64,000 nucleotides of DNA from NCBI RefSeq assembly GCF_001279005.1, contig NZ_LGCN01000210.1:277944-341943 (forward strand), in the 5' to 3' direction. Shown here in pieces: positions 1-64,000 of the stretch; the first letter of the stretch is position 1; the number at the start of each line of letters is the position of its first letter. The notes under the pieces are model-generated. The model had not been told where the DNA came from and ran no database searches. It worked only from the letters and a program-made list of their open reading frames with translations. This stretch comes from Streptomyces caelestis. GTDB taxonomy: Bacteria; Actinomycetota; Actinomycetes; Streptomycetales; Streptomycetaceae. Position numbers and translations under genes: made by a program.

Positions 1-1762
1 GGTCCAGGGTGACGTTCACCCAGTCCTCGTTGCGCGACAGCGGCGTCTCGGGCTGGGTGTCGGCGTCGTCCGGGTCGAAGGTGCGCGGGCTGTAGTCCTC
101 GACCTCGGGCAGCTCCAGCGGCAGCATCGACTCGGGCAGGGCGTGGGCGACGCCGTCCTCGTCGTAGACGATCGGGAAGGGCTCGCCCCAGTAGCGCTGC
201 CGGCTGAACAGCCAGTCGCGCAGGCGGAAGTTGACGGTGCCCGCGCCGCGGCCCTCGCGCTCCAGCCACTCGGTGACGCGGGCCTTGGCCTCGACGACGG
301 ACAGGCCGTCCAGGGAGATCTCGTCGTTCGACGAGTTGATGATCTTCGCGTCGTACGAGGCGAAGGCGTTCTCCCAGGTGGAGGTGTCCGTGCCGCGGCC
401 GTCGGTCGGCTCGACGATGCAGTGGACCGGCAGCTCGAAGGCGCGCGCGAACTCGAAGTCGCGCTGGTCGCCCGCCGGGACGGCCATGATCGCGCCGGTG
501 CCGTAGCCCATCAGGACGTAGTCGGCGATGAAGACGGGGACCTGCTCGCCGTTGACCGGGTTGGTGGCGTACGCGCCGATGAAGACGCCGGTCTTGTCCT
601 TGGCCTCGGCCTGCCGCTCGACGTCGGACTTGGCGGCGGCCTGCGCGCGGTAGGCGGCGACGGCCTCGGTGGGCGTGGCGTGCCCGCCGGTCCACACCTC
701 GTGGGTGCCCTCGGGCCAGGCGTCCGGGGTGAACTTCTCCACCAGCGGGTGCTCGGGCGCCAGCACCATGTAGGTGGCGCCGAACAGGGTGTCGGGGCGG
801 GTGGTGAAGACGGTGATGTTCTCGCCGTCGATGGGGAAGTCGACGCGGGCGCCCTCGGAGCGGCCGATCCAGTTGCGCTGCTGCAGCTTGATGGCCTCGG
901 GCCAGTCCAGGCCGTCCAGGTCGTCAAGGAGGCGGTCGGCATAAGCCGTGATCCGCATGTTCCACTGGCGCAGCCTGGCCTTGAAGACGGGGAAGTTGCC
1001 GCGCTCGGAGCGGCCCTCGGCGGTGACCTCCTCGTTGGCCAGCACGGTGCCCAGACCGGGGCACCAGTTGACCGGCGCGTCGGAGGCGTAGGCCAGGCGG
1101 TACTCGCCCAGGACGTCGGCGCGCTCCGCCTCGGTCAGCTCGTTCCAGGAGCGGCCGCCGGGGACGCCGCGCTCACCGGACTCGAACAGCTCGACCAGCT
1201 CGGCGATCGGGCGGGCCCGCTCCGCCTCCTCGTCGTACCAGGAGTTGAAGATCTGCAGGAAGATCCACTGGGTCCACTTGTAGTACTCCGGGTCGATCGT
1301 GGCGAACGACCGGCGCTTGTCGTGACCCAGGCCCAGCCGGCGCAGCTGGGACTTCATGTTCTCCATGTTGGCCTCGGTCGACACGCGCGGGTGCGTGCCG
1401 GTCTGCACGGCGTACTGCTCGGCGGGCAGGCCGAAGGCGTCGAAGCCCAGGGTGTGCAGGACGTTGTGTCCGGTCATGCGCTGGAAGCGGGCGAAGACGT
1501 CGGTGGCGATGTAGCCCAGCGGGTGTCCGACGTGCAGTCCCGCACCGGAGGGGTACGGGAACATGTCCATGATGAACTTCTTGGGCCTGGCGGCGGTCTC
1601 CGGATCGCCCGACAGGTCGCCGCTCGGGTTCGGCGCGGCGTAGGTGCCCTCGGCGTCCCAGAAGTCCTGCCAGCGTGCCTCGATCTCGGCCGCCAGGGCG
1701 GCCGTGTAGCGGTGCGGCGCTGCCTCCGCGGCTGCGGTGGCAGCGGGGTTCGTCTCGCTCAT
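1..1762 (-). CDS. leuS: Leucyl-tRNA synthetase, N-terminal part (cut by window edge)
   Basis: Charges tRNA-Leu with leucine in the cytoplasm. About 587 N-terminal residues are visible; the C-terminal part with the KMSKS loop, the anticodon-binding domain and the stop lie beyond the left edge. The class I signature HVGH is near residue 60, followed by the connective-peptide editing region with [11 protein letters not shown]. The ATG at 1762 (MSETNP) is preceded by a GAGG ribosome site a few bases upstream and matches the usual start of Streptomyces LeuRS. Upstream are a short Leu-rich leader peptide and a terminator hairpin, so expression is probably controlled by leucyl-tRNA charging through attenuation. 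The family assignment is certain; only the 3' end is missing. Confidence 0.97.
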
Positions 1763-1815
1763 GATCCTCAATGCTCCATCGATCGTCTCTGCCTGCTGCT
1801 GCGACTTCCTGGAAA

Positions 1816-1842
1816 TGAAAAATCCCCTCGCACAGGAGGGGA
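1816..1842 (-). terminator. Leader terminator (attenuator) ahead of leuS
   Basis: Read on the minus strand, a 7-bp GC-rich stem (TCCCCTC/GAGGGGA, arms 1823-1829 and 1836-1842) with a 6-base loop is followed directly by ATTTTTCATTT. This is a canonical intrinsic terminator. It lies between the leader peptide and leuS rather than after a gene, which is why I read it as an attenuator. A second, longer nested hairpin (1856-1881, CCGACC/GGTCGG outer arms) lies between the peptide stop and the terminator and may be the competing or pausing structure. Confidence 0.8.
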
Positions 1843-1887
1843 CGCCGCGCCGATTCCGACCGGCCGGTCACCGGCGGTCGGGACTGA

Positions 1888-1926
1888 TCAGCGCGGCTCG
1901 CTAAGCAGAAGGCGTACGGCACGCAT
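1888..1926 (-). CDS. Leucine-rich leader peptide of leuS (12 aa)
   Basis: A 13-codon frame encodes MRAVRLLLSEPR and stops 45 bases before the attenuator hairpin. Residues 6-8 are three consecutive Leu codons, CTT CTG CTT; CTT is rare in Streptomyces and suits a ribosome-stalling control codon. There is no ribosome site, but a TACCCT -10-like hexamer ends 6 bases before the ATG, consistent with a leaderless transcript starting at the ATG, as reported for some actinobacterial attenuator peptides. Predicted role: ribosome stalling on Leu codons when charged tRNA-Leu is scarce, favouring read-through into leuS. Function is inferred from architecture. Confidence 0.78.
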   Translation of the reverse strand: MRAVRLLLSEPR

Positions 1927-1932
1927 GGCGCC

Positions 1933-1938
1933 AGGGTA
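1933..1938 (-). promoter_or_regulatory. -10-like element for the leuS leader
   Basis: TACCCT on the minus strand fits the TANNNT -10 consensus and ends 6 bases before the leader ATG at 1926. No clear -35 is visible. The same arrangement recurs upstream of the genes starting at 12786, 60722 and 63767. Confidence 0.5.
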
Positions 1939-2146
1939 CCGCAGCCGCCGATCCGGTCGCGACGTGCTTCCGCGGCACGGTGACCCGGGGTCACGTATTA
2001 CTTCGCGTAACGACCCCTAAGGGGCATCGCGACGGCCTCATTGTCTTTTGATAACAGCGCAATAACTCAAACCTCGTACTCATCGGTATGACGGGCCTTA
2101 GAGTTCGGCAGCGGGACCGCTTTACCGAACCTTCGGAGTTGCCCCC

Positions 2147-2248
2147 ATGAACCCTCGCCCAGACAGCAGCCCACCCCCCGCTCGGGGCCGGTCGGCTGCG
2201 GCTCCGTCGTACCCGCTCCGCGTCGTGACGTCGGGAGGCGGGTCGTGA
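2147..2248 (+). CDS. 33-aa upstream ORF coupled to the next gene
   Basis: ATG at 2147 has a GGAG ribosome site about 9 bases upstream (TCGGAGTTGCCCCC). The frame encodes a Pro/Arg/Ser-rich 33-residue peptide and its TGA (2246-2248) overlaps the GTG start of the membrane gene at 2245 in a GTGA overlap. The overlap and the ribosome site suggest translational coupling or a regulatory leader. No known family is recognised. It could be chance in high-GC DNA. Confidence 0.4.
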   Translation: MNPRPDSSPPPARGRSAAAPSYPLRVVTSGGGS

Positions 2249-3516
2249 GGCCGGACGACAGCACGGCGGACGACTGGTTCGCCGAGTTCCTCAACTTCGG
2301 CGTGGGCGTCCTGTCACTCGTCTGCCTCAGCTGCTCGGTGATCTGGGGGCTCGTCGCCCAGGACCGGATCCTGCTGGGTCCCCGCCAGCGGATCCTGGCG
2401 CAGGCGGTGCACCGGACCACCGCGGTCGCCTCGATCGCCTTCCTGCTGGTGCACATAGGCATCAAGCTGGCCCTGGACCACACCACGTGGATCGCCGCGA
2501 TCATCCCCTTCGGGCTGGCCCTCACGGACGACGAGGCCGTCGCCGGCAGGTCCTTCCTCATCGGGCTCGGCACCCTCGCCGGCCTGCTGATGATCTTCGT
2601 GGGCATCACCGGCGTGCTGCGCAACCGCTTCGCCTCCCCGGCGCCGGTCGCGGCCCGCTGGCGGGCGATGCACATGCTGGCCTATCCGGCCTGGTGCGCC
2701 GCGCTGGTGCACGGCCTCTACGCGGGTCGATCGGCGAAGCCGATCTTCCTGATCCTCTACGGGCTGTCCCTGGTCGGCGTCATGGCGGCCCTCGTCGTGC
2801 GCGCCTCCCCGGCCCGTGTGAAGCGCAGGATCGCCGACCGGGTCACCACGCTGCTCGGCCTCGCCGACCAGCAGCGGGGCCGCGGGGAGCAGGGGGAGGA
2901 AAGCAGGTCCCGGGCGGCCGGGTCCCCCCTGCCGGGATACGGCGACGGGCGCGGCTCCGCGCGGGGCGCCGGCCGCCCGCGCGGGGACGGCGACCGGCGC
3001 GGCGAGCGCCCGCGGTACGAGACCGCCGAGCGCGCCCCCGCCCCGGAACCGGCGAACGGCTTCGCGGCCGCCTACCGCGCGGTGTCGACGCCCGGCCGGC
3101 CGGCCACCGGGCACCAGTCCCTCACCGACGCGACCGCCCGCATGGAGCTGCCGCCGGACATGCGGCCCACGGAGGCCATCCCGCGCGTGGACGGCCCCTC
3201 CAGCACCTCGGGCAACTGGCCGATCCCGTCCCCGCCGCCGGTCGGCGAGGCCCCGCCCTCGTCGTACGACCCGCTCCAGGACACCGGATACAACATCCCG
3301 GCCTATGACAATTCGGCCGCCTCCGGCTTCGGTTCACGTGATGTGCGCGACACCGGTGAGACGAACGGCCTCTACGCCACGTACAACCCGAGTGACACGT
3401 ACAACAGCGGTCCCGCCAATGAACCACTCCCCGGTGCGTCGCCCCCGTCGTCCTACGACTTCGACGCACCGGGCTCGGGCGAACCTTGGAACACGCCGTC
3501 CGGAGGCTATAAGTGA
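2245..3516 (+). CDS. Ferric-reductase/cytochrome-b-like bis-haem membrane protein with long disordered tail
   Basis: 423 residues. The first ~190 hold five or six hydrophobic segments (about 14-36, 57-76, 80-90, 103-124, 141-160, 165-185). Two histidine pairs, His56/His70 and His143/His156, reproduce the HX13H and HX12H spacing of the ferric reductase/NADPH-oxidase transmembrane fold, which binds two haems and moves electrons across the membrane. The remaining ~230 residues are low-complexity Arg/Pro/Gly/Ser sequence with no fold I recognise. The GTG start at 2245 has GGGAGG upstream. The downstream gene overlaps by 4 bp and encodes a flavin/Fe-S protein, so the two probably form one electron-transfer unit. 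Substrate unknown. There is no fused flavoreductase domain; the partner may supply that role. Confidence 0.75.
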   Translation: MRPDDSTADDWFAEFLNFGVGVLSLVCLSCSVIWGLVAQDRILLGPRQRILAQAVHRTTAVASIAFLLVHIGIKLALDHTTWIAAIIPFGLALTDDEAVAGRSFLIGLGTLAGLLMIFVGITGVLRNRFASPAPVAARWRAMHMLAYPAWCAALVHGLYAGRSAKPIFLILYGLSLVGVMAALVVRASPARVKRRIADRVTTLLGLADQQRGRGEQGEESRSRAAGSPLPGYGDGRGSARGAGRPRGDGDRRGERPRYETAERAPAPEPANGFAAAYRAVSTPGRPATGHQSLTDATARMELPPDMRPTEAIPRVDGPSSTSGNWPIPSPPPVGEAPPSSYDPLQDTGYNIPAYDNSAASGFGSRDVRDTGETNGLYATYNPSDTYNSGPANEPLPGASPPSSYDFDAPGSGEPWNTPSGGYK

Positions 3517-5123
3517 ACGAGGCCCTGCCCGACGTACCCGAAGTCCGCGTGGTCGGCCTTCCCCAGCTCACGTCGGGCTTCGACCTTGTCGACCGGCTCG
3601 ATCTGCCCATGCACCTCAAGGTGCACGGGCCGCTCGAGCCCCTGGGCGGTGAGCAGCTCGCGCAGCTCGCCGAACGCATCAACCTCAGGGGCCGCGGCGG
3701 CGCGGGGTTCCCCTTCCACAAGAAGCTGCGCTCGGTCGCCGAATCGGCGATCAAGCGCGGCGTCCGGCCGGTCGTCGTCGTCAACGGCAGCGAGGACGAG
3801 CCGGCCTGCCGCAAGGACACGGTGCTGATCAACCGTGCCCCGCACCTCATCCTGGACGGCGCGCTGCTGTGCGCCGAGGCCATGGGTGCCCGCACGCTCG
3901 TGGTGGGGGTCACCCGGGAGTCCACCCAGCGCTCCATGGAGGCCGCGCTCGCCGAGCGCGGCCTGAACAACGGACGCCGTTCCGCGCTGCGCGCCCGCGT
4001 GCAGCGCAACCCGGTCCGCATGGTCACGGGCGCGGCGGCCTCCCTGATCCGCTCCATCGACGGCGGCCCGGCCGTCCCGCCGGGCCGCAAGGTCAGCGCC
4101 TCGAAGAACGGCGTCGGCGGCGCGCCCACGCTGCTGTCCAACGCCGAGACCTTCGCCCAGCTCGCCATCGCGGCCCGCATCGGCCCGGAGCGCTACGGCA
4201 ACACCGGCCTGTACGACGAGCCGGGCACCGTGATGCTCACGGTGTCCGGGGCGGTGACCCGCCCCATGGTGATCGAGGTGCCGACGGGTGTGCCGCTGCG
4301 CTACGTCCTGCAGCTCGCCGGCGCCCCGCCGGTGCCTCAGGGGGTGCTGACGGGCGGCTACCACGGCAAGTGGATCGACGCGGCGACCGTCAACGAGGCG
4401 ATCGTCTCCCGCAACTCCCTGGACGCGGTGGGCGGTTCGCTGGGCGCGGGCGCGATCCTGCCGATCAGTCAGGACACCTGCCCGCTGGGCGAGTCGCTGC
4501 GGGTGGCGCAGTGGCTGGCGGAGGAGAGCGCGGGCCAGTGCGGCCCCTGCTACCTGGGGCTGCCGGCCGCCGCGCGCGGCCTCGAGGACATCCTGGGCGG
4601 CGGCGGTCCCGCCGCCCTGGAGGCGGTCAAGCAGGTCGCCAGGAACGTGAAGCGGCGCGGGGCGTGTTCGCACCCGGACGGCTCCGCGATGTTCCTGGAG
4701 TCGACCGTCAAGGCGTTCACCGACGACCTCGCCGCGCACGTCCTCGGCAACGGCTGCGGACGGCCCGTGGCGGGCGTCCTGCCGCTCTTCGAGGGGGGCA
4801 GGGCCCCCACGGGCATCCCGGGCGGCGGCGGGGAGGAGAACGGGCCCAGCCGCCAGAAGATCTACGTCGACTGGACGCTGTGCCGGGGCCACGGCCTGTG
4901 CGCGGACATCCTCCCGGAGGTCTTCCAGCTCGGCGCGGACGGCTTCCCGACGGTGGCTCAGGCCCAGGTGCCGCGTTTCGCGGAGGCGAAGGCGCTGCGG
5001 GCGGTGCGCCGCTGCCCGGCGCTGGCCCTGCGCATCGAGGACGAGGCGCCCCAGGCCAAGGCGCCGTCCCGCAATCTGCCGGTGCTCTCGCAGGGGCGCG
5101 GCCGGCGCGCCCTGGGCCGCTGA
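3513..5123 (+). CDS. NuoF-like flavin/iron-sulfur protein fused to a ferredoxin
   Basis: 536 residues. The N-terminal half resembles complex I NuoF: the FMN-site signature RGRGGAGFP at 60-67 and NGSEDEPACRKD at 91-102. An SLBB-like segment (around IEVPTGVPLRYVL) and a NuoF-type Fe-S segment ESAGQCGPC follow, with a further Cys in RRGACSHPD. NuoF normally has ESCGxCxPC, so the first ligand is Ala here, while a nearby upstream Cys (DTCPLGE) might substitute. The C-terminus is a small ferredoxin with CRGHGLC and a later CP, the pattern of actinobacterial [3Fe-4S] ferredoxins. It overlaps the upstream membrane-cytochrome gene (GTGA). Likely a cytoplasmic electron-input module for that cytochrome; not part of a nuo operon. 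Confidence 0.8.
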   Translation: MNEALPDVPEVRVVGLPQLTSGFDLVDRLDLPMHLKVHGPLEPLGGEQLAQLAERINLRGRGGAGFPFHKKLRSVAESAIKRGVRPVVVVNGSEDEPACRKDTVLINRAPHLILDGALLCAEAMGARTLVVGVTRESTQRSMEAALAERGLNNGRRSALRARVQRNPVRMVTGAAASLIRSIDGGPAVPPGRKVSASKNGVGGAPTLLSNAETFAQLAIAARIGPERYGNTGLYDEPGTVMLTVSGAVTRPMVIEVPTGVPLRYVLQLAGAPPVPQGVLTGGYHGKWIDAATVNEAIVSRNSLDAVGGSLGAGAILPISQDTCPLGESLRVAQWLAEESAGQCGPCYLGLPAAARGLEDILGGGGPAALEAVKQVARNVKRRGACSHPDGSAMFLESTVKAFTDDLAAHVLGNGCGRPVAGVLPLFEGGRAPTGIPGGGGEENGPSRQKIYVDWTLCRGHGLCADILPEVFQLGADGFPTVAQAQVPRFAEAKALRAVRRCPALALRIEDEAPQAKAPSRNLPVLSQGRGRRALGR

Positions 5124-5128
5124 CACGG

Positions 5129-5156
5129 GTCCCGGACCGCTGCGGCGGTCCGGGAC
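5129..5156 (+). terminator. Hairpin after the NuoF-like gene
   Basis: GTCCCGGACCGC and its near-perfect complement flank a 3-4 base loop starting 5 bases after the stop codon at 5123. There is no T-run, as is common for Streptomyces terminators. Confidence 0.6.
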
Positions 5157-5176
5157 CACCGGAGTCCGGGACGAAC

Positions 5177-5216
5177 GAAGAGGGCGGACCATCCGTTCGG
5201 ATGGTCCGCCCTCTTC
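5177..5216. terminator. Bidirectional terminator between NuoF-like gene and tRNA-Ala
   Basis: An 18-bp perfect inverted repeat (arms 5177-5194 and 5199-5216) around a GTTC loop, between the convergent plus-strand NuoF-like gene and the minus-strand tRNA-Ala. It can serve both. Confidence 0.85.
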
Positions 5217-5221
5217 TTCTG

Positions 5222-5294
5222 TGGAGCTAAGGAGAATTGAACTCCTGACCTCCTGCATGCCATGCAGGCGCTCTACCAACTGAGCTATAGCCCC
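5222..5294 (-). tRNA. tRNA-Ala (GGC), copy 1
   Basis: 73 nt. The minus strand begins GGGGCTATAGCTCAG and folds as a standard cloverleaf: 7-bp acceptor GGGGCTA/TAGCTCC, D-arm GCTC/GAGC, anticodon stem CCTGC/GCAGG with loop ATGGCAT (anticodon GGC), and T-arm AGGAG/CTCCT with loop TTCAATT. CCA is not encoded. Identical in all 73 positions to the copy at 6025-6097. Confidence 0.96.
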
Positions 5295-5332
5295 TTGTCC
5301 CGCTCCGCCCGGTTTCCCCGGCGGCGACGCCA

Positions 5333-5338
5333 ACTTTA
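5333..5338 (-). promoter_or_regulatory. -10-like element for tRNA-Ala copy 1
   Basis: TAAAGT on the minus strand about 40 bases upstream of the tRNA. The same hexamer lies upstream of copy 2 at 6159-6164. No convincing -35 is seen. Confidence 0.35.
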
Positions 5339-5412
5339 CACGGTCGACCCGGCCCAACACCAAATCGGTTTCGCTTCGCTCGCCTGTGTCCCGAAATGCC
5401 CCGCGCGGAGGG

Positions 5413-5646
5413 CTACGCGGTCACGAACGAATAGAAGCGCTTGAGCGTGCAGTGCTCCTCCAGCAGCCGGCCGTAGATCGGCTCCCCCTCGAGTTCGCGG
5501 TACGTCTCGATGGGGTCGCCTTTTATGATCAGCGCCCGCGCGCATTCCTCGCACCAGTACTGGTAGTCGGGGTTGAGCGGCTCCATGTCCCGGACGATCG
5601 GCGTCCCGCTGCCGCACCAGTCGCACTTCCGCCTGTGTGCACCCAT
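5413..5646 (-). CDS. 77-aa CxxC zinc-ribbon-like protein
   Basis: Encodes 77 residues with two CxxC pairs, CDWC near residue 8 and CEEC near residue 32, spaced as in a small zinc ribbon, followed by a mixed charged/aromatic C-terminus (TLKRFYSFVTA). Four cysteines are the only family signal, so no function can be assigned. The ATG at 5646 lies 3 bases after the stop of the 57-residue gene, with GGAG inside that gene's end, so the two are translationally linked. The pair lies between two identical tRNA-Ala genes. Confidence 0.75.
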   Translation of the reverse strand: MGAHRRKCDWCGSGTPIVRDMEPLNPDYQYWCEECARALIIKGDPIETYRELEGEPIYGRLLEEHCTLKRFYSFVTA

Positions 5647-5649
5647 CGG

Positions 5650-5823
5650 TCAGCTCCAGCTGTGGCCGCGGGCCGTGCACACGTAGGAGATCCCGCCGTT
5701 GTCACCGAGCACCTGGGCGACGTGCGCAAAACCGCGGGAAGAGCGGCCGAGGCGGGTCGAGGTCCGTCGCGTCGACACCGCTCCGAGGAGGTGGTCGACC
5801 TCCTCGAGGATGCTCGCAGGCAT
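5650..5823 (-). CDS. 57-aa hypothetical protein
   Basis: An ATG at 5823 (GTG immediately before it also possible), preceded by a strong GGGAGGGAG ribosome site, opens a 58-codon frame (MPASILEEV at the start, RGHSWS at the end). The N-terminal half is helical and amphipathic; one Cys is present. No family is recognised. It stops 3 bases before the zinc-ribbon gene, and a promoter-like sequence lies ~45 bases upstream. The strong ribosome site and tight spacing support a real gene. Confidence 0.6.
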   Translation of the reverse strand: MPASILEEVDHLLGAVSTRRTSTRLGRSSRGFAHVAQVLGDNGGISYVCTARGHSWS

Positions 5824-5866
5824 CACAACTCCCTCCCGTCGGGCCGCGCTCCCTTCCGGCCGTTTG

Positions 5867-5896
5867 ATTCTGCCACGGCCGGGCCGACATGGTCAG
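5867..5896 (-). promoter_or_regulatory. Promoter of the two-gene small-protein operon
   Basis: On the minus strand CTGACC (5891-5896) and CAGAAT (5867-5872) are separated by 18 bases, close to a housekeeping TTGACC/TAGAAT promoter, about 45 bases ahead of the 57-residue gene. Confidence 0.5.
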
Positions 5897-5984
5897 CGAC
5901 GTCGTGGTACCGGTCGGGACACGGCTCGACGCCTCGCGGGGGTATACGCGCGCCGGGACCGTGCTGCTCACCGGCGGGCAACGA

Positions 5985-6017
5985 AAGATCCCGCCTCCCT
6001 GGGGGAGGCGGGATCTT
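5985..6017 (-). terminator. Terminator of tRNA-Ala copy 2
   Basis: A 15-bp perfect inverted repeat (arms 5985-5999 and 6003-6017) with loop TGG, just downstream of the second tRNA-Ala and followed by TTTCGTTG on the minus strand. Confidence 0.85.
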
Positions 6018-6024
6018 CGTCATG

Positions 6025-6097
6025 TGGAGCTAAGGAGAATTGAACTCCTGACCTCCTGCATGCCATGCAGGCGCTCTACCAACTGAGCTATAGCCCC
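6025..6097 (-). tRNA. tRNA-Ala (GGC), copy 2
   Basis: 73 nt, identical to the gene at 5222-5294, with anticodon GGC in loop ATGGCAT and no encoded CCA. Flanking bases differ. A TAAAGT -10-like hexamer lies at 6159-6164 and a strong terminator directly downstream. Confidence 0.96.
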
Positions 6098-6230
6098 TGG
6101 TTGCCACACGAGGTGACCTCCTGGTGTTCCGTCCCGCTCGGCGGGGCGAACAAGAAGAACTTTAGCCTGCGACCTGCCGGAAAGTGAAATCCGGGTCCCG
6201 GGGGCGCCCCGGGGCCGGATCGGAGCGCTC

Positions 6231-6899
6231 TCAGTCGTCGTCGCCGAGCACCGGCTCCGGCAGGGTGCCGGCGTTGTGCTCGAGCAGCCGCCAGCCCCGG
6301 GCGCCCTCGCCGAGGACGGACCAGCAGCAGTTGGTGAGACCGCCCAGGCTCTCCCAGTTGTGCGGGGCGAGTCCGAGCAGCCGGCCGATGGTGGTGCGGA
6401 TGGTGCCGCCGTGGCTGACCACGACGAGCGTGCCGTCCTCCGGGAGCTTCTCGACGTGCCGCAGCACCACGGGGGCGGCGCGGTCGGCGACCTCGGTCTC
6501 CAGTTCGCCACCGCCCCGGCGGACCGGCTCGCCGCGCTTCCACGCGGTGTACTCGTCGCCGTACCTGGCGATGATCTCGTCGTGCGTCAGGCCCTGCCAG
6601 ACGCCCGCGTAGGTCTCCCGCAGGGCCTCGTCGTGGGTGACGTCCAGGCCGGTGAGCCCGGCGAGCTCGGCGGCGGTGGCCACGGCCCGCTTCAGGTCGG
6701 AGGCGACGATCGCGTCGGGCTTCAGCCCCGCGAGCAGACGGGCGGACCGGCGGGCCTGGGCGACGCCGGTCTCGGTGAGGTCCACGTCCGTGGAGCCCTG
6801 GAAGCGGCGCTCCACGTTCCAGGACGTCTGGCCGTGCCGCCACAGGATGATGCGGCGGCCCCGGCGCGCGGACCCGCTCACCTCACCGGTGGCGCTCAC
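6231..6899 (-). CDS. Histidine phosphatase (phosphoglycerate-mutase superfamily)
   Basis: About 222 residues. The branch-1 histidine phosphatase signature is near the N-terminus (LWRHGQTSWN, catalytic His in RHG), with the second active-site His in VVSHGGTIRTT. It hydrolyses a phosphate ester via phospho-histidine; the substrate cannot be told from sequence, and the genomic position does not suggest glycolysis. The GTG at 6899 gives a 4-bp overlap with the upstream rsfS stop; the GTG one codon earlier (6902) is the alternative. It is the last gene of the nadD, LCP, rsfS, phosphatase operon. Confidence 0.88.
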   Translation of the reverse strand: MSATGEVSGSARRGRRIILWRHGQTSWNVERRFQGSTDVDLTETGVAQARRSARLLAGLKPDAIVASDLKRAVATAAELAGLTGLDVTHDEALRETYAGVWQGLTHDEIIARYGDEYTAWKRGEPVRRGGGELETEVADRAAPVVLRHVEKLPEDGTLVVVSHGGTIRTTIGRLLGLAPHNWESLGGLTNCCWSVLGEGARGWRLLEHNAGTLPEPVLGDDD

Positions 6900-7339
6900 C
6901 ACTCACCGCCCGGCTGCGCGGCCTCCTCGGCCTCCTGGAGCTTCGCGTGCTCGGCGGCCTTGCCACGGGTGGCCTTGGCGTCCTCGGGCAGCTCCAGCTC
7001 GGGGCAGTCCTTCCACAGCCGCTCCAGGGCGTAGAAGACGCGCTCCTCGCTGTGCTGGACGTGGACGACGATGTCGACGTAGTCGAGCAGCACCCAGCGG
7101 GCCTCGCGGTCGCCCTCGCGGCGGACCGGCTTGGCGCCGAGCTCCTTGCTGAGCCGCTCCTCGATCTCGTCGACGATCGACTTGACCTGGCGGTCGTTGG
7201 GCGCGGAGGCCAGCAGAAAGGCATCGGTGATGGACAGCACGTCACTGACGTCGTAGGCGACGATGTCGTGCGCGAGCTTGTCGGCGGCCGCCTGGGCGGC
7301 GGTGGTGACGAGCTCGAGGGAACGGTCGGTTGCGGTCAC
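6896..7339 (-). CDS. rsfS: Ribosomal silencing factor RsfS (Iojap/YbeB)
   Basis: 147 residues from the GTG at 7339 (MTATDRSLEL). It carries the RsfS/Iojap core, including SDVLSITDAFLLAS, the REG and WVLLDYVDIVVHV segments. Family knowledge: it binds ribosomal protein L14 and blocks joining of the ribosomal subunits under starvation. The C-terminal ~30 residues are acidic/Ala-rich and variable. An in-frame start about 20 codons upstream is possible but that stretch is not conserved. It follows the LCP gene by about 95 bases and overlaps the phosphatase gene. Association of rsfS with nadD is common in bacteria. Confidence 0.93.
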   Translation of the reverse strand: MTATDRSLELVTTAAQAAADKLAHDIVAYDVSDVLSITDAFLLASAPNDRQVKSIVDEIEERLSKELGAKPVRREGDREARWVLLDYVDIVVHVQHSEERVFYALERLWKDCPELELPEDAKATRGKAAEHAKLQEAEEAAQPGGEW

Positions 7340-7433
7340 TACAAGGCTTTCGGTCGGTGGACACTTGCCCTCAAGGGTCTCACGGACCGCCGGGCGCACC
7401 CCACGCGATGACGAGGGGTGCGCCCCGCGTGCG

Positions 7434-9161
7434 CTACGAGCCGGGGTCGTAGTCCTGGCCGAGCACGACCGAGACGCGGGCGTTCGCGGAGACCTCGCCC
7501 TTGGTGACGGAGTCGGCGGACAGTCCCAGGGTCTTGGCGACCTCGGTGGCGTTCCCCTTGTCGGCGGCGTCCGCGTAGACGACCTTCGAGGCGGACTCGG
7601 CGGCGCCCGCGACGCCCGCGTCCCGGAAGGTGAAGCCGCCGTTGAGGAGCACCACGCGGGCCTTCTCGGTGCGGTCGTCCACCCCGGTGGCGTTGCGCAC
7701 GGAGACGCTGACGGCGGCGTCCGGGTCGGGGCTCTTGGCGGTGCCGCCGAGGACGTCCTTGACCACGCTGTCGCTCGCCTCCGCGGTGAGCGTGCCGTCG
7801 TCCTGCACGGGCAGCACGGCGGTCTTGTGGGCGCCGCCCTTGGCGAGGTCGGAGAGCCGGGCGAGGAAGGAGCCGAGGTCCTTGTCGGTGAGCGGCGGCT
7901 CGATGATCTGCCCGAGGGTCTGGATGGTGACCGTGGCGGCGTCCGGGTCGGAGGTCATCTTGCGCAGGACGCCGTGCAGGACCTGCCCGAACCGCTCCAG
8001 CTGGGCGTCCTGGGCCTCGCCGGAGCCGCGGTGGGTGGCGTAGGCGACGGCCATCTTGCCGCTGAGGGTCTGTCCCTTCCCCTTCTTGACCAGGGGCGCC
8101 TCGCCCTTCTTCTCGGCGTCCGGGTCGGGCACGTCGGTGTCGGTGTCGACCTCGATGTTCCCCACGAGGTCGACGAGGGTGAGCAGGAACGGGGTGTCCA
8201 GCCGCCAGGTGCCCTCGATGTCGGTGCCGAGGACGGTGTCGAGGGCGGTCCTGGTGCCCTCGGAGCCGTCGTCCTCGACCGACTTGGCGAGCGTGGTGGT
8301 GGCGCCGTCGTCGGCCGTCAGGGCGAGGGAGTTGGGCAGCAGGACGGTGGTGCCCTGCTCGGTGGTGGTGTTGTCGACGAGCAGGGCGGTGGCGGTGCCG
8401 CCGCCGGTGGTGTCGTGCAGGTGGACGACGATGACGTCCCGCTTCTGCGCGCCCGCGGCCGTCGTGGTGCCCGTGCCGGAGCCGGAGTCGGACAGGCCGG
8501 GCAGCTTCCCGGCGTACCAGAGGTAGCCGACGCCACCGGCCGCGACCAGGGCGAACACCACGACGAGGGCGATGATCCGGCTGCGGGCGCGGCGCTTGGC
8601 CTCCTCCCGGCGCTCGGTGCGGTTCTCGGTGAACTTCATCCAGTCGATGACGTCCTCGGAGTCGCCGTCGGGCTCCTCGACGAAGGCGAACTGCTCGGTG
8701 CGGTACTCCGGCGCGGACCCGTCGGGGCCCTGCTCGTCGTCGGCCGGGCCGGGCTGCTGCGGGATGTGCGCGGTCTGCTCGGTGACGCGGGGCTGCTGCC
8801 CGGTGTGCGCGGTCTGCCCGGTGTGCGAGGTCTGCCCGTAGGAGTCGTACGGGCCGCCCTGCTGGGTGCCGTAGGGGGCGTAGGAGTCGTAGGACGGGGC
8901 CTGCGGCTGCTGCGGGGCCCCGGCCCCGGTCCCGTAGGGGTCGTACGAGGGCTGCTCGGGTCCGCCCGTCCGGTACGGGTCGTAGCCGTAGCCCTGCTGC
9001 TGGTACCCGTCGTACTGCTGGGCCTGCTGGGCCTGCTGGGTTTGCTGGGTTTGCTGGTCCGCGGCCTGGCGGTAGACAGGCCGGCCGTACTCGTCGTAGC
9101 CGACGAGCTCGTACGGGGCGCCCCCGTCGGCCCCGTACCCCGCGTCGTATCGGTCGTTCAC
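7434..9161 (-). CDS. pdtA: LCP (LytR-CpsA-Psr)-family membrane protein, PdtA-like
   Basis: 575 residues from a GTG at 9161 with AGAGGGG upstream. Residues 1-180 are Gln/Tyr/Gly/Pro-rich and cytoplasmic; one membrane span is at about 196-215; a divergent LCP domain covers roughly 235-440, and a LytR_C domain about 485-570. LCP enzymes attach glycopolymers to peptidoglycan from lipid carriers. As I recall, the S. coelicolor protein in this position beside nadD (SCO2578, PdtA) is needed for polydiglycosylphosphate in the spore envelope. The expected Pro-Arg-Asp motif is LPNS here and other arginines are sparse, so catalysis may be atypical. Operon with nadD upstream (16-base gap) and rsfS downstream. 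Confidence 0.78.
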   Translation of the reverse strand: MNDRYDAGYGADGGAPYELVGYDEYGRPVYRQAADQQTQQTQQAQQAQQYDGYQQQGYGYDPYRTGGPEQPSYDPYGTGAGAPQQPQAPSYDSYAPYGTQQGGPYDSYGQTSHTGQTAHTGQQPRVTEQTAHIPQQPGPADDEQGPDGSAPEYRTEQFAFVEEPDGDSEDVIDWMKFTENRTERREEAKRRARSRIIALVVVFALVAAGGVGYLWYAGKLPGLSDSGSGTGTTTAAGAQKRDVIVVHLHDTTGGGTATALLVDNTTTEQGTTVLLPNSLALTADDGATTTLAKSVEDDGSEGTRTALDTVLGTDIEGTWRLDTPFLLTLVDLVGNIEVDTDTDVPDPDAEKKGEAPLVKKGKGQTLSGKMAVAYATHRGSGEAQDAQLERFGQVLHGVLRKMTSDPDAATVTIQTLGQIIEPPLTDKDLGSFLARLSDLAKGGAHKTAVLPVQDDGTLTAEASDSVVKDVLGGTAKSPDPDAAVSVSVRNATGVDDRTEKARVVLLNGGFTFRDAGVAGAAESASKVVYADAADKGNATEVAKTLGLSADSVTKGEVSANARVSVVLGQDYDPGS

Positions 9162-9177
9162 CGGTGCCCCTCTCGGC

Positions 9178-9801
9178 TCACTCGCCGCGGTACAGCTCGC
9201 GCTTGTCGATGTAGCGCACGACTCCGTCCGGCACCAGATACCAGACGGGCGCCCCCTTGGCGACTCTCGCACGGCAGTCCGTCGAGGAGATGGCGAGGGC
9301 GGGAACCTCGACGAGCGAGACACCGCCCTCGGGCAGGCCCGCGTCGGTCAGGTGGTGGCCGGGCCGGGTCACGCCGATGAAGTGCGCCAGGGAGAACAGC
9401 TCCTCGCTGTCGCGCCAGGTGAGGATCTGGGCGAGGGCGTCGGCGCCGGTGATGAAGAACAGGTCGCTGTCCGGGTTGAGCGCGCGCAGGTCGCGCAGGG
9501 TGTCCGTGGTGTAGGTGGGGCCGCCGCGGTCGATGTCGATGCGGCTCACCGAGAACTGCGGGTTCTCGGCCGTGGCGATGACCGTCATCAGGTAGCGGTC
9601 CTCGGCGGCGGAGACCGCGCGGTCGCTCTTCTGCCACGGCTGTCCGGTGGGGACGAAGACCACCTCGTCGAGGTGGAACTGCGCGGCGACCTCGCTGGCC
9701 GCCACCAGGTGCCCGTGGTGGATCGGGTCGAAGGTGCCGCCCATCACGCCGAGACGGCGTCTGCCCTGCCGCGCCGGGCCGCTGCCGGGGCCGGTAGGCA
9801 T
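9178..9801 (-). CDS. nadD: Nicotinate-nucleotide adenylyltransferase
   Basis: 207 residues. Adenylylates nicotinate mononucleotide in NAD synthesis. The nucleotidyltransferase signature [12 protein letters not shown] is near residue 25, with FITGADAL and the C-terminal SSTDCRARV segment (equivalent of ISST.IR). The ATG at 9801 has GGAG 8 bases upstream; an ATG five codons earlier (9816) is the alternative. First gene of the nadD, LCP, rsfS, phosphatase operon. Confidence 0.94.
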
Positions 9802-9877
9802 GTCCTGCTCTCCCATGCGTGCAGACCCTACCGGCCCGGCCCGAGAACCCCGTCCGCGAGGGCGGCCGGCGGGAGGT

Positions 9878-10042
9878 TCAGCGGTCGCGGTTGAAGCGGG
9901 TGGTGATCCACAGCAGGAGCAGCAGGACGAACAGCGCGCCGCCGCCGGTGAGGTAGGGGCTGAGGCTCTCGTGGTTGCCTCCGTGCTCTCCGCCCTCGGC
10001 GGCAAGGGTGGCGAACTGGGCAGCGGTGCTGGGGATGCTCAT
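9878..10042 (-). CDS. 54-aa single-span membrane protein
   Basis: An ATG at 10042 opens a 55-codon frame ([10 protein letters not shown]...). A Gly/His/Glu-rich stretch precedes one clear membrane span ([16 protein letters not shown]) and a short basic tail NRDR. It lies about 75 bases upstream of nadD in the same orientation. I recall short proteins of this kind beside nadD in other Streptomyces. Function unknown. Hydrophobicity, codon use and position make it likely real. Confidence 0.72.
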
Positions 10043-10403
10043 CTTCGGCAGGACCTATCGCGTGTGGGCGGGATAAAGACGTCGGCTCATCGTAAGCGGG
10101 CGCCTCCGCGCCGATCACGCCGACTCCGCCGTTGCGGGCGCGGGGGCGGGGGGAAGGAACCTTCCCCGCCGCCCGATCGTCCTTCCGGCTGTAGCCACGC
10201 AACAGGAACCACGCGGCGGGCGCACAGCCCACCGCCCTCACGATCAGGAGCACCCGGAGCAGGATTCCCCGCGCCTCCTCGGCCGTCCCGTCGTCCGTCA
10301 CCGCCCGTCCACGGCGACTCCGCCTGGGCCGGGCCTCGCCGCGAGGGAGCGAAGGATCGCACGAGGGGCCGCGAAGGGTCACCCAGACGCACATGGGGGA
10401 TAC
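10043..10403. other. Intergenic region without a convincing gene
   Basis: 361 bases between divergent genes; it must hold the promoters of the 54-residue membrane protein (minus) and the M48 protease (plus). A minus-strand frame from a GTG at 10301 has a hydrophobic stretch (ILLRVLLIVRAV) but runs out of frame through the 54-residue gene, so I do not call it. Confidence 0.5.
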
Positions 10404-11531
10404 ATGTCCGACGGCCATCAGCACAACGGGCACGAGAGCGTGCCGAGCAGGCAGCGCAGGCGCTTCCCCGGGATCTCCACGCGGGCGTACGAGCATCCGG
10501 CGGACCGTTCCGCGCTGGTGGCGCTGCGCAAGCTGACCGGTTTCGACACGGTGTTCAGGGCGCTGAGCGGTCTGCTGCCCGAGCGCAGTCTGCGGCTGCT
10601 GTTCCTGTCCGACTCGGTGCGGGTCTCGGACCGGCAGTTCACGCACCTCAACGACATGCTGCGGGACGCCTGCTACATCCTGGACCTGGAGAAGGTCCCG
10701 CCGATGTACGTCAAGCAGGACCCGAATCCGAACGCGATGTGCATCGGCATGGACGAGCCGATCATCGTGGTGACGACGGGGCTGGTGGAGCTGCTCGACG
10801 AGGAGGAGATGCGGGCGGTCGTCGGACACGAGGTCGGGCACGCGCTGTCCGGGCACTCGGTGTACCGGACGATCCTGCTGTTCCTGACGTCGCTGGCGGT
10901 CCGCGTCGCGTGGATCCCGCTCGGCAACGTCGCGATCATGGCGATCGTGACGGCGCTGCGCGAGTGGTTCCGCAAGTCGGAGCTGTCCGCGGACCGCGCG
11001 GGTCTGCTGGTCGGCCAGGACGTACAGGCCTCGATGCGCGGCCTGATGAAGATCGCGGGCGGCAACCACCTGCACGAGATGAACGTGGACGCGTTCCTGG
11101 AGCAGGCCGAGGAGTACGAGGCGGGGGGCGATCTGCGCGACTCCGTGCTGAAGATCCTCAACGTGCTGCCCCGCTCGCACCCGTTCACCACCGTGCGGGC
11201 GGCCGAGCTGAAGAAGTGGGCGGCCTCCCGCGACTTCCAGCGGATCATGGACGGCCACTACCCGCGCCGTGAGGAGGACAAGGACGCCTCGGTGCGGGAC
11301 TCCTGGCGGGATTCGGCGAGCAGCTACGCGGACGAGGTGCGCAACTCCAAGGACCCGCTGATGAAGCTGGTCAGCGACATCGCGGGCGGCGCCGGGGACC
11401 TGGGCGGCCGGGTCCGCCGCGGCTTCGGCGGTTTCACGTCCCCGGGGCCGAAGCCGCCGAAGCCGGGACCGGGGGAGCCGGGTGCGGCGTCGGGCACGGA
11501 GGGCGACGAGCCGCCACGCGACGGCGCGTAG
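10404..11531 (+). CDS. M48-family zinc metalloprotease
   Basis: 375 residues. The zinc-binding HEVGHAL motif lies near residue 143 and the third-ligand segment SELSADRAG near 193; a hydrophobic stretch between them (TILLFLTSLAVRVAWIPL) could insert in the membrane. The C-terminal ~50 residues are Gly/Pro-rich and probably disordered. M48 enzymes are membrane-associated quality-control proteases related to HtpX/Ste24. The ATG at 10404 has GGGGGA upstream. A monocistronic plus-strand gene among minus-strand neighbours; substrate unknown. Confidence 0.88.
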   Translation: MSDGHQHNGHESVPSRQRRRFPGISTRAYEHPADRSALVALRKLTGFDTVFRALSGLLPERSLRLLFLSDSVRVSDRQFTHLNDMLRDACYILDLEKVPPMYVKQDPNPNAMCIGMDEPIIVVTTGLVELLDEEEMRAVVGHEVGHALSGHSVYRTILLFLTSLAVRVAWIPLGNVAIMAIVTALREWFRKSELSADRAGLLVGQDVQASMRGLMKIAGGNHLHEMNVDAFLEQAEEYEAGGDLRDSVLKILNVLPRSHPFTTVRAAELKKWAASRDFQRIMDGHYPRREEDKDASVRDSWRDSASSYADEVRNSKDPLMKLVSDIAGGAGDLGGRVRRGFGGFTSPGPKPPKPGPGEPGAASGTEGDEPPRDGA

Positions 11532-11547
11532 GGCGCAGGGGGCCGCG

Positions 11548-11589
11548 GGTCGGCGGTCGGCGGTCGGCGGTCGGCGGTCGGCGGTCGGC
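11548..11589. repeat. Six tandem copies of a 7-bp unit
   Basis: GGTCGGC repeated six times without interruption, 17 bases after the protease stop. The unit is not a multiple of three and the region is not coding. Confidence 0.95.
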
Positions 11590-11712
11590 CGGGAGCCTGC
11601 GTTCCCCGCCCGTGCCCCGGGACTTCCCGGGAGGGCTGCGGGGAGCACGCGGGCGCGGGCGGTGCGTGACGAGCACGGCGCCGCCCGCCGGAAGGGCGCG
11701 GCGCCGCCCGGC

Positions 11713-12786
11713 TCACAGCTTCGGCTGGGCGCCCGGGGCGAGGGAGCCGCACAGGGCCGGGGTGCTGCCCGTGGCGTACGGATCGGTGCCGGCGGGGGCG
11801 GTCCCCTCGGCCCTGTGGCCCGCCAGCAGCGGGCGCAGCCGGACGGTGGAGTCCTCGGCGCAGGACAGCGGACCGGCCTGGACGCGGGCGACGACGAGTT
11901 CCGTCCGGTGCAGGCGCAGGTCGTCGCGGTCGAAGCGGAAGCGCAGCTCGCGCCGGACGGTGAACAGCGACGCCGCGGCGTCCCGGCCTGCGCCGGCCGG
12001 GCGCAGCGCGTAGACGAACGTGTGGTCCGTGGTGACCTCGAGGGTGGCGGAGTCGGTCTCGGTGGCCCGCATGGTGCCCTGGACCCGGATCCCGCGGTCC
12101 GCCAGCCGCACGCGGGCGGGGTCGAAGCGGACCAGCCATCCGGTGGGCGCGTGCCGTCCGTCGGCGGTGGGCCGGTCGAAGCTCCGGTCGAACTGGTCCA
12201 GCTGACCGGGGTCGAGCAGCACCCGCACGGGCCGGGTCTCGCCGCCGGTGAGCACGCCCGGATCGAGGGCGGACCGTACGAGGTAGTCCTTGGCGGTGAA
12301 CAGCGCGGCCACCACCTGGCCGTCGGAGAAGTGCGCGGTGCGCCGGGACGCCGGGAGCGGCACCCCCTCGGCGCCGGGCCGGAACTGCGCCGCCGGACTG
12401 CGCGCGTACAGCTGGTCGACGTCGGCGGTGCCGGGGACCTCGCCCCGCGGGGCGAGCGGGATGACGGTCGTCCGCAGCGGCTCGGCGGGCTCGTCGGCGA
12501 CGGGGCTCCGGTAGGGGTGGCGCACGCCCATGTAGACGGCGGTGCCGAAGGCCACGGCGATCAGCAGGACCAGGATCAGCGCCTGCCGGGGCAGGCCGCC
12601 GCGGCCCCGCGGCGGACGGCGGCGCACGGCGGGCGCGTGGTCGGTGATGCGCTGCTCGGCGGAGTACTCCTGGAGCCGGGCAGCGCGGACGAAGGACTCG
12701 TCGAAGACGACGGACCTGTACTCGTCCTCTCCACCTCCGGGGGCTCCCTCGGGCGTCCCCTCGGGTGGGTCCGAAGGCCCTCCCAT
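11713..12786 (-). CDS. Single-span membrane protein with SVVFDE motif
   Basis: 357 residues. A Gly/Pro/Glu-rich N-terminus contains the motif SVVFDESFVRAA (25-36); an Arg-rich segment precedes one membrane span (about 68-86), followed by a ~270-residue extracytoplasmic domain I cannot assign. The same motif occurs in the next gene. The ATG at 12786 has no clear ribosome site, but TACCCT ends 7 bases upstream, suggesting a leaderless mRNA. By position it corresponds to about SCO2583; function not known to me. Confidence 0.78.
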   Translation of the reverse strand: MGGPSDPPEGTPEGAPGGGEDEYRSVVFDESFVRAARLQEYSAEQRITDHAPAVRRRPPRGRGGLPRQALILVLLIAVAFGTAVYMGVRHPYRSPVADEPAEPLRTTVIPLAPRGEVPGTADVDQLYARSPAAQFRPGAEGVPLPASRRTAHFSDGQVVAALFTAKDYLVRSALDPGVLTGGETRPVRVLLDPGQLDQFDRSFDRPTADGRHAPTGWLVRFDPARVRLADRGIRVQGTMRATETDSATLEVTTDHTFVYALRPAGAGRDAAASLFTVRRELRFRFDRDDLRLHRTELVVARVQAGPLSCAEDSTVRLRPLLAGHRAEGTAPAGTDPYATGSTPALCGSLAPGAQPKL

Positions 12787-12793
12787 ATCTTCA

Positions 12794-12799
12794 AGGGTA
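12794..12799 (-). promoter_or_regulatory. -10-like element, leaderless arrangement
   Basis: TACCCT with exactly 7 bases to the ATG at 12786, fitting the TANNNT-N7-RTG layout of leaderless Streptomyces promoters. Confidence 0.45.
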
Positions 12800-12873
12800 G
12801 GTCCGGGGAGGTTCCGGTAAACGCCCCGCCCGGGTCAAGTTCTGACAGGTTCTCACCAGGCCGGCGGCCTCTC

Positions 12874-13440
12874 TCAGGGGCTGCCGCGCGGGATCACCGG
12901 GACGGTCGGCCGGGAGTGGTCGGCCGACGCGGAGGGCGTCGCCGCGCCACCCCGCTCCACACCGGTGGTGGTGGGCGGCGGGGCCGGGTCCTGGCGGTGG
13001 GAGGACGCTCCCCGGTAGACGGCCGAGAAGGCGAGCGCGACCATGCCGATGCCCATCACCAGGGCGAGCATCCAGGCGACGGGACGGTGCCAGCGCACCT
13101 GCCTGCCGTACGGGCCCGGGGAGCCGCGGACGCCCTCCAGGAGGTCCTCGGCGCCGTCCGGGTCGTCGTAGCCGGAATCGCCCCGGTAGCCGCCGTACCC
13201 CTCGTCGTACCGGTCGCCGCGCGCACCGGCCCGGTGGGCCTCGGCCTCGGAGGCCTCGGCTCTGGCCTGTGCGGCGGCCAGGAGGCGTTCGACGGCGGTC
13301 GGCTCGTGCACTTCGGCCGCCCGTACGAAGGCCTCGTCGAAGACCACGGAGGCGAACTCTTCGTCCGACACCCCGCGGTCGTGGTCGTCGTCGGGCTCCC
13401 AGCCGTCAGGGAACGGCGTGCCCCCCACGTCCTCCGGCAC
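12874..13440 (-). CDS. Single-span membrane protein with SVVFDE motif (SCO2584-like)
   Basis: 188 residues from the GTG at 13440; an ATG nine codons upstream (13467) is possible. Acidic N-terminus, motif SVVFDEAFVRAA at 31-42, an Ala/Glu-rich helix, a Gly/Tyr/Asp-rich linker, one membrane span (about 121-142) and a short Pro/Thr-rich outer tail. It shares the motif and layout with its neighbour but not the large outer domain. By position it matches S. coelicolor SCO2584, which I recall as a two-hybrid partner of the Mre spore-wall complex; that link is from memory. The mre operon lies 40 kb away in this window. Confidence 0.78.
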   Translation of the reverse strand: MPEDVGGTPFPDGWEPDDDHDRGVSDEEFASVVFDEAFVRAAEVHEPTAVERLLAAAQARAEASEAEAHRAGARGDRYDEGYGGYRGDSGYDDPDGAEDLLEGVRGSPGPYGRQVRWHRPVAWMLALVMGIGMVALAFSAVYRGASSHRQDPAPPPTTTGVERGGAATPSASADHSRPTVPVIPRGSP

Positions 13441-13539
13441 GCATCCAGAGTAGACCTGGGGGGTCATTTTGGGCAGACGGTATGGAAATTCATCCGTCCG
13501 GGGAGGCGGTCCCGCCACCGCCCTTCCCGCGTGCGCGGG

Positions 13540-14826
13540 TCAGCGCCGTACGTGGCCGTCGCCGGTGACGATGTACTTCGTGCTGGTCAGCTCGGGCAGG
13601 CCCATCGGCCCCCGGGCGTGCAGCTTCTGCGTGGAGATGCCGATCTCCGCGCCGAAGCCGAACTGGCCGCCGTCGGTGAACCGGGTGGAGGCGTTCACCG
13701 CGACCGTGGTGGAGTCCACCAGCTGGGTGAAGCGGCGGGCGGCCTGCTGCGAGGTGGTGACGATGGCCTCGGTGTGGCCGGAGGTCCACAGCCGGATGTG
13801 CTCGACGGCCCGGTCGAGGGAGTCGACGACGGCGGCGGCGATGTCGTGGGAGAGGTACTCGGTCTCCCAGTCCTCCGTGGTGGCCTCCACGACGGTGGCG
13901 CGGGAGTCCTTGGCGTACGCCATCACGCGTTCGTCGGCGTGCACGGTCACCCCGGCGTCGGCGAGGGCGTCCAGGGCGCGCGGCAGGAACTCGGCGGCGA
14001 TGTCCTGGTGCACCAGGAGGGTCTCGGCGGCGTTGCAGACGCCGACCCGCTGGGCCTTGGAGTTGACCAGGATCTCCACCGCCATGTCGAGGTCGGCCTG
14101 CGCGTCGACGTACACGTGGCAGTTGCCGGTGCCGGTCTCGATGACCGGGACGACGGACTCCTGGACGACCGTGTTGATCAGCGAGGCGCCGCCGCGCGGG
14201 ATGAGCACGTCGACCAGACCGCGGGCGCGCATCAGCTCGCGCACGCTGTCCCGGCTCTCTCCGGGCACCAGCTGGACGGCGTCGGCGGGCAGCCCGGCGC
14301 CGTGCACGGCGTCGCGCAGGACGCCCACCAGGGCGGTGTTCGACCGGTAGGCGGAGGACGAGCCGCGCAGCAGGACCGCGTTGCCGGACTTCAGGCAGAG
14401 GGCGGCGGCGTCGACCGTCACGTTCGGACGGCCCTCGTAGATGATCCCGACGACGCCGAGCGGCACCCGGACCTGGCGCAGGTCGATGCCGTTGGGCAGC
14501 GTGGAGCCGCGGACGACCTCGCCGACCGGGTCGGGCAGCGCGGCCACGTCCCGCACGTCGGCGGCGATCGCGCGCACCCGCTCGGGGGTGAGGGTGAGCC
14601 GGTCGATCATGCCCTCGCCGGTGCCGGCCTCCCGGGCCCTGGCCACGTCCTGGGCGTTGGCCTCGACGATTTCACTCGTACGGACCTCCAGCGCGTCCGC
14701 GATGGCGAGCAGCGCGTCGTCCTTGGCGGCCCGCGGCAGCGGCGCGAGGGTGGCGGCGGCGCCCTTGGCCCGGTAGGCGGCCTGGTTGACCGGGGACATC
14801 GAGTCGTACGGGGAGAGCGTGGTCAT
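13540..14826 (-). CDS. proA: Gamma-glutamyl phosphate reductase
   Basis: 428 residues, the normal length. Second step of proline synthesis: NADPH reduction of glutamyl-5-phosphate to glutamate semialdehyde. Aldehyde-dehydrogenase fold with the catalytic Cys in [12 protein letters not shown], plus [13 protein letters not shown] and [13 protein letters not shown]. The ATG at 14826 fits the family start. It is separated from proB by one hypothetical gene, and the usual obg-proB-proA order is interrupted upstream of proB by the glycopolymer genes. Confidence 0.97.
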
Positions 14827-14889
14827 GGAAAAAGGGTAGTGCGGGCGGCGGGTCCGGTCGGCGGTCGTCCCGAACCCCGAGACACGGGT

Positions 14890-15357
14890 TCAGAACGGGT
14901 GGACTCCGACGGGTGTCGCCGGCACCGGCCCGTACCCCGCCGCGACGCGCTGGTGGTAGGTGGCCCGGTCGATGACCTCCAGACCGACGATCTCCCAGGG
15001 CGGCAGGCCGGCGGTCCGGCGGTGTTCGCCCCACAGGCGCAGCGCCACGGCGGCCGCGTCGTGCAGGTCGCGGGCCTCCTCCCAGTAGCGGATCTCCGCG
15101 TGGTCGTCGGCGTAGCGGCTGGTCAGCAGGAACGGGTGGTCGTGGGCGAGCTGTTCCAGCGCCCGCCGGACCTCCGTGACGGGGGCCGGCGCGCCGGAGA
15201 CGCTGAGGGTGACGTGCCACAGGCGGGGCAGGTCCCGGGGTCCGCCGCCGTCCTGGAACCGGTCACCGGCGGCGACGCTGCTCAGGGCGCGCTCGTCGCC
15301 GGCCGCACGGGAGCCGGCACCGCGAGACGGTGTCGTCACCGGGCGCACTCGTCTCAC
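14890..15357 (-). CDS. Hypothetical protein between proA and proB
   Basis: About 155 residues from a GTG at 15357 with a near-perfect AAGGAGG ribosome site 5 bases upstream. After a basic, poorly ordered N-terminus of ~45 residues comes a compact domain (LWHVTLSVSGAP ... VHPF) rich in His, Tyr, Trp and Arg. I do not recognise a named family. The spacing suggests co-transcription with proA. Confidence 0.7.
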   Translation of the reverse strand: MRRVRPVTTPSRGAGSRAAGDERALSSVAAGDRFQDGGGPRDLPRLWHVTLSVSGAPAPVTEVRRALEQLAHDHPFLLTSRYADDHAEIRYWEEARDLHDAAAVALRLWGEHRRTAGLPPWEIVGLEVIDRATYHQRVAAGYGPVPATPVGVHPF

Positions 15358-15453
15358 GACGGCCTCCTTCACGCGCGGACCCACCCGGTGGTCGGGCGGA
15401 TGTGTCCTCGTAACAAAGTGGAGCAGGCCGCCGGGGATCGCGGGGCACTTTCG

Positions 15454-15485
15454 CGGAACGTCCACCACCGAGGGCGGACGTTCCG
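15454..15485. terminator. Inverted repeat after proB
   Basis: CGGAACGTCC (15454-15463) and GGACGTTCCG (15476-15485) form a 10-bp perfect stem around 12 bases, starting just after the proB stop. No T-run. Could end proB transcripts or act as an operator; position favours a terminator. Confidence 0.55.
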
Positions 15486-15490
15486 GCACA

Positions 15491-16618
15491 TTACGGATGC
15501 AGGACCACCAGATCGTCCCTGTGTACGACCTCGCGTTCGTACTCCGGTCCGAGATCCCGGGCGAGTTCACGGGTCGAGCGGCCGATCAGGAGGGGGATCT
15601 CCTTGGCGTCGAAGTTGACCAGCCCCCGGGCCACCGCCCGCCCCTCCCCGTCCCGCAGCTCCACCGGGTCGCCCGCGCTGAACTCGCCCTCGACGCCGGC
15701 GATCCCGGCGGGCAGCAGCGACTTGCGGCCCTGGACGACCGCGCGGACCGCGCCGTCGTCCAGGGTGATCGCGCCCTGCGGGGTGGAGGCGTGCTGGAGC
15801 CACAGCAGCCGGTCGGCGGAGCGGCGGCCGGTGGGGTGGAAGTAGGTGCCGGTGTCGCCGCCGGTGAGGGCGTCGGCGGCGTGCACCGCACTGGTCAGCA
15901 CCACCTGGATGCCGGCGGCGGCGGCGATCGAGGCGGCCTCGACCTTGGTGACCATGCCGCCGGTGCCGACGCCCGCCCGGCCGGCGCTGCCGATCTCGAC
16001 GTGGGCGAGGTCCGCGGGACCCCTGACCTCGGCGATCCGCGAGGTGCCGGGGCGGGCCGGGTCGCCGTCGTAGACGCCGTCCACGTCGGAGAGCAGGACC
16101 AGCAGGTCGGCGTGGACCAGGTGGGCCACGAGGGCGGCGAGCCGGTCGTTGTCGCCGAAGCGGATCTCGTCGGTGGCGACGGTGTCGTTCTCGTTGACGA
16201 TCGGGAACGCGCCCATCGCCAGCAGTTCGTCCAGGGTGCGGGAGGCGTTGCGGTGGTGGGCGCGGCGGCTCATGTCGTCGCTGGTCAGCAGCACCTGGCC
16301 GACCCGGACGCCGTAGCGCGCGAAGGAGGCGGTGTAGCGGGCGACCAGCAGTCCCTGGCCGACGCTGGCGGCGGCCTGCTGCCGGGCCAGGTCCCTGGGG
16401 CGGCGGCGCAGGCCCAGCGGGGCGAGACCGGCGGCGATGGCGCCGGACGAGACGAGGACGATCTCCCGTTCCCCTCCTCTGCGCACCTTCGCCAGCACGT
16501 CGACGAGCGCGTCCACTCGATCCGCGTCCAGACCGCCCGCCGCGGTGGTCAGCGACGAGGAGCCGACCTTCACGACGATCCTGCGCGCCTCGCCCACGGC
16601 CTGCCTTGCCCCTGCCAC
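15491..16618 (-). CDS. proB: Glutamate 5-kinase
   Basis: 375 residues. First step of proline synthesis. Amino-acid-kinase domain (VVKVGSSSLT near residue 15; VNENDTVATDEIRFGDND; GTGGMVTKVEAA) followed by a C-terminal PUA domain from about residue 285. The GTG at 16618 (MAGARQAV) is used; a GTG seven codons later is an alternative. Proline feedback is expected through the kinase domain. Confidence 0.96.
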   Translation of the reverse strand: MAGARQAVGEARRIVVKVGSSSLTTAAGGLDADRVDALVDVLAKVRRGGEREIVLVSSGAIAAGLAPLGLRRRPRDLARQQAAASVGQGLLVARYTASFARYGVRVGQVLLTSDDMSRRAHHRNASRTLDELLAMGAFPIVNENDTVATDEIRFGDNDRLAALVAHLVHADLLVLLSDVDGVYDGDPARPGTSRIAEVRGPADLAHVEIGSAGRAGVGTGGMVTKVEAASIAAAAGIQVVLTSAVHAADALTGGDTGTYFHPTGRRSADRLLWLQHASTPQGAITLDDGAVRAVVQGRKSLLPAGIAGVEGEFSAGDPVELRDGEGRAVARGLVNFDAKEIPLLIGRSTRELARDLGPEYEREVVHRDDLVVLHP

Positions 16619-16761
16619 CCTGCCGCCCGTCCCTCACGTCGATCGATCGCCCACCAGGCAATCTACGCGAAGCGGATCGGACGGCGCTCGGTCATTCCAG
16701 CCCCCGGAACGGGCCGGTGCGGGTAACCGTACGATCACGGCTCGCTCACAAGAGGAAGGTT

Positions 16762-18246
16762 GTGCCGGTCACCTATAGAAAACAAAGATTCCGCAAACGT
16801 AGTTTGAACTCCGTGTCACACAACGTTCCCCCCACGAAGCGCATCCTCCTCAGATCCGGCAAGAGCCCCTACGCGGTCATGTCCGTGGAGGAGGCCCTCC
16901 ACCGCGACGTCATCGCCACCAACGCCGGCAACCTGATCTTCAGCGACGCCGCGCACAAGATCCTCGAAACACCGCGCACCGAGGTGGTCTCGAACGAGAT
17001 GCGCACCGAGGTGGCCGAGGCGGCGCGGATCAACGAGGAGTACGACGCCTTCGTCGTCCCGCTCGCCAACGCCTTCCGCCCGTCCTTCGAGCCGGGCCTG
17101 AAGCGGCTGACGCGGCTGATCGGCCGGCTGAAGATCCCCGTGGTCGTCCTCGGGGTCGGCGCGCAGACCGGGCTGAGCTACAACCCGGACCGGCTGAAGC
17201 CGATGGAACCGAGCGTGCGCGCGTTCGTCTCCGCGGTGCTCGACCGCAGCGCCTCGATCGGCGTGCGGGGCGAGTTCACCGAGAAGTACCTCAAGGACAT
17301 GGGCTTCGGCGACGTCGAGGTGATCGGCTGCCCGTCGCTGTTCATGTACGGCAAGGAACTCCCCGTGCAGAAGCGGGCGCAGGAGCTGACCGCCGACTCG
17401 CGGATAGCGATCAACGGCTCGCACAGCGCCGTGCGCAAACCGGTCATGGAGCGGACCCTCTCGCGCACCCACGCGCGCTACCCGAACCTGCGGTTCATAG
17501 GCCAGAACCTCAGCGACGCCAAGCAGCTGCACTGGCGGGACCTGTCCGACCCGAACGGGAAGGTCACCGCGATGCCGACGCACCCGGACCACCCGATGTA
17601 CCGGGAGGGCAAGGTCCGCGTCTACGTCGACCCGGTCACCTGGATCGACGACCTGCGGGACTTCGACTACTCCTTCGGCTCGCGCATCCACGGCAACATC
17701 GCCGCGCTGCTGGCCGGCACGCCCGCGACCGTGCTGTGCGCGGACTCGCGGACGCTGGAGCTGTGCCGCTACTTCGAGATCCCGCACCGCCGGATCGACA
17801 AGCTGCCCGAGGACGTCGACCCGGCGCGGCTGTACGAGGAGACGGACCTCAGCGCGCTGACGGGCAACCACCACGAGCGGTTCGAGCGGTTCACGGCGTT
17901 CCTGGACCGCAACGGCCTGGAGAACACGTTCTCGCACGGCGACGGCGGCGCGGCCTTCGAGAAGAAGCTGCGCTCCCTGGACTTCCCGGCGGGGGTGCGC
18001 CCCTGGACCGACACCGACCTCGCCTCCCTCGCCTCCCGCATGGGCTGGCTGAACAACCGGGTGGGCGAACTGACCGAGGAGAACACCCGGTTGCGGCGGG
18101 AGCTGACCCGGGCGAAGGCCGGGGCGCGCAGGCCCACGGCCGTGCCGGCGCCCACGTCGGTGTACCGCAAGGCCCGCCGCGTGGTGGGCGCTCCCCTGCG
18201 CCGGGCACTGCAGGGGGGCCGGAACCAGGGTTCCGGGGGGTCGTAG
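16762..18246 (+). CDS. Polysaccharide pyruvyl transferase-family protein
   Basis: 494 residues. The core (about 30-400) has polysaccharide-pyruvyl-transferase features: RSASIGVRGEFTEKYL, EVIGCPSLFMYG and FGSRIHGNIAALLAGTPA. The family transfers pyruvate ketals from PEP to sugars of wall polymers; donor and acceptor here are unproven. The C-terminal ~90 residues include a short coiled coil (NNRVGELTEENTRLRREL) and a basic tail. The GTG at 16762 has AGAGGA 5 bases upstream, but the first ~17 codons include AGA, AAA and TTG, rare in this genome; GTG at 16813 is the alternative. Plus-strand, followed by a TagF-like gene in the same orientation. Confidence 0.82.
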   Translation: MPVTYRKQRFRKRSLNSVSHNVPPTKRILLRSGKSPYAVMSVEEALHRDVIATNAGNLIFSDAAHKILETPRTEVVSNEMRTEVAEAARINEEYDAFVVPLANAFRPSFEPGLKRLTRLIGRLKIPVVVLGVGAQTGLSYNPDRLKPMEPSVRAFVSAVLDRSASIGVRGEFTEKYLKDMGFGDVEVIGCPSLFMYGKELPVQKRAQELTADSRIAINGSHSAVRKPVMERTLSRTHARYPNLRFIGQNLSDAKQLHWRDLSDPNGKVTAMPTHPDHPMYREGKVRVYVDPVTWIDDLRDFDYSFGSRIHGNIAALLAGTPATVLCADSRTLELCRYFEIPHRRIDKLPEDVDPARLYEETDLSALTGNHHERFERFTAFLDRNGLENTFSHGDGGAAFEKKLRSLDFPAGVRPWTDTDLASLASRMGWLNNRVGELTEENTRLRRELTRAKAGARRPTAVPAPTSVYRKARRVVGAPLRRALQGGRNQGSGGS

Positions 18247-18347
18247 CCCTCCGGTCACTCCCCGCGGCGAGGACACCCGCGTGTCGTCCGGAGGCCGGCG
18301 CGCGTTAACCCGGGCGCCCGTCCTGCGTCGACCCTGGAGTGACCGCA

Positions 18348-20375
18348 GTGCCCGAACCCTCGTCCCCCCGGCGGCGGACCGCCGCCCCGTTGCTCGTCCT
18401 CGCCGTGCTGGCGGCCGCCTTCACCGCGCAGGCCGTCGCCGCGCTGCGCCCCCACGTGCCGCTGCTGCTCGTCTCGACCGCCGTGTCCCTGGCGGTCGAG
18501 GGCGTGCTGTACCGGTGGCAGCCCGACATGGTGGCGCTGTTCGCCAAGTCGCACGCGGACGTCACCGTCCGCCACGTACTGCGCGATCTGCTGCTGGTGG
18601 TGGGCCTGCTGCGGCTCGGCGAGCAGCACCGGGAGACGCAGTACGCCCCGCTGGTCGCCGGGCTGCTCGCCTTCTACGCACTGCACTGCACGGTCCAGGC
18701 GGTGTCCGTGCTGGTCCGCCGCACCCGCACGCTGCCGGTGCTGACCCGCAACATCGACGCCTCGGCGCTGCGCCTGTCCCCCGCCCCGGCCGCGCTGCTG
18801 CGCCGCCCCGGCCACCGGCTGCTGGTGTTCGGCCTGCCCGCCACGGCCGGGCTGACGGCGACGGCGGTCACCGACGACGCCCGGTGTGCGGCGGCCGGTG
18901 TCGCGCTGGCGCTGCTGCTCGCGTCCGCGGGCCTGTGCGCGCTGCTGCTGCGGCTGCTGCCGGGCCGGCGTCCGGCGGGCGAGCGGGAGGTGCTCGACTG
19001 GTTCGACGCGTGGCTGGCCGAGTACCGGCCGACGGTCGGCCTGTACTTCTCCGGCGGTCCGTCCTCCGCCTACCAGGCCAACATGTGGCTGGAGCCGCTG
19101 GCCGGGCTCGGCGGACGGCCGGTGATCGTGCTGCGGGAGCGGTTCATGGTGCCGAGGATCGCGGCGACCGACATCCCGGTCGTGTGCCTGCCGAAGGTGT
19201 CCACGCTGATGCGTCTGGAGCAGTCCACGCTCCAGGTGCTCGTCCACCCGTCGAACTCCGGCAAGACCTCCCAGGTGCTGCGGATCCCCACGATCAAGCA
19301 CGCCTTCGTCAACCACGGCGAGAGCGACAAGCTGTCGTCCTGCAACCCGTACGCGAAGGCGTACGACGAGGTGTGGGTGGCCGGTCCGGCGGCGCGTGAA
19401 CGGTACGCGCTGGCCGAGGTGGGGGTCGAGGACAAGGACGTGGTGGAGATCGGCCGCCCGCAGCTGGACGCCGTGCGCCCCTACGCGGGTCCGCCCGCCG
19501 GCGCCTGCGTGACCGTGCTGTACGCGCCGACCTGGGAGGGCTGGGACGGCAACCCGGGCAACACCTCGGTGGTCGCGGCCGGTGAGAACCTGGTGCGGGC
19601 GCTGCTCGCCGACCCGGGGGTGCGGCTGCTGTACAAGCCGCATCCGCTGACCGGCTCGGTGGACCCGCGGGCGGGCGCCGCCGACCGGCGCGTGCGGGAG
19701 CTGATCCGGGCGGCGAACCGGGAGCGGTCCGGGGCGCGCCCCGCGCCGTCGGGGGAGCCGGCCCGGCGCGCCGCGGAGCTGGACCGGCTCACCACGGCCG
19801 CCTTCCGGGCGGGCGCCGACCAGGTCGAGCGGATGCTGGTGCAGTCCGCGCCGGAGCCGGGCCGGGCGCAGGCGGTGGCACGGGCGACGGCGGCCTGGGA
19901 GGAGGCGTACTGGGCGTCGCTGCCGGAGTGGGAGCACCAGGTCGTCACGGACGTCCGGCCCGACCTGTACGCCTGCTTCAACGTCGCCGACCTGCTGATC
20001 AGTGATGTGTCGAGCGTGATCAGCGACTTCCTGGCGAGCGGGAAGCCGTACGCGGTGGCGAACACCGGCGGGCTGCCCGAGGAGGCGTTCCGCGCGGCGT
20101 TCCCGACGGTGGCGGCGGCGACGGTGCTGACGCCGGACGCGGCCGGGGTGCCGGCCCTGCTGGAGGCGGTCCGCGACCCGGACAAGGACGAGTTCGTGAC
20201 GGCCCGTGCGGAGCTGAAGCGGCGGCTGCTCGGTCCGGCCGTCCCGACGGCCCAGCAGCGGTTCGCGGCGGCGGTGGAGGCTCTGTGCACGGCGGCGCGG
20301 GAGCACAGGGACCGTGCGGCCCGTCGCCTCACCGCGGAGCTTCCCGGCCAGCGCCGCGGCACGCTCATCCCGTAG
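18348..20375 (+). CDS. Membrane-anchored CDP-glycerol/ribitol phosphotransferase (TagF-like), copy 1
   Basis: 675 residues. The first ~210 contain several membrane spans; a TagF-like domain follows (about 225-600) with LYFSGGPSSAYQANMW, the catalytic-His segment FVNHGESDKLSS, APTWEGWDGNPGN, LYKPHPLTG and LLISDVSSVISDFLASGKPYAV. TagF/TarL enzymes polymerise glycerol- or ribitol-phosphate from CDP-polyol. Classical members lack an N-terminal membrane domain, so direct anchoring is notable. The GTG at 18348 has GGAG 8 bases upstream. It shares layout and motifs with the minus-strand gene starting at 24034 and lies beside the pyruvyl-transferase-like gene. Confidence 0.88.
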   Translation: MPEPSSPRRRTAAPLLVLAVLAAAFTAQAVAALRPHVPLLLVSTAVSLAVEGVLYRWQPDMVALFAKSHADVTVRHVLRDLLLVVGLLRLGEQHRETQYAPLVAGLLAFYALHCTVQAVSVLVRRTRTLPVLTRNIDASALRLSPAPAALLRRPGHRLLVFGLPATAGLTATAVTDDARCAAAGVALALLLASAGLCALLLRLLPGRRPAGEREVLDWFDAWLAEYRPTVGLYFSGGPSSAYQANMWLEPLAGLGGRPVIVLRERFMVPRIAATDIPVVCLPKVSTLMRLEQSTLQVLVHPSNSGKTSQVLRIPTIKHAFVNHGESDKLSSCNPYAKAYDEVWVAGPAARERYALAEVGVEDKDVVEIGRPQLDAVRPYAGPPAGACVTVLYAPTWEGWDGNPGNTSVVAAGENLVRALLADPGVRLLYKPHPLTGSVDPRAGAADRRVRELIRAANRERSGARPAPSGEPARRAAELDRLTTAAFRAGADQVERMLVQSAPEPGRAQAVARATAAWEEAYWASLPEWEHQVVTDVRPDLYACFNVADLLISDVSSVISDFLASGKPYAVANTGGLPEEAFRAAFPTVAAATVLTPDAAGVPALLEAVRDPDKDEFVTARAELKRRLLGPAVPTAQQRFAAAVEALCTAAREHRDRAARRLTAELPGQRRGTLIP

Positions 20376-20410
20376 GGGGTCCTCGCCCCCGCCGCCCCTT
20401 CCCGTCCCGA

Positions 20411-20431
20411 CCCCGGGGGCTGTGCCCCCGG
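20411..20431. terminator. Hairpin after TagF-like copy 1
   Basis: CCGGGGGC TGT GCCCCCGG: a short, very stable stem in the convergent gap between the TagF-like gene and the glycosyltransferase. This hairpin type recurs in Streptomyces intergenic DNA. Confidence 0.65.
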
Positions 20432-20457
20432 ACCCCCCTTCGGCCCTACGGGCCTGG

Positions 20458-20504
20458 TCCTCGAACGCCGGACGGGCTGATTCAGCCCCTCCGGCGTTTG
20501 AGGA
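20458..20504. repeat. Streptomyces interspersed palindrome
   Basis: A 47-bp imperfect palindrome reading TCCTCGAACGCCGGACGGG then GCTGATTCAGC then CCCTCCGGCGTTTGAGGA. I recognise this as a REP-like palindrome found in intergenic regions of many Streptomyces genomes. It probably also acts as a bidirectional terminator here. Confidence 0.75.
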
Positions 20505-20524
20505 GCGGCGGGGGCGAGAAGGGT

Positions 20525-21718
20525 TCAGGCCGGCGTGACCGCTCGGAACGGGGCCAGCAGACGGCGGGCGGCGCGGCGCGGCAGGGAGTCCGTGCCGCCC
20601 GCGCGGTAGCCGGGGACCGCGCGGGCCTCGCGCGGGGAGGCCAGGTACACGGAGTCGGGGATGCCCGCCGCGCGGTCGCGGAAGTGCGGGTAGGCGAGGT
20701 AGACGCGGCGGCCCCGGCGCTCCAGCAGGGCCCGCGGCTGCTCCTTCTCCCGGACGAAGCGCAGGACGTCCATGAGGGGTTCCAGCCGCTGCCCGGCCAC
20801 CAGGTGCAGCCGCAGCCGCTCCTCGACCTTCAGCCGCCGGGCGACGCCCTCGGTCCAGTGGACGTCCATCAGCGGCCGCGCCAGCTCCAGTTTGCGCCGC
20901 CGGACGTCGTCGGTGTCCTTGAGGAACCGGGGGCCGAACTGGGGCAGCAGGGTGACGGTGAAGGGCCGCACCATGAGCAGGTCGCGGCGGGGGCCCTCGG
21001 GGACGAGACCGGCGATCAGGTTCATCAGGGCTCGGGCGGAGTCGAACCGCAGGGTGTAGCCGCCGCTCCTGGTGACGTGCTTGCCGTCGTCGCGGCCCAC
21101 CAGGTAGTAGCAGGTGTAGTCGGCGATCACGGAGACGCCGTCGGCCCGCAGATAGGCCTCCATGGTGAACAGCGCGTCCTCGCCGGTGAACAGGGACTCG
21201 TCGAACCGCATGCCGTGCCGCTCGAGTAACGAGCGGCGGAACAGTTTCTGCGCGCTGAGCGTGAACTTGATGGGGGAGGAGTAGACGTCGGTGCGCTCCA
21301 GCGTCCTGCCCCACATGGACTTCGGCGCGCCCCGGTTGACGCCTTCGATCCGGCCCAGCACGACGTCGGTGCCGGCCCGGTCGGCCATGCCGACCATCCG
21401 CTCGAGGGCCTCGGGGCCCAGCCGGTCGTCGGCGTCCAGGAAGAAGACGTAGCGCCCGGCGGCCTTGGCCAGGCCCACGTTGCGCGGGCCGCTGGGGCCG
21501 CCCGAGTTCTCCTGCCTCAGCACGGTGACCGGCATCGGCGCGCGGGCCGCGAACTCCTCCAGGCACTCCCCCGTGCCGTCGGTCGAGCCGTCGTCGACCG
21601 CGATGACCTCGACGCGCTCCGGGGCGATGGTCTGCGCCTCCACGGAGGCGAGACACTCCGTCAGGTACGGCATCGCCTCGTACGCCCCGATGACCACGGT
21701 GACATCAGGCTGCGCCAT
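20525..21718 (-). CDS. Family-2 glycosyltransferase
   Basis: 397 residues from an ATG at 21718. GT-A fold: VTVVIGAYEAMPYL, VIAVDDGSTDGT and the metal-binding DADDR segment, then FTGEDALFTMEAYLRA and a C-terminal extension. The N-terminal half resembles glycosyltransferases that decorate wall teichoic acid polymers. Last gene of the minus-strand cytidylyltransferase, TagF-like, GT unit. The sugar is unknown; rhamnose or a hexosamine would fit the neighbourhood. Confidence 0.85.
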   Translation of the reverse strand: MAQPDVTVVIGAYEAMPYLTECLASVEAQTIAPERVEVIAVDDGSTDGTGECLEEFAARAPMPVTVLRQENSGGPSGPRNVGLAKAAGRYVFFLDADDRLGPEALERMVGMADRAGTDVVLGRIEGVNRGAPKSMWGRTLERTDVYSSPIKFTLSAQKLFRRSLLERHGMRFDESLFTGEDALFTMEAYLRADGVSVIADYTCYYLVGRDDGKHVTRSGGYTLRFDSARALMNLIAGLVPEGPRRDLLMVRPFTVTLLPQFGPRFLKDTDDVRRRKLELARPLMDVHWTEGVARRLKVEERLRLHLVAGQRLEPLMDVLRFVREKEQPRALLERRGRRVYLAYPHFRDRAAGIPDSVYLASPREARAVPGYRAGGTDSLPRRAARRLLAPFRAVTPA

Positions 21719-21866
21719 GGTCACTTTCCCCCTCGTCACGGGGCGTTTCCCCCGTATCGCCTCATTCTTTATGTGTGAGACGGCAGTTCGAAGCGAGAGG
21801 TTGCGTCGGACACCTGTTTTAGTGGTCCACGTCACAGGACCGCCGACGGCCTGTCGGGCACGTGAA

Positions 21867-21909
21867 AGGGCTCGGCCCCCGAGGAATCGATCCTCGGGGG
21901 CCGAGCCCT
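21867..21909 (-). terminator. 19-bp stem terminator after TagF-like copy 2
   Basis: A 19-bp perfect inverted repeat (arms 21867-21885 and 21891-21909) with loop ATCGA, 20 bases after the TagF-like stop. It would reduce read-through into the downstream glycosyltransferase gene, which may therefore have its own promoter. Confidence 0.85.
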
Positions 21910-21928
21910 GCCGAACCCGCCGGGCCGG

Positions 21929-24034
21929 TCAGCCGGCGTCGACGCCGTCCGCCCCACCGGCCGCCGACGTCCGCGGCACGGGCACCGCGTCCGCCAGCTC
22001 CACGTCGGGGCCGCCGGTGGTGATCCGGGTCTCCTGGCCGAGGTTGCGCGTCTCGGCCTTCAGCGCGAGCTGGGCGACCGCGGTGTTGAACCGGTCGATG
22101 GACTTCGGCTCGTCCGGGCCGAGCAGGTAGCGCTTGAGCTCCCCCCGGTCCCCGGCCAGCGGGTCGGCGGACGGGGCGCGGACCGCGTCGAGCAGCCCGC
22201 CGAGCTCCTTCGCGCCGTTGGACAGGATCACCGCGGCGCGCACCGCCGTGTTCTGCCGCTTGAACTCCTCCACGCCCAGCTCGGCGGAGTCCGTGACGGC
22301 GTACGGCTTGCCGCTGGCGATGAAGTCGGAGACCACGCTGGAGATGTCGGAGACCATCGCGTCGGAGACGTTGAAGCAGTCGTACAGGCGCGGCTCGGCG
22401 CCCGTGATGACGCGGTGCTCCCAGTCGGGGAAGGAGCGCCAGTACGCGGTGTTCCACTCGGCGCGCAGCCGGGCGGTCTCCTCGTGCCGGGCCACGTCGA
22501 CCACCCCGTCGCGGGAGGCCTCGGCCTCGTCGCCCTTGTCGGCGCCGCCGGCCAGCTCGGCCAGCCGGGCCTCGATGCGCGCCAGCTCGGCCCGCGCCTC
22601 TGTCTGGGCGGCGGTGTCGGCGGTGAAGCGCGGGTCGGCGGCGCGCGCGGCGGCGGCCTTCTCGATCAGCGCGGTGATCCGCTGGTGGGCGGCCTTCGCC
22701 TGCGGGCTGCGGGTGCCGGTGAAGGGGTGCGGCTTGTACAGGACGCGCACCGCCGGGTCGGCCTGGACCAGCTTCTTCACGATGTTCTCGCCGGCCAGCA
22801 GGATCGAGGTGTTGCCGGGGTTGTCGTCCCAGCCCTCCCAGGTGGGGGCGTACAGGACGGTCGGCATGCGGTCGCCGGGGACGCCCTGCCAGGTCTGGAT
22901 CGGGGCCAGCTGCGGGCGGCCGACCTCGACGATGTCCTCGTCGCGGACGCCGACGTCGGCGATGGCGTAGCGGTCGCGGCCCGCGCGGCCGGCCGTCCAC
23001 ACCTCGTCGTAGACCTTGCTGAACGGGTTGACGCTGGCGAGCTTGTCGCTGTCGCCGTGGCCGATGAAGACGTGCTTCATGGTGGGCACGCGCAGCATGT
23101 GGATGTTCTTGCCGACGTTCGCCGCGTACAGCGCGACCCGCACCGTGGACAGGTCCATGTTCATCAGGTGCACCCCTCCGGGCACGCAGACGACGGGGAC
23201 CGTGGTGGGCGCCAGGTTCTGCAGGATGACCCGCTCGCGCAGGATGACCAGCGGACGGGTGTCCAGCTGCTCCATGGTCTCCAGCCACATGTTGACCTGG
23301 TAGGCGGAGTCCTTGGAGCCGGAGAAGTACAGCACGGTCTCCGGGCGGTACTCGCGCAGCCAGCCGTCGACCGCGTCCAGCACCTTCTCCGGGCTCGGCG
23401 GGGTCTTCCGGCCGCGCACGTAGGGCAGCAGGGCGAGGACGTACAGGGTGCCCGCGGCCACCGTGACGCCGATGCCGGTGTAGCCGATGGCCGCCGACTC
23501 CAGGGAGGCGCCGGCCAGTATGCCGACGACCGCCGCGAGGTCGAGGTGGAGCATCTTCTCCGCGGGCCGGTTCAGCAGCGCGCGCGGCGGCGCGTCCGGG
23601 ATGCGGATGCGGGAGGCCAGGTCGACGTTGCGGGTGGCGACCGGCATCCGGCGGCGGTTGCGGATCAGCGTGGTGAGCGCGCCGTGCGGGGCCTGGAGAC
23701 CGTAGAAGGCGATGAAGCAGGCGATCGCCCCGTAGTAGATCAGGTTGTCCGCGAGGGACAGGCGGGCCAGCAGCAGGATCAGCAGCAGCTGCCGGATCAG
23801 GAAGCGGATCGACAGGCCGGCCCGCACCTTGCTGAGGCGGCTGACCAGGTAGCTGCCCTTGCGGTGCAGATAGTGGTCCGCCAGGTACGTCACTGCGGCC
23901 GCCGCCGCGAAGGCGGGGATGCTCGGGACGAGCGCGGCCAGCATGAGGCAGGGGAAGCCCAGCACCATGAGGGCCGCCGCGGCCAGCTCGGCCGCGCTGC
24001 CCACCCGGGCGACGCGAATAGCGGTGGATATCAC
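21929..24034 (-). CDS. Membrane-anchored CDP-glycerol/ribitol phosphotransferase (TagF-like), copy 2
   Basis: 701 residues. About 220 residues with several membrane spans, then a TagF-like domain with LYFSGSKDSAYQVNMW, FIGHGDSDKLAS, APTWEGWDDNPGN, LYKPHPFTG and MVSDISSVVSDFIASGKPYAV; an Ala/Glu-rich helical insert and a short acidic tail follow. Clearly paralogous to the plus-strand gene at 18348. Predicted to add polyol-phosphate units from CDP-activated precursor, probably made by the enzyme encoded just upstream. The GTG at 24034 has GAGCAGG upstream. Two such enzymes could divide priming and elongation, as TagB/TagF do, but that is inference. Confidence 0.88.
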   Translation of the reverse strand: MISTAIRVARVGSAAELAAAALMVLGFPCLMLAALVPSIPAFAAAAAVTYLADHYLHRKGSYLVSRLSKVRAGLSIRFLIRQLLLILLLARLSLADNLIYYGAIACFIAFYGLQAPHGALTTLIRNRRRMPVATRNVDLASRIRIPDAPPRALLNRPAEKMLHLDLAAVVGILAGASLESAAIGYTGIGVTVAAGTLYVLALLPYVRGRKTPPSPEKVLDAVDGWLREYRPETVLYFSGSKDSAYQVNMWLETMEQLDTRPLVILRERVILQNLAPTTVPVVCVPGGVHLMNMDLSTVRVALYAANVGKNIHMLRVPTMKHVFIGHGDSDKLASVNPFSKVYDEVWTAGRAGRDRYAIADVGVRDEDIVEVGRPQLAPIQTWQGVPGDRMPTVLYAPTWEGWDDNPGNTSILLAGENIVKKLVQADPAVRVLYKPHPFTGTRSPQAKAAHQRITALIEKAAAARAADPRFTADTAAQTEARAELARIEARLAELAGGADKGDEAEASRDGVVDVARHEETARLRAEWNTAYWRSFPDWEHRVITGAEPRLYDCFNVSDAMVSDISSVVSDFIASGKPYAVTDSAELGVEEFKRQNTAVRAAVILSNGAKELGGLLDAVRAPSADPLAGDRGELKRYLLGPDEPKSIDRFNTAVAQLALKAETRNLGQETRITTGGPDVELADAVPVPRTSAAGGADGVDAG

Positions 24035-24187
24035 GAATAACCTGCTCTTGGAGGGGGGAGTGCCGGTTTTGTGCCTGTGCGCAATTCGAGAGGTACGGAT
24101 TCAGGCCCCCGCGAACTCCCGTCGACTCACCACGTGAACAGGAGGCCGCGGAGGCCTGAATTACGGAAGATTATTTAACGGCAATTA

Positions 24188-25684
24188 TTACACGCCGTCC
24201 TGACGGTCCAGCACCGCGGCCAGCGCCTGCTCGAACCCGGTGGCCCGCGCCGCGCCCGCCGTCGGGTCCTGCTGCCGTACGTCGATGACATGGCCGGTGA
24301 GCTCGGACAACAGCACGTCCAGCGAGGTCCGGGCCACCGCCTCGGAGGACAGCAGACTGCCCGCCGGCTCCTGCCCGAAGGCCTTGGTGCGCATCGGCGT
24401 GGCGGTGCGCTCCGGGTTGATGCAGTTCACCCGGACGCCGTCGCCGGCCCACTCGTCGGACAGGGCCTGGGTGAGGTTCACCATCGCGGCCTTGGTCGAG
24501 GAGTACAGGCTGTACTCGGCGCGCCCGCGGGTGTAGCTGCTGGAGGTGTACAGCAGCAGCTGTCCGTCGGTCTCCGCGAGGTACTTGTAGGCCGAGCGGG
24601 CGATCTGCACCGGGGCCAGGTAGTTGACCTTCAGCGCCTCCTCGATGGTGGCGTTGTCGGTCTCGGCGAGCTTGCCGATGCGCAGCACGCCCGCGGTGTT
24701 GACGACGTAGTCGATGCGGCCGGTCTCGCCGTACGCCTTGGACAGCGCGTCGTCGACCTCCTCCGGGTTCTCCACGTGGGTGCCGGTGGTGGAGCGGCCC
24801 AGCGCGTAGACGGTGGCGCCGTAGGACTCGGCGAGTTCGGCGATGTCCTTGCCGATGCCGTACGAACCGCCGAAGACCACCATGGTCTTGCCGGTGAGCA
24901 GCTGCCGGTAGGCCTCCTCGGAGACCTGCTCGGGAGCGGCGGTGGAGGCGAGCTGGAAGAGCTTGTCGGCGATGAAGACGTCGACCGGCTGAGTGACCTT
25001 CATGTTGTACTCGTCGCCCGCCACGACGTGGATCGGCACGTCCGGCAGGTACTTGAGCACGACCGAGCAGTCGTCCGTGGCCTGGAAGTTGGGGTCGCCG
25101 GCGGCGACCTCGTAGGCGCGGCGGATGGTGGACAGCTTGAAGGCCTGCGGGGTCTGGCCGCGGCGCAGCCGGGAGCGGTCCGGGATCTCCGTGATGAACT
25201 CGCCGTCCTCGCCGTGCGTGCGCGTGACGATGATGGTGTCGGCGGACGGGATGGCCACGTCGACGGCCTGGTAGCGCTCCAGCGCGGTCACGCAGTCGTC
25301 GATGACGCGCTGCGACAGCAGGGGGCGCACGGCGTCGTGGAAGAGGACGTTGCGGTCCTCGCCCTCGGCCAGGCCCTCGCCGAGCGCGGCGATGGCCCGC
25401 TCGGTGGTCTCGTTCCGGGTCGAGCCGCCCTCGATGACCTTGGTGACCTTGGTGAGCCCGGCCTTGGCGACGATCTTCTCGATGTCGGGCACGTACCCCG
25501 GCGCCATCAGCACGATGATGTCGTCGATCGAGTCGGCCTTCTCGAAGGTGGCCAGGGTGTGCTCGATGACTGCCTTGCCGGCGATCTTCAGCAGCTGCTT
25601 GGGGATCGACAGACCCACCCGCTGACCGGTACCGCCGGCCAGGATCACTGCGGTGGTACGGGGCTTGGCTATGTGCTGGGACAC
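24188..25684 (-). CDS. Bifunctional cytidylyltransferase / SDR reductase (predicted CDP-ribitol synthesis)
   Basis: 498 residues, two fused enzymes. The N-terminal ~235 residues are an IspD/TarI-like cytidylyltransferase (VILAGGTGQRVG, IPKQLLKI, FHDAVRPLLS). The C-terminal ~240 are a short-chain dehydrogenase with FGGSYGIGKDI and the YSLYSSTK catalytic Tyr-Lys. The order matches Haemophilus Bcs1, which reduces ribulose-5-phosphate and activates ribitol-5-phosphate with CTP, so CDP-ribitol is the likely product; CDP-glycerol or a methylerythritol role is less likely given the SDR domain. The GTG at 25684 is used. It heads the operon feeding the TagF-like enzyme 150 bases downstream. Confidence 0.88.
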   Translation of the reverse strand: MSQHIAKPRTTAVILAGGTGQRVGLSIPKQLLKIAGKAVIEHTLATFEKADSIDDIIVLMAPGYVPDIEKIVAKAGLTKVTKVIEGGSTRNETTERAIAALGEGLAEGEDRNVLFHDAVRPLLSQRVIDDCVTALERYQAVDVAIPSADTIIVTRTHGEDGEFITEIPDRSRLRRGQTPQAFKLSTIRRAYEVAAGDPNFQATDDCSVVLKYLPDVPIHVVAGDEYNMKVTQPVDVFIADKLFQLASTAAPEQVSEEAYRQLLTGKTMVVFGGSYGIGKDIAELAESYGATVYALGRSTTGTHVENPEEVDDALSKAYGETGRIDYVVNTAGVLRIGKLAETDNATIEEALKVNYLAPVQIARSAYKYLAETDGQLLLYTSSSYTRGRAEYSLYSSTKAAMVNLTQALSDEWAGDGVRVNCINPERTATPMRTKAFGQEPAGSLLSSEAVARTSLDVLLSELTGHVIDVRQQDPTAGAARATGFEQALAAVLDRQDGV

Positions 25685-25850
25685 AGGTGACCTACCTTGG
25701 GGCGACAGGGAACTGCGAAATGGTCCCACTTGTGGTTACCGCAGTGCAAGGTGAGCGACCTCTGCCGCATATGTGCGCGCCACCTGTCATTCACCCAGGA
25801 CTCCGGGCGCCCGGTGAGGGTTCCCGGGACGCACCGTGAATTCTTGTGAG

Positions 25851-25867
25851 TAACTCCACAGGAGTTA
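25851..25867. promoter_or_regulatory. Operator-like inverted repeat ahead of the CDP-ribitol gene
   Basis: TAACTCC-ACA-GGAGTTA, a perfect 7+7 inverted repeat, lies 167 bases upstream of the cytidylyltransferase start in a locally AT-richer stretch. The size suits a dimeric repressor site; it is too short and AT-rich for a strong terminator. Confidence 0.45.
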
Positions 25868-25909
25868 TGCCATTGCTGTGCGTGACAGGCGTGACACCAC
25901 CCGGTCGGC

Positions 25910-26999
25910 TCAGCGCAGGCGCAGCCGTTCCGGGCAGCGGTGACCGAGGACCTTCACGAGTTCCTTCGACGATGTCCGGTGAACGGTACGCCCTTTGCCG
26001 GCGCCGCTCGTCGCCGCGGCCGTGGTGAGCGTCCCGAACAGGGCCCGCGCGGCCGCCTCGGGAGCGAGCCGCGGCGCGTCCGCCGGTCCTCCGGACGCCG
26101 GTGTGCGGGACGGCGACGCCGGGTCGCCGAGGATCCGCACGCCCGTGGAGCCGGTCCGCGCGGCCGCCTCGGCGCCGATCCCGGCGGCGGCCTCCGGGGT
26201 CCATCGCGGGGTACGGATCCTCACGTCCCGCGGGGTGGGACCGCACGCGTTCCTCATATGCGCGATCGCGCCGTGCCGCACCGGCTTCGAATACAGCTCT
26301 TCCGGAAGCCCATTGCCGCGGAATTCCTTGTCGAGGTTCCGCGGCATTTCGGTCTCGGCGAGGGTGAGGGAACGGTTCGCGGTCTCCGGGACCGGACGCG
26401 GCAGCCCATGGGGCAGTACCGGCAGCGCCTCGAAGGTGCGCATCGGCGCGTCCCGGTCGCGGTCGTCGACCACGACGACGGTCACCCGGTCGGGACCGGT
26501 CGCCCCGGCCCACCGCCCGACCAGCCGGTCGTGCCGGCGCCGGAAGCCGGGGGCGGGCCTGTCGTACGGGGGCCGGCGGAGCATGTGCTCCAGCCACGGC
26601 TCATGGTCCAGCCGCAGCCCGTTCCGCCCGTACTGCCGCCACTGCGAGGGCATGGTCCGCGCCAGGGGCCGCGGCGTGACCAGGACGTGCGCCCTCCCCC
26701 ACTCTCGGCTTCTCCCCCATGCCGCCGAGCTGCTCGACGATCCGGCCGATCGTCGCCCGTCCTCGGCGTCCGCGAAGAACGCGCTGCTGAGCACGGAGGT
26801 GCGCCGCCCGGTGGCCCGCACCCGGGCCGGGCGCAGGCGGCGAGGACGGCCTCGATCGGGTGCCGGCTGTGCGCCGGGAAGTCGACGCCGCGCCGTCTCC
26901 TCCTTCGCGGCGAACAACGCGCCCCGGACGGCGGTGGTGCCGGTTTCGTGCGGACCGATGTGCAGCAGGCGGGTGCCGGCGGGCAGCGGGGGACCACGC
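25910..26999 (-). pseudogene. Decayed sulfotransferase-like (P-loop) gene
   Basis: Conserved protein pieces occur in order but in different frames. One frame holds LLHIGPHETGTTAVRGALFAA (P-loop-like), a second RRGVDFPAHSRHPIEAVL, the first again SVLSSAFFADAED, a third ATIGRIVEQLGG, then the first frame runs intact from HVLVTPRPLARTMPSQW to the stop at 25910. At least four frameshifts, a start codon out of frame with the body, and a foreign ~28-bp repeat at 26694-26721 show it is broken. The intact C-terminal half is about 250 codons. I recall intact homologues in other Streptomyces at this locus; they resemble sulfotransferases, which suggests loss of a polymer-modifying function. Confidence 0.78.
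26694..26721. repeat. Truncated interspersed repeat inside the pseudogene
   Basis: The 19 bases CTCCCCCACTCTCGGCTTC, followed by TCCCCCATG, match the repeat at 60970-61012 with an internal deletion. It lies between the codons for LGG and HVLVT of the decayed gene. Confidence 0.75.
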
Positions 27000-27267
27000 C
27001 GGTGGCCGGGGGTTCTTCTCCCGTACGGTCGGTGTCCGTGCCGAGGCACGGCAGGACGGCTCGCTGAGGATGCCGTGCGAGGAGCCCGGGACCCGGCTGA
27101 GTGCCGCACCGCCACGCCCTCCGCTCCCGCGGGCAGTCGTGCCGCAGGGCGGCACGGGTGGGCGCGGCGGCACCCCGCAGGCGCCGGGCGGCGCAACCCC
27201 ACCCCCGGCCCGCCCCGGCACCGGGCGCCCCGCGAAGCGCCGGGCCGCGGACCCGCCCCCGCCCCGC

Positions 27268-28818
27268 TCAGGCCAGGTGCACGCCCGGCCGTCCCGCCTC
27301 CACCCGCAGCGCGGCCAGCGTGCGAGGCGTGGCCCGCGGCCGCAGCACCGTGTCCACCACCCGCACGCGCGCGTCGATACCGTCGCGACGGATGTCGAAC
27401 AGGTGGTAGCCGCGGTGGGCGTCCAGCAGCTTCCAGTGCGGGTTGTCCGCGCGCCGCGGGTCCCACTGCGCGCGGAACGCGGCCTGGTCCTGGTCGCCGT
27501 TGCTGGAGATGGACGTGCCGACGAACTCGGCGCCCACGACCGCGGACCTCGGGTCGGCGAAGTCCGCCTTCAGGTCGCTGATCATCGTCAGATGGCGGTC
27601 GCCGGTGAGGACGACGGGGTTGCTGACCCGCCGGAACTCCTGGAGCAGGGCGTTGCGTTCGGCCTGGTAGCCGTCCCAGGCGTCGTAGTACCAGAGCTTG
27701 CCCTCGCCGACCTGGAGGTCGGTCTCGGCCATCATGACCTGGGAGGCGATCAGGTTCCAGCGGGCGGGCGAGTGGCGCAGCCCGTCGACCAGCCAGCGCT
27801 TCTGCGCGGCCCCGAGCATGGTCAGCGTCGGGTCCTGGGCGCCTTCCTGGGTGGTGGCCTGGTCGCTGCGGTACTGGCGGGTGTCCAGCACGTTCAGCCG
27901 GGCGAGGCGGCCGAAGTCGAGCCGGCGGTGCATGCGGATGTGCGGGCCGTTCGGCACGGCGGTGGCGCGGACCGGCATGTGCTCGTAGTACGCCTGGTAG
28001 GCGGCCGTCAGCCGGGCGACGAACGGGTCGTGCGCCTGCTTGTCGGGGTCCTGCGGGATCTGGCCGGCGAAGTCGTTGTCGACCTCGTGGTCGTCGAAGG
28101 TGACCACGAACGGGGCGTTGGCGTGCATCTCCGCGAGGTCCGGGTCGGAGCGGTACTGGGCGTACCGGTTGCGGTACTGGGTGAGGCTGTACGGCTCACC
28201 GGTGCCCTCGTGGCGCCGTACGCCGGTCGCCGAGGGGGTGGACTCGTAGATGTAGTCGCCGACGAACACCACGACGTCCGGGTCCTGCCGCAGCATGTCG
28301 GCGTACGGGGTGAAGTAGCCGTGCTGCCAGTTCTGGCAGGAGGCGAGCGCGACCTTCAGACGGCCGCCAAAGCTGTGCGGGGCGGGCGCGGTACGGGTGC
28401 GGCCGACGCGCGAGAGCTGCCCGCCGGCGCGGAAGCGGAACCAGTACGCGGTGTCCGGGCGCAGTCCGCGTACGTCCACGTGGACGCTGTGCCCGTATGC
28501 GCGCCGGGCCGGGGCGACGCCCCGGCGGACGACCTTCCTGAAGCGGGCGTCCCGGGCGACCTGCCACTCCACGGCCACGGTGCGGTCGGGCATGCCGCCG
28601 CCGTTCAGCGGGTCCGGGGCGAGCCGGGTCCACAGGACGATCCCGTCCGGGAGCGGATCGCCGGAGGCCACGCCCAGGCTGAACACGCCGTCGGGCAACT
28701 TCGCTTCGGCCGCGTGCGCGGTGGCCGGCAGCCACAGCTGGGCGGAGGCGGCGGCGCCGAGCACGGCGGCGCCTGCGGTCAGGACGCGACGGCGGTCGGG
28801 CCGGACTGCTCCGGTCAT
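27268..28818 (-). CDS. phoD: PhoD-type alkaline phosphatase, Tat-exported
   Basis: 516 residues. A twin-arginine signal (RPDRRRVLTAG, residues ~6-16) precedes an Ala-rich hydrophobic stretch and AHA cleavage-like site, so it is exported folded. The PhoD domain shows SGDP, VFVGDYIYE, VTFDDHEVDND and VVLTGDRH metal-site segments. It hydrolyses phosphodiesters and monoesters outside the cell; PhoD of Bacillus degrades wall teichoic acids, a relevant parallel beside teichoic-acid genes. The ATG at 28818 has GGGGAG upstream. Phosphate-starvation control is plausible; no clear PHO box immediately upstream, but see the site at 30600. Confidence 0.9.
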   Translation of the reverse strand: MTGAVRPDRRRVLTAGAAVLGAAASAQLWLPATAHAAEAKLPDGVFSLGVASGDPLPDGIVLWTRLAPDPLNGGGMPDRTVAVEWQVARDARFRKVVRRGVAPARRAYGHSVHVDVRGLRPDTAYWFRFRAGGQLSRVGRTRTAPAPHSFGGRLKVALASCQNWQHGYFTPYADMLRQDPDVVVFVGDYIYESTPSATGVRRHEGTGEPYSLTQYRNRYAQYRSDPDLAEMHANAPFVVTFDDHEVDNDFAGQIPQDPDKQAHDPFVARLTAAYQAYYEHMPVRATAVPNGPHIRMHRRLDFGRLARLNVLDTRQYRSDQATTQEGAQDPTLTMLGAAQKRWLVDGLRHSPARWNLIASQVMMAETDLQVGEGKLWYYDAWDGYQAERNALLQEFRRVSNPVVLTGDRHLTMISDLKADFADPRSAVVGAEFVGTSISSNGDQDQAAFRAQWDPRRADNPHWKLLDAHRGYHLFDIRRDGIDARVRVVDTVLRPRATPRTLAALRVEAGRPGVHLA

Positions 28819-29008
28819 CGGTTGACTCCCCTGCCTCGTATGGCGCTTGGACACGGGGAAGCTCGCGGTCCGGGCGGTCCGTCCGCTGAACACCGTGATT
28901 CGCGTGCATGACAAGAAGGGGGACAACGGGAAACCCGTCGCGGCACGGGAACGTCCCGTGGACACGACGGGTCCGTCGGGTGAGCGGCGGGCGACGCGGC
29001 CGCGGCCG

Positions 29009-30523
29009 TCAGTCGGTGAAGGCGATGCCCAGGTGCGCCCCGGCGGCCACCGTGCCGAGGGTGCCGGCGCCGAAGGTCCCGGCGCCGCCCGCGACGGCCG
29101 TCGGGGAGGAGCGGAAGTACCACACCGACCCGGCGCCGGAGTTCTCCCCCGGCGCGCCGACGGCGAGGTCGGCGCGTCCGTCGCCGTTGGTGTCGCCGAG
29201 GTGGACGGCCCGGCCGAACCTGTCGTCCTTCTCGGCGGTGCCCGGTACGTTCGCGGTGTTCTGGGTGACCGTCAGGGCGCCGGCGCCGGTGAGCCCCTTC
29301 GCGGTGCCGCGCAGCACGACGACGGCGCCGGCCGCGGACACGCTGCCGAGGTCCTCGCCGGGCACTCCGGTGACGACGTCCTGGTAGCCGTCGCCGTCGA
29401 CGTCGCCGAGGTGGACGTCGGTGCCGAAGGCGTCGTCGTCCTCGGCGGTGCCGGGCACGCCGGGGCGGTCCTGGTTGAGGAAGACGGCCTTCACCCCGTC
29501 GGGGCCCTTCGCGGTGCCGGGGATCCAGGTGACCCGGCCGCCCTTGACGTACGGGTTGTCGAGGTCGCTGTCGTAGCCGTCCACGGCCCGGCCGACCACG
29601 ATGTCGTCGTACCCGTCGGCGTTCACGTCCCCGACGTCGAGGTTCTCGCCGCCCTGGAGGCCGGCGCCGTCGATGTCGTGGACGAGCGTGAAGGGGTTGA
29701 GGGCGGTGCGGTCGCCCAGCCAGTACACGACCCGGCGGGCGTCGAACTCGTCGCCGTCGTTCTCGGTGGCGACGATGTCGGTGAGGCCGTCGCCGTTGAC
29801 GTCGCCGGCGGCGAGGTCGAGGACGCGGCTGTCGTACACGTCCTTCACCACCTGCTCACCGCCCGACCCGGCGCCGCCCCGGCCGAAGGGGCCCCTGAGG
29901 ATCCGCAGGTCGTGCAGGTTCTCCACGGTCACCACGTCCGGGCTGCCGTCACCGTTGACGTCCCCGACGGTCAGATGACCGGCGGCGCCGAGCGCGTCGT
30001 GGGCGTCGCGTCCCGAGGCGAGCGCGGTGCCGCCGGACAGCCCCTGGGGCCCGCCCCACAGCACCTCGACCAGCCCGGCGTTCTCCCCTCCGTCCTCGGT
30101 GTCCTCGCGGGCGACGCCGACGACGAGGTCGGCGTAGCCGTCCCGGTCGAGGTCGGCGGTGGTGAGCGCGCTGCCGACCTCGTCGTCCGTCTCGGCACTG
30201 CCGGGGACGCCGGCGGTGTTCTGGTGGAACACCTGCCTGCTCGCGGGGCGCAGCCCGTTCGCCGACCCGTACAGCACGGCGACGTACCCGGCGCCCTTCT
30301 TGCCGGCGACGGTCGCCTGGGGCGCGGCCACGGCGAGGTCCGCGTAGCCGTCGCCGTCGAAGTCGTCGCGCGGCTGCGCGGCGCCGGCGGCCGGCCCCTC
30401 GGCGGGCGCGGCGTACGCGCCGGGCACCGCGAGGGCGCCGGCGACGACGAGTGCCACGCCGGTCGCGAGCGCGATCCGTGCGGGGCGGGTGAGGTTCCTG
30501 CGGCGTGGGAAAGGCGCGGTCAT
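29009..30523 (-). CDS. Secreted FG-GAP repeat (integrin-like) protein
   Basis: 504 residues with a basic N-terminus, a hydrophobic signal segment (ALATGVALVVAGALAVP) and an AYA cleavage site near residue 38. The rest is about seven FG-GAP/VCBS repeats, each with a calcium-binding loop such as DFDGDGYADLAV, DVNGDGSPDVV and DTNGDGRADLAVG, predicting an extracellular seven-bladed beta-propeller. No catalytic domain. Function unknown; such proteins bind surfaces or polysaccharides. It precedes phoD by 190 bases in the same direction, so co-expression is possible. Confidence 0.88.
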   Translation of the reverse strand: MTAPFPRRRNLTRPARIALATGVALVVAGALAVPGAYAAPAEGPAAGAAQPRDDFDGDGYADLAVAAPQATVAGKKGAGYVAVLYGSANGLRPASRQVFHQNTAGVPGSAETDDEVGSALTTADLDRDGYADLVVGVAREDTEDGGENAGLVEVLWGGPQGLSGGTALASGRDAHDALGAAGHLTVGDVNGDGSPDVVTVENLHDLRILRGPFGRGGAGSGGEQVVKDVYDSRVLDLAAGDVNGDGLTDIVATENDGDEFDARRVVYWLGDRTALNPFTLVHDIDGAGLQGGENLDVGDVNADGYDDIVVGRAVDGYDSDLDNPYVKGGRVTWIPGTAKGPDGVKAVFLNQDRPGVPGTAEDDDAFGTDVHLGDVDGDGYQDVVTGVPGEDLGSVSAAGAVVVLRGTAKGLTGAGALTVTQNTANVPGTAEKDDRFGRAVHLGDTNGDGRADLAVGAPGENSGAGSVWYFRSSPTAVAGGAGTFGAGTLGTVAAGAHLGIAFTD

Positions 30524-30599
30524 GGCGGGCGTCCTGTCGTCGAACCGGTCGGGTTGCCGTTCAGTACGACCGGTCGGAACACCCGTTGGTTGCCCGGGT

Positions 30600-30632
30600 G
30601 TTCACCACGACTTCACCCGGGGTCACTCCGAC
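30600..30632 (+). promoter_or_regulatory. PHO-box-like direct repeats
   Basis: Three adjoining 11-bp units begin GTTCACC (30600), CTTCACC (30611) and GTCACTC (30622), the spacing and consensus of Streptomyces PhoP direct-repeat units. They lie 77 bases upstream of the FG-GAP start, in reverse orientation to it, and overlap the obg stop region. The orientation is unusual, so this is tentative. Confidence 0.35.
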
Positions 30633-32077
30633 TGGAACGGCTCGAAACCGTCGTACGCCTGCTCGGACTCGTCCCGTTCGGCCTGCTTGTCCCGGCGCCG
30701 CTGGGCGGCCGGGCGGGGCGCCTCGAAGCGGTGGTCCTCGCCGCGCCGGCCGAGCATCTCCGCGCCGGCGGTGACGGTCGGCTCCCAGTCGAAGACGACC
30801 GCGTTGTCCTCGGGGCCGATGGCGACGCCGTCGCCGTTACGGGCGCCGGCCTTCATCAACTCCGCCTCGACACCGAGGCGGTTGAGCCGGTCGGCGAGGT
30901 AGCCGACGGCCTCGTCGTTGTTGAAGTCGGTCTGGCGGACCCAGCGTTCGGGCTTCTCGCCGCGCACGCGGAACAGCAGCTCCCCGTCGGCCTCCTCGCG
31001 GGTGACGGTGAAGCCGGCGTCGTCCACGGCCTTGGGCCGGATGACGATCCGCGTCGCCTCCTCCTTGGGCTTGGCGGCCCGCGCCTGCGCCACCAGGTCG
31101 GCGAGCGCGAACGACAGCTCCCTCAGCCCCGTGTGGGCGACGGCCGACACCTCGAAGACGCGGTAGCCGCGCGCCTCCAGGTCGGGGCGCACCATCTCGG
31201 CGAGGTCCTTGCCGTCGGGGACGTCGATCTTGTTGAGGACGACGATGCGGGGGCGGTCGCCGAGACCGCCGTACTGCCGCAGTTCCTCCTCGATGATGTC
31301 GAGGTCGGAGACGGGGTCGCGCTCGGACTCCAGCGTGGCGGTGTCCAGCACGTGCACGAGCACGCTGCACCGCTCGACGTGCCGCAGGAACTCCAGGCCG
31401 AGCCCCTTGCCCTGGCTGGCCCCGGGGATGAGGCCGGGCACGTCGGCGATGGTGTAGACGGTCGACCCGGCGGTGACCACGCCGAGGTTCGGGACCAGGG
31501 TGGTGAAGGGGTAGTCGGCGATCTTCGGCTTGGCGGCGCTGAGCACGGAGATCAGCGACGACTTGCCCGCGCTCGGGTACCCGACCAGCGCCACGTCGGC
31601 GACGGTCTTGAGCTCCAGGACGATGTCCCGCAGGTCCCCCGGCTCGCCGAGCAGCGCGAACCCGGGCGCCTTGCGGCGCGCGGAGGCGAGGGCGGCGTTG
31701 CCGAGCCCGCCGCGTCCGCCCTGGGCGGCGACGTACGACGTCCCGTGCCCGACCAGGTCCGCGAGCACGTTGCCCGCCCCGTCCAGGACGACGGTCCCGT
31801 CCGGCACGGGGAGGACCAGGTCCTGCCCGTCCTTGCCGGACCGGTTGCCGCCCTCGCCGGGCTTGCCGTTGGTGGCCTTGCGGTGCGGGGAGTGGTGGTA
31901 GTCGAGGAGCGTCGTCACGGACTGGTCGACGGTGAGGATCACGTCGCCGCCGCGTCCGCCGTTGCCGCCGTCGGGCCCGCCGAGCGGCTTGAACTTCTCA
32001 CGGTGGACGGAGGCACAGCCGTGGCCTCCGTTACCCGCGGCGACGTGCAGCTCGACGCGGTCCACGAAGGTGGTCAT
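30623..32077 (-). CDS. obgE: GTPase ObgE (Obg)
   Basis: 484 residues. Glycine-rich Obg domain (1-~158), then a P-loop GTPase domain ([24 protein letters not shown]) and a C-terminal OCT domain (~345-425) with a basic/acidic tail. Obg acts in 50S ribosome maturation and in the stringent response; in Streptomyces it is essential and linked to the onset of aerial growth and sporulation. The ATG at 32077 is supported by the conserved MTTFVDRV start. Downstream of rplU and rpmA, the standard order. Confidence 0.97.
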
Positions 32078-32126
32078 GGGATGTGCCTCCAGTTACTACG
32101 GGGTTGTCTCTTGCCCAACACGCGAA

Positions 32127-32165
32127 AGGCGGACCCGCTTCCCGTGAGGGAAGTGAGGTCCGCCT
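32127..32165 (-). terminator. Nested hairpin between rpmA and obg
   Basis: AGGCGGACC/GGTCCGCCT arms enclose a second stem CTTCCC/GGGAAG; on the minus strand TTTCGCG follows. It could set the ratio of ribosomal-protein to obg mRNA. Confidence 0.65.
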
Positions 32166-32180
32166 CGCGAAAGCTTCCGG

Positions 32181-32435
32181 TCAGGCGACCGGAACGATGT
32201 TCACGACCTTGCGGCCACGGTGGGTGCCGAACTGCACCGCACCGGCCTGCAGGGCGAACAGCGTGTCGTCGCCGCCACGGCCGACGCCGGCGCCCGGGTG
32301 GAAGTGGGTGCCACGCTGGCGGACCAGGATCTCACCCGCGTTGACGGCCTGACCGCCGAAGCGCTTCACGCCGAGCCGCTGGGCGTTCGAGTCGCGACCG
32401 TTCCGGGTGGACGATGCGCCCTTCTTGTGTGCCAT
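32181..32435 (-). CDS. rpmA: 50S ribosomal protein L27
   Basis: 84 residues beginning [16 protein letters not shown], the L27 N-terminus that reaches the peptidyl-transferase centre. No cleavable N-terminal extension of the Firmicute type. 14 bases after rplU. Confidence 0.98.
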
Positions 32436-32449
32436 GTCTCCTCAGTCCC

Positions 32450-32770
32450 TTACTTCGCAGCCGCGGGGATCTCAGTGACCTTGATCGCCGTGTACTGCTG
32501 GCGGTGGCCCTGACGACGGCGGTAGCCGGTCTTGTTCTTGTAGCGCAGAATGTCGATCTTCTGGCCCTTGTGGTGGTCCACGACCTCGGCCTGGACCTTG
32601 ATGCCGGCCAGCACCCACGGGTCGCTGGTCACAGCGTCGCCGTCGACGACGAGCAGGGTCGAGAGCTCGACCGTGTCGCCCACCTTGGCGGTGGAAATCT
32701 TGTCAACCTCAACGATGTCGCCGACAGCAACCTTGTGCTGGCGACCACCGCTGCGCACGATGGCGTACAC
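32450..32770 (-). CDS. rplU: 50S ribosomal protein L21
   Basis: 106 residues from the GTG at 32770 ([14 protein letters not shown]), with the L21 signature near the C-terminus ([18 protein letters not shown]). First gene of rplU-rpmA-obg, with a ~140-base GC-rich leader that could fold and regulate. Confidence 0.97.
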
Positions 32771-32916
32771 GCGGATCTCACTCTCACTCGAAGAACGGCA
32801 CCCCCGCAGGCCAGCCGCCCGGCCAGGAACACGGACGACCTCTCCCGGCCACCGGAGCACCCGGAAGGAAGAGGTTTACGGGGATGTGGCGGTCCCGATG
32901 GACACGCCGACGGTCA

Positions 32917-32946
32917 AGGTTACGGGGCCGTGGCCGAACGGGTCAA
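32917..32946 (-). promoter_or_regulatory. Promoter of rplU-rpmA-obg
   Basis: TTGACC (32941-32946) and TAACCT (32917-32922) with an 18-base spacer on the minus strand, a good housekeeping-sigma promoter. Predicted leader to the rplU GTG is about 140 bases. Confidence 0.7.
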
Positions 32947-32985
32947 ACCGGCCCCCGCGGGGAGAGCCGGTCCAACCCGGACGGT

Positions 32986-33579
32986 TCAGCCGCCGAGGCC
33001 CTCCCGGTAGGCCACGCACGCCTCGTAGGAGGGCAGGAGGCCCTGGTCCCGGGCCTCGGCCAGGGTGGGAGCCTGCTCGTCCTTGGCGGAGAGGAGCGGG
33101 GTGAGGTCGGCGGGCCACTCGATGCCCAGGGCCGGGTCCAGGGGGTGGATGCCGTGCTCGCGCTCGGGGGCGTAGCCCTCGGAGCAGAGGTAGACGACGG
33201 TGGCGTCGTCGGTGAGTGCCATGAAGCCGTGGCCGAGGCCCTCGGAGAGGTAGACCGCGTGGTGGTCCCGGTCGTCCAGGCGGACCGCCTCCCACTGGCC
33301 GAAGGTGGGGGAGCCGGTCCGGATGTCCACGATCACGTCGAGGACCGCGCCGCGCACGCACTTGACGTACTTGGCCTGGCCGGGGGGCACGTCGGCGAAG
33401 TGGATGCCGCGCAGGGTGCCCCGGCTGGAGACGGACATGTTGGCCTGGGCGAGCGTGAGCGGGTGGCCCGCCGCCTCGGTGAAGACCGGGGCCTTGAACC
33501 ACTCGTGGAAGCTGCCCCGGCCGTCGGGGAAGATCTTCGGCTCGTACACCCAGGCACCGGGGAGGGAAAGGGGTCGCAT
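32986..33579 (-). CDS. rmlC: dTDP-4-dehydrorhamnose 3,5-epimerase
   Basis: 197 residues. Third enzyme of dTDP-L-rhamnose synthesis. Cupin fold with FPDGRGSFHEWF, QANMSVSSRGTLRGIHF (catalytic His in RGIHF) and SEGLGHGFMAL. The ATG at 33579 follows the glycosyltransferase stop by 14 bases. The last gene of the rmlA, rmlB, rmlD, GT, rmlC run. Confidence 0.95.
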   Translation of the reverse strand: MRPLSLPGAWVYEPKIFPDGRGSFHEWFKAPVFTEAAGHPLTLAQANMSVSSRGTLRGIHFADVPPGQAKYVKCVRGAVLDVIVDIRTGSPTFGQWEAVRLDDRDHHAVYLSEGLGHGFMALTDDATVVYLCSEGYAPEREHGIHPLDPALGIEWPADLTPLLSAKDEQAPTLAEARDQGLLPSYEACVAYREGLGG

Positions 33580-33593
33580 GGAAGGGTCCGTCC

Positions 33594-35591
33594 TCAGCTC
33601 TTCTTCTCGTTCGTCAGTGCGCGCTTGACGCGGCCGGCGGCCCGGCGCCACAGGGGGCGGGGCGGGGCGGGCTTCTTCGTCGCCGGCTTCGACCCGGCGG
33701 ACGTGGCCGGCGGGGTGTGCCGGTCGATCACCCGGGCGGTGCCGTCGGCGGCGACCACCACGTCGACCGGGAGCCGGGTCCACTTCGCCTCGCCGCGGGC
33801 GGCGGACGGCACCCCGATGCGGACCGCCCAGCGCATCCCGGTGAGCTTCTCCAGCGGCAGCTCGGCGCTCACGGTACGGCCGTCGACCACGGCGTCGGCC
33901 GGGTACTTGCCCACGTTCTTGCGCTCGAAGCGGAGCCGCACCGGGTCACCGGCGTCCGCCGCGACGTGCAGCGGCAGCGGCAGCCGTACGGCCGAGCCCT
34001 CGACCGCGGCCCCGGCCGGGTCCATCCGGGCCACCGCCTCGCGCTCCAGCTTGTTGGTGTGCTGGTCGACGTCGAGGGAGAGGTTGCCCGGCCCGTCGGT
34101 CCAGTACGGCAGGACCAGCCGCCTCGGCCCGCCGGTGAGCGCGGCCAGCCGTCCGGCCTCCACGTCCTCGCCGCGCACCGCGCCGAGCCGGGTCTCCTTG
34201 CTCCAGCCGCAGGACTTGATGCGCAGGTGCAGGTCCCAGAGACCCTTCTCCAAGGGCTCGCCCGCGGCCGCCGTCTCCGGGTCGAGGACGGCGCGCGCGG
34301 TGATCCGCTGGCGGAAGGAGCCCTGCCCCGCGTCCAGGCGGTGCAGCTCGCACTCGACCGGGAGGTAGAACTGCCTGGCGTCCTCCCGGTGGCGGACCAC
34401 CAGGTCCACGTCGCTCTTGTCGACCGGGGCCTCCAGCGTGATGTCCTGACCGGTCAGCGCCTCGAGCGCCTTGTCGGACAGCGGCAGGCCGAGCAGGTCG
34501 CGCTCGCCCTCCCGGCGGAAGGTCATCGGCTCGCCGTCGACCTGGTACTCGGAGGTGAAGTCGACCTTCAGGACGCCGTCCTCCCAGGTCAGGGAGTCCA
34601 AGGTGCCGGTGGGCCTGATCCCGGCCTCCCAGCGGGCGAGGGCGCGGACGTCCTCGTAGAGGTCGGCGGCGATCAGTCCGGCCACCACCCGCTGGGTGGG
34701 GGCGACCCGGGCGAACACGCCCGGCCCGAACCGCTCGGTGACGACACCGCGGATCTCGCGGTACAGCTCCTCGGCGTAGTCCTCGGGGAGCTTGAGCAGC
34801 CGGTTGCCGCGCAGCCGCTCGACCATCTCGTTGCGCAGCCAGCGGCTGAACAGCTTGTCCCGCAGCGGGCCGGGCTCGGTGAGCTCCTCGACCACGTCGA
34901 GGGCCTCGCGGAGGTTGTTGAAGTAGCCGACCGGGTCGAAGCGCTGGAAGCCGGCGTTGGAGCCGTCGTCGCGGGTGATGTGGTAGTAGCACAGGTAGTC
35001 GCCGAGGACGGCGACGCTCCTGGCCCGCAGGTAGGCCTCGACCACGAAGACGTGGTCCTCCAGCCGGCGGCGGCCCTCCTTGAAGCGCATGCCGTGCTGT
35101 TCGAGGAACTCCCGCCGGAACATCTTGTGCGGGGTGAGGCTGTCGATCAACGGCGCGTTCTCCACCGTCGCGCGCGGCCGGTTGACCCGGAACAGCTCCT
35201 GCGGGACCGGGCGGCCGATGCCCGCCATCTTGCCCACGACCACGTCGGCGTCGTTCGCCTTGCCGTAGTCGTACATCCGCTCGAGGGCTTCGTCGCCGAG
35301 CCAGTCGTCGTGGTCGACGAACATGACGTACTCGCCCCGGGCGGCGTCGATGCCGGTGTTGCGGGGCTTGCCGGACCAGCCGGAGGACTCCTGGTGGATG
35401 ACGTGGAAGTGGGGGTGCTCGGCCGCCAGTCGGTCCAGCAGGGCGGGGGTCTCGTCGGTGGAGCCGTCGTCGACGAAGAAGACCTCGAACTCGTCCGGGG
35501 TGAGGCTCTGCCGGAGCAGACCGTTGACGCAGTCCTCGACGTACTTGCCCGGGTTGTAGACCGCGATGACGACGCTGACCTTGATTGTCAC
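33594..35591 (-). CDS. Family-2 glycosyltransferase with TarS/TarP-like C-terminal domains
   Basis: 665 residues. GT-A catalytic domain in the first ~330 residues: VSVVIAVYNPGKY, FFVDDGSTDETP, WSGKPRNTGIDAARGEYVMF and DHDDW (metal site), then a helical region and ~300 residues of beta-rich C-terminal sequence like the stem domains of wall-teichoic-acid glycosyltransferases, ending in a Lys/Arg-rich tail. It overlaps rmlD by 4 bp and sits among the dTDP-rhamnose genes, so rhamnosylation of a wall polymer is the simplest prediction. The acceptor could be the ribitol-phosphate polymer from the 16-26 kb genes. Donor sugar not proven. Confidence 0.85.
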   Translation of the reverse strand: MTIKVSVVIAVYNPGKYVEDCVNGLLRQSLTPDEFEVFFVDDGSTDETPALLDRLAAEHPHFHVIHQESSGWSGKPRNTGIDAARGEYVMFVDHDDWLGDEALERMYDYGKANDADVVVGKMAGIGRPVPQELFRVNRPRATVENAPLIDSLTPHKMFRREFLEQHGMRFKEGRRRLEDHVFVVEAYLRARSVAVLGDYLCYYHITRDDGSNAGFQRFDPVGYFNNLREALDVVEELTEPGPLRDKLFSRWLRNEMVERLRGNRLLKLPEDYAEELYREIRGVVTERFGPGVFARVAPTQRVVAGLIAADLYEDVRALARWEAGIRPTGTLDSLTWEDGVLKVDFTSEYQVDGEPMTFRREGERDLLGLPLSDKALEALTGQDITLEAPVDKSDVDLVVRHREDARQFYLPVECELHRLDAGQGSFRQRITARAVLDPETAAAGEPLEKGLWDLHLRIKSCGWSKETRLGAVRGEDVEAGRLAALTGGPRRLVLPYWTDGPGNLSLDVDQHTNKLEREAVARMDPAGAAVEGSAVRLPLPLHVAADAGDPVRLRFERKNVGKYPADAVVDGRTVSAELPLEKLTGMRWAVRIGVPSAARGEAKWTRLPVDVVVAADGTARVIDRHTPPATSAGSKPATKKPAPPRPLWRRAAGRVKRALTNEKKS

Positions 35592-36511
35592 GCGGGGTTC
35601 TCCTTCTCGCGGACCCGGTGGATCTCCGGGAACGCCTCGGTGAGTGCCGCGCGCCAGTCGCGCAGCGGCTCGATGCCGGCCGCGGCGAAGCGCTCGTGGC
35701 CGAGCACGCTGTACGCCGGGCGGGGGGCGGGACGGACGAACGCCTCGCTGGTGGTGGGGCGGACCCGGTCCGGGTCGGTGCCGAGCAGGCGGAAGATCTC
35801 GCGGGTGAGGCCGTACCAGGTGGTCTCGCCGGAGCTGGTGCCGTGGTAGACGCCCGCCGGGGCGGTGCCGGCCAGGGCGCCGCGCCCCAGCTCGAGCAGC
35901 AGGCCGGCCAGGTCGGCGCTCCAGGTGGGCTGGCCGCGCTGGTCGTCGACGACGTCGAGGGTCTCCTTGAGACCCTCCAGCTTGATCATCGTACGGACGA
36001 AGTTGCCGCCGCCCGCTCCGTACAGCCAGGCGGTGCGCACGACGTAGCCGCTGTCGGGGAGGGTCTTCAGGACGGCCTGCTCGCCGGCCAGCTTGGTGCG
36101 GCCGTAGGCGCTGCGCGGCGCGGTGGGGGCGTCCTCGGCGTACGGCGTCGCGGCGTCGCCCGCGAAGACGTAGTCGGTGGAGACGTGGAGCAGGACGGCG
36201 CCGGTGCGGGCGCAGGCTGCCGCCAGGTGGGCCGGGCCGTCGCCGTTGATCGCGAGCGCCTCGGCCTCGCGGGTCTCGGCGTCGTCCACGGCGGTCCAGG
36301 CGGCGCAGTTGACGACCACGGCCGGCCGGTGGTGTGCGAGCGCCCGCCGTACGGCGTCGGCGTCCGTGAGGTCCAGCGCCGCCCGGTCCAGGGCGGTGGC
36401 CTGCTCCCCCGCCGCGGCCAGCCGGGCCAGTACGTCCTGGCCGAGCATCCCGCCCGCCCCGGTGACCAGCCAGCCGGCCGGCGTGTTCCCCTGTTCCTCT
36501 GTCGGGTTCAT
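35588..36511 (-). CDS. rmlD: dTDP-4-dehydrorhamnose reductase
   Basis: 307 residues. Last step to dTDP-L-rhamnose. Rossmann motif WLVTGAGGMLGQDV, HVSTDYVFAG, and the YGRTK catalytic Tyr-Lys. The ATG at 36511 has GAAGAGGG upstream. It overlaps the glycosyltransferase gene by 4 bp. Confidence 0.95.
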   Translation of the reverse strand: MNPTEEQGNTPAGWLVTGAGGMLGQDVLARLAAAGEQATALDRAALDLTDADAVRRALAHHRPAVVVNCAAWTAVDDAETREAEALAINGDGPAHLAAACARTGAVLLHVSTDYVFAGDAATPYAEDAPTAPRSAYGRTKLAGEQAVLKTLPDSGYVVRTAWLYGAGGGNFVRTMIKLEGLKETLDVVDDQRGQPTWSADLAGLLLELGRGALAGTAPAGVYHGTSSGETTWYGLTREIFRLLGTDPDRVRPTTSEAFVRPAPRPAYSVLGHERFAAAGIEPLRDWRAALTEAFPEIHRVREKENPA

Positions 36512-36626
36512 CCCTCTTCCTGTCCTCCGTGCCGGGTGGCGCGGGCCCCGGGCGGGATCCGGGACGCGCGGGAAACGCCTGAACGGGCCCGGGACGGTCC
36601 CGGGCCCGCGCGAGACGGGTGGTGCG

Positions 36627-37616
36627 TCAGCTCAGTGCCGCGCGCTCCTTCAGCGGCTCCCACCAGGCACGGTTGTCGCGGTACCACCGGACGGTCTCGG
36701 CGAGGCCCTCGCGGAAGTCCTTGCGGGGCTCGTAGCCCAGTTCCTCGCGGATCTTCGTGCAGTCGACGGAGTAGCGGCGGTCGTGGCCCTTGCGGTCCTC
36801 GACGTACTCGACGCTGGTCTCCCAGTCGGCGCCGCACGCCTCGAGGAGCAGCCCGGTGAGCTCCTTGTTGGAGAGCTCGGTGCCGCCGCCGATGTTGTAG
36901 ATCTCGCCCGCGCGGCCCTTGGTGCGGACCAGTTCGATGCCCTGGACGTGGTCGTCGATGTGCAGCCAGTCGCGGACGTTGCCGCCGTCGCCGTACAGCG
37001 GGACCTTCTTGCCGTCGAGGAGGTTGGTGACGAAGAGGGGGATGACCTTCTCGGGGAAGTGGTGGTGCCCGTAGTTGTTGGAGCAGCGGGTGACGCGGAC
37101 GTCCAGGCCGTGGGTGCGGTGGTAGGACAGTGCGATCAGGTCGCTGGACGCCTTCGCCGAGGAGTAGGGCGAGTTGGGCTCCAGCGGGTGGGTCTCGGGC
37201 CAGGAGCCCTCGTCGATCGAGCCGTAGACCTCGTCGGTGGAGATGTGCACGAAGGTCCTGACGCCGGCCCGGTGCGCGGCGTCGACGAGCGTGTGGGTGC
37301 CGACCACGTTCGTGCGGACGAACTCCGCGCCGCCGTCGATGGACCGGTCGACGTGGGACTCGGCGGCGAAGTGCACCACCTGGTCGTGCTCGGCCATCAG
37401 CTTGCCGACCAGCTCCGGGTCGCAGATGTCGCCCTGCACGAAGGCGAACCCGGGGTGCTCGCGCACCTCGTCGAGGTTGGCCGGGTTGCCCGCGTACGTC
37501 AGCTTGTCCAGGACGGTGACCGAGACGTCACCGGGGCCCTGGGGGCCGAGCACCGTACGGACGTAGTGCGAGCCGATGAAGCCGGCGCCGCCGGTCACCA
37601 GGATCCTGGTAGTCAT
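36627..37616 (-). CDS. rmlB: dTDP-glucose 4,6-dehydratase
   Basis: 329 residues. Second step of dTDP-rhamnose synthesis, NAD-dependent. Motifs ILVTGGAGFIGSHYV, HFAAESHVDRSI, HISTDEVYGS and YSSAKASSD (catalytic Tyr-Lys). The ATG at 37616 overlaps the rmlA stop by 4 bp. Confidence 0.97.
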   Translation of the reverse strand: MTTRILVTGGAGFIGSHYVRTVLGPQGPGDVSVTVLDKLTYAGNPANLDEVREHPGFAFVQGDICDPELVGKLMAEHDQVVHFAAESHVDRSIDGGAEFVRTNVVGTHTLVDAAHRAGVRTFVHISTDEVYGSIDEGSWPETHPLEPNSPYSSAKASSDLIALSYHRTHGLDVRVTRCSNNYGHHHFPEKVIPLFVTNLLDGKKVPLYGDGGNVRDWLHIDDHVQGIELVRTKGRAGEIYNIGGGTELSNKELTGLLLEACGADWETSVEYVEDRKGHDRRYSVDCTKIREELGYEPRKDFREGLAETVRWYRDNRAWWEPLKERAALS

Positions 37617-38680
37617 GAGGAGATCTGCACCTTGCTGTGATCACCGAGCACGAGCCGGTGGGCCTTGGGGTTACGGGGAGCGGGCGTGACCTCGACGTCG
37701 CGCCCGATGAGCGAGGCCTCCACCCGGCGCACGCCGGTGACCGACGCGCCCCGCAGGACGATGGAGTACTCGATTTCGCTGTCCTCGATCCGGCAGCCCT
37801 CGGACACCGAGGTGAAGGGACCGACGTACGCGTCGTTGACCACCGTACCGGCGCCGATGACCGCGGGTCCGACGATCCGGCTGCCGCTGACCCGGGCGCC
37901 TTCCTCGATGCGCACCCGGCCGATGATCTCGCTGGTCTCGTCCACCGTGCCCGCGCTGTGGGGCTCCAGGGTCTCCAGGACGGACCGGTTGACCTCCAGC
38001 ATGTCGGTGACGTTGCCGGTGTCCTTCCAGTAGCCGGAGATCGTGGTGGAACGCACGTCCCGCTTCTGGTCGATCAGCCACTGGATGGCGTGCGTGATCT
38101 CCAACTCGCCGCGCCAGGAAGGCTCGATGGAGCGGACCGCCTCGTGTATGGCCGGGGTGAACAGGTAGACGCCGACGAGGGCCAGGTCGCTCTTCGGCTG
38201 CTTCGGCTTCTCCTCCAGGCCCACCACGCGGCCGTCGGCGCCGAGTTCGGCGACACCGAAGGAGGTGGGGTTGGGCACCTTGGTCAGCAGGATCTGCGCG
38301 TCGGGCCGCTCGGTGCGGAACTCCTCCACCAGGCCGGTGATGCCGCCGACGATGAAGTTGTCGCCGAGGTACATGACGAAGTCGTCGTCGCCGAGGAAGT
38401 CCTGGGCGATGAGCACGGCGTGCGCGAGGCCCAGGGGCGCGTCCTGCGGGATGTAGGTGACCTCGATGCCGAACCGGGAACCGTCCCCCACCGCCTCGCG
38501 GATCTCGTCCGCGGTGTCGCCGACGATGATCCCGACCTCGGTGATCCCGGCGTCGGCGATCGCCTCCAGGCCGTAGAAGAGCACGGGCTTGTTGGCGACC
38601 GGCACGAGCTGTTTGGCCGAGGTGTGGGTGATCGGACGGAGGCGGGTTCCCGCTCCCCCGGAAAGCACGAGAGCCTTCAC
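37613..38680 (-). CDS. rmlA: Glucose-1-phosphate thymidylyltransferase, long form
   Basis: 355 residues, longer than the ~290-residue E. coli type. N-terminal nucleotidyltransferase (LSGGAGTRLRPIT, SAKQLVPVANKP, YLGDNFI) plus a C-terminal left-handed beta-helix segment (IIGRVRIEEGARVSGSRI), the form found in actinobacterial antibiotic and wall clusters (StrD type). Makes dTDP-glucose. The GTG at 38680 starts the first gene of rmlA-rmlB-rmlD-GT-rmlC. The ~200 bases upstream are AT-richer and probably hold the promoter. Confidence 0.95.
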   Translation of the reverse strand: MKALVLSGGAGTRLRPITHTSAKQLVPVANKPVLFYGLEAIADAGITEVGIIVGDTADEIREAVGDGSRFGIEVTYIPQDAPLGLAHAVLIAQDFLGDDDFVMYLGDNFIVGGITGLVEEFRTERPDAQILLTKVPNPTSFGVAELGADGRVVGLEEKPKQPKSDLALVGVYLFTPAIHEAVRSIEPSWRGELEITHAIQWLIDQKRDVRSTTISGYWKDTGNVTDMLEVNRSVLETLEPHSAGTVDETSEIIGRVRIEEGARVSGSRIVGPAVIGAGTVVNDAYVGPFTSVSEGCRIEDSEIEYSIVLRGASVTGVRRVEASLIGRDVEVTPAPRNPKAHRLVLGDHSKVQISS

Positions 38681-38842
38681 GTGTGGCGCCCCAATACTGT
38701 GGACCTTGACAGGGACCGAAAGCCCCCGTTTGTCTGATTTCGCAGTAGATCTTTGGGCACATCATAACCACGTGCCAGGAACAACGATTCACCGGCCATT
38801 CACGTATTCGAACCCCTCACGGCCACCTCATGGCGGAAAAGA

Positions 38843-38873
38843 GATCCGCCCCCGGTGGAACCGGGGGCGGATC
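38843..38873 (-). terminator. Terminator of the RNase E/G gene
   Basis: GATCCGCCCCCGG/CCGGGGGCGGATC (13-bp perfect stem, loop TGGAA) lies 23 bases after the stop and is followed by TCTTTTCC on the minus strand. Confidence 0.85.
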
Positions 38874-38896
38874 ACGATCGCCGAACGATCCGGAGG

Positions 38897-41800
38897 TCAG
38901 TCCTCCGTCGAGGCCGTCACCGAGGACGACGGCTGCTGGGCCGCCGCCGCGGTCTTCTTCGACGCCGTCTTCTTCGCGGTCGTCTTGGCGGCGGCCGACT
39001 TGGTGGTCTTCGCCGCCGCCTTCTTGGCCGTCGTCTTCTTGGCGGCGGTCTTCTTGGCCGCCGTCTTCTTGGTGGCGGCCTTCTTCGCCGTGGCCTTCTT
39101 GACCGCCTTGCGGGCGGTCTTCTTGGCCGGGGCGGCCTCGGCCTCGGCTTCCTCCGCGGGCGCCTCGACGGGCTCCTCGGCGGGCGCCGCCTCCGTCGCC
39201 ACCGACGGGACGACCACGACGGCCGTCTCCTCGGACGCGGTCGACGTGCTCGGCTTGCGCACCGCGCGGCGGCGCGGACGGGCCGGGGCCCCGGTCTCGG
39301 CGGGCGCCTCGGCGGACACCTCGGACGGGACCTCCTCGGGCTTCGGCTCGGGCGCCTCGGCGACCGGGGCCGCGGGCTCCGTGACCGTCACCACCGCGGC
39401 CTCCGCCCCCGCCGGGGAACCGGCCGGCGCGGACGCCTTGCGGGTGGCCCGGCGACGCGTACGGCCCTTGGGCGCGGCCTCCTCGGCGGCCTCCTCGACC
39501 TGCTCGGGGACCACCGCGTCCTCGACGGCCGCGGGCTCGGCCAGCGCCTCGGCGGCCGACTCCGGCTGCACCGGACGCGCGGCCTCCTCAGCGGCCGTCA
39601 CGTCCTGCGCCGTCGGGGCCTCGGCCTCGGCCCGCTCGCTCTCCTCGGCCTTGTGCCGGCCGGCCCTGTCCCTAGCGGTCTCCCGCCTCGGCGCGCCCGC
39701 CGGGGCCGACGCCCGCCGGCTCGCCCGGCGGCGCGTGCGCCCGCGGGTCGCCGCGGCCTCCGCCTCGGCGGCGCTGCTGTACAGCTCCTCGTCCGGCACG
39801 AACTCGGGCGCCGGGAGCGCGACCGGCTCGGCGGCCTCGGCGGCGACCTCGGCCGCCGTCTCCGTCTCCGCCTCCTGCTCGGCCGTCTCCACGCTCGCGG
39901 CCGCCTCGTGCTCGTGCGGCTGGTCCGCACCGGCCCGGGCCCGCTTCCGGCGCTTGCCGCCACCGCCGGCGGCGGCCGGCTGGTCCAGGTGCACGATGAC
40001 ACCGCGCCCGTTGCAGTGGACGCAGGTCTCCGAGAACGACTCCAGCAGGCCCTGGCCGACCCGCTTGCGGGTCATCTGGACCAGACCCAGCGAGGTCACC
40101 TCGGCGACCTGGTGCTTCGTACGGTCCCGGCCCAGGCACTCCAGCAGCCGCCGCAGCACCAGGTCCCGGTTGGACTCCAGCACCATGTCGATGAAGTCGA
40201 TGACGATGATGCCGCCGAGGTCGCGCAGCCGCAGCTGACGCACGATCTCCTCGGCCGCCTCCAGGTTGTTCCTGGTGACCGTCTCCTCCAGGTTGCCGCC
40301 CTGGCCGGTGAACTTGCCGGTGTTGACGTCGACGACGACCATCGCCTCGGTCCGGTCGATCACCAGCGAACCGCCGCTGGGCAGCCACACCTTGCGGTCC
40401 AGCGCCTTGGCGAGCTGCTCGTCGATCCGGTACGTGGCGAAGACGTCGACCTCGCTGGTCCACCGGGACAGCCGTCCGGCCAGGTCCGGCGCCACGTGCG
40501 ACACGTACCCGTGGATGGTCTCCCAGGCATCGTCACCGCTGACGACGACCTTGGTGAAGTCCTCGTTGAAGATGTCCCGCACGACCCGGACGGTCATGTC
40601 CGGCTCGCCGTACAGCAGCGTCGGCGCGGTGCCGGCACCGTTCTTGGACCTCTTCTTGATCTCCTCCCACTGCCCCTGCAGCCGCTCGACGTCCCGGCGC
40701 AGCTCGTCCTCGCTCGCGCCCTCGGCGGCGGTGCGCACGATGACGCCCGCGTCCTCGGGGACGATCTTCTTGAGGATGGTCTTCAGCCGGGCCCGCTCGG
40801 TGTCGGGCAGCTTGCGGCTGATGCCGGTCATCGAGCCCTCGGGGACGTACACGAGGTAGCGGCCCGGGAGGGAGACCTGGCTGGTGAGACGGGCGCCCTT
40901 GTGCCCGATCGGGTCCTTGGTGACCTGCACCAGGACCGACTGCCCCGACTTCAGCGCGGACTCGATGCGGCGCGGGCCGCCCGACATGCCGAGCGCCTCG
41001 AAGTTGACCTCGCCGGCGTACAGCACGGCGTTGCGGCCCTTGCCGATGTCGATGAAGGCGGCCTCCATCGACGGCAGCACGTTCTGCACCTTGCCGAGGT
41101 AGACGTTGCCGACGTACGAGGTCGCCTGCTCCTTGTTGACGTAGTGCTCGACGAGCACGCCGTCCTCCAGGACGCCGATCTGCGTACGGTCGCCGTGCTG
41201 GCGCACCACCATGACGCGCTCGACGGCCTCGCGGCGGGCCAGGAACTCGGCCTCGGTGATGATCGGCACCCGGCGGCGGCCCTGCTCACGGCCCTCGCGG
41301 CGGCGCTGCTTCTTCGCCTCCAGACGCGTGGAGCCCTTGATGGACTGCACCTCGTCCGACGGCTCGGCCTTCGGGCGGGGCTCGCGGACCTTGACGACGG
41401 TGCGCTCGGGGTCGTCGGTGACCGCCTCGGTCTCACCGCCGCCGTCACCGGCGCGACGGCGACGGCGACGACGCCGGCGGCTGCTGCTGGATCCGGAGTC
41501 CTCGCGGTCCTCGGCCGACTCGGCCTCGTCCTCCGCGTCCTCCTCGACCTGCTCGGCGGTGTCCTCGGCGTCCTGGACGGCCTGCTCGGCGCCGGCGTCC
41601 GCGGACTCCTCGCCCTCGAAGTCGGCCTCGGCGGAGTCGCCACGCCGGCGGCGACGGCCACCGCGGCGACGGCGACGACGCGAACCGGCGGCCTCGCTGT
41701 CGTCCTGGTCGTCGGCCTCGGCGTGGTCCTCGGCCTCCTCGGCCTCCTCCGCCTCGTCCTCGGCGCGGGTCACGGGAGCGGCCTCGGGCTCGTCGCCCGC

Positions 41801-43009
41801 ACCCCGGCGCCGACGGCGGCGGCGGGAGGCGGCGGGCTGCTCCTCCGGGGACTCCTCGGTCCGCTCCGGCTCCACCGCCGGTTCGGTGACCTCGGCGGCC
41901 GCTTCGGCGGCGGCCCGCTCCGGGGTCTGGAAGCGGGGCTCGGTGAACACCGGCGGCTGGAACACGGCGACGGCCGGACGCGCGGGGCGCCGCCGCGAAG
42001 TCTCCGTCTCGCCGGATCCGGCGGGCTCGGCGAAGCCGGCGGCGGGCTTGCGGACCACCCGGCGCCGACGCCGCGGGCCGGCCTCGTCGGCGACGGGCTC
42101 GGGAGCCTGCGCGGGCTCGGAGGCCCGCACCGGCTCGGAGGCCTGCGCGGGCTCGGAGGCCTGCGCGGGCTCGGAGGCCTGCGCGGGCTCGGGGGCCTGG
42201 GCGGGCTCGGGGGCCTCGGTCACCGGGGCCTCCTCGGCGGCGGGTGCTTCGGCACGCCGCGTGGCGCGACGCCGGGAACGGCGCGGAGCCGCCTCCTCGG
42301 ACGCGTCGGCGGCGGTCTCCGCCGTCCCGGCGACCTCGGGCGCCTCGGGCGCCTCGGCGGCGGCCTCGGCGGCCTTGGTGGACGCCTCCGGCGAGGTCGC
42401 ACCGCGCGTGGCGCGACGCCGGGAACGGCGCGGAGCCGTCTCCTCGACGGTGGTCTCCACGGCCTCGGGAGCGGCCTCCGGGACCGCGGGAGCGGCCTTC
42501 GGGGTTTCGGGGGCGGTCTCCGGGGCTTCGGAGGTCGCCGGGGCTTCGGCGGTCGCCGTCGGCGAGGTCACGCTGCGGGTCGCGCGACGCCGGGTGCGGC
42601 GCGGGGCCGCGTCCTCGGACGTGGCCGCGGCGGGCTGCTCGGGGGCCGGAACGGCCTCGGGCTCGGCGGGCGTCGCCGGTACGACGGTCTCGGCGGCCTC
42701 CGCCGACTCCGGCGCCCCGGCCGGCGCGGCCGCGCGGCGGACCACACGACGACGCCGGGGCGCGGGGGCCGGGGCCTCGACGGGCTCGGCCTCCTTCTCG
42801 GCCTCGGCGCCCTCCCGCTCCGCGACCTCGTCGGGCTCGGGGTCCTCCGCGGCCGGTATGGCCGGCGCGACGGTCTCCGCCGTCGTGTCGGCCGCCCCGG
42901 CGGGGGGACCTGCCGGGCGGGACGCGGCACGGCGCCGCCGCCTCGGCGGCAGGGTGTCGCTGGGAGTGTTCAGTTCGGAGCCCTCGGTGGGCTCGGTCGG
43001 TTCGAGCAT
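38897..43009 (-). CDS. rng: Ribonuclease E/G with long basic N- and C-terminal extensions
   Basis: About 1,370 residues from an ATG at 43009; GGGAG lies upstream. The catalytic core is central, roughly 590-1010: an S1 domain near [16 protein letters not shown], the 5'-sensor, the DNase I-like site with [12 protein letters not shown] and IIVIDFIDM, and the zinc-link CVHCNGRG. It processes rRNA/tRNA and starts mRNA decay. The N-terminal ~580 residues are low-complexity Glu/Ala/Pro with many Arg blocks of the [10 protein letters not shown] type; the C-terminus continues these and ends in a Lys/Ala tail ([17 protein letters not shown]) like histone H1. The core-in-the-middle layout matches Streptomyces RNase ES. 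The tails are probable RNA and partner scaffolds. Confidence 0.94.
42093..42216. repeat. 18-bp tandem repeat inside the RNase E/G gene
   Basis: About seven imperfect copies of GCGGGCTCGGAGGCCTGC, encoding a repeated six-residue unit (ASEPAQ) in the disordered N-terminal tail. Copy number is likely to vary between strains without breaking the frame. Confidence 0.85.
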
Positions 43010-43270
43010 GCGGGCGTTTCTCCCGTCAGGCTCCCGGGCGCCGCGCCTGGTCCGGCGATGCCGGTGACGTCCGCGGCTCGCGCGGTGCGCGATCGCCGCC
43101 GTCCGGGGCGCGGGCGCCGCACGGGAGCACTCTGTGTCCTGTCTCGCCGGTTCCGTACGCCGAATGCGCACGGCCTGGCGAAAGTCTTCTGGTCGGTGCG
43201 CTGCCCGACCCAGGTGGCTCCCGAGTTCGTGGGCGGCGCTTACGACGTCCGTCCCTTCGCGGGACCTTCC

Positions 43271-44092
43271 TTACGCCGGCGCCGTCGCGGCGGCAGTGGC
43301 GCCGGCCGATTGCGGCTCGGTCACTGCTGCCTCGCGGTCGGGCGCGAGCGGGTCGGTCACCGTGCCGGTCTCTTCATCGAGCAGCCCCTGCGCCAGCCTG
43401 GTCACCGCTGCGGGGACCGGCGGCGCCAGGTCGGCCACGGCGCGGAGACCGGACAGGACGTCGTCGGGTCGTACGGCAGGCGTCACGTGCCGAACAACCA
43501 GCCGCAGTATCGCACAGGGGTGGTCGGTCGGCCCAGTAAGGAGCGCGGCGTCAGCCGCCCCGGTGGAGCCGGCGCCCGCGTCGGGCGGCGACGAGTGCGT
43601 TTCCGCGCTCTCCAGCATCACGACCGCCGAGCGGGCGTCGAAGGTGCGGACGCCGTTCTTGGTCCGGCGCTGGACCTCGACGGCCGGGGCCGCGTTGAAG
43701 GCGTCCACCGCACGGCGGGCGTCCTCGGGGCCGACACCGTCCAGCCGCAGCTCCCACACGGAGGCCGTCAGCCGGTCGGCGAGACCCGATGCGCGGGCCT
43801 CGACCGCGTCGACGATGTCGAGCCCGGCGGGCATCGACTCGTCGAGCAGGGCCCGGAGCCGCTCGGGATCACGCGGCTCGGTGAGCGCGATCTCCAGGTA
43901 CTCCGCCTCACTGCCCGTGCCGGTGGGTGCGGCATTGGCGTACGACACCTTCGGGTGCGGTGTGAACCCCGCCGAGTACGCCATCGGCACCTCGGCGCGG
44001 CGCAGCGCACGCTCGAAGGCGCGCTGGAAGTCACGGTGGCTGGTGAACCGGAGGCGGCCGCGCTTGGTGTAACGCAGTCGGATGCGCTGCAC
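43271..44092 (-). CDS. TIGR03936/DUF2344 radical-SAM-associated protein
   Basis: 273 residues from the GTG at 44092. The core [33 protein letters not shown] is typical of DUF2344 proteins, which are encoded beside, or fused to, TIGR03960-type radical SAM proteins; the partner lies at 47933-49897. Role unknown; the pair is thought to act in tRNA or ribosome-related modification, without proof that I know. The frame stays conserved upstream of the GTG ([13 protein letters not shown]) to a CTG at 44134 with GAAGGA 10 bases before it, which may be the true start. The C-terminal ~100 residues are Ala/Thr/Asp-rich. Confidence 0.85.
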
Positions 44093-44140
44093 CGCGGGTG
44101 CGGGCGGCGGGCCTTCGGGCTGTCGCTTGCCCAGTGTCGT

Positions 44141-45187
44141 TCAGTCCTTCGTGAGAGCGGTCGTACTACCACCAAGAGTACGTGCCCGCGGGCCGTCGGG
44201 TTCCCGCCGGTGCGTGAGCTGCGGTTCCCCCTCCGCACCGGCCCGTTCGCCGAACAGCGTCCGCCGGAGGTCCGCGCGTGCCCGCCGCGCCGAAGCGCGG
44301 GCGGCGGCGAGGGCCTGCCGGGCGGCGTCCCCGAGGGGCCGCAGCACCGCGTCGCGCACCACGTGCCCCACCGGGGTCAGCACGCTCCGGTACACCCATC
44401 GCACCGGCTCCACGAGCACCCACCGGAAGAGCCTCCCCAGCCACCGTCCGACGGTGAGGGACACGTACCCGGCGACGCGCCAGGCATGCCCGAAGGCCTC
44501 CCCGGCCTCCCGCGCGACGACCGCGAGCACCCGGCCCACGGGCGCCAGCACCCGGCGCCACACCGCGAGCGCGGGCAGCACCAGCAGGATCCGGACGACC
44601 CAGTACAGCCCCGTGCCGATCCCGGCGGCGGCCGTCGCCACCAGCCGCGCCAGGCCCCGCGCGCACCGGACGACCGCCCGCCCCACCGGGGCCAGGACCC
44701 ACCGGTACAGCCACGCCGAAGGCACCACGACGAGACACCGCGCCAGCCACACCGCGCCCGCCCACGCCCCGGCCCCGATCGCGGCGAGGACGTGACCGAC
44801 CGGCGTCAGCACGCGCGCGTACACCCACGCGGCCCCACGACCGAGGGGAGTCAGCACATGGCGGTGGAACGCGACGGCCGGAAGGACCACCAGCACCTTC
44901 CCGAGCCACGCCAGTCCCTTGCCGAACGGCACGAGGACATACCGCCACAGCCCCACGAGCGGCCACACGAACACCGCCCGCCCCGCCCACCGCAGCGCCC
45001 GCCCCAGCGGCCGCAGCAGCGTGTCGTTCAGGAACCGCCCGGCCACGGCCAGCGCGTCCCACACCAGCCGCACCGGCACGACCAGCACCAGCACCACGAC
45101 CCGCACGGGGAGGCGGACCGCCACGACGAGACACCCCTCGCCCGCGGGCGCGGCGGCGGGCGGACGGGCCGGCTTCTCGAGATCCAT
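44141..45187 (-). CDS. Repeat-built hydrophobic membrane protein
   Basis: 348 residues from the ATG at 45187. The sequence is built from six or seven repeats of about 35-40 residues whose core reads (W/H)RxVLxP(V/L)[51 protein letters not shown] and [10 protein letters not shown], each followed by a hydrophobic helix. The C-terminus is basic/acidic and soluble. No family known to me. Positively charged turns every ~38 residues suggest paired amphipathic/re-entrant helices. The stop lies inside the ribosome-site region of the DUF2344 gene, so the two are probably co-translated. Confidence 0.75.
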
Positions 45188-45412
45188 GCCTACGGAGACG
45201 CGGGCGCGGCCCGCCCGGATCCCACCTGCGAGACATTGCTCATCTCATACACCGAACGCCGATAGGACATAAGAATTCCGCGACTTATATAAAACAATTT
45301 TCTCTACGGGCGTTCACCCATTCGCCACGCATCCCAGCGAAACAGCCGCCGTTAGTCGCTATATGACGAAGGCACGCATGCCCGGGCTCATCAGGTCCGA
45401 CGGGGGGAATTC

Positions 45413-45463
45413 ATGGAAACCCGACCTCGCCTGCCACCGGATCGGCGAGGCCGGCTGACATGA
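45413..45463 (+). CDS. 16-aa upstream ORF coupled to the DUF2637 gene
   Basis: ATG at 45413 has a strong GGGGGGAA ribosome site; the frame METRPRLPPDRRGRLT ends in a TGA that overlaps the ATG of the next gene (ATGA). The next gene has no good ribosome site of its own, so it may depend on translation of this peptide. Confidence 0.5.
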   Translation: METRPRLPPDRRGRLT

Positions 45464-46275
45464 ATGACGAACGCTACGACCCTCTCGTCTACGCGGAACC
45501 CATGGAATCACCCGTACCGCACTGGGACCCGGCCGAGGAACTCGCCTATCTGCTCCAGGAGGCCCGCAGCGAGGAACCCTCCGGCGCCGCCATGCCGCAG
45601 CCCCGCGAGGAGACCCCGGTCACCGCTCCCCCGGCCGGCAGTCCCCTGGGCAACCTCCAGGAGATCACGGCGGAACTGCCGCCCCTGCGCGCCGCACCGC
45701 GCGGCCACCGCAAACCCCCGCGCCGACGCCCCGACGCACTGCGCCTCGCCAGCTACGCCACCGCCGCCCTGACCGCGGTCACCGTGTCGATGGTCAGCGT
45801 CCTCAGCGGCGTCGTCACCTACGACCCCCTGCTCCTCGTCACCACGGCCCACAGCAGCGGCAGTTCCTCGGCCTGGTGGCCCGTGCTGGTCTACGGCCCC
45901 TGGCTGGCGGGCTCGTTGTCCGTCCTCCGCGCGGCACTGCACCAACGGCGCGCCCTGCACTCGTGGTTCGTCGTCCTCCTCTTCTCGTCCGTCGCCGTCG
46001 CGCTCTGCGTGGCCCAGGCCCCCCGGACGGTCACCGACACGGCCGCCGCGGCCCTTCCGGGCGCGGCCGCCCTGGCCTGCTTCCAGCAACTCGTCCGCCA
46101 GATCACCCTGACCCGCCCGCCCCGCCGGGCTGCCCCCCGCCACCGACTGCGGTCCACCATGGACCACCCCGCACCGCTCACCGATCCCGGCGCACAGGAA
46201 CGTTTCCGGGCCCCGGCCCACTCCTGCCCGCGTGACACGCCATCCCCACGGCACCCCGGACAGCACACCCCGTGA
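45460..46275 (+). CDS. DUF2637 membrane protein
   Basis: 271 residues. Acidic N-terminus (1-80), a basic segment, then a DUF2637-type membrane domain from about residue 92 (RLASYATAALTAVTVSMVSVLSGVVTY is its first span) with about four spans, and a Pro/Arg-rich tail. DUF2637 proteins are common on actinomycete plasmids and integrative elements (SpdB-like) but also on chromosomes. It lies in a plus-strand block between genes whose families are usually adjacent, suggesting acquisition. The flanking ~100 bases upstream are markedly AT-rich. Confidence 0.72.
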   Translation: MNDERYDPLVYAEPMESPVPHWDPAEELAYLLQEARSEEPSGAAMPQPREETPVTAPPAGSPLGNLQEITAELPPLRAAPRGHRKPPRRRPDALRLASYATAALTAVTVSMVSVLSGVVTYDPLLLVTTAHSSGSSSAWWPVLVYGPWLAGSLSVLRAALHQRRALHSWFVVLLFSSVAVALCVAQAPRTVTDTAAAALPGAAALACFQQLVRQITLTRPPRRAAPRHRLRSTMDHPAPLTDPGAQERFRAPAHSCPRDTPSPRHPGQHTP

Positions 46276-46434
46276 ACCCCCACGCCGCCCGCGACCCGAT
46301 GCGCCGCCGACAGCAAGAAGGGGACCTCCCAACGGCCTCCGCCGACGGCGGGGGCCGCGTCGCACCGACCGAACCCCTCCAGGACACGGTCGCGGAGGAA
46401 CGCGTACTCCCCGCGGCCCGGTCCACCCGCCCCA

Positions 46435-46488
46435 CAGCCGAAGCACGGCGTCCGGCGGCCGTCCTCGACCTCCGTCCCGTCGAGGACG
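46435..46488 (-). pseudogene. 54-bp remnant of the radical-SAM gene's 3' end
   Basis: These 54 bases match 48045-48098, inside the downstream radical-SAM gene, at 48 of 54 positions. On the minus strand they read LDGTEVEDGRRTPCFGCG against LDETEVEDCRWTPCFDCG. Flanking sequence does not match, so this is a detached and mutated fragment that forms direct repeats on both sides of the lipoprotein gene. Confidence 0.8.
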
Positions 46489-46545
46489 GCCAAGCCGTGA
46501 CCCGCGCGAGGACAACCCTCCACGACCCGGCCGGGTCTTACGGAC

Positions 46546-47769
46546 ATGATCAGACGCCTTACCCGTACAGGTGCGGTGCTCACCCTCGCATCCCTGCTCC
46601 TGACCGCCTGCTCCGGCGACCGGGACACCCCCGCCGAGCGCCCCGTCACCAAGCACCCCGTCTTCGACCAGAAGATCGGCCTCCAGGTCTTCCACGCCCT
46701 GCGCCAGACACAGAAGGCGGGCGGCGCCGACTTCGTCCAGACCATGACCTTCGCGTCGAAGAAGGGCCGGGCGGTGCAGACCGTCAGCGGGCGGATGGAC
46801 TTCGCGAAGGGAACGGGCGAGGCGACCACGGAATGGCGACTGTCGAAGAAGCTCCCCCGGGAAACGAAGGAGACGCTCCTGGGCGCCACCCCGGGCACGG
46901 GCAACGCCACCCCCTCGGCACGCGTCCTCGTCGACTTCCAACACATCCACTACCGCGCCGGGTCGGCGGCGTACTGGCTCCAGTACACGATGGGCGACAC
47001 CGGTCCGGACCTCGGCACCGACAACGTCGACCACCTGCGCGGAACCGAAGGACCGGTGGGCGGCACCCTCCTCGAAGGACTCGGTGCCATGGAGGCGACG
47101 TCCCGGCGGACCGACGGCTCCCGGCGCACCTACCAGGCGGACATGCCCACCAGCGCCGCCGAGCAACTCTTTCCCGAGGACCTCGCTCGCGAGCTGTCCC
47201 TTCCCTTCATCGGACTCTCCGGCAAGAGCGCCCCGCTGCCGACGACCGTCACCGTGGACAGCCGGGGACGCGTCACCCACGTGCGAGCGGACCTCTCGAC
47301 GAGCCTGGGGAAGAAGGACAGCGCGTTCAAGGACATGACCTCCCTGACCATCGACCTCCGGCTCTCCGGACACGGTGTGCCGAAGCCCGCCGCGAAGCCC
47401 GACGGACCCGTCCGACCGGCCCACGAGGCGGTCCGTTCCGTCGACTCGGTGAAGCCCGGTGGCTGCGTCGACTTCAGCACGGGCCAGCGGATGGTGGACA
47501 CCGTCGTGGACGTGCCGTGCTCGGGTGCGCACGACGGCAGGATCTTCGCCCAGCGGAAACTCGGCACGGGCCCCTACCCGGGCGGCGCGGCCGCCCGGGA
47601 GAAAGCCGCCGCCGCCTGCAGCGCCGCCTACGGCACCGCCCCCGGACGATGGGTCTCCGAGGCGGACCGGGCCGGAGACTACTGGTACATGTGGCCGCAG
47701 CAGGAGAAATGGGAACAGAGCGGAGGCCACGCCAGCTGCTACGTCGTCACCACCAGGGGCACCGCCTGA
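46546..47769 (+). CDS. Lipoprotein with septum-formation-like C-terminal domain
   Basis: 407 residues. Signal peptide with lipobox LLTAC (lipidated Cys at about 22). Residues ~40-290 form a beta-rich domain resembling actinobacterial LppX/LolA-like lipoproteins (DFVQTMTFASKKGRAVQTVSG). The C-terminal ~95 residues (VKPGGCVDF, VDVPCSGAHDGRIFAQ, PGGAAAREKAAAACSAAYG, GHASCYV) match the septum-formation/Cys-pair domain common in actinobacterial membrane proteins; four or five Cys could form disulfides. Anchored outside the membrane. Plus-strand, downstream of the DUF2637 gene. Exact role unknown. Confidence 0.82.
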   Translation: MIRRLTRTGAVLTLASLLLTACSGDRDTPAERPVTKHPVFDQKIGLQVFHALRQTQKAGGADFVQTMTFASKKGRAVQTVSGRMDFAKGTGEATTEWRLSKKLPRETKETLLGATPGTGNATPSARVLVDFQHIHYRAGSAAYWLQYTMGDTGPDLGTDNVDHLRGTEGPVGGTLLEGLGAMEATSRRTDGSRRTYQADMPTSAAEQLFPEDLARELSLPFIGLSGKSAPLPTTVTVDSRGRVTHVRADLSTSLGKKDSAFKDMTSLTIDLRLSGHGVPKPAAKPDGPVRPAHEAVRSVDSVKPGGCVDFSTGQRMVDTVVDVPCSGAHDGRIFAQRKLGTGPYPGGAAAREKAAAACSAAYGTAPGRWVSEADRAGDYWYMWPQQEKWEQSGGHASCYVVTTRGTA

Positions 47770-47897
47770 GACAGGTGCCGGAGGTCCGTGACCAGGCGGC
47801 CCGAAACAGGGCCGTGTGGTCACCCGGGCGGGCAGGGCGAGGTCGTGCCCCCTCGGCCGCGCACGGCACGGCGGCCGCCTCGCCCTCACCCGCCTCC

Positions 47898-47925
47898 GGG
47901 GCCTCGATCACCCGATCGAGGCCCC
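47898..47925. terminator. Convergent terminator between lipoprotein and radical-SAM genes
   Basis: GGGGCCTCGATC/GATCGAGGCCCC, a 12-bp perfect stem with loop ACCC, between two genes that converge. Confidence 0.8.
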
Positions 47926-47932
47926 GCTCACG

Positions 47933-49897
<1,965 letters not shown>

Positions 49898-49961
49898 CTC
49901 GCGAACCTTTGTGTGCTGAGTGGGGTGACCATTCAGCGTAACGCGGCCGGAGGGGTACTCC

Positions 49962-51533
49962 CTACGTCGTCCAGGGCCGGAGGTCCTTGGTGACCGACTT
50001 CCAGGCTCCGGGGAGGGCGGCCTCGGCGAGTTCCGCGCGGCGTTCCTCGCGGGCGTGGAGGACGCCGTAGGTGAAGGCGCTCTCGCCCGCGGCGTGGGCG
50101 ACGGCGGCGAGTTCGCGGAGGGTCTTGCGGGCCATGACGCTGTCCTGGTGGTCGCCGAACAGGTCCTGGAGCGACTTCATGGCCTTGACGAGGTCGTCCG
50201 CCGGCCGGCCGAGCGCGGGGGCGGCGGCCTCGGCGGCGTAGCGGGTGCGCTTGGTCTTCTTGCGGGCCTCGTGCAGGGCGACGTCGCGGTCGGTGCCGGG
50301 CGGGAGGTCCAGGGCGCGGGTGACGAGGCCGGTCAGCTTGTCGAGGTCCTTGCGGACGGCCTTGGTGAGGACCTTCTCCGGTGCGGCTCGGGCCTTCTCG
50401 CGCAGGGGCGGGTCGGTGAGCAGGGCGTCCAGGGCGTCGAGGAGGTCGAGGTGGCGGCGGGAGTCGAGGATGCCGGTGAGGCGGCCGTGGGCTCCGGTGT
50501 GGCGGGCCTCGGCCCAGGTGGTGAGGCGGTGGCCGACGGGGCCGGCGACGAGGGCGTCGGGCAGGCCGTCGAGGGAGGACCGGAGGCGTTCGGCGAGCAC
50601 TTCCTGGTCGCGGTCCAGGCCCAGTTCGGCGGCCAGCCACTTGAGGTCGTCGCCGATGGGGTCGGTCGCCTCGCGGTCGAGGACGGTGCGGAAGGAGCGG
50701 AAGGTGCTGCGCAGGCGGCGGGTGGCGACTCGCATGCGGTGCACGGCGTCGGGGACGTCCTGGCGTACGGCGGGGTCGAGCTCGACGAGGGCGTCGCGCT
50801 GGGCGCGGAGGTAGGCGAGGACGTGGTCGCCGGCGGTGACGGGTTTCCCGACCGCCCTCGACCGGCGTTTCCGCCGCGGGGCGGCTTCCGGTGCGGTGGC
50901 GGGTGCGGCCGTCGTCGCGGCGGTCGTGGCGGTGTCCGGTGCCGTGTCGGCCAGTGCCCTGGCGAGTTTGGAGGTGGACTTCGAGGGGCGTACGCCGGCC
51001 TTGCGCAGGCGTTTCTCCACCTTGTCGAGGAAGGCGGGGTCGCCGTCGTCGGCGAGCTCGACCTCGATCTCGGTCCACCGGGCGGTGCCGCCGTCGCCGG
51101 TGAGGCGTTCGGCGTGGACGGTGTCGACGCTGACTTCGGCGAGCAGTCGGCCGTCGGCGTCCACGAGGTGGCGTACGTCGCGGTCGGAGCGCAGCCGGAC
51201 GACGGGCAGCAGTGCGTTGCCGCGGACGCGGGAGCGGACGAGGGCGGCGAGTTCGTCCGGGAGGGTGTCGGAGAGCGGGGCGCGGATCTCGTCGCGCACT
51301 CCGGGGGCGACGGGGAACTTCAGGTGCCAGCCGGCGTCGGAGCCGCCGGTGCGGCGGCGCAGGGTGACGGAGGACGCTGCGAGGCGTTGGTCGGCGGTGT
51401 CGTGGTAGGTGGCGTCCAGGTGGGTGACGCCCTTGTCGAGGACGGTCGCCACGCCGGGGACGCGCGTCAGGTCGGGCGGTCCGCTGTCGTCGGACTCGTA
51501 CTTTCGCTCGATCTCGCGCTTGGTGTCCGCCAT
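49962..51533 (-). CDS. CYTH and CHAD domain protein
   Basis: 523 residues. The N-terminal CYTH domain (1-~200) begins with REIERKYES, the ExExK-type signature of triphosphate-tunnel enzymes; the C-terminal CHAD domain (from about 235) is helical and rich in conserved His/Arg/Lys (VHRMRVATRRLRSTFRSF). An Ala/Thr/Pro linker joins them. CYTH domains act on triphosphate-containing substrates; CHAD domains bind inorganic polyphosphate. Likely involved in polyphosphate metabolism or sensing. Between the radical-SAM and rodA genes. Confidence 0.93.
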   Translation of the reverse strand: MADTKREIERKYESDDSGPPDLTRVPGVATVLDKGVTHLDATYHDTADQRLAASSVTLRRRTGGSDAGWHLKFPVAPGVRDEIRAPLSDTLPDELAALVRSRVRGNALLPVVRLRSDRDVRHLVDADGRLLAEVSVDTVHAERLTGDGGTARWTEIEVELADDGDPAFLDKVEKRLRKAGVRPSKSTSKLARALADTAPDTATTAATTAAPATAPEAAPRRKRRSRAVGKPVTAGDHVLAYLRAQRDALVELDPAVRQDVPDAVHRMRVATRRLRSTFRSFRTVLDREATDPIGDDLKWLAAELGLDRDQEVLAERLRSSLDGLPDALVAGPVGHRLTTWAEARHTGAHGRLTGILDSRRHLDLLDALDALLTDPPLREKARAAPEKVLTKAVRKDLDKLTGLVTRALDLPPGTDRDVALHEARKKTKRTRYAAEAAAPALGRPADDLVKAMKSLQDLFGDHQDSVMARKTLRELAAVAHAAGESAFTYGVLHAREERRAELAEAALPGAWKSVTKDLRPWTT

Positions 51534-51576
51534 GAGGTGTATCTATCCGTCATGGGTGAATCTAGTCGTCACGGGT

Positions 51577-51604
51577 GCGGAGCGGTGGTGGACCGCCGCT
51601 CCGC
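51577..51604 (-). terminator. Terminator of the mre-pbp2-rodA operon
   Basis: GCGGAGCGGTGG/CCGCCGCTCCGC with loop TGGA (one mismatch) begins 13 bases past the rodA stop. Confidence 0.75.
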
Positions 51605-51616
51605 GTCCGTGACGGT

Positions 51617-52819
51617 TCACGCGGACATCGGCCGTTGTATCCGGATGGACTGCAGCAGGCCCACGGCGAGCCAGACGGCGAACATGGAGGAGCCGCCGTA
51701 GGAGACGAACGGCAGGGGCAGGCCGGTGACGGGCATGATGCCGAGGGTCATGCCGATGTTCTCGAAGGCCTGGAAGGCGAACCAGGCGACGATGCCGGCG
51801 GCGACGGTCGTGCCGTACAGGTCGGTGGTGTCGCGGGCGATGCGGCAGGCGCGCCAGAGGATGATGCCGAGCAGGCCGATGATCAGTGCGCCGCCGACGA
51901 AGCCGAGTTCCTCGCCGGCGACGGTGAAGACGAAGTCGGTCTGTTGTTCGGGGACGAACTGGCCGGTGGTCTGTGAGCCCTGGAAGAGGCCGGAGCCGGT
52001 GAGTCCGCCGGAGCCGATGGCGATGCGGGCCTGGTTGGTGTTGTAGCCGACGCCGGCGGGGTCGAGCTCGGGGTTGGCGAAGGCGGCGAAGCGGTTGATC
52101 TGGTACTCGTCGAGGATGCCGAGCTGCCAGACGGTGACCGCGCCGATCGCTCCGGCGCCGAGCAGGCCGAAGGTCCAGCGGTTGGAGGCGCCGGAGGCGA
52201 GCAGCACGCCGAGCACGATGATGACCATGACCATGACCGACCCGAGGTCGGGCATGAGCATCACGATCAGCATGGGGACGACGGCCAGCCCGAGGGCCTG
52301 GAGGACCGTGCGGTGATCGGGGTACGGCTTGTCGCCGGCGTCGACGCGGGCGGCGAGCAGCATCGCCATGCCCAGGATGATCGTGATCTTCACGAACTCG
52401 GAGGGCTGGAGGGAGAAGCCGCCGGGGAGCTTGATCCAGGAGTGGGCGCCGTTGATGGTGGAGCCCAGCGGGGTGAGCACCAGCAGGATCAGGAAGACGG
52501 AGGCGCCGTACAGCAGGGGCACGGCCGTGCGCAGGGCGCGGTGGCCGAGCCAGAGGACGCCGATCATCATGGCGAGTCCGATGCCGGTGTTGAGCCAGTG
52601 CCGGACCAGGAAGTAGTAGGGGTCGCCCTGGTTGAGCTCGGTGCGGTTGCGGGTGGCCGAGTAGACCAGGAGCGAGCCCAGCAGGGACAGGGCGAGCGCC
52701 GAGAACAGTATCGGCCAGTCGAGGCGGCGGGCCAGGGAGTCGCGGGCGAAGACCCGTGTCCAGCCGGCCCGCTCCGGTCCGTATCCGGAGACCTGGAAGC
52801 TGTTGACGCCGCCGGTCAT
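51617..52819 (-). CDS. rodA: SEDS peptidoglycan polymerase RodA (Sfr)
   Basis: 400 residues, about ten membrane spans. SEDS signatures: INGAHSWIKLPGGFSLQPSE, MPDLGSVMVM, PEQQTDFVFTVAGEELGFVG and LPFVSYGGSSM. Polymerises glycan strands with a partner class B PBP, encoded immediately upstream with a 4-bp overlap at the ATG 52819. In S. coelicolor the homologue (Sfr) acts in the spore-wall complex. Last gene of the mre operon. Confidence 0.95.
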   Translation of the reverse strand: MTGGVNSFQVSGYGPERAGWTRVFARDSLARRLDWPILFSALALSLLGSLLVYSATRNRTELNQGDPYYFLVRHWLNTGIGLAMMIGVLWLGHRALRTAVPLLYGASVFLILLVLTPLGSTINGAHSWIKLPGGFSLQPSEFVKITIILGMAMLLAARVDAGDKPYPDHRTVLQALGLAVVPMLIVMLMPDLGSVMVMVIIVLGVLLASGASNRWTFGLLGAGAIGAVTVWQLGILDEYQINRFAAFANPELDPAGVGYNTNQARIAIGSGGLTGSGLFQGSQTTGQFVPEQQTDFVFTVAGEELGFVGGALIIGLLGIILWRACRIARDTTDLYGTTVAAGIVAWFAFQAFENIGMTLGIMPVTGLPLPFVSYGGSSMFAVWLAVGLLQSIRIQRPMSA

Positions 52820-55149
52820 GACGTCGTCCTCCGTGCTCCGCTGCGGCCGCACCGGTGGCGTGCGCGGCGGCGGGGGTGTCCGTCGCCGCGTCGTGGTCCG
52901 CCGCCGCCCCGCCGTCGCTCGCGGCGGCGGGTGTCGCGGTTGGTGTTCTCCGGTGAGGGGACCGTGCCGGTCTGCTGCGGGTCGGCCGGGTCGCCCTGCG
53001 GGGTGGTGGCCTGTGCGTCGGGCGAGGGGGTCGCCCGGTCCTTGGCGGCGTCCTTGGAGATCTTCGGGGAGGTGATGGTGCCGTCCGTGCGGACCTTGGG
53101 AAGGTTCTTCTGCGGCGTGGGCAGCAGCGCCTTCTTCTTGTCGATCCCGCCGTCCTCGGAGACGCCGTACAGGGCGTTGTAGATGTTGCGCACGGCGGGG
53201 CCCGAGGCGCCGGAGCCCGTACCGCCCTGGGAGATCGTCATGACGATCGAGTAGTCCTTGGTGTACGTGGCGAACCACGAGGTGGTCTGCTTGCCGTGGA
53301 CCTCGGCGGTACCGGTCTTGGCGTGCATCGGGATCTCGTCCTGTGGCCAGCCCCCGAATCGCCACGCGGCCGTACCGCGGGTGGCGACTCCTTCGAGGGC
53401 TTCGTCTATCTGGCTGAGCGTCTTCTTCGTCATCGGCAGCTTGCCGTGCGGCTGGGGCTCGATCTCCGTGACCGTCTTGCCGTCGGGGCTGATGACGGCC
53501 TTGCCGACGGTGGGGTCGTAGAGGGTGCCGCCGTTGGCGAGGGCCGCGTAGATGGTGGCCATCTGGATGGGGGTGACGAGCGTGTCGCCCTGGCCGATGG
53601 AGTAGTTGACGGAGTCACCCGCGCGCAGCCGGTTGCCTTCGAGGCAGTTCTCGTAGGCGATCTTCTCGGCGTAGGTGCCGTCCTTCTTCCCGTACTTGCA
53701 CCAGGCGTCCTTGTTGGCCGTCCAGTAGTCGAGCTTCCACTGGCGGTCGGGGACGCGGCCGGTGACCTCGTTGGGCAGGTCGATGCCGGTCTCGGCGCCG
53801 AGGCCGAACTGGTGGGCCGTCTTGTAGAACCAGTCGGCGGCGTCCTTCTTCGGCTTGTTGCCGCCGTCGCGCTTCCACTCCTCGTGGGAGAGGGCGTAGA
53901 AGACGGTGTCGCAGGACACCTCCAGGGCGCGGCCGAGGCTGATCGGGCCGTGGTTCTGGGACTCGAAGTTCTTGAAGACCTGTCCGCCGATGGAGTACGA
54001 GCTGGAGCAGTTGTAGGGGCCTTCGAAGGAGTAGCCGGCCTTGATGGCGGCGGCCGTGGGGATGACCTTGAAGATGGAGCCGGGGGCCGACTGGCCCTGG
54101 ATGGCGCGGTTGAGCAGCGGGTAGTTGGACTTCTTGCCGGTGAGGGCGGCGTAGTCCTTGGCGGAGATGCCGCCGACCCAGGCGTTGGGGTCGTAGGTCG
54201 GGTTGGAGGCCATGGCGACGACGCGGCCGGTCCTGGCCTCCATGACCACGACGGCGCCGGAGTCGGCCTCGTAGTTGCGGTTGGTGTTGTGGTCGTGCTG
54301 CTTGCGGGCTTCCTTCATCGCCTCGTTCAGCTCGTACTCGGCGATGCGCTGGACGCGGGAGTCGATGCTGGTGACGAGGTTGGCGCCGGGCTCGGCGGGG
54401 TCGGCCTCGGCCTCGCCGATGACGCGGCCGAGGTTGTCGACCTCGTAGCGGGTGACGCCGGCCTTGCCGCGCAGCTGCTTGTCGTACTGGCGTTCCAGGC
54501 CGGAGCGGCCGACCATGTCGGAGCGCAGGTAGGGCGAGCTGGTGTCCTGGGCCTTGGTGATCTCCTCGTCGGTGACGGGCGAGAGGTAACCGAGGACCTG
54601 GGCGGTGTTGGCCTTGCCGGGGCTCGGGTAGCGGCGCAGGGCCTGCGGCTCGGCGGTGATGCCGGGGAAGTCCTCGGCGCGCTCGCGGATCTGCAGGGCC
54701 TGTTTGGCGGTGGCCTCGTCGGTGATGGGGATGGGCTGGTACGGCGAGCCGTTCCAGCAGGGCTGGGGGGTCTCGGCGTCGCAGAGGCGGACCTTCCGGA
54801 GGACCTCCTCGGCGTCCATGCCGAGGACGCCGGCGAGTTTGGTGAGGACCGCCCTGCCGTCGTCCTTCATCTTCAGCAGGTCGGTGCGGGAGGCGGAGAC
54901 GACCAGGCGGGTCTCGTTGTCGGCGAGGGGTACTCCGCGGGCGTCCAGGATGGAGCCGCGGACCGCGGGCTGGACGACCTGCTGGACGTGGTTGCCGGAG
55001 GCCTCCTTGGCGTACTGGTCGCCCTCGCGGATCTGGAGGTACCACAGGCGCCCGCCGAGGGTGCCGAGGAGGGAGATGACGAGGACCTGGATGACGACGA
55101 GCCGGATCTGGACCCGCGGGCTGCGGCCGGTCTCGGGGATGTTGGTCAC
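52816..55149 (-). CDS. pbp2: Penicillin-binding protein 2 (class B transpeptidase)
   Basis: 777 residues from the GTG at 55149, which has a strong GAGGAGG site. One N-terminal span (about 16-38), a pedestal domain, and the transpeptidase with APGSIFK (active-site Ser), SVNYSIGQG (SxN) and KTGTAEVHG (KTG). Cross-links peptidoglycan with RodA during elongation and spore-wall synthesis. The last ~110 residues are Pro/Thr-rich and end in an Arg/Gly-rich segment (RDTRRRERRRGGGG...), unusual for an extracytoplasmic tail. Confidence 0.95.
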   Translation of the reverse strand: MTNIPETGRSPRVQIRLVVIQVLVISLLGTLGGRLWYLQIREGDQYAKEASGNHVQQVVQPAVRGSILDARGVPLADNETRLVVSASRTDLLKMKDDGRAVLTKLAGVLGMDAEEVLRKVRLCDAETPQPCWNGSPYQPIPITDEATAKQALQIRERAEDFPGITAEPQALRRYPSPGKANTAQVLGYLSPVTDEEITKAQDTSSPYLRSDMVGRSGLERQYDKQLRGKAGVTRYEVDNLGRVIGEAEADPAEPGANLVTSIDSRVQRIAEYELNEAMKEARKQHDHNTNRNYEADSGAVVVMEARTGRVVAMASNPTYDPNAWVGGISAKDYAALTGKKSNYPLLNRAIQGQSAPGSIFKVIPTAAAIKAGYSFEGPYNCSSSYSIGGQVFKNFESQNHGPISLGRALEVSCDTVFYALSHEEWKRDGGNKPKKDAADWFYKTAHQFGLGAETGIDLPNEVTGRVPDRQWKLDYWTANKDAWCKYGKKDGTYAEKIAYENCLEGNRLRAGDSVNYSIGQGDTLVTPIQMATIYAALANGGTLYDPTVGKAVISPDGKTVTEIEPQPHGKLPMTKKTLSQIDEALEGVATRGTAAWRFGGWPQDEIPMHAKTGTAEVHGKQTTSWFATYTKDYSIVMTISQGGTGSGASGPAVRNIYNALYGVSEDGGIDKKKALLPTPQKNLPKVRTDGTITSPKISKDAAKDRATPSPDAQATTPQGDPADPQQTGTVPSPENTNRDTRRRERRRGGGGPRRGDGHPRRRARHRCGRSGARRTTS

Positions 55150-55263
55150 GCGGTTTCCTCCTCTCTCAGAACGCGTACGCGGGTACGGGTACGAGTGGTG
55201 AACGGCCGGGCCGTGGGCCCGCGTTCCGTCGTCGTTCACTCGTTCCGGTGAAGTTGGGCGAGG

Positions 55264-55932
55264 TCACAGGCGCTTGACCCCCTTGATGCGTCCGGCGCGG
55301 GCCACCCGGGCACGGGCCGCCTTGGCCCGCAGTCCGCCCCGCTGCCCGTCGATGCGCAGTCCGGTGCCGCCGGAGAGCCAGCCGGAGGCGACGTCGCCGG
55401 ACTTGGCGGGGCTGGTCTCGGCGAGCGGGTCGTTCTCGGCGCGCCGGGCCAGGGCCATGACGCCGGGGACGACGAACGGCGCGAGCAGCAGGTCGTACAG
55501 GGCGGCGGTGAACAGCAGCCCGCTCAGGCCGACATGGCGGGCGGCGGTGTCGCCGACGAGGGCGCCGACACCGGCGTAGAGCAGGGTGGAGCCGACGGCG
55601 GCGGCGACGACCACGACCATCGGGCCGGTGGCCGACTTCACCTGGCCGCTCTCGGGTTTGACGAGTCCGGCGAGGTAGCCGATGACGCACAGCACGAGGG
55701 CGTAGCGTCCGGCGGCGTGGTCGGCGGGCGGGGCGAGGTCGGCGAGGAGTCCGGCGGTGAAGCCGACGAGGGCGCCGCCGACGTGGCCGTAGACCAGGGC
55801 GAGGCCCAGGACGGTGAGCAGCAGCAGGTCGGGGACGGCGCCCGGGAGGTGGAGCCGGGCGAGGACACTCACCTGGATCACCAGGGCGACGACGATCAGC
55901 GAGCTGGAGAGCAGGATCCGGTTGACGCGCAT
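55264..55932 (-). CDS. mreD: Rod-shape protein MreD
   Basis: 222 residues with about five membrane spans (first: LIVVALVIQVSVLARL) and a basic C-terminal tail. MreD links MreC to the RodA-PBP2 synthase. Follows mreC by 13 bases; about 115 bases precede pbp2. Confidence 0.92.
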   Translation of the reverse strand: MRVNRILLSSSLIVVALVIQVSVLARLHLPGAVPDLLLLTVLGLALVYGHVGGALVGFTAGLLADLAPPADHAAGRYALVLCVIGYLAGLVKPESGQVKSATGPMVVVVAAAVGSTLLYAGVGALVGDTAARHVGLSGLLFTAALYDLLLAPFVVPGVMALARRAENDPLAETSPAKSGDVASGWLSGGTGLRIDGQRGGLRAKAARARVARAGRIKGVKRL

Positions 55933-55945
55933 GGGGTGACAGCTC

Positions 55946-56887
55946 CTACTGCTCTTGCTGGTTCGGGCCGTCGGCAGAGGCGGAGGGCGTGACGGTCACC
56001 GTCACGGTCGGCGTGGGGGTCGGCTTCGGCTTCTTGGGCAGCACCGTGTCGCGCGGGTCCTTCTCGGGGGCCTGGACGACGACGCCGACCACGTCGAGTT
56101 TGCTGAAGCTGACGAACGGCGTGACGGAGAGGGTGCGGGTGAGGCCGCCGCCGGAGGGGTCGACGCGGGAGACGACGCCGACGGGAACGCCGGGCACGAA
56201 CGGCTTGTCGGCCTGGGAGCCGAAGGTGACCAGACGGTCGCCCTTCTTGATCTCGGCCTTGCCGTTGAGGAGTTCGACGCGCAGCGGGCGGTCGCCCTGG
56301 CCGGAGGCGAAGCCGAGCTCGTCGGCGGCCTCCATGCGGGTGCCGACGGTGAAGTCGGGGTCGGTGGCGAGCAGCACGGTGGCGGTGTCGGGGCCGACGG
56401 TGGTGACGCGGCCGACGAGTCCGTCGTGGTTGAGGACGGTCATGTCGCGCTCGATGCCGTCGTCGGCTCCGGCGTCGATGGTGATGGTCCAGGAGAAGCC
56501 CTGGGCCGCTCCTATGGCGATGACCTGGGCGCCCTTGATGCCGTACTGGCCCCGGCCGGAGATCTTCAGCAGTTCGTCGAGCTGCTTGAGGCGGCTGCGG
56601 TTGCGGTCGTCGCTGCCGAGTTCGGCCTTGAGCGCGGTGTTCTCCCGCTCCAGCTCGGCGAGCCGGTCGTGCCGGTCGCCGGACTCGCGGACGGCGGAGA
56701 CGGCGTTGCCGATCGGGTCGACCGCGCCGGACACACCGTTCTCGATCGGGCCGAAGACGGTCGCCGCGGCCTGTCGGGCACCGTCGACCGGTGAATCCTC
56801 CCCGCCGCGGATGTCCACCGTGATCAGTGCGAACGCGATGGCGATCAGCAGCACCAGGAGCAGCCGGCTCTCTCGTGTGTCCCTCAC
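55946..56887 (-). CDS. mreC: Rod-shape protein MreC
   Basis: 313 residues from the GTG at 56887 (MRDTRESRLLLVLL). One N-terminal span (about 8-24), a short coiled coil (LAELERENTALKAEL) and the MreC beta-barrel domain (GLVGRVTTVGPDTATVLL, FVPGVPVGVVSRVD). The C-terminus is a Pro/Thr/Lys stalk (KPTPTPTVTVTVTP). Extracytoplasmic scaffold for PBP2. An upstream in-frame start at 56980 has no ribosome site. Confidence 0.94.
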   Translation of the reverse strand: MRDTRESRLLLVLLIAIAFALITVDIRGGEDSPVDGARQAAATVFGPIENGVSGAVDPIGNAVSAVRESGDRHDRLAELERENTALKAELGSDDRNRSRLKQLDELLKISGRGQYGIKGAQVIAIGAAQGFSWTITIDAGADDGIERDMTVLNHDGLVGRVTTVGPDTATVLLATDPDFTVGTRMEAADELGFASGQGDRPLRVELLNGKAEIKKGDRLVTFGSQADKPFVPGVPVGVVSRVDPSGGGLTRTLSVTPFVSFSKLDVVGVVVQAPEKDPRDTVLPKKPKPTPTPTVTVTVTPSASADGPNQQEQ

Positions 56888-57010
56888 GTGCGGCGGCCGT
56901 GCCTTCCTCGTCGAGAACGGGTATGAGGTGGGGGTCTGTTCAGGTGTGGTGACGGTGCTTCGAACAGTTTTTCGAGGCACCGTGGGGAGATTATGCCTCT
57001 ATATCAACGA

Positions 57011-57046
57011 TCCGCCGTACGGAGGGCGATCATCCCGTACGGCGGA
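57011..57046 (-). terminator. Hairpin between mreB and mreC
   Basis: TCCGCCGTACGG/CCGTACGGCGGA (12-bp perfect stem, 12-base loop) 14 bases after the mreB stop. It could terminate most transcripts after mreB, giving more MreB than MreCD, which fits reports (from memory) of separate mreB transcripts in S. coelicolor. Confidence 0.7.
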
Positions 57047-57060
57047 ACCGAAGCGTCGCG

Positions 57061-58092
57061 TCATCTGCGCGGCTGGGCGTCGAGCACCTGCTGAAGCGCC
57101 TCGAACTCCTCGACGCACTTGCCGGAGCCGAGCGCCACGCTGTCCAGCGGGTCCTCGGCGATGTGGATCGGCATGCCCGTCTCCCGGCGCAGCCGCTCGT
57201 CGAGGCCGCGCAGCAGGGCTCCGCCGCCGGTCAGCACGATCCCCCGGTCCATGATGTCGCCCGACAGCTCCGGCGGGCACTTGTCGAGGGTCGTCTTGAC
57301 CGCGTCCACGATGGCGTTGACCGGCTCCTCGATCGCCTTGCGCACTTCGGTGGCGGAGATCACCACGGTCTTCGGCAGTCCGGAGACGAGGTCCCGGCCG
57401 CGGATCTCGGTGTGCTCGTCGGTGTCCAGGTCGTACGCCGAGCCGATCGTGATCTTGATCTGTTCGGCCGACCGCTCACCCAGCAGGAGGGAGTACTCCT
57501 TCTTGATGTGCTGGATGATCGCGTTGTCCAGCTCGTCGCCCGCGACGCGGATGGACTGGGCGGTGACGATGCCGCCGAGGGAGATGACCGCGACCTCCGT
57601 GGTGCCGCCGCCGATGTCCACCACCATGTTGCCGGTGGCCTCGTGGACCGGCAGTCCGGAGCCGATGGCGGCGGCCATGGGCTCCTCGATGATGTGCACC
57701 TGGCGGGCGCCGGCCTGGGACGACGCCTCGATGACGGCGCGGCGCTCGACGCCGGTGATGCCCGAGGGCACACAGACGACGACCCGCGGACGAGCCAGGT
57801 ACCGCCGCTTGTGGATCTTCAGGATGAAGTAGCGGAGCATCCGCTCGGTGATCTCGAAGTCGGCGATGACACCGTCCTTCAGCGGACGCACGGCGACGAT
57901 GTTGCCGGGCGTGCGCCCGATCATCTTCTTCGCCTCGGAACCGACCGCGAGGATGCCGCCGGTGTTGGTGTTGATCGCGACGACGGACGGCTCGTTGAGT
58001 ACGATCCCGCGACCCCTGACGTACACCAGCGTGTTGGCGGTCCCGAGGTCGACAGCCATGTCACGGCCGATGAACGACATTGAGTTCCCCAT
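57061..58092 (-). CDS. mreB: Actin-like protein MreB
   Basis: 343 residues. Polymerising ATPase with the actin-fold phosphate and adenosine motifs: [30 protein letters not shown] and [13 protein letters not shown]. In Streptomyces MreB is mainly needed for the spore wall rather than hyphal growth. The ATG at 58092 ([11 protein letters not shown]) is used; an ATG four codons later also has a good ribosome site (GGGGAAC). First gene of the mreBCD-pbp2-rodA unit. Confidence 0.97.
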
Positions 58093-58308
58093 CAGGATTC
58101 GTCTGGCCTTCCCACGAGCTTTTGAGGGCTTTTCAGGTCGGCGAGGTGGGTGCGGTGACGTGAATGCTTCCATCGTAGACGCGCCTTCGCGAGCACCGCG
58201 CGAGGGTCTTCGCCATTGTCATCAGATGGCGTCCCCCCCTGCTTGTGGAGACGGTCCATCGGGGGCATCCGTTCCCCCGAACGCCGCGCATATGCCGGAA
58301 AAGGGTCC

Positions 58309-58323
58309 GGGGGCAAAGCCCCC
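58309..58323 (-). terminator. Hairpin after ndk
   Basis: GGGGGC AAA GCCCCC, a short GC-only stem typical of Streptomyces intergenic terminators, 64 bases past the ndk stop. The rest of the ~290-base gap to mreB presumably holds the mreB promoters. Confidence 0.6.
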
Positions 58324-58386
58324 AGACCGCCCGACAGACGGCCAAACGCGCCGAACGCGGCCGCGACGTGATCGTTATGCGTGACG

Positions 58387-58800
58387 TTACGCGCGACCCG
58401 GGAAGAAGATCTTCACCTCGCGCTCGGCGGACTCCTCGGAGTCGGAGGCGTGGATCAGGTTCTCCCGGACGATCACACCGAAGTCGCCGCGGATCGACCC
58501 CGGCGCGGCGGCGATCGGGTCCGTGGGACCCGCCAGTTGGCGTACCCCCTCGATGACCCGCTCACCCTCGACGATCATCGCCACGACCGGGCCTGAGGCC
58601 ATGAACTCCACCAGCGGCTCGTAGAACGGCTTGCCCTTGTGCTCGCCGTAGTGCTGCTCCAGCGTGTCCTGGTCCAGGGCGCGCAGCTCCAGCGCGGTGA
58701 TCTGCCAGCCGGCCTTGCGCTCGATACGGCTGATGATCTCGCCGGTCAGGCCACGACGTACGGCGTCGGGCTTGAGCAGGACGAGGGTGCGCTGGGTCAC
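58387..58800 (-). CDS. ndk: Nucleoside diphosphate kinase
   Basis: 137 residues from the GTG at 58800 with AAGGAG upstream. TLVLLKPDAVRRGL, and the active-site His in NLIHASDSEESAEREV. Balances nucleoside triphosphates. Confidence 0.97.
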   Translation of the reverse strand: MTQRTLVLLKPDAVRRGLTGEIISRIERKAGWQITALELRALDQDTLEQHYGEHKGKPFYEPLVEFMASGPVVAMIVEGERVIEGVRQLAGPTDPIAAAPGSIRGDFGVIVRENLIHASDSEESAEREVKIFFPGRA

Positions 58801-58865
58801 GACGGAGCTCCTTGTGCGTGAAGTGGTGCGGGGACACGAGATTACCGGGCGTGTCGGGACATCCG

Positions 58866-59216
58866 TCACGCAGCGTCAGGCTGCTCCGGCTGCGCGGCGA
58901 AACGGGCCTTCGCTTCGTCCACCTTTCGCCCGAAGTGCACCGACGCCCACCACAGCAGCGCGAAGAGCGCCCCCATGAAGAACATCATCGGGACGAAGAC
59001 GCCGGAGAGGACGAGGGCGACCTGCAGCGCCCAGCCGAGAACCACCCCGCCGGGCCGCGTGATCATCCCGCACAGGGCCACGCACAGGAACATCGCGATG
59101 CCGCAGACCGTCCACACCGTGCCGGTGGACAGGTCCGCGTCCTTCATCGCGACCAGCCCGGCGAAACCGATGATGAAGAACTCGCCGATCAGGGTCGAGG
59201 CACAGAGCGTACGCAC
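58866..59216 (-). CDS. DUF4233 membrane protein
   Basis: 116 residues with three or four spans (STLIGEFFIIGFAGLVAM; TVWTVCGIAMFLCVALCGM; ALQVALVLSGVFVPMMFFM) and a charged C-terminal tail. DUF4233 genes sit between folC and ndk in many actinobacteria. GTG at 59216, 6 bases after the folC stop, so co-translated with folC. Function unknown. Confidence 0.88.
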   Translation of the reverse strand: MRTLCASTLIGEFFIIGFAGLVAMKDADLSTGTVWTVCGIAMFLCVALCGMITRPGGVVLGWALQVALVLSGVFVPMMFFMGALFALLWWASVHFGRKVDEAKARFAAQPEQPDAA

Positions 59217-59222
59217 GGGATC

Positions 59223-60722
59223 TCAGCCCTTCCCCAGGAGCAGTCGGGCCTCGCCGACGGTGATGACGGAACCGGTGACGAGCACACCGCCGCCCGCGAA
59301 CTCGCCCTCCTCCTCGGCCAGCGTGATCGCCGCCTCCAGGGCGTCCGGCAGCCGCGGCTCGACCTGGACGCGGTCCTCGCCGAACACCTCGACGGCGATC
59401 GCCGCCAGCTCGTCGGCGTCCATCGCGCGGTGGCTGGTGTTCCGGGTGACGACGACCTCGGCGAAGACCGGCTCGAACGCCTCCAGCAGTCCGCGCACGT
59501 TCTTGTCGCCGCTCGCGCCGACCACACCGATGAGCCGGCTGAACTGGAACGCCTCCCCGATCGCCGCGGCCACCGCCCGCGCGCCCGCCGGGTTGTGGGC
59601 GGCGTCCAGGACGACGGTCGGCGAACGCCGTACGACCTCCAGCCGGCCCGGGGAGGCGACGGCGGCGAACGCCTTGCGCACGGTGTCGATGTCGAGCGGC
59701 TGGGCGTGCTGGGCGCCGACGCCGAAGAACGCCTCCACCGCGGCGAGCGCCACGGCCGCGTTGTGGGCCTGGTGTTCGCCGTGCAGCGGGAGGTACACCT
59801 CGGGGTACTCGCCGCCGAGTCCGCGCAGCGTCACCAACTGGCCGCCGACGGCGACCTGCCGGGCCACGACCCCGAACTCCAGGCCCTCCCGGGCCACCGT
59901 CGCGTCCACCTCGACGGCCTTCTTCAGCAGCACCTGAGCGGCGTCCACCGGCTGCTGCGCCATGATCACCGTCGCGTCCCGCTTGACGATGCCGGACTTC
60001 TCGGCGGCGATCTCGGCGGGCGTGGTGCCGAGCCGGTCGGTGTGGTCGAGGTCGATCGGCGTCACCACGGCGACGCCGGCGTCGATCACGTTCGTCGCGT
60101 CCCAGCTGCCGCCCATGCCGACCTCGACGACCGCCACGTCCACGGGGGCGTCGGCGAAGGCGGCGTACGCCATGCCGGTGAGCACCTCGAAGAAGGACAG
60201 CCGGTACTCCTGCCGGGCGTCGACCATCTCGACGTACGGCTTGACGTCCTGGTACGTCTCGACGAACCGCTCGGCGGGGACCGGGGCCCCGTCGAGGCTG
60301 ATCCGCTCGGTGATCGACTGGACGTGCGGGGAGGTGTAACGGCCGGTGCGCAGCTCGAAGGCGCCGAGCAGGGCCTCGATCATGCGGGCGGTGGAGGTCT
60401 TGCCGTTGGTGCCGGTGATGTGGATCGAGGGGTACGAGCGCTGCGGCTCGCCCAGGACGTCCATCAGCGCGGCGATGCGGGCGACCGAGGGCTCCAGCTT
60501 GGTCTCGCCCCAGCGGGTGGCGAGCTCCGCCTCGACCTCGCGCAGGGCCTTGTCGACCTCGGGGTCCTCGGGGCGGGCGGGCACGTCCGCCTGGGGCGGG
60601 CCGCCCTGCGTGCGCAGGGTGCGGCTGCCGGCCTCGATCACCGCGAGGTCGGGGTCGCGGTCGGTCTCGGCCTCGACGATCTCGTCGAAGGAGCCGCTGT
60701 CGTTCGGGGGGAGCTCACTCAC
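59223..60722 (-). CDS. folC: Folylpolyglutamate synthase / dihydrofolate synthase
   Basis: 499 residues from the GTG at 60722. The ~75-residue acidic N-terminal extension is followed by the Mur-ligase-like core: YPSIHITGTNGKTSTA P-loop, VVEVGMGGSWDATN, PIDLDHTDRLG and LDAAHNPAGARA. Adds glutamate to folates. No ribosome site, but TAGACT ends 7 bases before the GTG, suggesting a leaderless mRNA. Confidence 0.95.
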   Translation of the reverse strand: MSELPPNDSGSFDEIVEAETDRDPDLAVIEAGSRTLRTQGGPPQADVPARPEDPEVDKALREVEAELATRWGETKLEPSVARIAALMDVLGEPQRSYPSIHITGTNGKTSTARMIEALLGAFELRTGRYTSPHVQSITERISLDGAPVPAERFVETYQDVKPYVEMVDARQEYRLSFFEVLTGMAYAAFADAPVDVAVVEVGMGGSWDATNVIDAGVAVVTPIDLDHTDRLGTTPAEIAAEKSGIVKRDATVIMAQQPVDAAQVLLKKAVEVDATVAREGLEFGVVARQVAVGGQLVTLRGLGGEYPEVYLPLHGEHQAHNAAVALAAVEAFFGVGAQHAQPLDIDTVRKAFAAVASPGRLEVVRRSPTVVLDAAHNPAGARAVAAAIGEAFQFSRLIGVVGASGDKNVRGLLEAFEPVFAEVVVTRNTSHRAMDADELAAIAVEVFGEDRVQVEPRLPDALEAAITLAEEEGEFAGGGVLVTGSVITVGEARLLLGKG

Positions 60723-60729
60723 GCAGACC

Positions 60730-60735
60730 AGTCTA
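60730..60735 (-). promoter_or_regulatory. -10-like element of folC, leaderless arrangement
   Basis: TAGACT with 7 bases to the GTG start, matching TANNNT-N7-RTG. Confidence 0.5.
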
Positions 60736-61142
60736 CGTATCCCGGCCCGCGCCCCTCGTGCCGCCACAGCCCGCGGGCGGTCGTGCCGCTGGGGGTGCCT
60801 CCGCCGGGGGCGGCACCTCGTCGAAGCCGAGCGGCGCCAACCGCCCCCGGACGGCCGAAGGCTCCCGGAGCCATGTGGTTCCAGGAGCCTTCGGTCGCCG
60901 TCACGGCGCTTCACTCACCCGCGCCTGCGGAGTGCCTCCCCCGGCGCCCACCCTCCCCCACCCTCGACTCCTCCCCCACTCTCGGCTTCGCTCGAGCGGG
61001 GGGACCCCCATGAGCGGGGGGACACCCCCATGAGCGGGAGGTACCCCCATCGCCCTGGGGGTAACTCCCAGGCCCTTGAGGCACTGGGGAGGCACGACTG
61101 CCCGCAGCGGTGCGGGTGCGGCTGACCGCAGCGGCGGTGGGG
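60736..61142. other. Intergenic region with valS terminator and interspersed repeats
   Basis: No gene seen in about 400 bases. It holds a hairpin CCGAAGGCTCC/GGAGCCTTCGG (60855-60894), probably the valS terminator, and the repeat block described separately. GC-rich, with short open frames only. Confidence 0.6.
60970..61050. repeat. Interspersed repeat with three tandem 18-20 bp units
   Basis: CTCCCCCACTCTCGGCTTC is followed by three imperfect tandem copies of GAGCGGGGGGACCCCCAT (60994-61011, 61012-61031, 61032-61050). I recognise the first part as a recurrent Streptomyces intergenic sequence; a truncated copy is inside the pseudogene at 26694. Confidence 0.8.
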
Positions 61143-63767
<2,625 letters not shown>

Positions 63768-63774
63768 GGGGCTC

Positions 63775-63780
63775 AGTTTA
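63775..63780 (-). promoter_or_regulatory. -10-like element of valS, leaderless arrangement
   Basis: TAAACT with 7 bases to the GTG start; same geometry as folC and the gene at 12786. Confidence 0.5.
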
Positions 63781-63904
63781 GAGGCGTCACGAGCCTGTCC
63801 CGAAACGCGTTTCTCTGTAACGGTGCGACCCCCGCCGGCCTGAACGCATCCTTCCTGGGTCAGGATGTCAGCAACGCATAAGCATCTGGAGGGGGAACTC
63901 CGCA

Positions 63905-64000
63905 ATGAGCTACAACCAGCCGGGCCCGTACGGCGGGCAGCCGCAGCAGCCCGGACCGTACGGCCAGCCGGGGCCTTACGGCCAGCCGCCGCAGGCCCCG
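63905..64000 (+). CDS. Pro/Tyr/Gly/Gln-rich protein, N-terminus only (cut by window edge)
   Basis: ATG at 63905 with GGAGGGGG 8 bases upstream opens [18 protein letters not shown] and repeated GPYGQP units, running to the right edge. Such low-complexity N-termini precede membrane domains in many Streptomyces proteins; the family cannot be told from 32 residues. Divergent from valS. Confidence 0.75.

What the first reader, a model, noticed from the sequence alone, without database searches (positions are those of the whole stretch)
1763..1938. Leucine attenuator controlling leuS
The sequence directly shows a 12-codon peptide MRAVRLLLSEPR with three consecutive Leu codons (two of them rare CTT), a nested hairpin (1856-1881), and then an intrinsic terminator with a T-run (1816-1842), all upstream of leuS. 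This is classical ribosome-mediated attenuation of an aminoacyl-tRNA synthetase. In actinobacteria such systems are best known for trp, leuA and ilv genes. The leader lacks a ribosome site and looks leaderless.
Basis: partly seen in the sequence, partly recalled or inferred. Interest (0 to 1): 0.75.

Follow-up and report, generated by a model that had tools for sequence, protein, structure and literature searches.

The report
Known leucine attenuator before leuS
A tiny leucine-rich coding sequence and a transcription stop signal sit before the gene for leucyl-tRNA synthetase; this switch has already been described in Streptomyces, but here it is traced into many other branches of the actinomycetes and its working parts are narrowed down.

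Summary
On the minus strand upstream of leuS there is a 12-codon ORF (1926-1888, MRAVRLLLSEPR, Leu codons CTT CTG CTT) whose ATG lies 6 nt after a TACCCT box, then a 10-bp stem P1 and an intrinsic terminator T. It is not new: Seliverstov et al. 2005 predicted leuS attenuators in S. coelicolor and S. avermitilis, and the 2021 S. lividans RNA-seq reannotation lists the identical, leaderless peptide.

Added here: a match to the leader in 149 of 150 genomes of the genus and the leader in all 40 order-level loci taken by their LeuS protein; model hits in 135 of 296 class genomes, some of them leuA or leuC leaders or chance. The constant control codon is a rare CTT three codons before CCG (152 of 156 as scored, CTC in 4). 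P1 shows compensatory changes, and its 3' end abuts T (gap 0-3 nt in 149 of 152).

A conserved, mutually exclusive antiterminator could not be shown. A ribosome held at CTT would cover the base of P1: the likely switch. No leucine-response data were found.

The parts
1933..1938 (-). -10-like box TACCCT of the leader promoter, 6 nt before the leader ATG
   Evidence: read; GGTACCCT-like boxes at this spacing recur in relatives; S. lividans RNA-seq calls the transcript leaderless
1888..1926 (-). leader ORF leuL, MRAVRLLLSEPR*, no ribosome binding site seen
   Evidence: identical peptide LeuL2 of S. lividans TK24 in PMC8079986
1903..1911 (-). three Leu codons CTT CTG CTT; the last (1905-1903) is the near-invariant control codon
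   Evidence: codon three before CCG scored as CTT in 152 and CTC in 4 of 156 loci
1888..1897 (-). P1 5' strand GCCGCGCUGA (overlaps Pro-Arg-stop)
   Evidence: pairs in 1458 of 1490 cells over 149 loci, 24 cells changed on both sides; 98.7% of cells in alignment A1
1844..1853 (-). P1 3' strand UCGGCGCGGC
   Evidence: P1 loop is 8 to 102 nt over 108 loci, 13 nt or less in 16
1818..1843 (-). intrinsic terminator T: CCCCUC-CUGUGC-GAGGGG (1841-1824) plus weak outer pairs and U-run 1822-1818
   Evidence: abuts P1
1786..1797 (-). post-terminator element AGCAGGCAGAGA that can pair with the Leu-codon stretch (candidate P0, weak)
   Evidence: changes together with codons 9-10 in several lineages of the genus; in this very genome not significant (z -0.78, p 0.193); not supported class-wide
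1..1762 (-). leuS, leucyl-tRNA synthetase, 587 codons seen, cut by the window edge

Best explanation
This is a leucine-dependent, ribosome-mediated transcription attenuator of leuS. Shown: a leader ORF right behind a -10-like box, stem P1, terminator T and leuS in this order in the loci read from the order and from 22 further families of the class. Inferred: a 70S ribosome starts at the 5' AUG. When Leu-tRNA is charged it finishes and leaves, P1 forms and T forms directly beside it, so transcription stops before leuS. When Leu-tRNA is short, the ribosome waits with the rare CTT in its A site. P1 begins 8 nt after the first base of CTT, so the leading edge covers about the first five bases of P1. 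The base of P1 next to T cannot close, and T forms late or badly, either because the freed P1 3' strand captures part of T or because T loses its stacked partner. RNA polymerase then reads into leuS. Which of these two last steps applies is open.
For: A match to the leader in 149 of 150 genomes of the genus and the leader in 40 of 40 loci fetched by LeuS protein from the family and order, one of them from the same genus. Model R1 hits 135 of 296 class genomes, 64 of 114 genera, an upper count since some hits are leuA or leuC leaders or chance. Of 66 exact matches of one 21-nt leader pattern in named genomes, 60 precede a leuS: 55 by signature and 5 read and confirmed by family model. Control codon CTT 152 and CTC 4 of 156 as scored; in two of the four the script took a CCG too early and P1's own register has CTT. 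The two codons before it vary and need not be Leu. CTT is 1.3% of Leu codons in the window. P1 has both-sided changes at five of ten pairs in eight labels. P1 and T abut: gap 0, 1, 2 or 3 nt in 108, 15, 24, 2 of 152 folded loci. Covering five nt of P1 lowers the predicted advantage of T from a median of 14.0 to 9.2 kcal/mol. Leaderless transcription by RNA-seq in S. lividans with the identical peptide (passages read).
Against: No experiment on leucine response was found. T stays favoured in most loci and states: probability 0.9 or more in all four ribosome states in 25 of 32 loci; losing it costs less than 2 kcal/mol in only 4 of 149 loci with CTT in the A site. With the stop codon in the A site P1 is covered too and T is weaker still (median 5.5), so the model needs fast release before T is made. 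The footprint of 12-13 nt ahead of the A-site codon is recalled, not measured here. In the related S. coelicolor ilvB leader codon changes had no effect, and those in the leuA leader had some effect not consistent with classical attenuation (PMC1262725, passages). On the smaller order-level alignment the shuffle control for P1 covariation was not striking (68 of 500 shuffles reach it).
Confidence: 0.8

Rival explanations
1. Strictly classical three-helix attenuator: P1 is the anti-antiterminator (1:2), its 3' strand GCGYGG pairs with CCUGNGC of the terminator loop as antiterminator (2:3), and T is 3:4. Stalling frees strand 2.
For: In transcripts cut before the T 3' arm the 2:3 pairs are absent when P1 is free (0 of 149 loci with 3 or more) and appear when its first five nt are covered (100 of 149) or ten (104 of 149). 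In the genus itself the real loop does slightly better than shuffled (mean z -0.53, 68 loci). Seliverstov et al. drew an antiterminator hairpin for two Streptomyces (legend read, figure not held).
Against: Across 39 labels real terminator loops pair with P1 no better than shuffled loops: mean z 0.08, standard error 0.12. Losing T still costs a median 9.2 kcal/mol.
Confidence: 0.35
2. Stacked tandem hairpins without a specific antiterminator: P1 stacked on T makes one strong stop signal, and the ribosome itself opens P1.
For: The gap between the helices stays 0-3 nt in 149 of 152 loci while T changes its length and the P1 loop ranges from 8 to 102 nt. An upstream hairpin is reported as required for L4-mediated attenuation of the E. 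coli S10 operon (title seen in a reference list).
Against: The folding model used does not score coaxial stacking (recalled), and nothing measured shows that T alone is weak; the median predicted T energy is -14.9 kcal/mol.
Confidence: 0.35
3. Translational control through a long-range stem P0: the Leu codons pair with an element just upstream of the leuS ribosome site, like the base stem of the leuA LEU element.
For: In the genus the element GGCAGA is conserved and changes with codons 9-10 in several lineages; rows of the order mean z -1.06, 18 of 56 rows under 0.05, rows not independent; swapping leaders between loci worsens pairing, mean -0.75 over 21 genera; genus rows -1.53 over 13.
Against: Per genus the Leu segment (-0.59) is no better than the start of the leader (-0.63); 16 other families -0.36, standard error 0.23, only 48 of 149 loci usable. 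It cannot explain the terminator.
Confidence: 0.12
4. The leader is a fixed, unregulated feature: a leaderless ORF and a leaky terminator that set a constant leuS level.
For: No regulation data were found in the papers searched.
Against: The near-invariant rare CTT in fixed register with P1 has no obvious use in a fixed device.
Confidence: 0.08

Closest known systems
leuS attenuators of Streptomyces (Seliverstov et al. 2005, PMC1262725; LeuL2 of S. lividans TK24, PMC8079986)
   Same: Same gene, same position, leader peptide identical letter for letter to LeuL2, leaderless, hairpin plus U stretch.
   Different: Reported for some Streptomyces only in the passages read; the fixed CTT, the abutting P1-T geometry and the spread through the class were not described there. 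A 2010 paper on aminoacyl-tRNA operons (Lopatovskaya et al.) was seen only as a reference.
LEU element upstream of leuA (LeuL1)
   Same: Leader with a Leu run, leaderless in S. lividans; shares CTTAGC followed shortly by GCCGCG, and the leuS model R1 also picks up leuA leaders.
   Different: The S. lividans leuA leader lacks a typical Rho-independent terminator; a pseudoknot and pairing of Leu codons with the leuA ribosome site were proposed.
trp/leu/phe leader-peptide attenuators of enterobacteria (recalled)
   Same: Cognate codons, leader ORF, terminator.
   Different: Here the ORF is leaderless, one codon is nearly invariant, and a conserved 2:3 antiterminator is not shown.

Membership tests
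ribosome-mediated (leader-peptide) transcription attenuator | short ORF with codons of the regulated amino acid between promoter and gene | tested here: met
   chance 19 of 5000 shuffles for an LLL ORF
ribosome-mediated (leader-peptide) transcription attenuator | intrinsic terminator between ORF and gene | tested here: met
   among the 66 named matches my terminator pattern fitted 51
ribosome-mediated (leader-peptide) transcription attenuator | helix at the end of the ORF whose formation depends on ribosome position | tested here: inconclusive
   the helix P1 is supported by covariation and lies at a fixed distance from CTT; its dependence on the ribosome is inferred from a recalled footprint
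ribosome-mediated (leader-peptide) transcription attenuator | antiterminator mutually exclusive with the terminator | tested here: inconclusive
   candidate pairs form only when P1 is covered, but no selection on the loop across labels and T favoured in most loci
ribosome-mediated (leader-peptide) transcription attenuator | readthrough rises on starvation for the cognate amino acid | not testable with these tools
   no such data in the papers searched
T-box riboswitch | match to a T-box covariance model | tested here: not met
   Rfam scan of the window: two tRNAs only; 1700-2160 at E up to 5: six weak hits, all far below their cut-offs, none a T-box
LEU element (leuA type) | Leu codon run pairs with the ribosome site region of the gene | tested here: inconclusive
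   suggestive in the genus, not supported class-wide
LEU element (leuA type) | conserved pseudoknot | not tested
   no pseudoknot search was run

The most novel reading that the evidence does not exclude
A leuS attenuator spread through much of the class Actinomycetes that has no dedicated antiterminator: a ribosome starting leaderless and waiting at one rare CUU codon, in fixed register, unzips the base of a helix stacked end to end on the terminator, so that the ribosome itself is the antiterminator.
Probability: 0.3. Interest if true: 0.55.

Novelty: already known. Interest (0 to 1): 0.35.

Why it matters
The element itself is in print. What may matter is the scale and the sharpness: one rare codon kept at one place, and two helices kept edge to edge, in relatives far beyond Streptomyces. 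That makes the old question of how actinobacterial leaders sense amino acids directly testable, since the codon changes reported for the ilvB and leuA leaders of S. coelicolor gave results that do not fit classical attenuation (PMC1262725, passages).

Tried and rejected
Chance: rejected. T-box or other Rfam family: no match. The inner hairpin as a working part: rejected, 16 of 108 relatives have no room for it. A second model hit about 45 kb from leuS in the same genome, first thought to be valS: it is a leuA leader. Selection of the terminator loop to pair with P1: not seen across labels. P0 as a general feature: not supported outside the genus; other leader segments scored alike per genus. 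In one search, 7 of 32 loci have T below 0.9 in at least one state, L087 in all four.

Literature: searches, 36 of an open-licence library; two searches returned nothing. Passages only were seen of PMC1262725 (plus its Leucine section), PMC8079986, PMC8269248 (S. clavuligerus 3'-end mapping; leuS not named in the passages) and PMC11109978 (leuS does not occur). Lopatovskaya et al. 2010 was seen only as a reference, so an earlier report of wider spread cannot be excluded.

Rows dropped: L001, L018 and L021 as duplicates or near-duplicates. Of 60 class-level stretches fetched, 49 were kept as leuS leaders; 5 precede leuA (L142, L144, L146, L148, L200; L146 judged by likeness, the rest by model), 1 precedes leuC (L196), 1 was a chance hit (L151), and 4 gave no leader ORF by my filter (L186, L194, L197, L201). 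Of the 49, 33 show the LeuS signature inside the stretch; in 16 it was not found there. One of 157 loci did not fit the CCG register (L177); 4 of 156 were not folded and 3 gave no gap; 7 of 156 were not placed. Of the four scored CTC, L152 and L199 have CTT in P1's own register, L156 and L179 have CTC. Bias: genus loci came by likeness to the leader and class loci by a model trained on CTT leaders, which favours CTT; the 40 order-level loci came by LeuS protein and all 40 carry CTT there.

Full report
What is there. On the minus strand, leuS begins at 1762 (NCBIfam TIGR00396, 571.8 bits against a cut-off of 548.4). Between 1926 and 1763 lie a 12-codon ORF, a stem P1, a terminator T with a U-run, a short tail and the leuS start. 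The ORF reads MRAVRLLLSEPR and starts 6 nt after TACCCT, with no ribosome site seen.

Is it known. Yes. Seliverstov et al. 2005 (PMC1262725; passages and the Leucine section read) report classical candidate attenuators upstream of leuS in S. avermitilis and S. coelicolor. The S. lividans TK24 reannotation (PMC8079986; passages read) lists LeuL2 with the identical peptide, transcribed leaderless by RNA-seq and followed by a hairpin and a uridine stretch. Neither reports a leucine response for leuS in what was read. No Rfam family matched it.

How far it reaches. A BLAST search with the 164-nt leader gave a match at E 0.001 or better in 149 of 150 genomes of the genus, the window's own included; the miss is a 79% complete genome. 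All 71 loci read from that search, two of them the window's own, show the leader ORF. In the family and order, LeuS protein was found in 121 of 121 and 99 of 99 genomes. From these, 40 loci were fetched, 39 of them from 20 other genera of three families, chosen by genus without looking at the leader; all 40 carry it. A covariance model from 47 sequences hit 135 of 296 genomes of the class, in 64 of 114 genera, with stricter filters that lose weak matches. This is an upper count for leuS, because some hits precede leuA or leuC or are chance: of 60 stretches fetched, 49 were leuS leaders, 5 leuA, 1 leuC, 1 chance, and 4 gave no ORF by my filter. The 49 include 48 in the common register, from 22 families outside the order. 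To attach names, one 21-nt pattern was scanned in named genomes: 66 matches in 65 records, 60 of them before a leuS (55 by signature, 5 by reading and family model), including Jiangella, Kribbella, Frankia, Amycolatopsis, Kutzneria, Kineosporia, Georgenia and Isoptericola. Four lay in stretches too short to tell, and two (L204, L234) show neither leader ORF nor LeuS. My terminator pattern fitted 51 of the 66 and my start-codon rule failed in some that do precede leuS.

What is conserved. Over 156 of 157 loci in one register, the codon three before CCG was scored CTT in 152 and CTC in 4; two of the four are a misplaced CCG, and in P1's own register they have CTT. The two codons before it are mostly CTG, CTC or CTT and sometimes not Leu; by label, 40 of 43 hold CTT at the control place. 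CTT makes up 16 of 1222 Leu codons in gene-like frames of the window. Genus and class loci were found by likeness to CTT-bearing leaders, so part of this is bias; the 40 order-level loci were not, and all have it. P1 pairs in 1458 of 1490 cells over 149 loci, with 24 cells changed on both sides, at five of ten pairs, in families f5, f19, f22, f28, f39, f40, f46 and genus g6. It is kept where the ORF ends before P1 or runs past it. On the smaller order-level alignment the shuffle control was not striking: 68 of 500 shuffles reached the observed covariation score. The P1 3' end and the T core are 2 nt apart in 101 of 108 loci. With full predicted stems the gap is 0, 1, 2 or 3 nt in 108, 15, 24 and 2 of 152 folded loci, undefined in 3. 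The P1 loop ranges from 8 to 102 nt, so the inner hairpin is not needed.

How it may work. T has a folding probability of 0.9 or more in all four ribosome positions tested in 25 of 32 loci; 7 fall short in at least one, one of them (L087) in all. Losing T costs a median of 14.0 kcal/mol with P1 free, 9.2 with five nt of P1 covered and 5.5 with ten covered, over 149 loci; it costs under 2 in 0, 4 and 21 of them. In transcripts cut before the T 3' arm, three or more pairs between the P1 3' strand and the T region are expected in 0 of 149 loci with P1 free and in 100 of 149 when five nt are covered. This would be a classical antiterminator, but real loops do no better than shuffled ones (mean z 0.08, standard error 0.12, 39 labels; -0.53 in the genus). 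So P1 is the part that would answer to ribosome position, and how its loss reaches T is open between a weak 2:3 hairpin and loss of a stacked helix. The footprint used, about 12-13 nt ahead of the A-site codon, is recalled.

A possible long-range stem. Within the genus an element before the leuS ribosome site can pair with the Leu codons and codons 9-10, and changes with them in several lineages. It resembles the base stem proposed for the leuA LEU element. In the window's own genome it is not significant, and per genus and per family the signal fades, so it is kept only as a weak lead.

Verdict. A real, already described attenuator; wider and sharper than the passages read here describe; mechanism supported by comparison, not by experiment.

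Noticed in passing
L142 (G000:C209:233000-234500), L144, L146, L148, L200: leuA leaders (e.g. MRFGLLLLSCRGEGLQ) are picked up by the leuS leader model; several share CTTAGC followed shortly by GCCGCG, which hints at common origin or common constraint.
   Followed up: partly
L196 (G485, family f38): A leader with a Leu run, MRTVLLLLSGRDETSF, sits before leuC (3-isopropylmalate dehydratase large subunit); a leucine leader on another leu gene.
   Followed up: partly
L243 567-587 and 3380-3400; L214 and L253: Actinopolymorpha pittospori and A. rutila carry two leuS genes, each with its own leader.
   Followed up: partly
L211, L227: Bins labelled Chloroflexi and Acidobacteria hold an actinobacterial-looking leader before leuS; mislabelled bins or transfer, not resolved.
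   Followed up: no
window 5221-5294 and 6024-6097, minus strand: Two tRNA-Ala(GGC) genes about 800 nt apart.
   Followed up: no
L143, L145, L161, L174, L175, L199: In some families the leader ORF stops at TAG before P1, yet P1-like complementarity is kept, so P1 is an RNA constraint and not a by-product of the Pro-Arg codons.
   Followed up: partly
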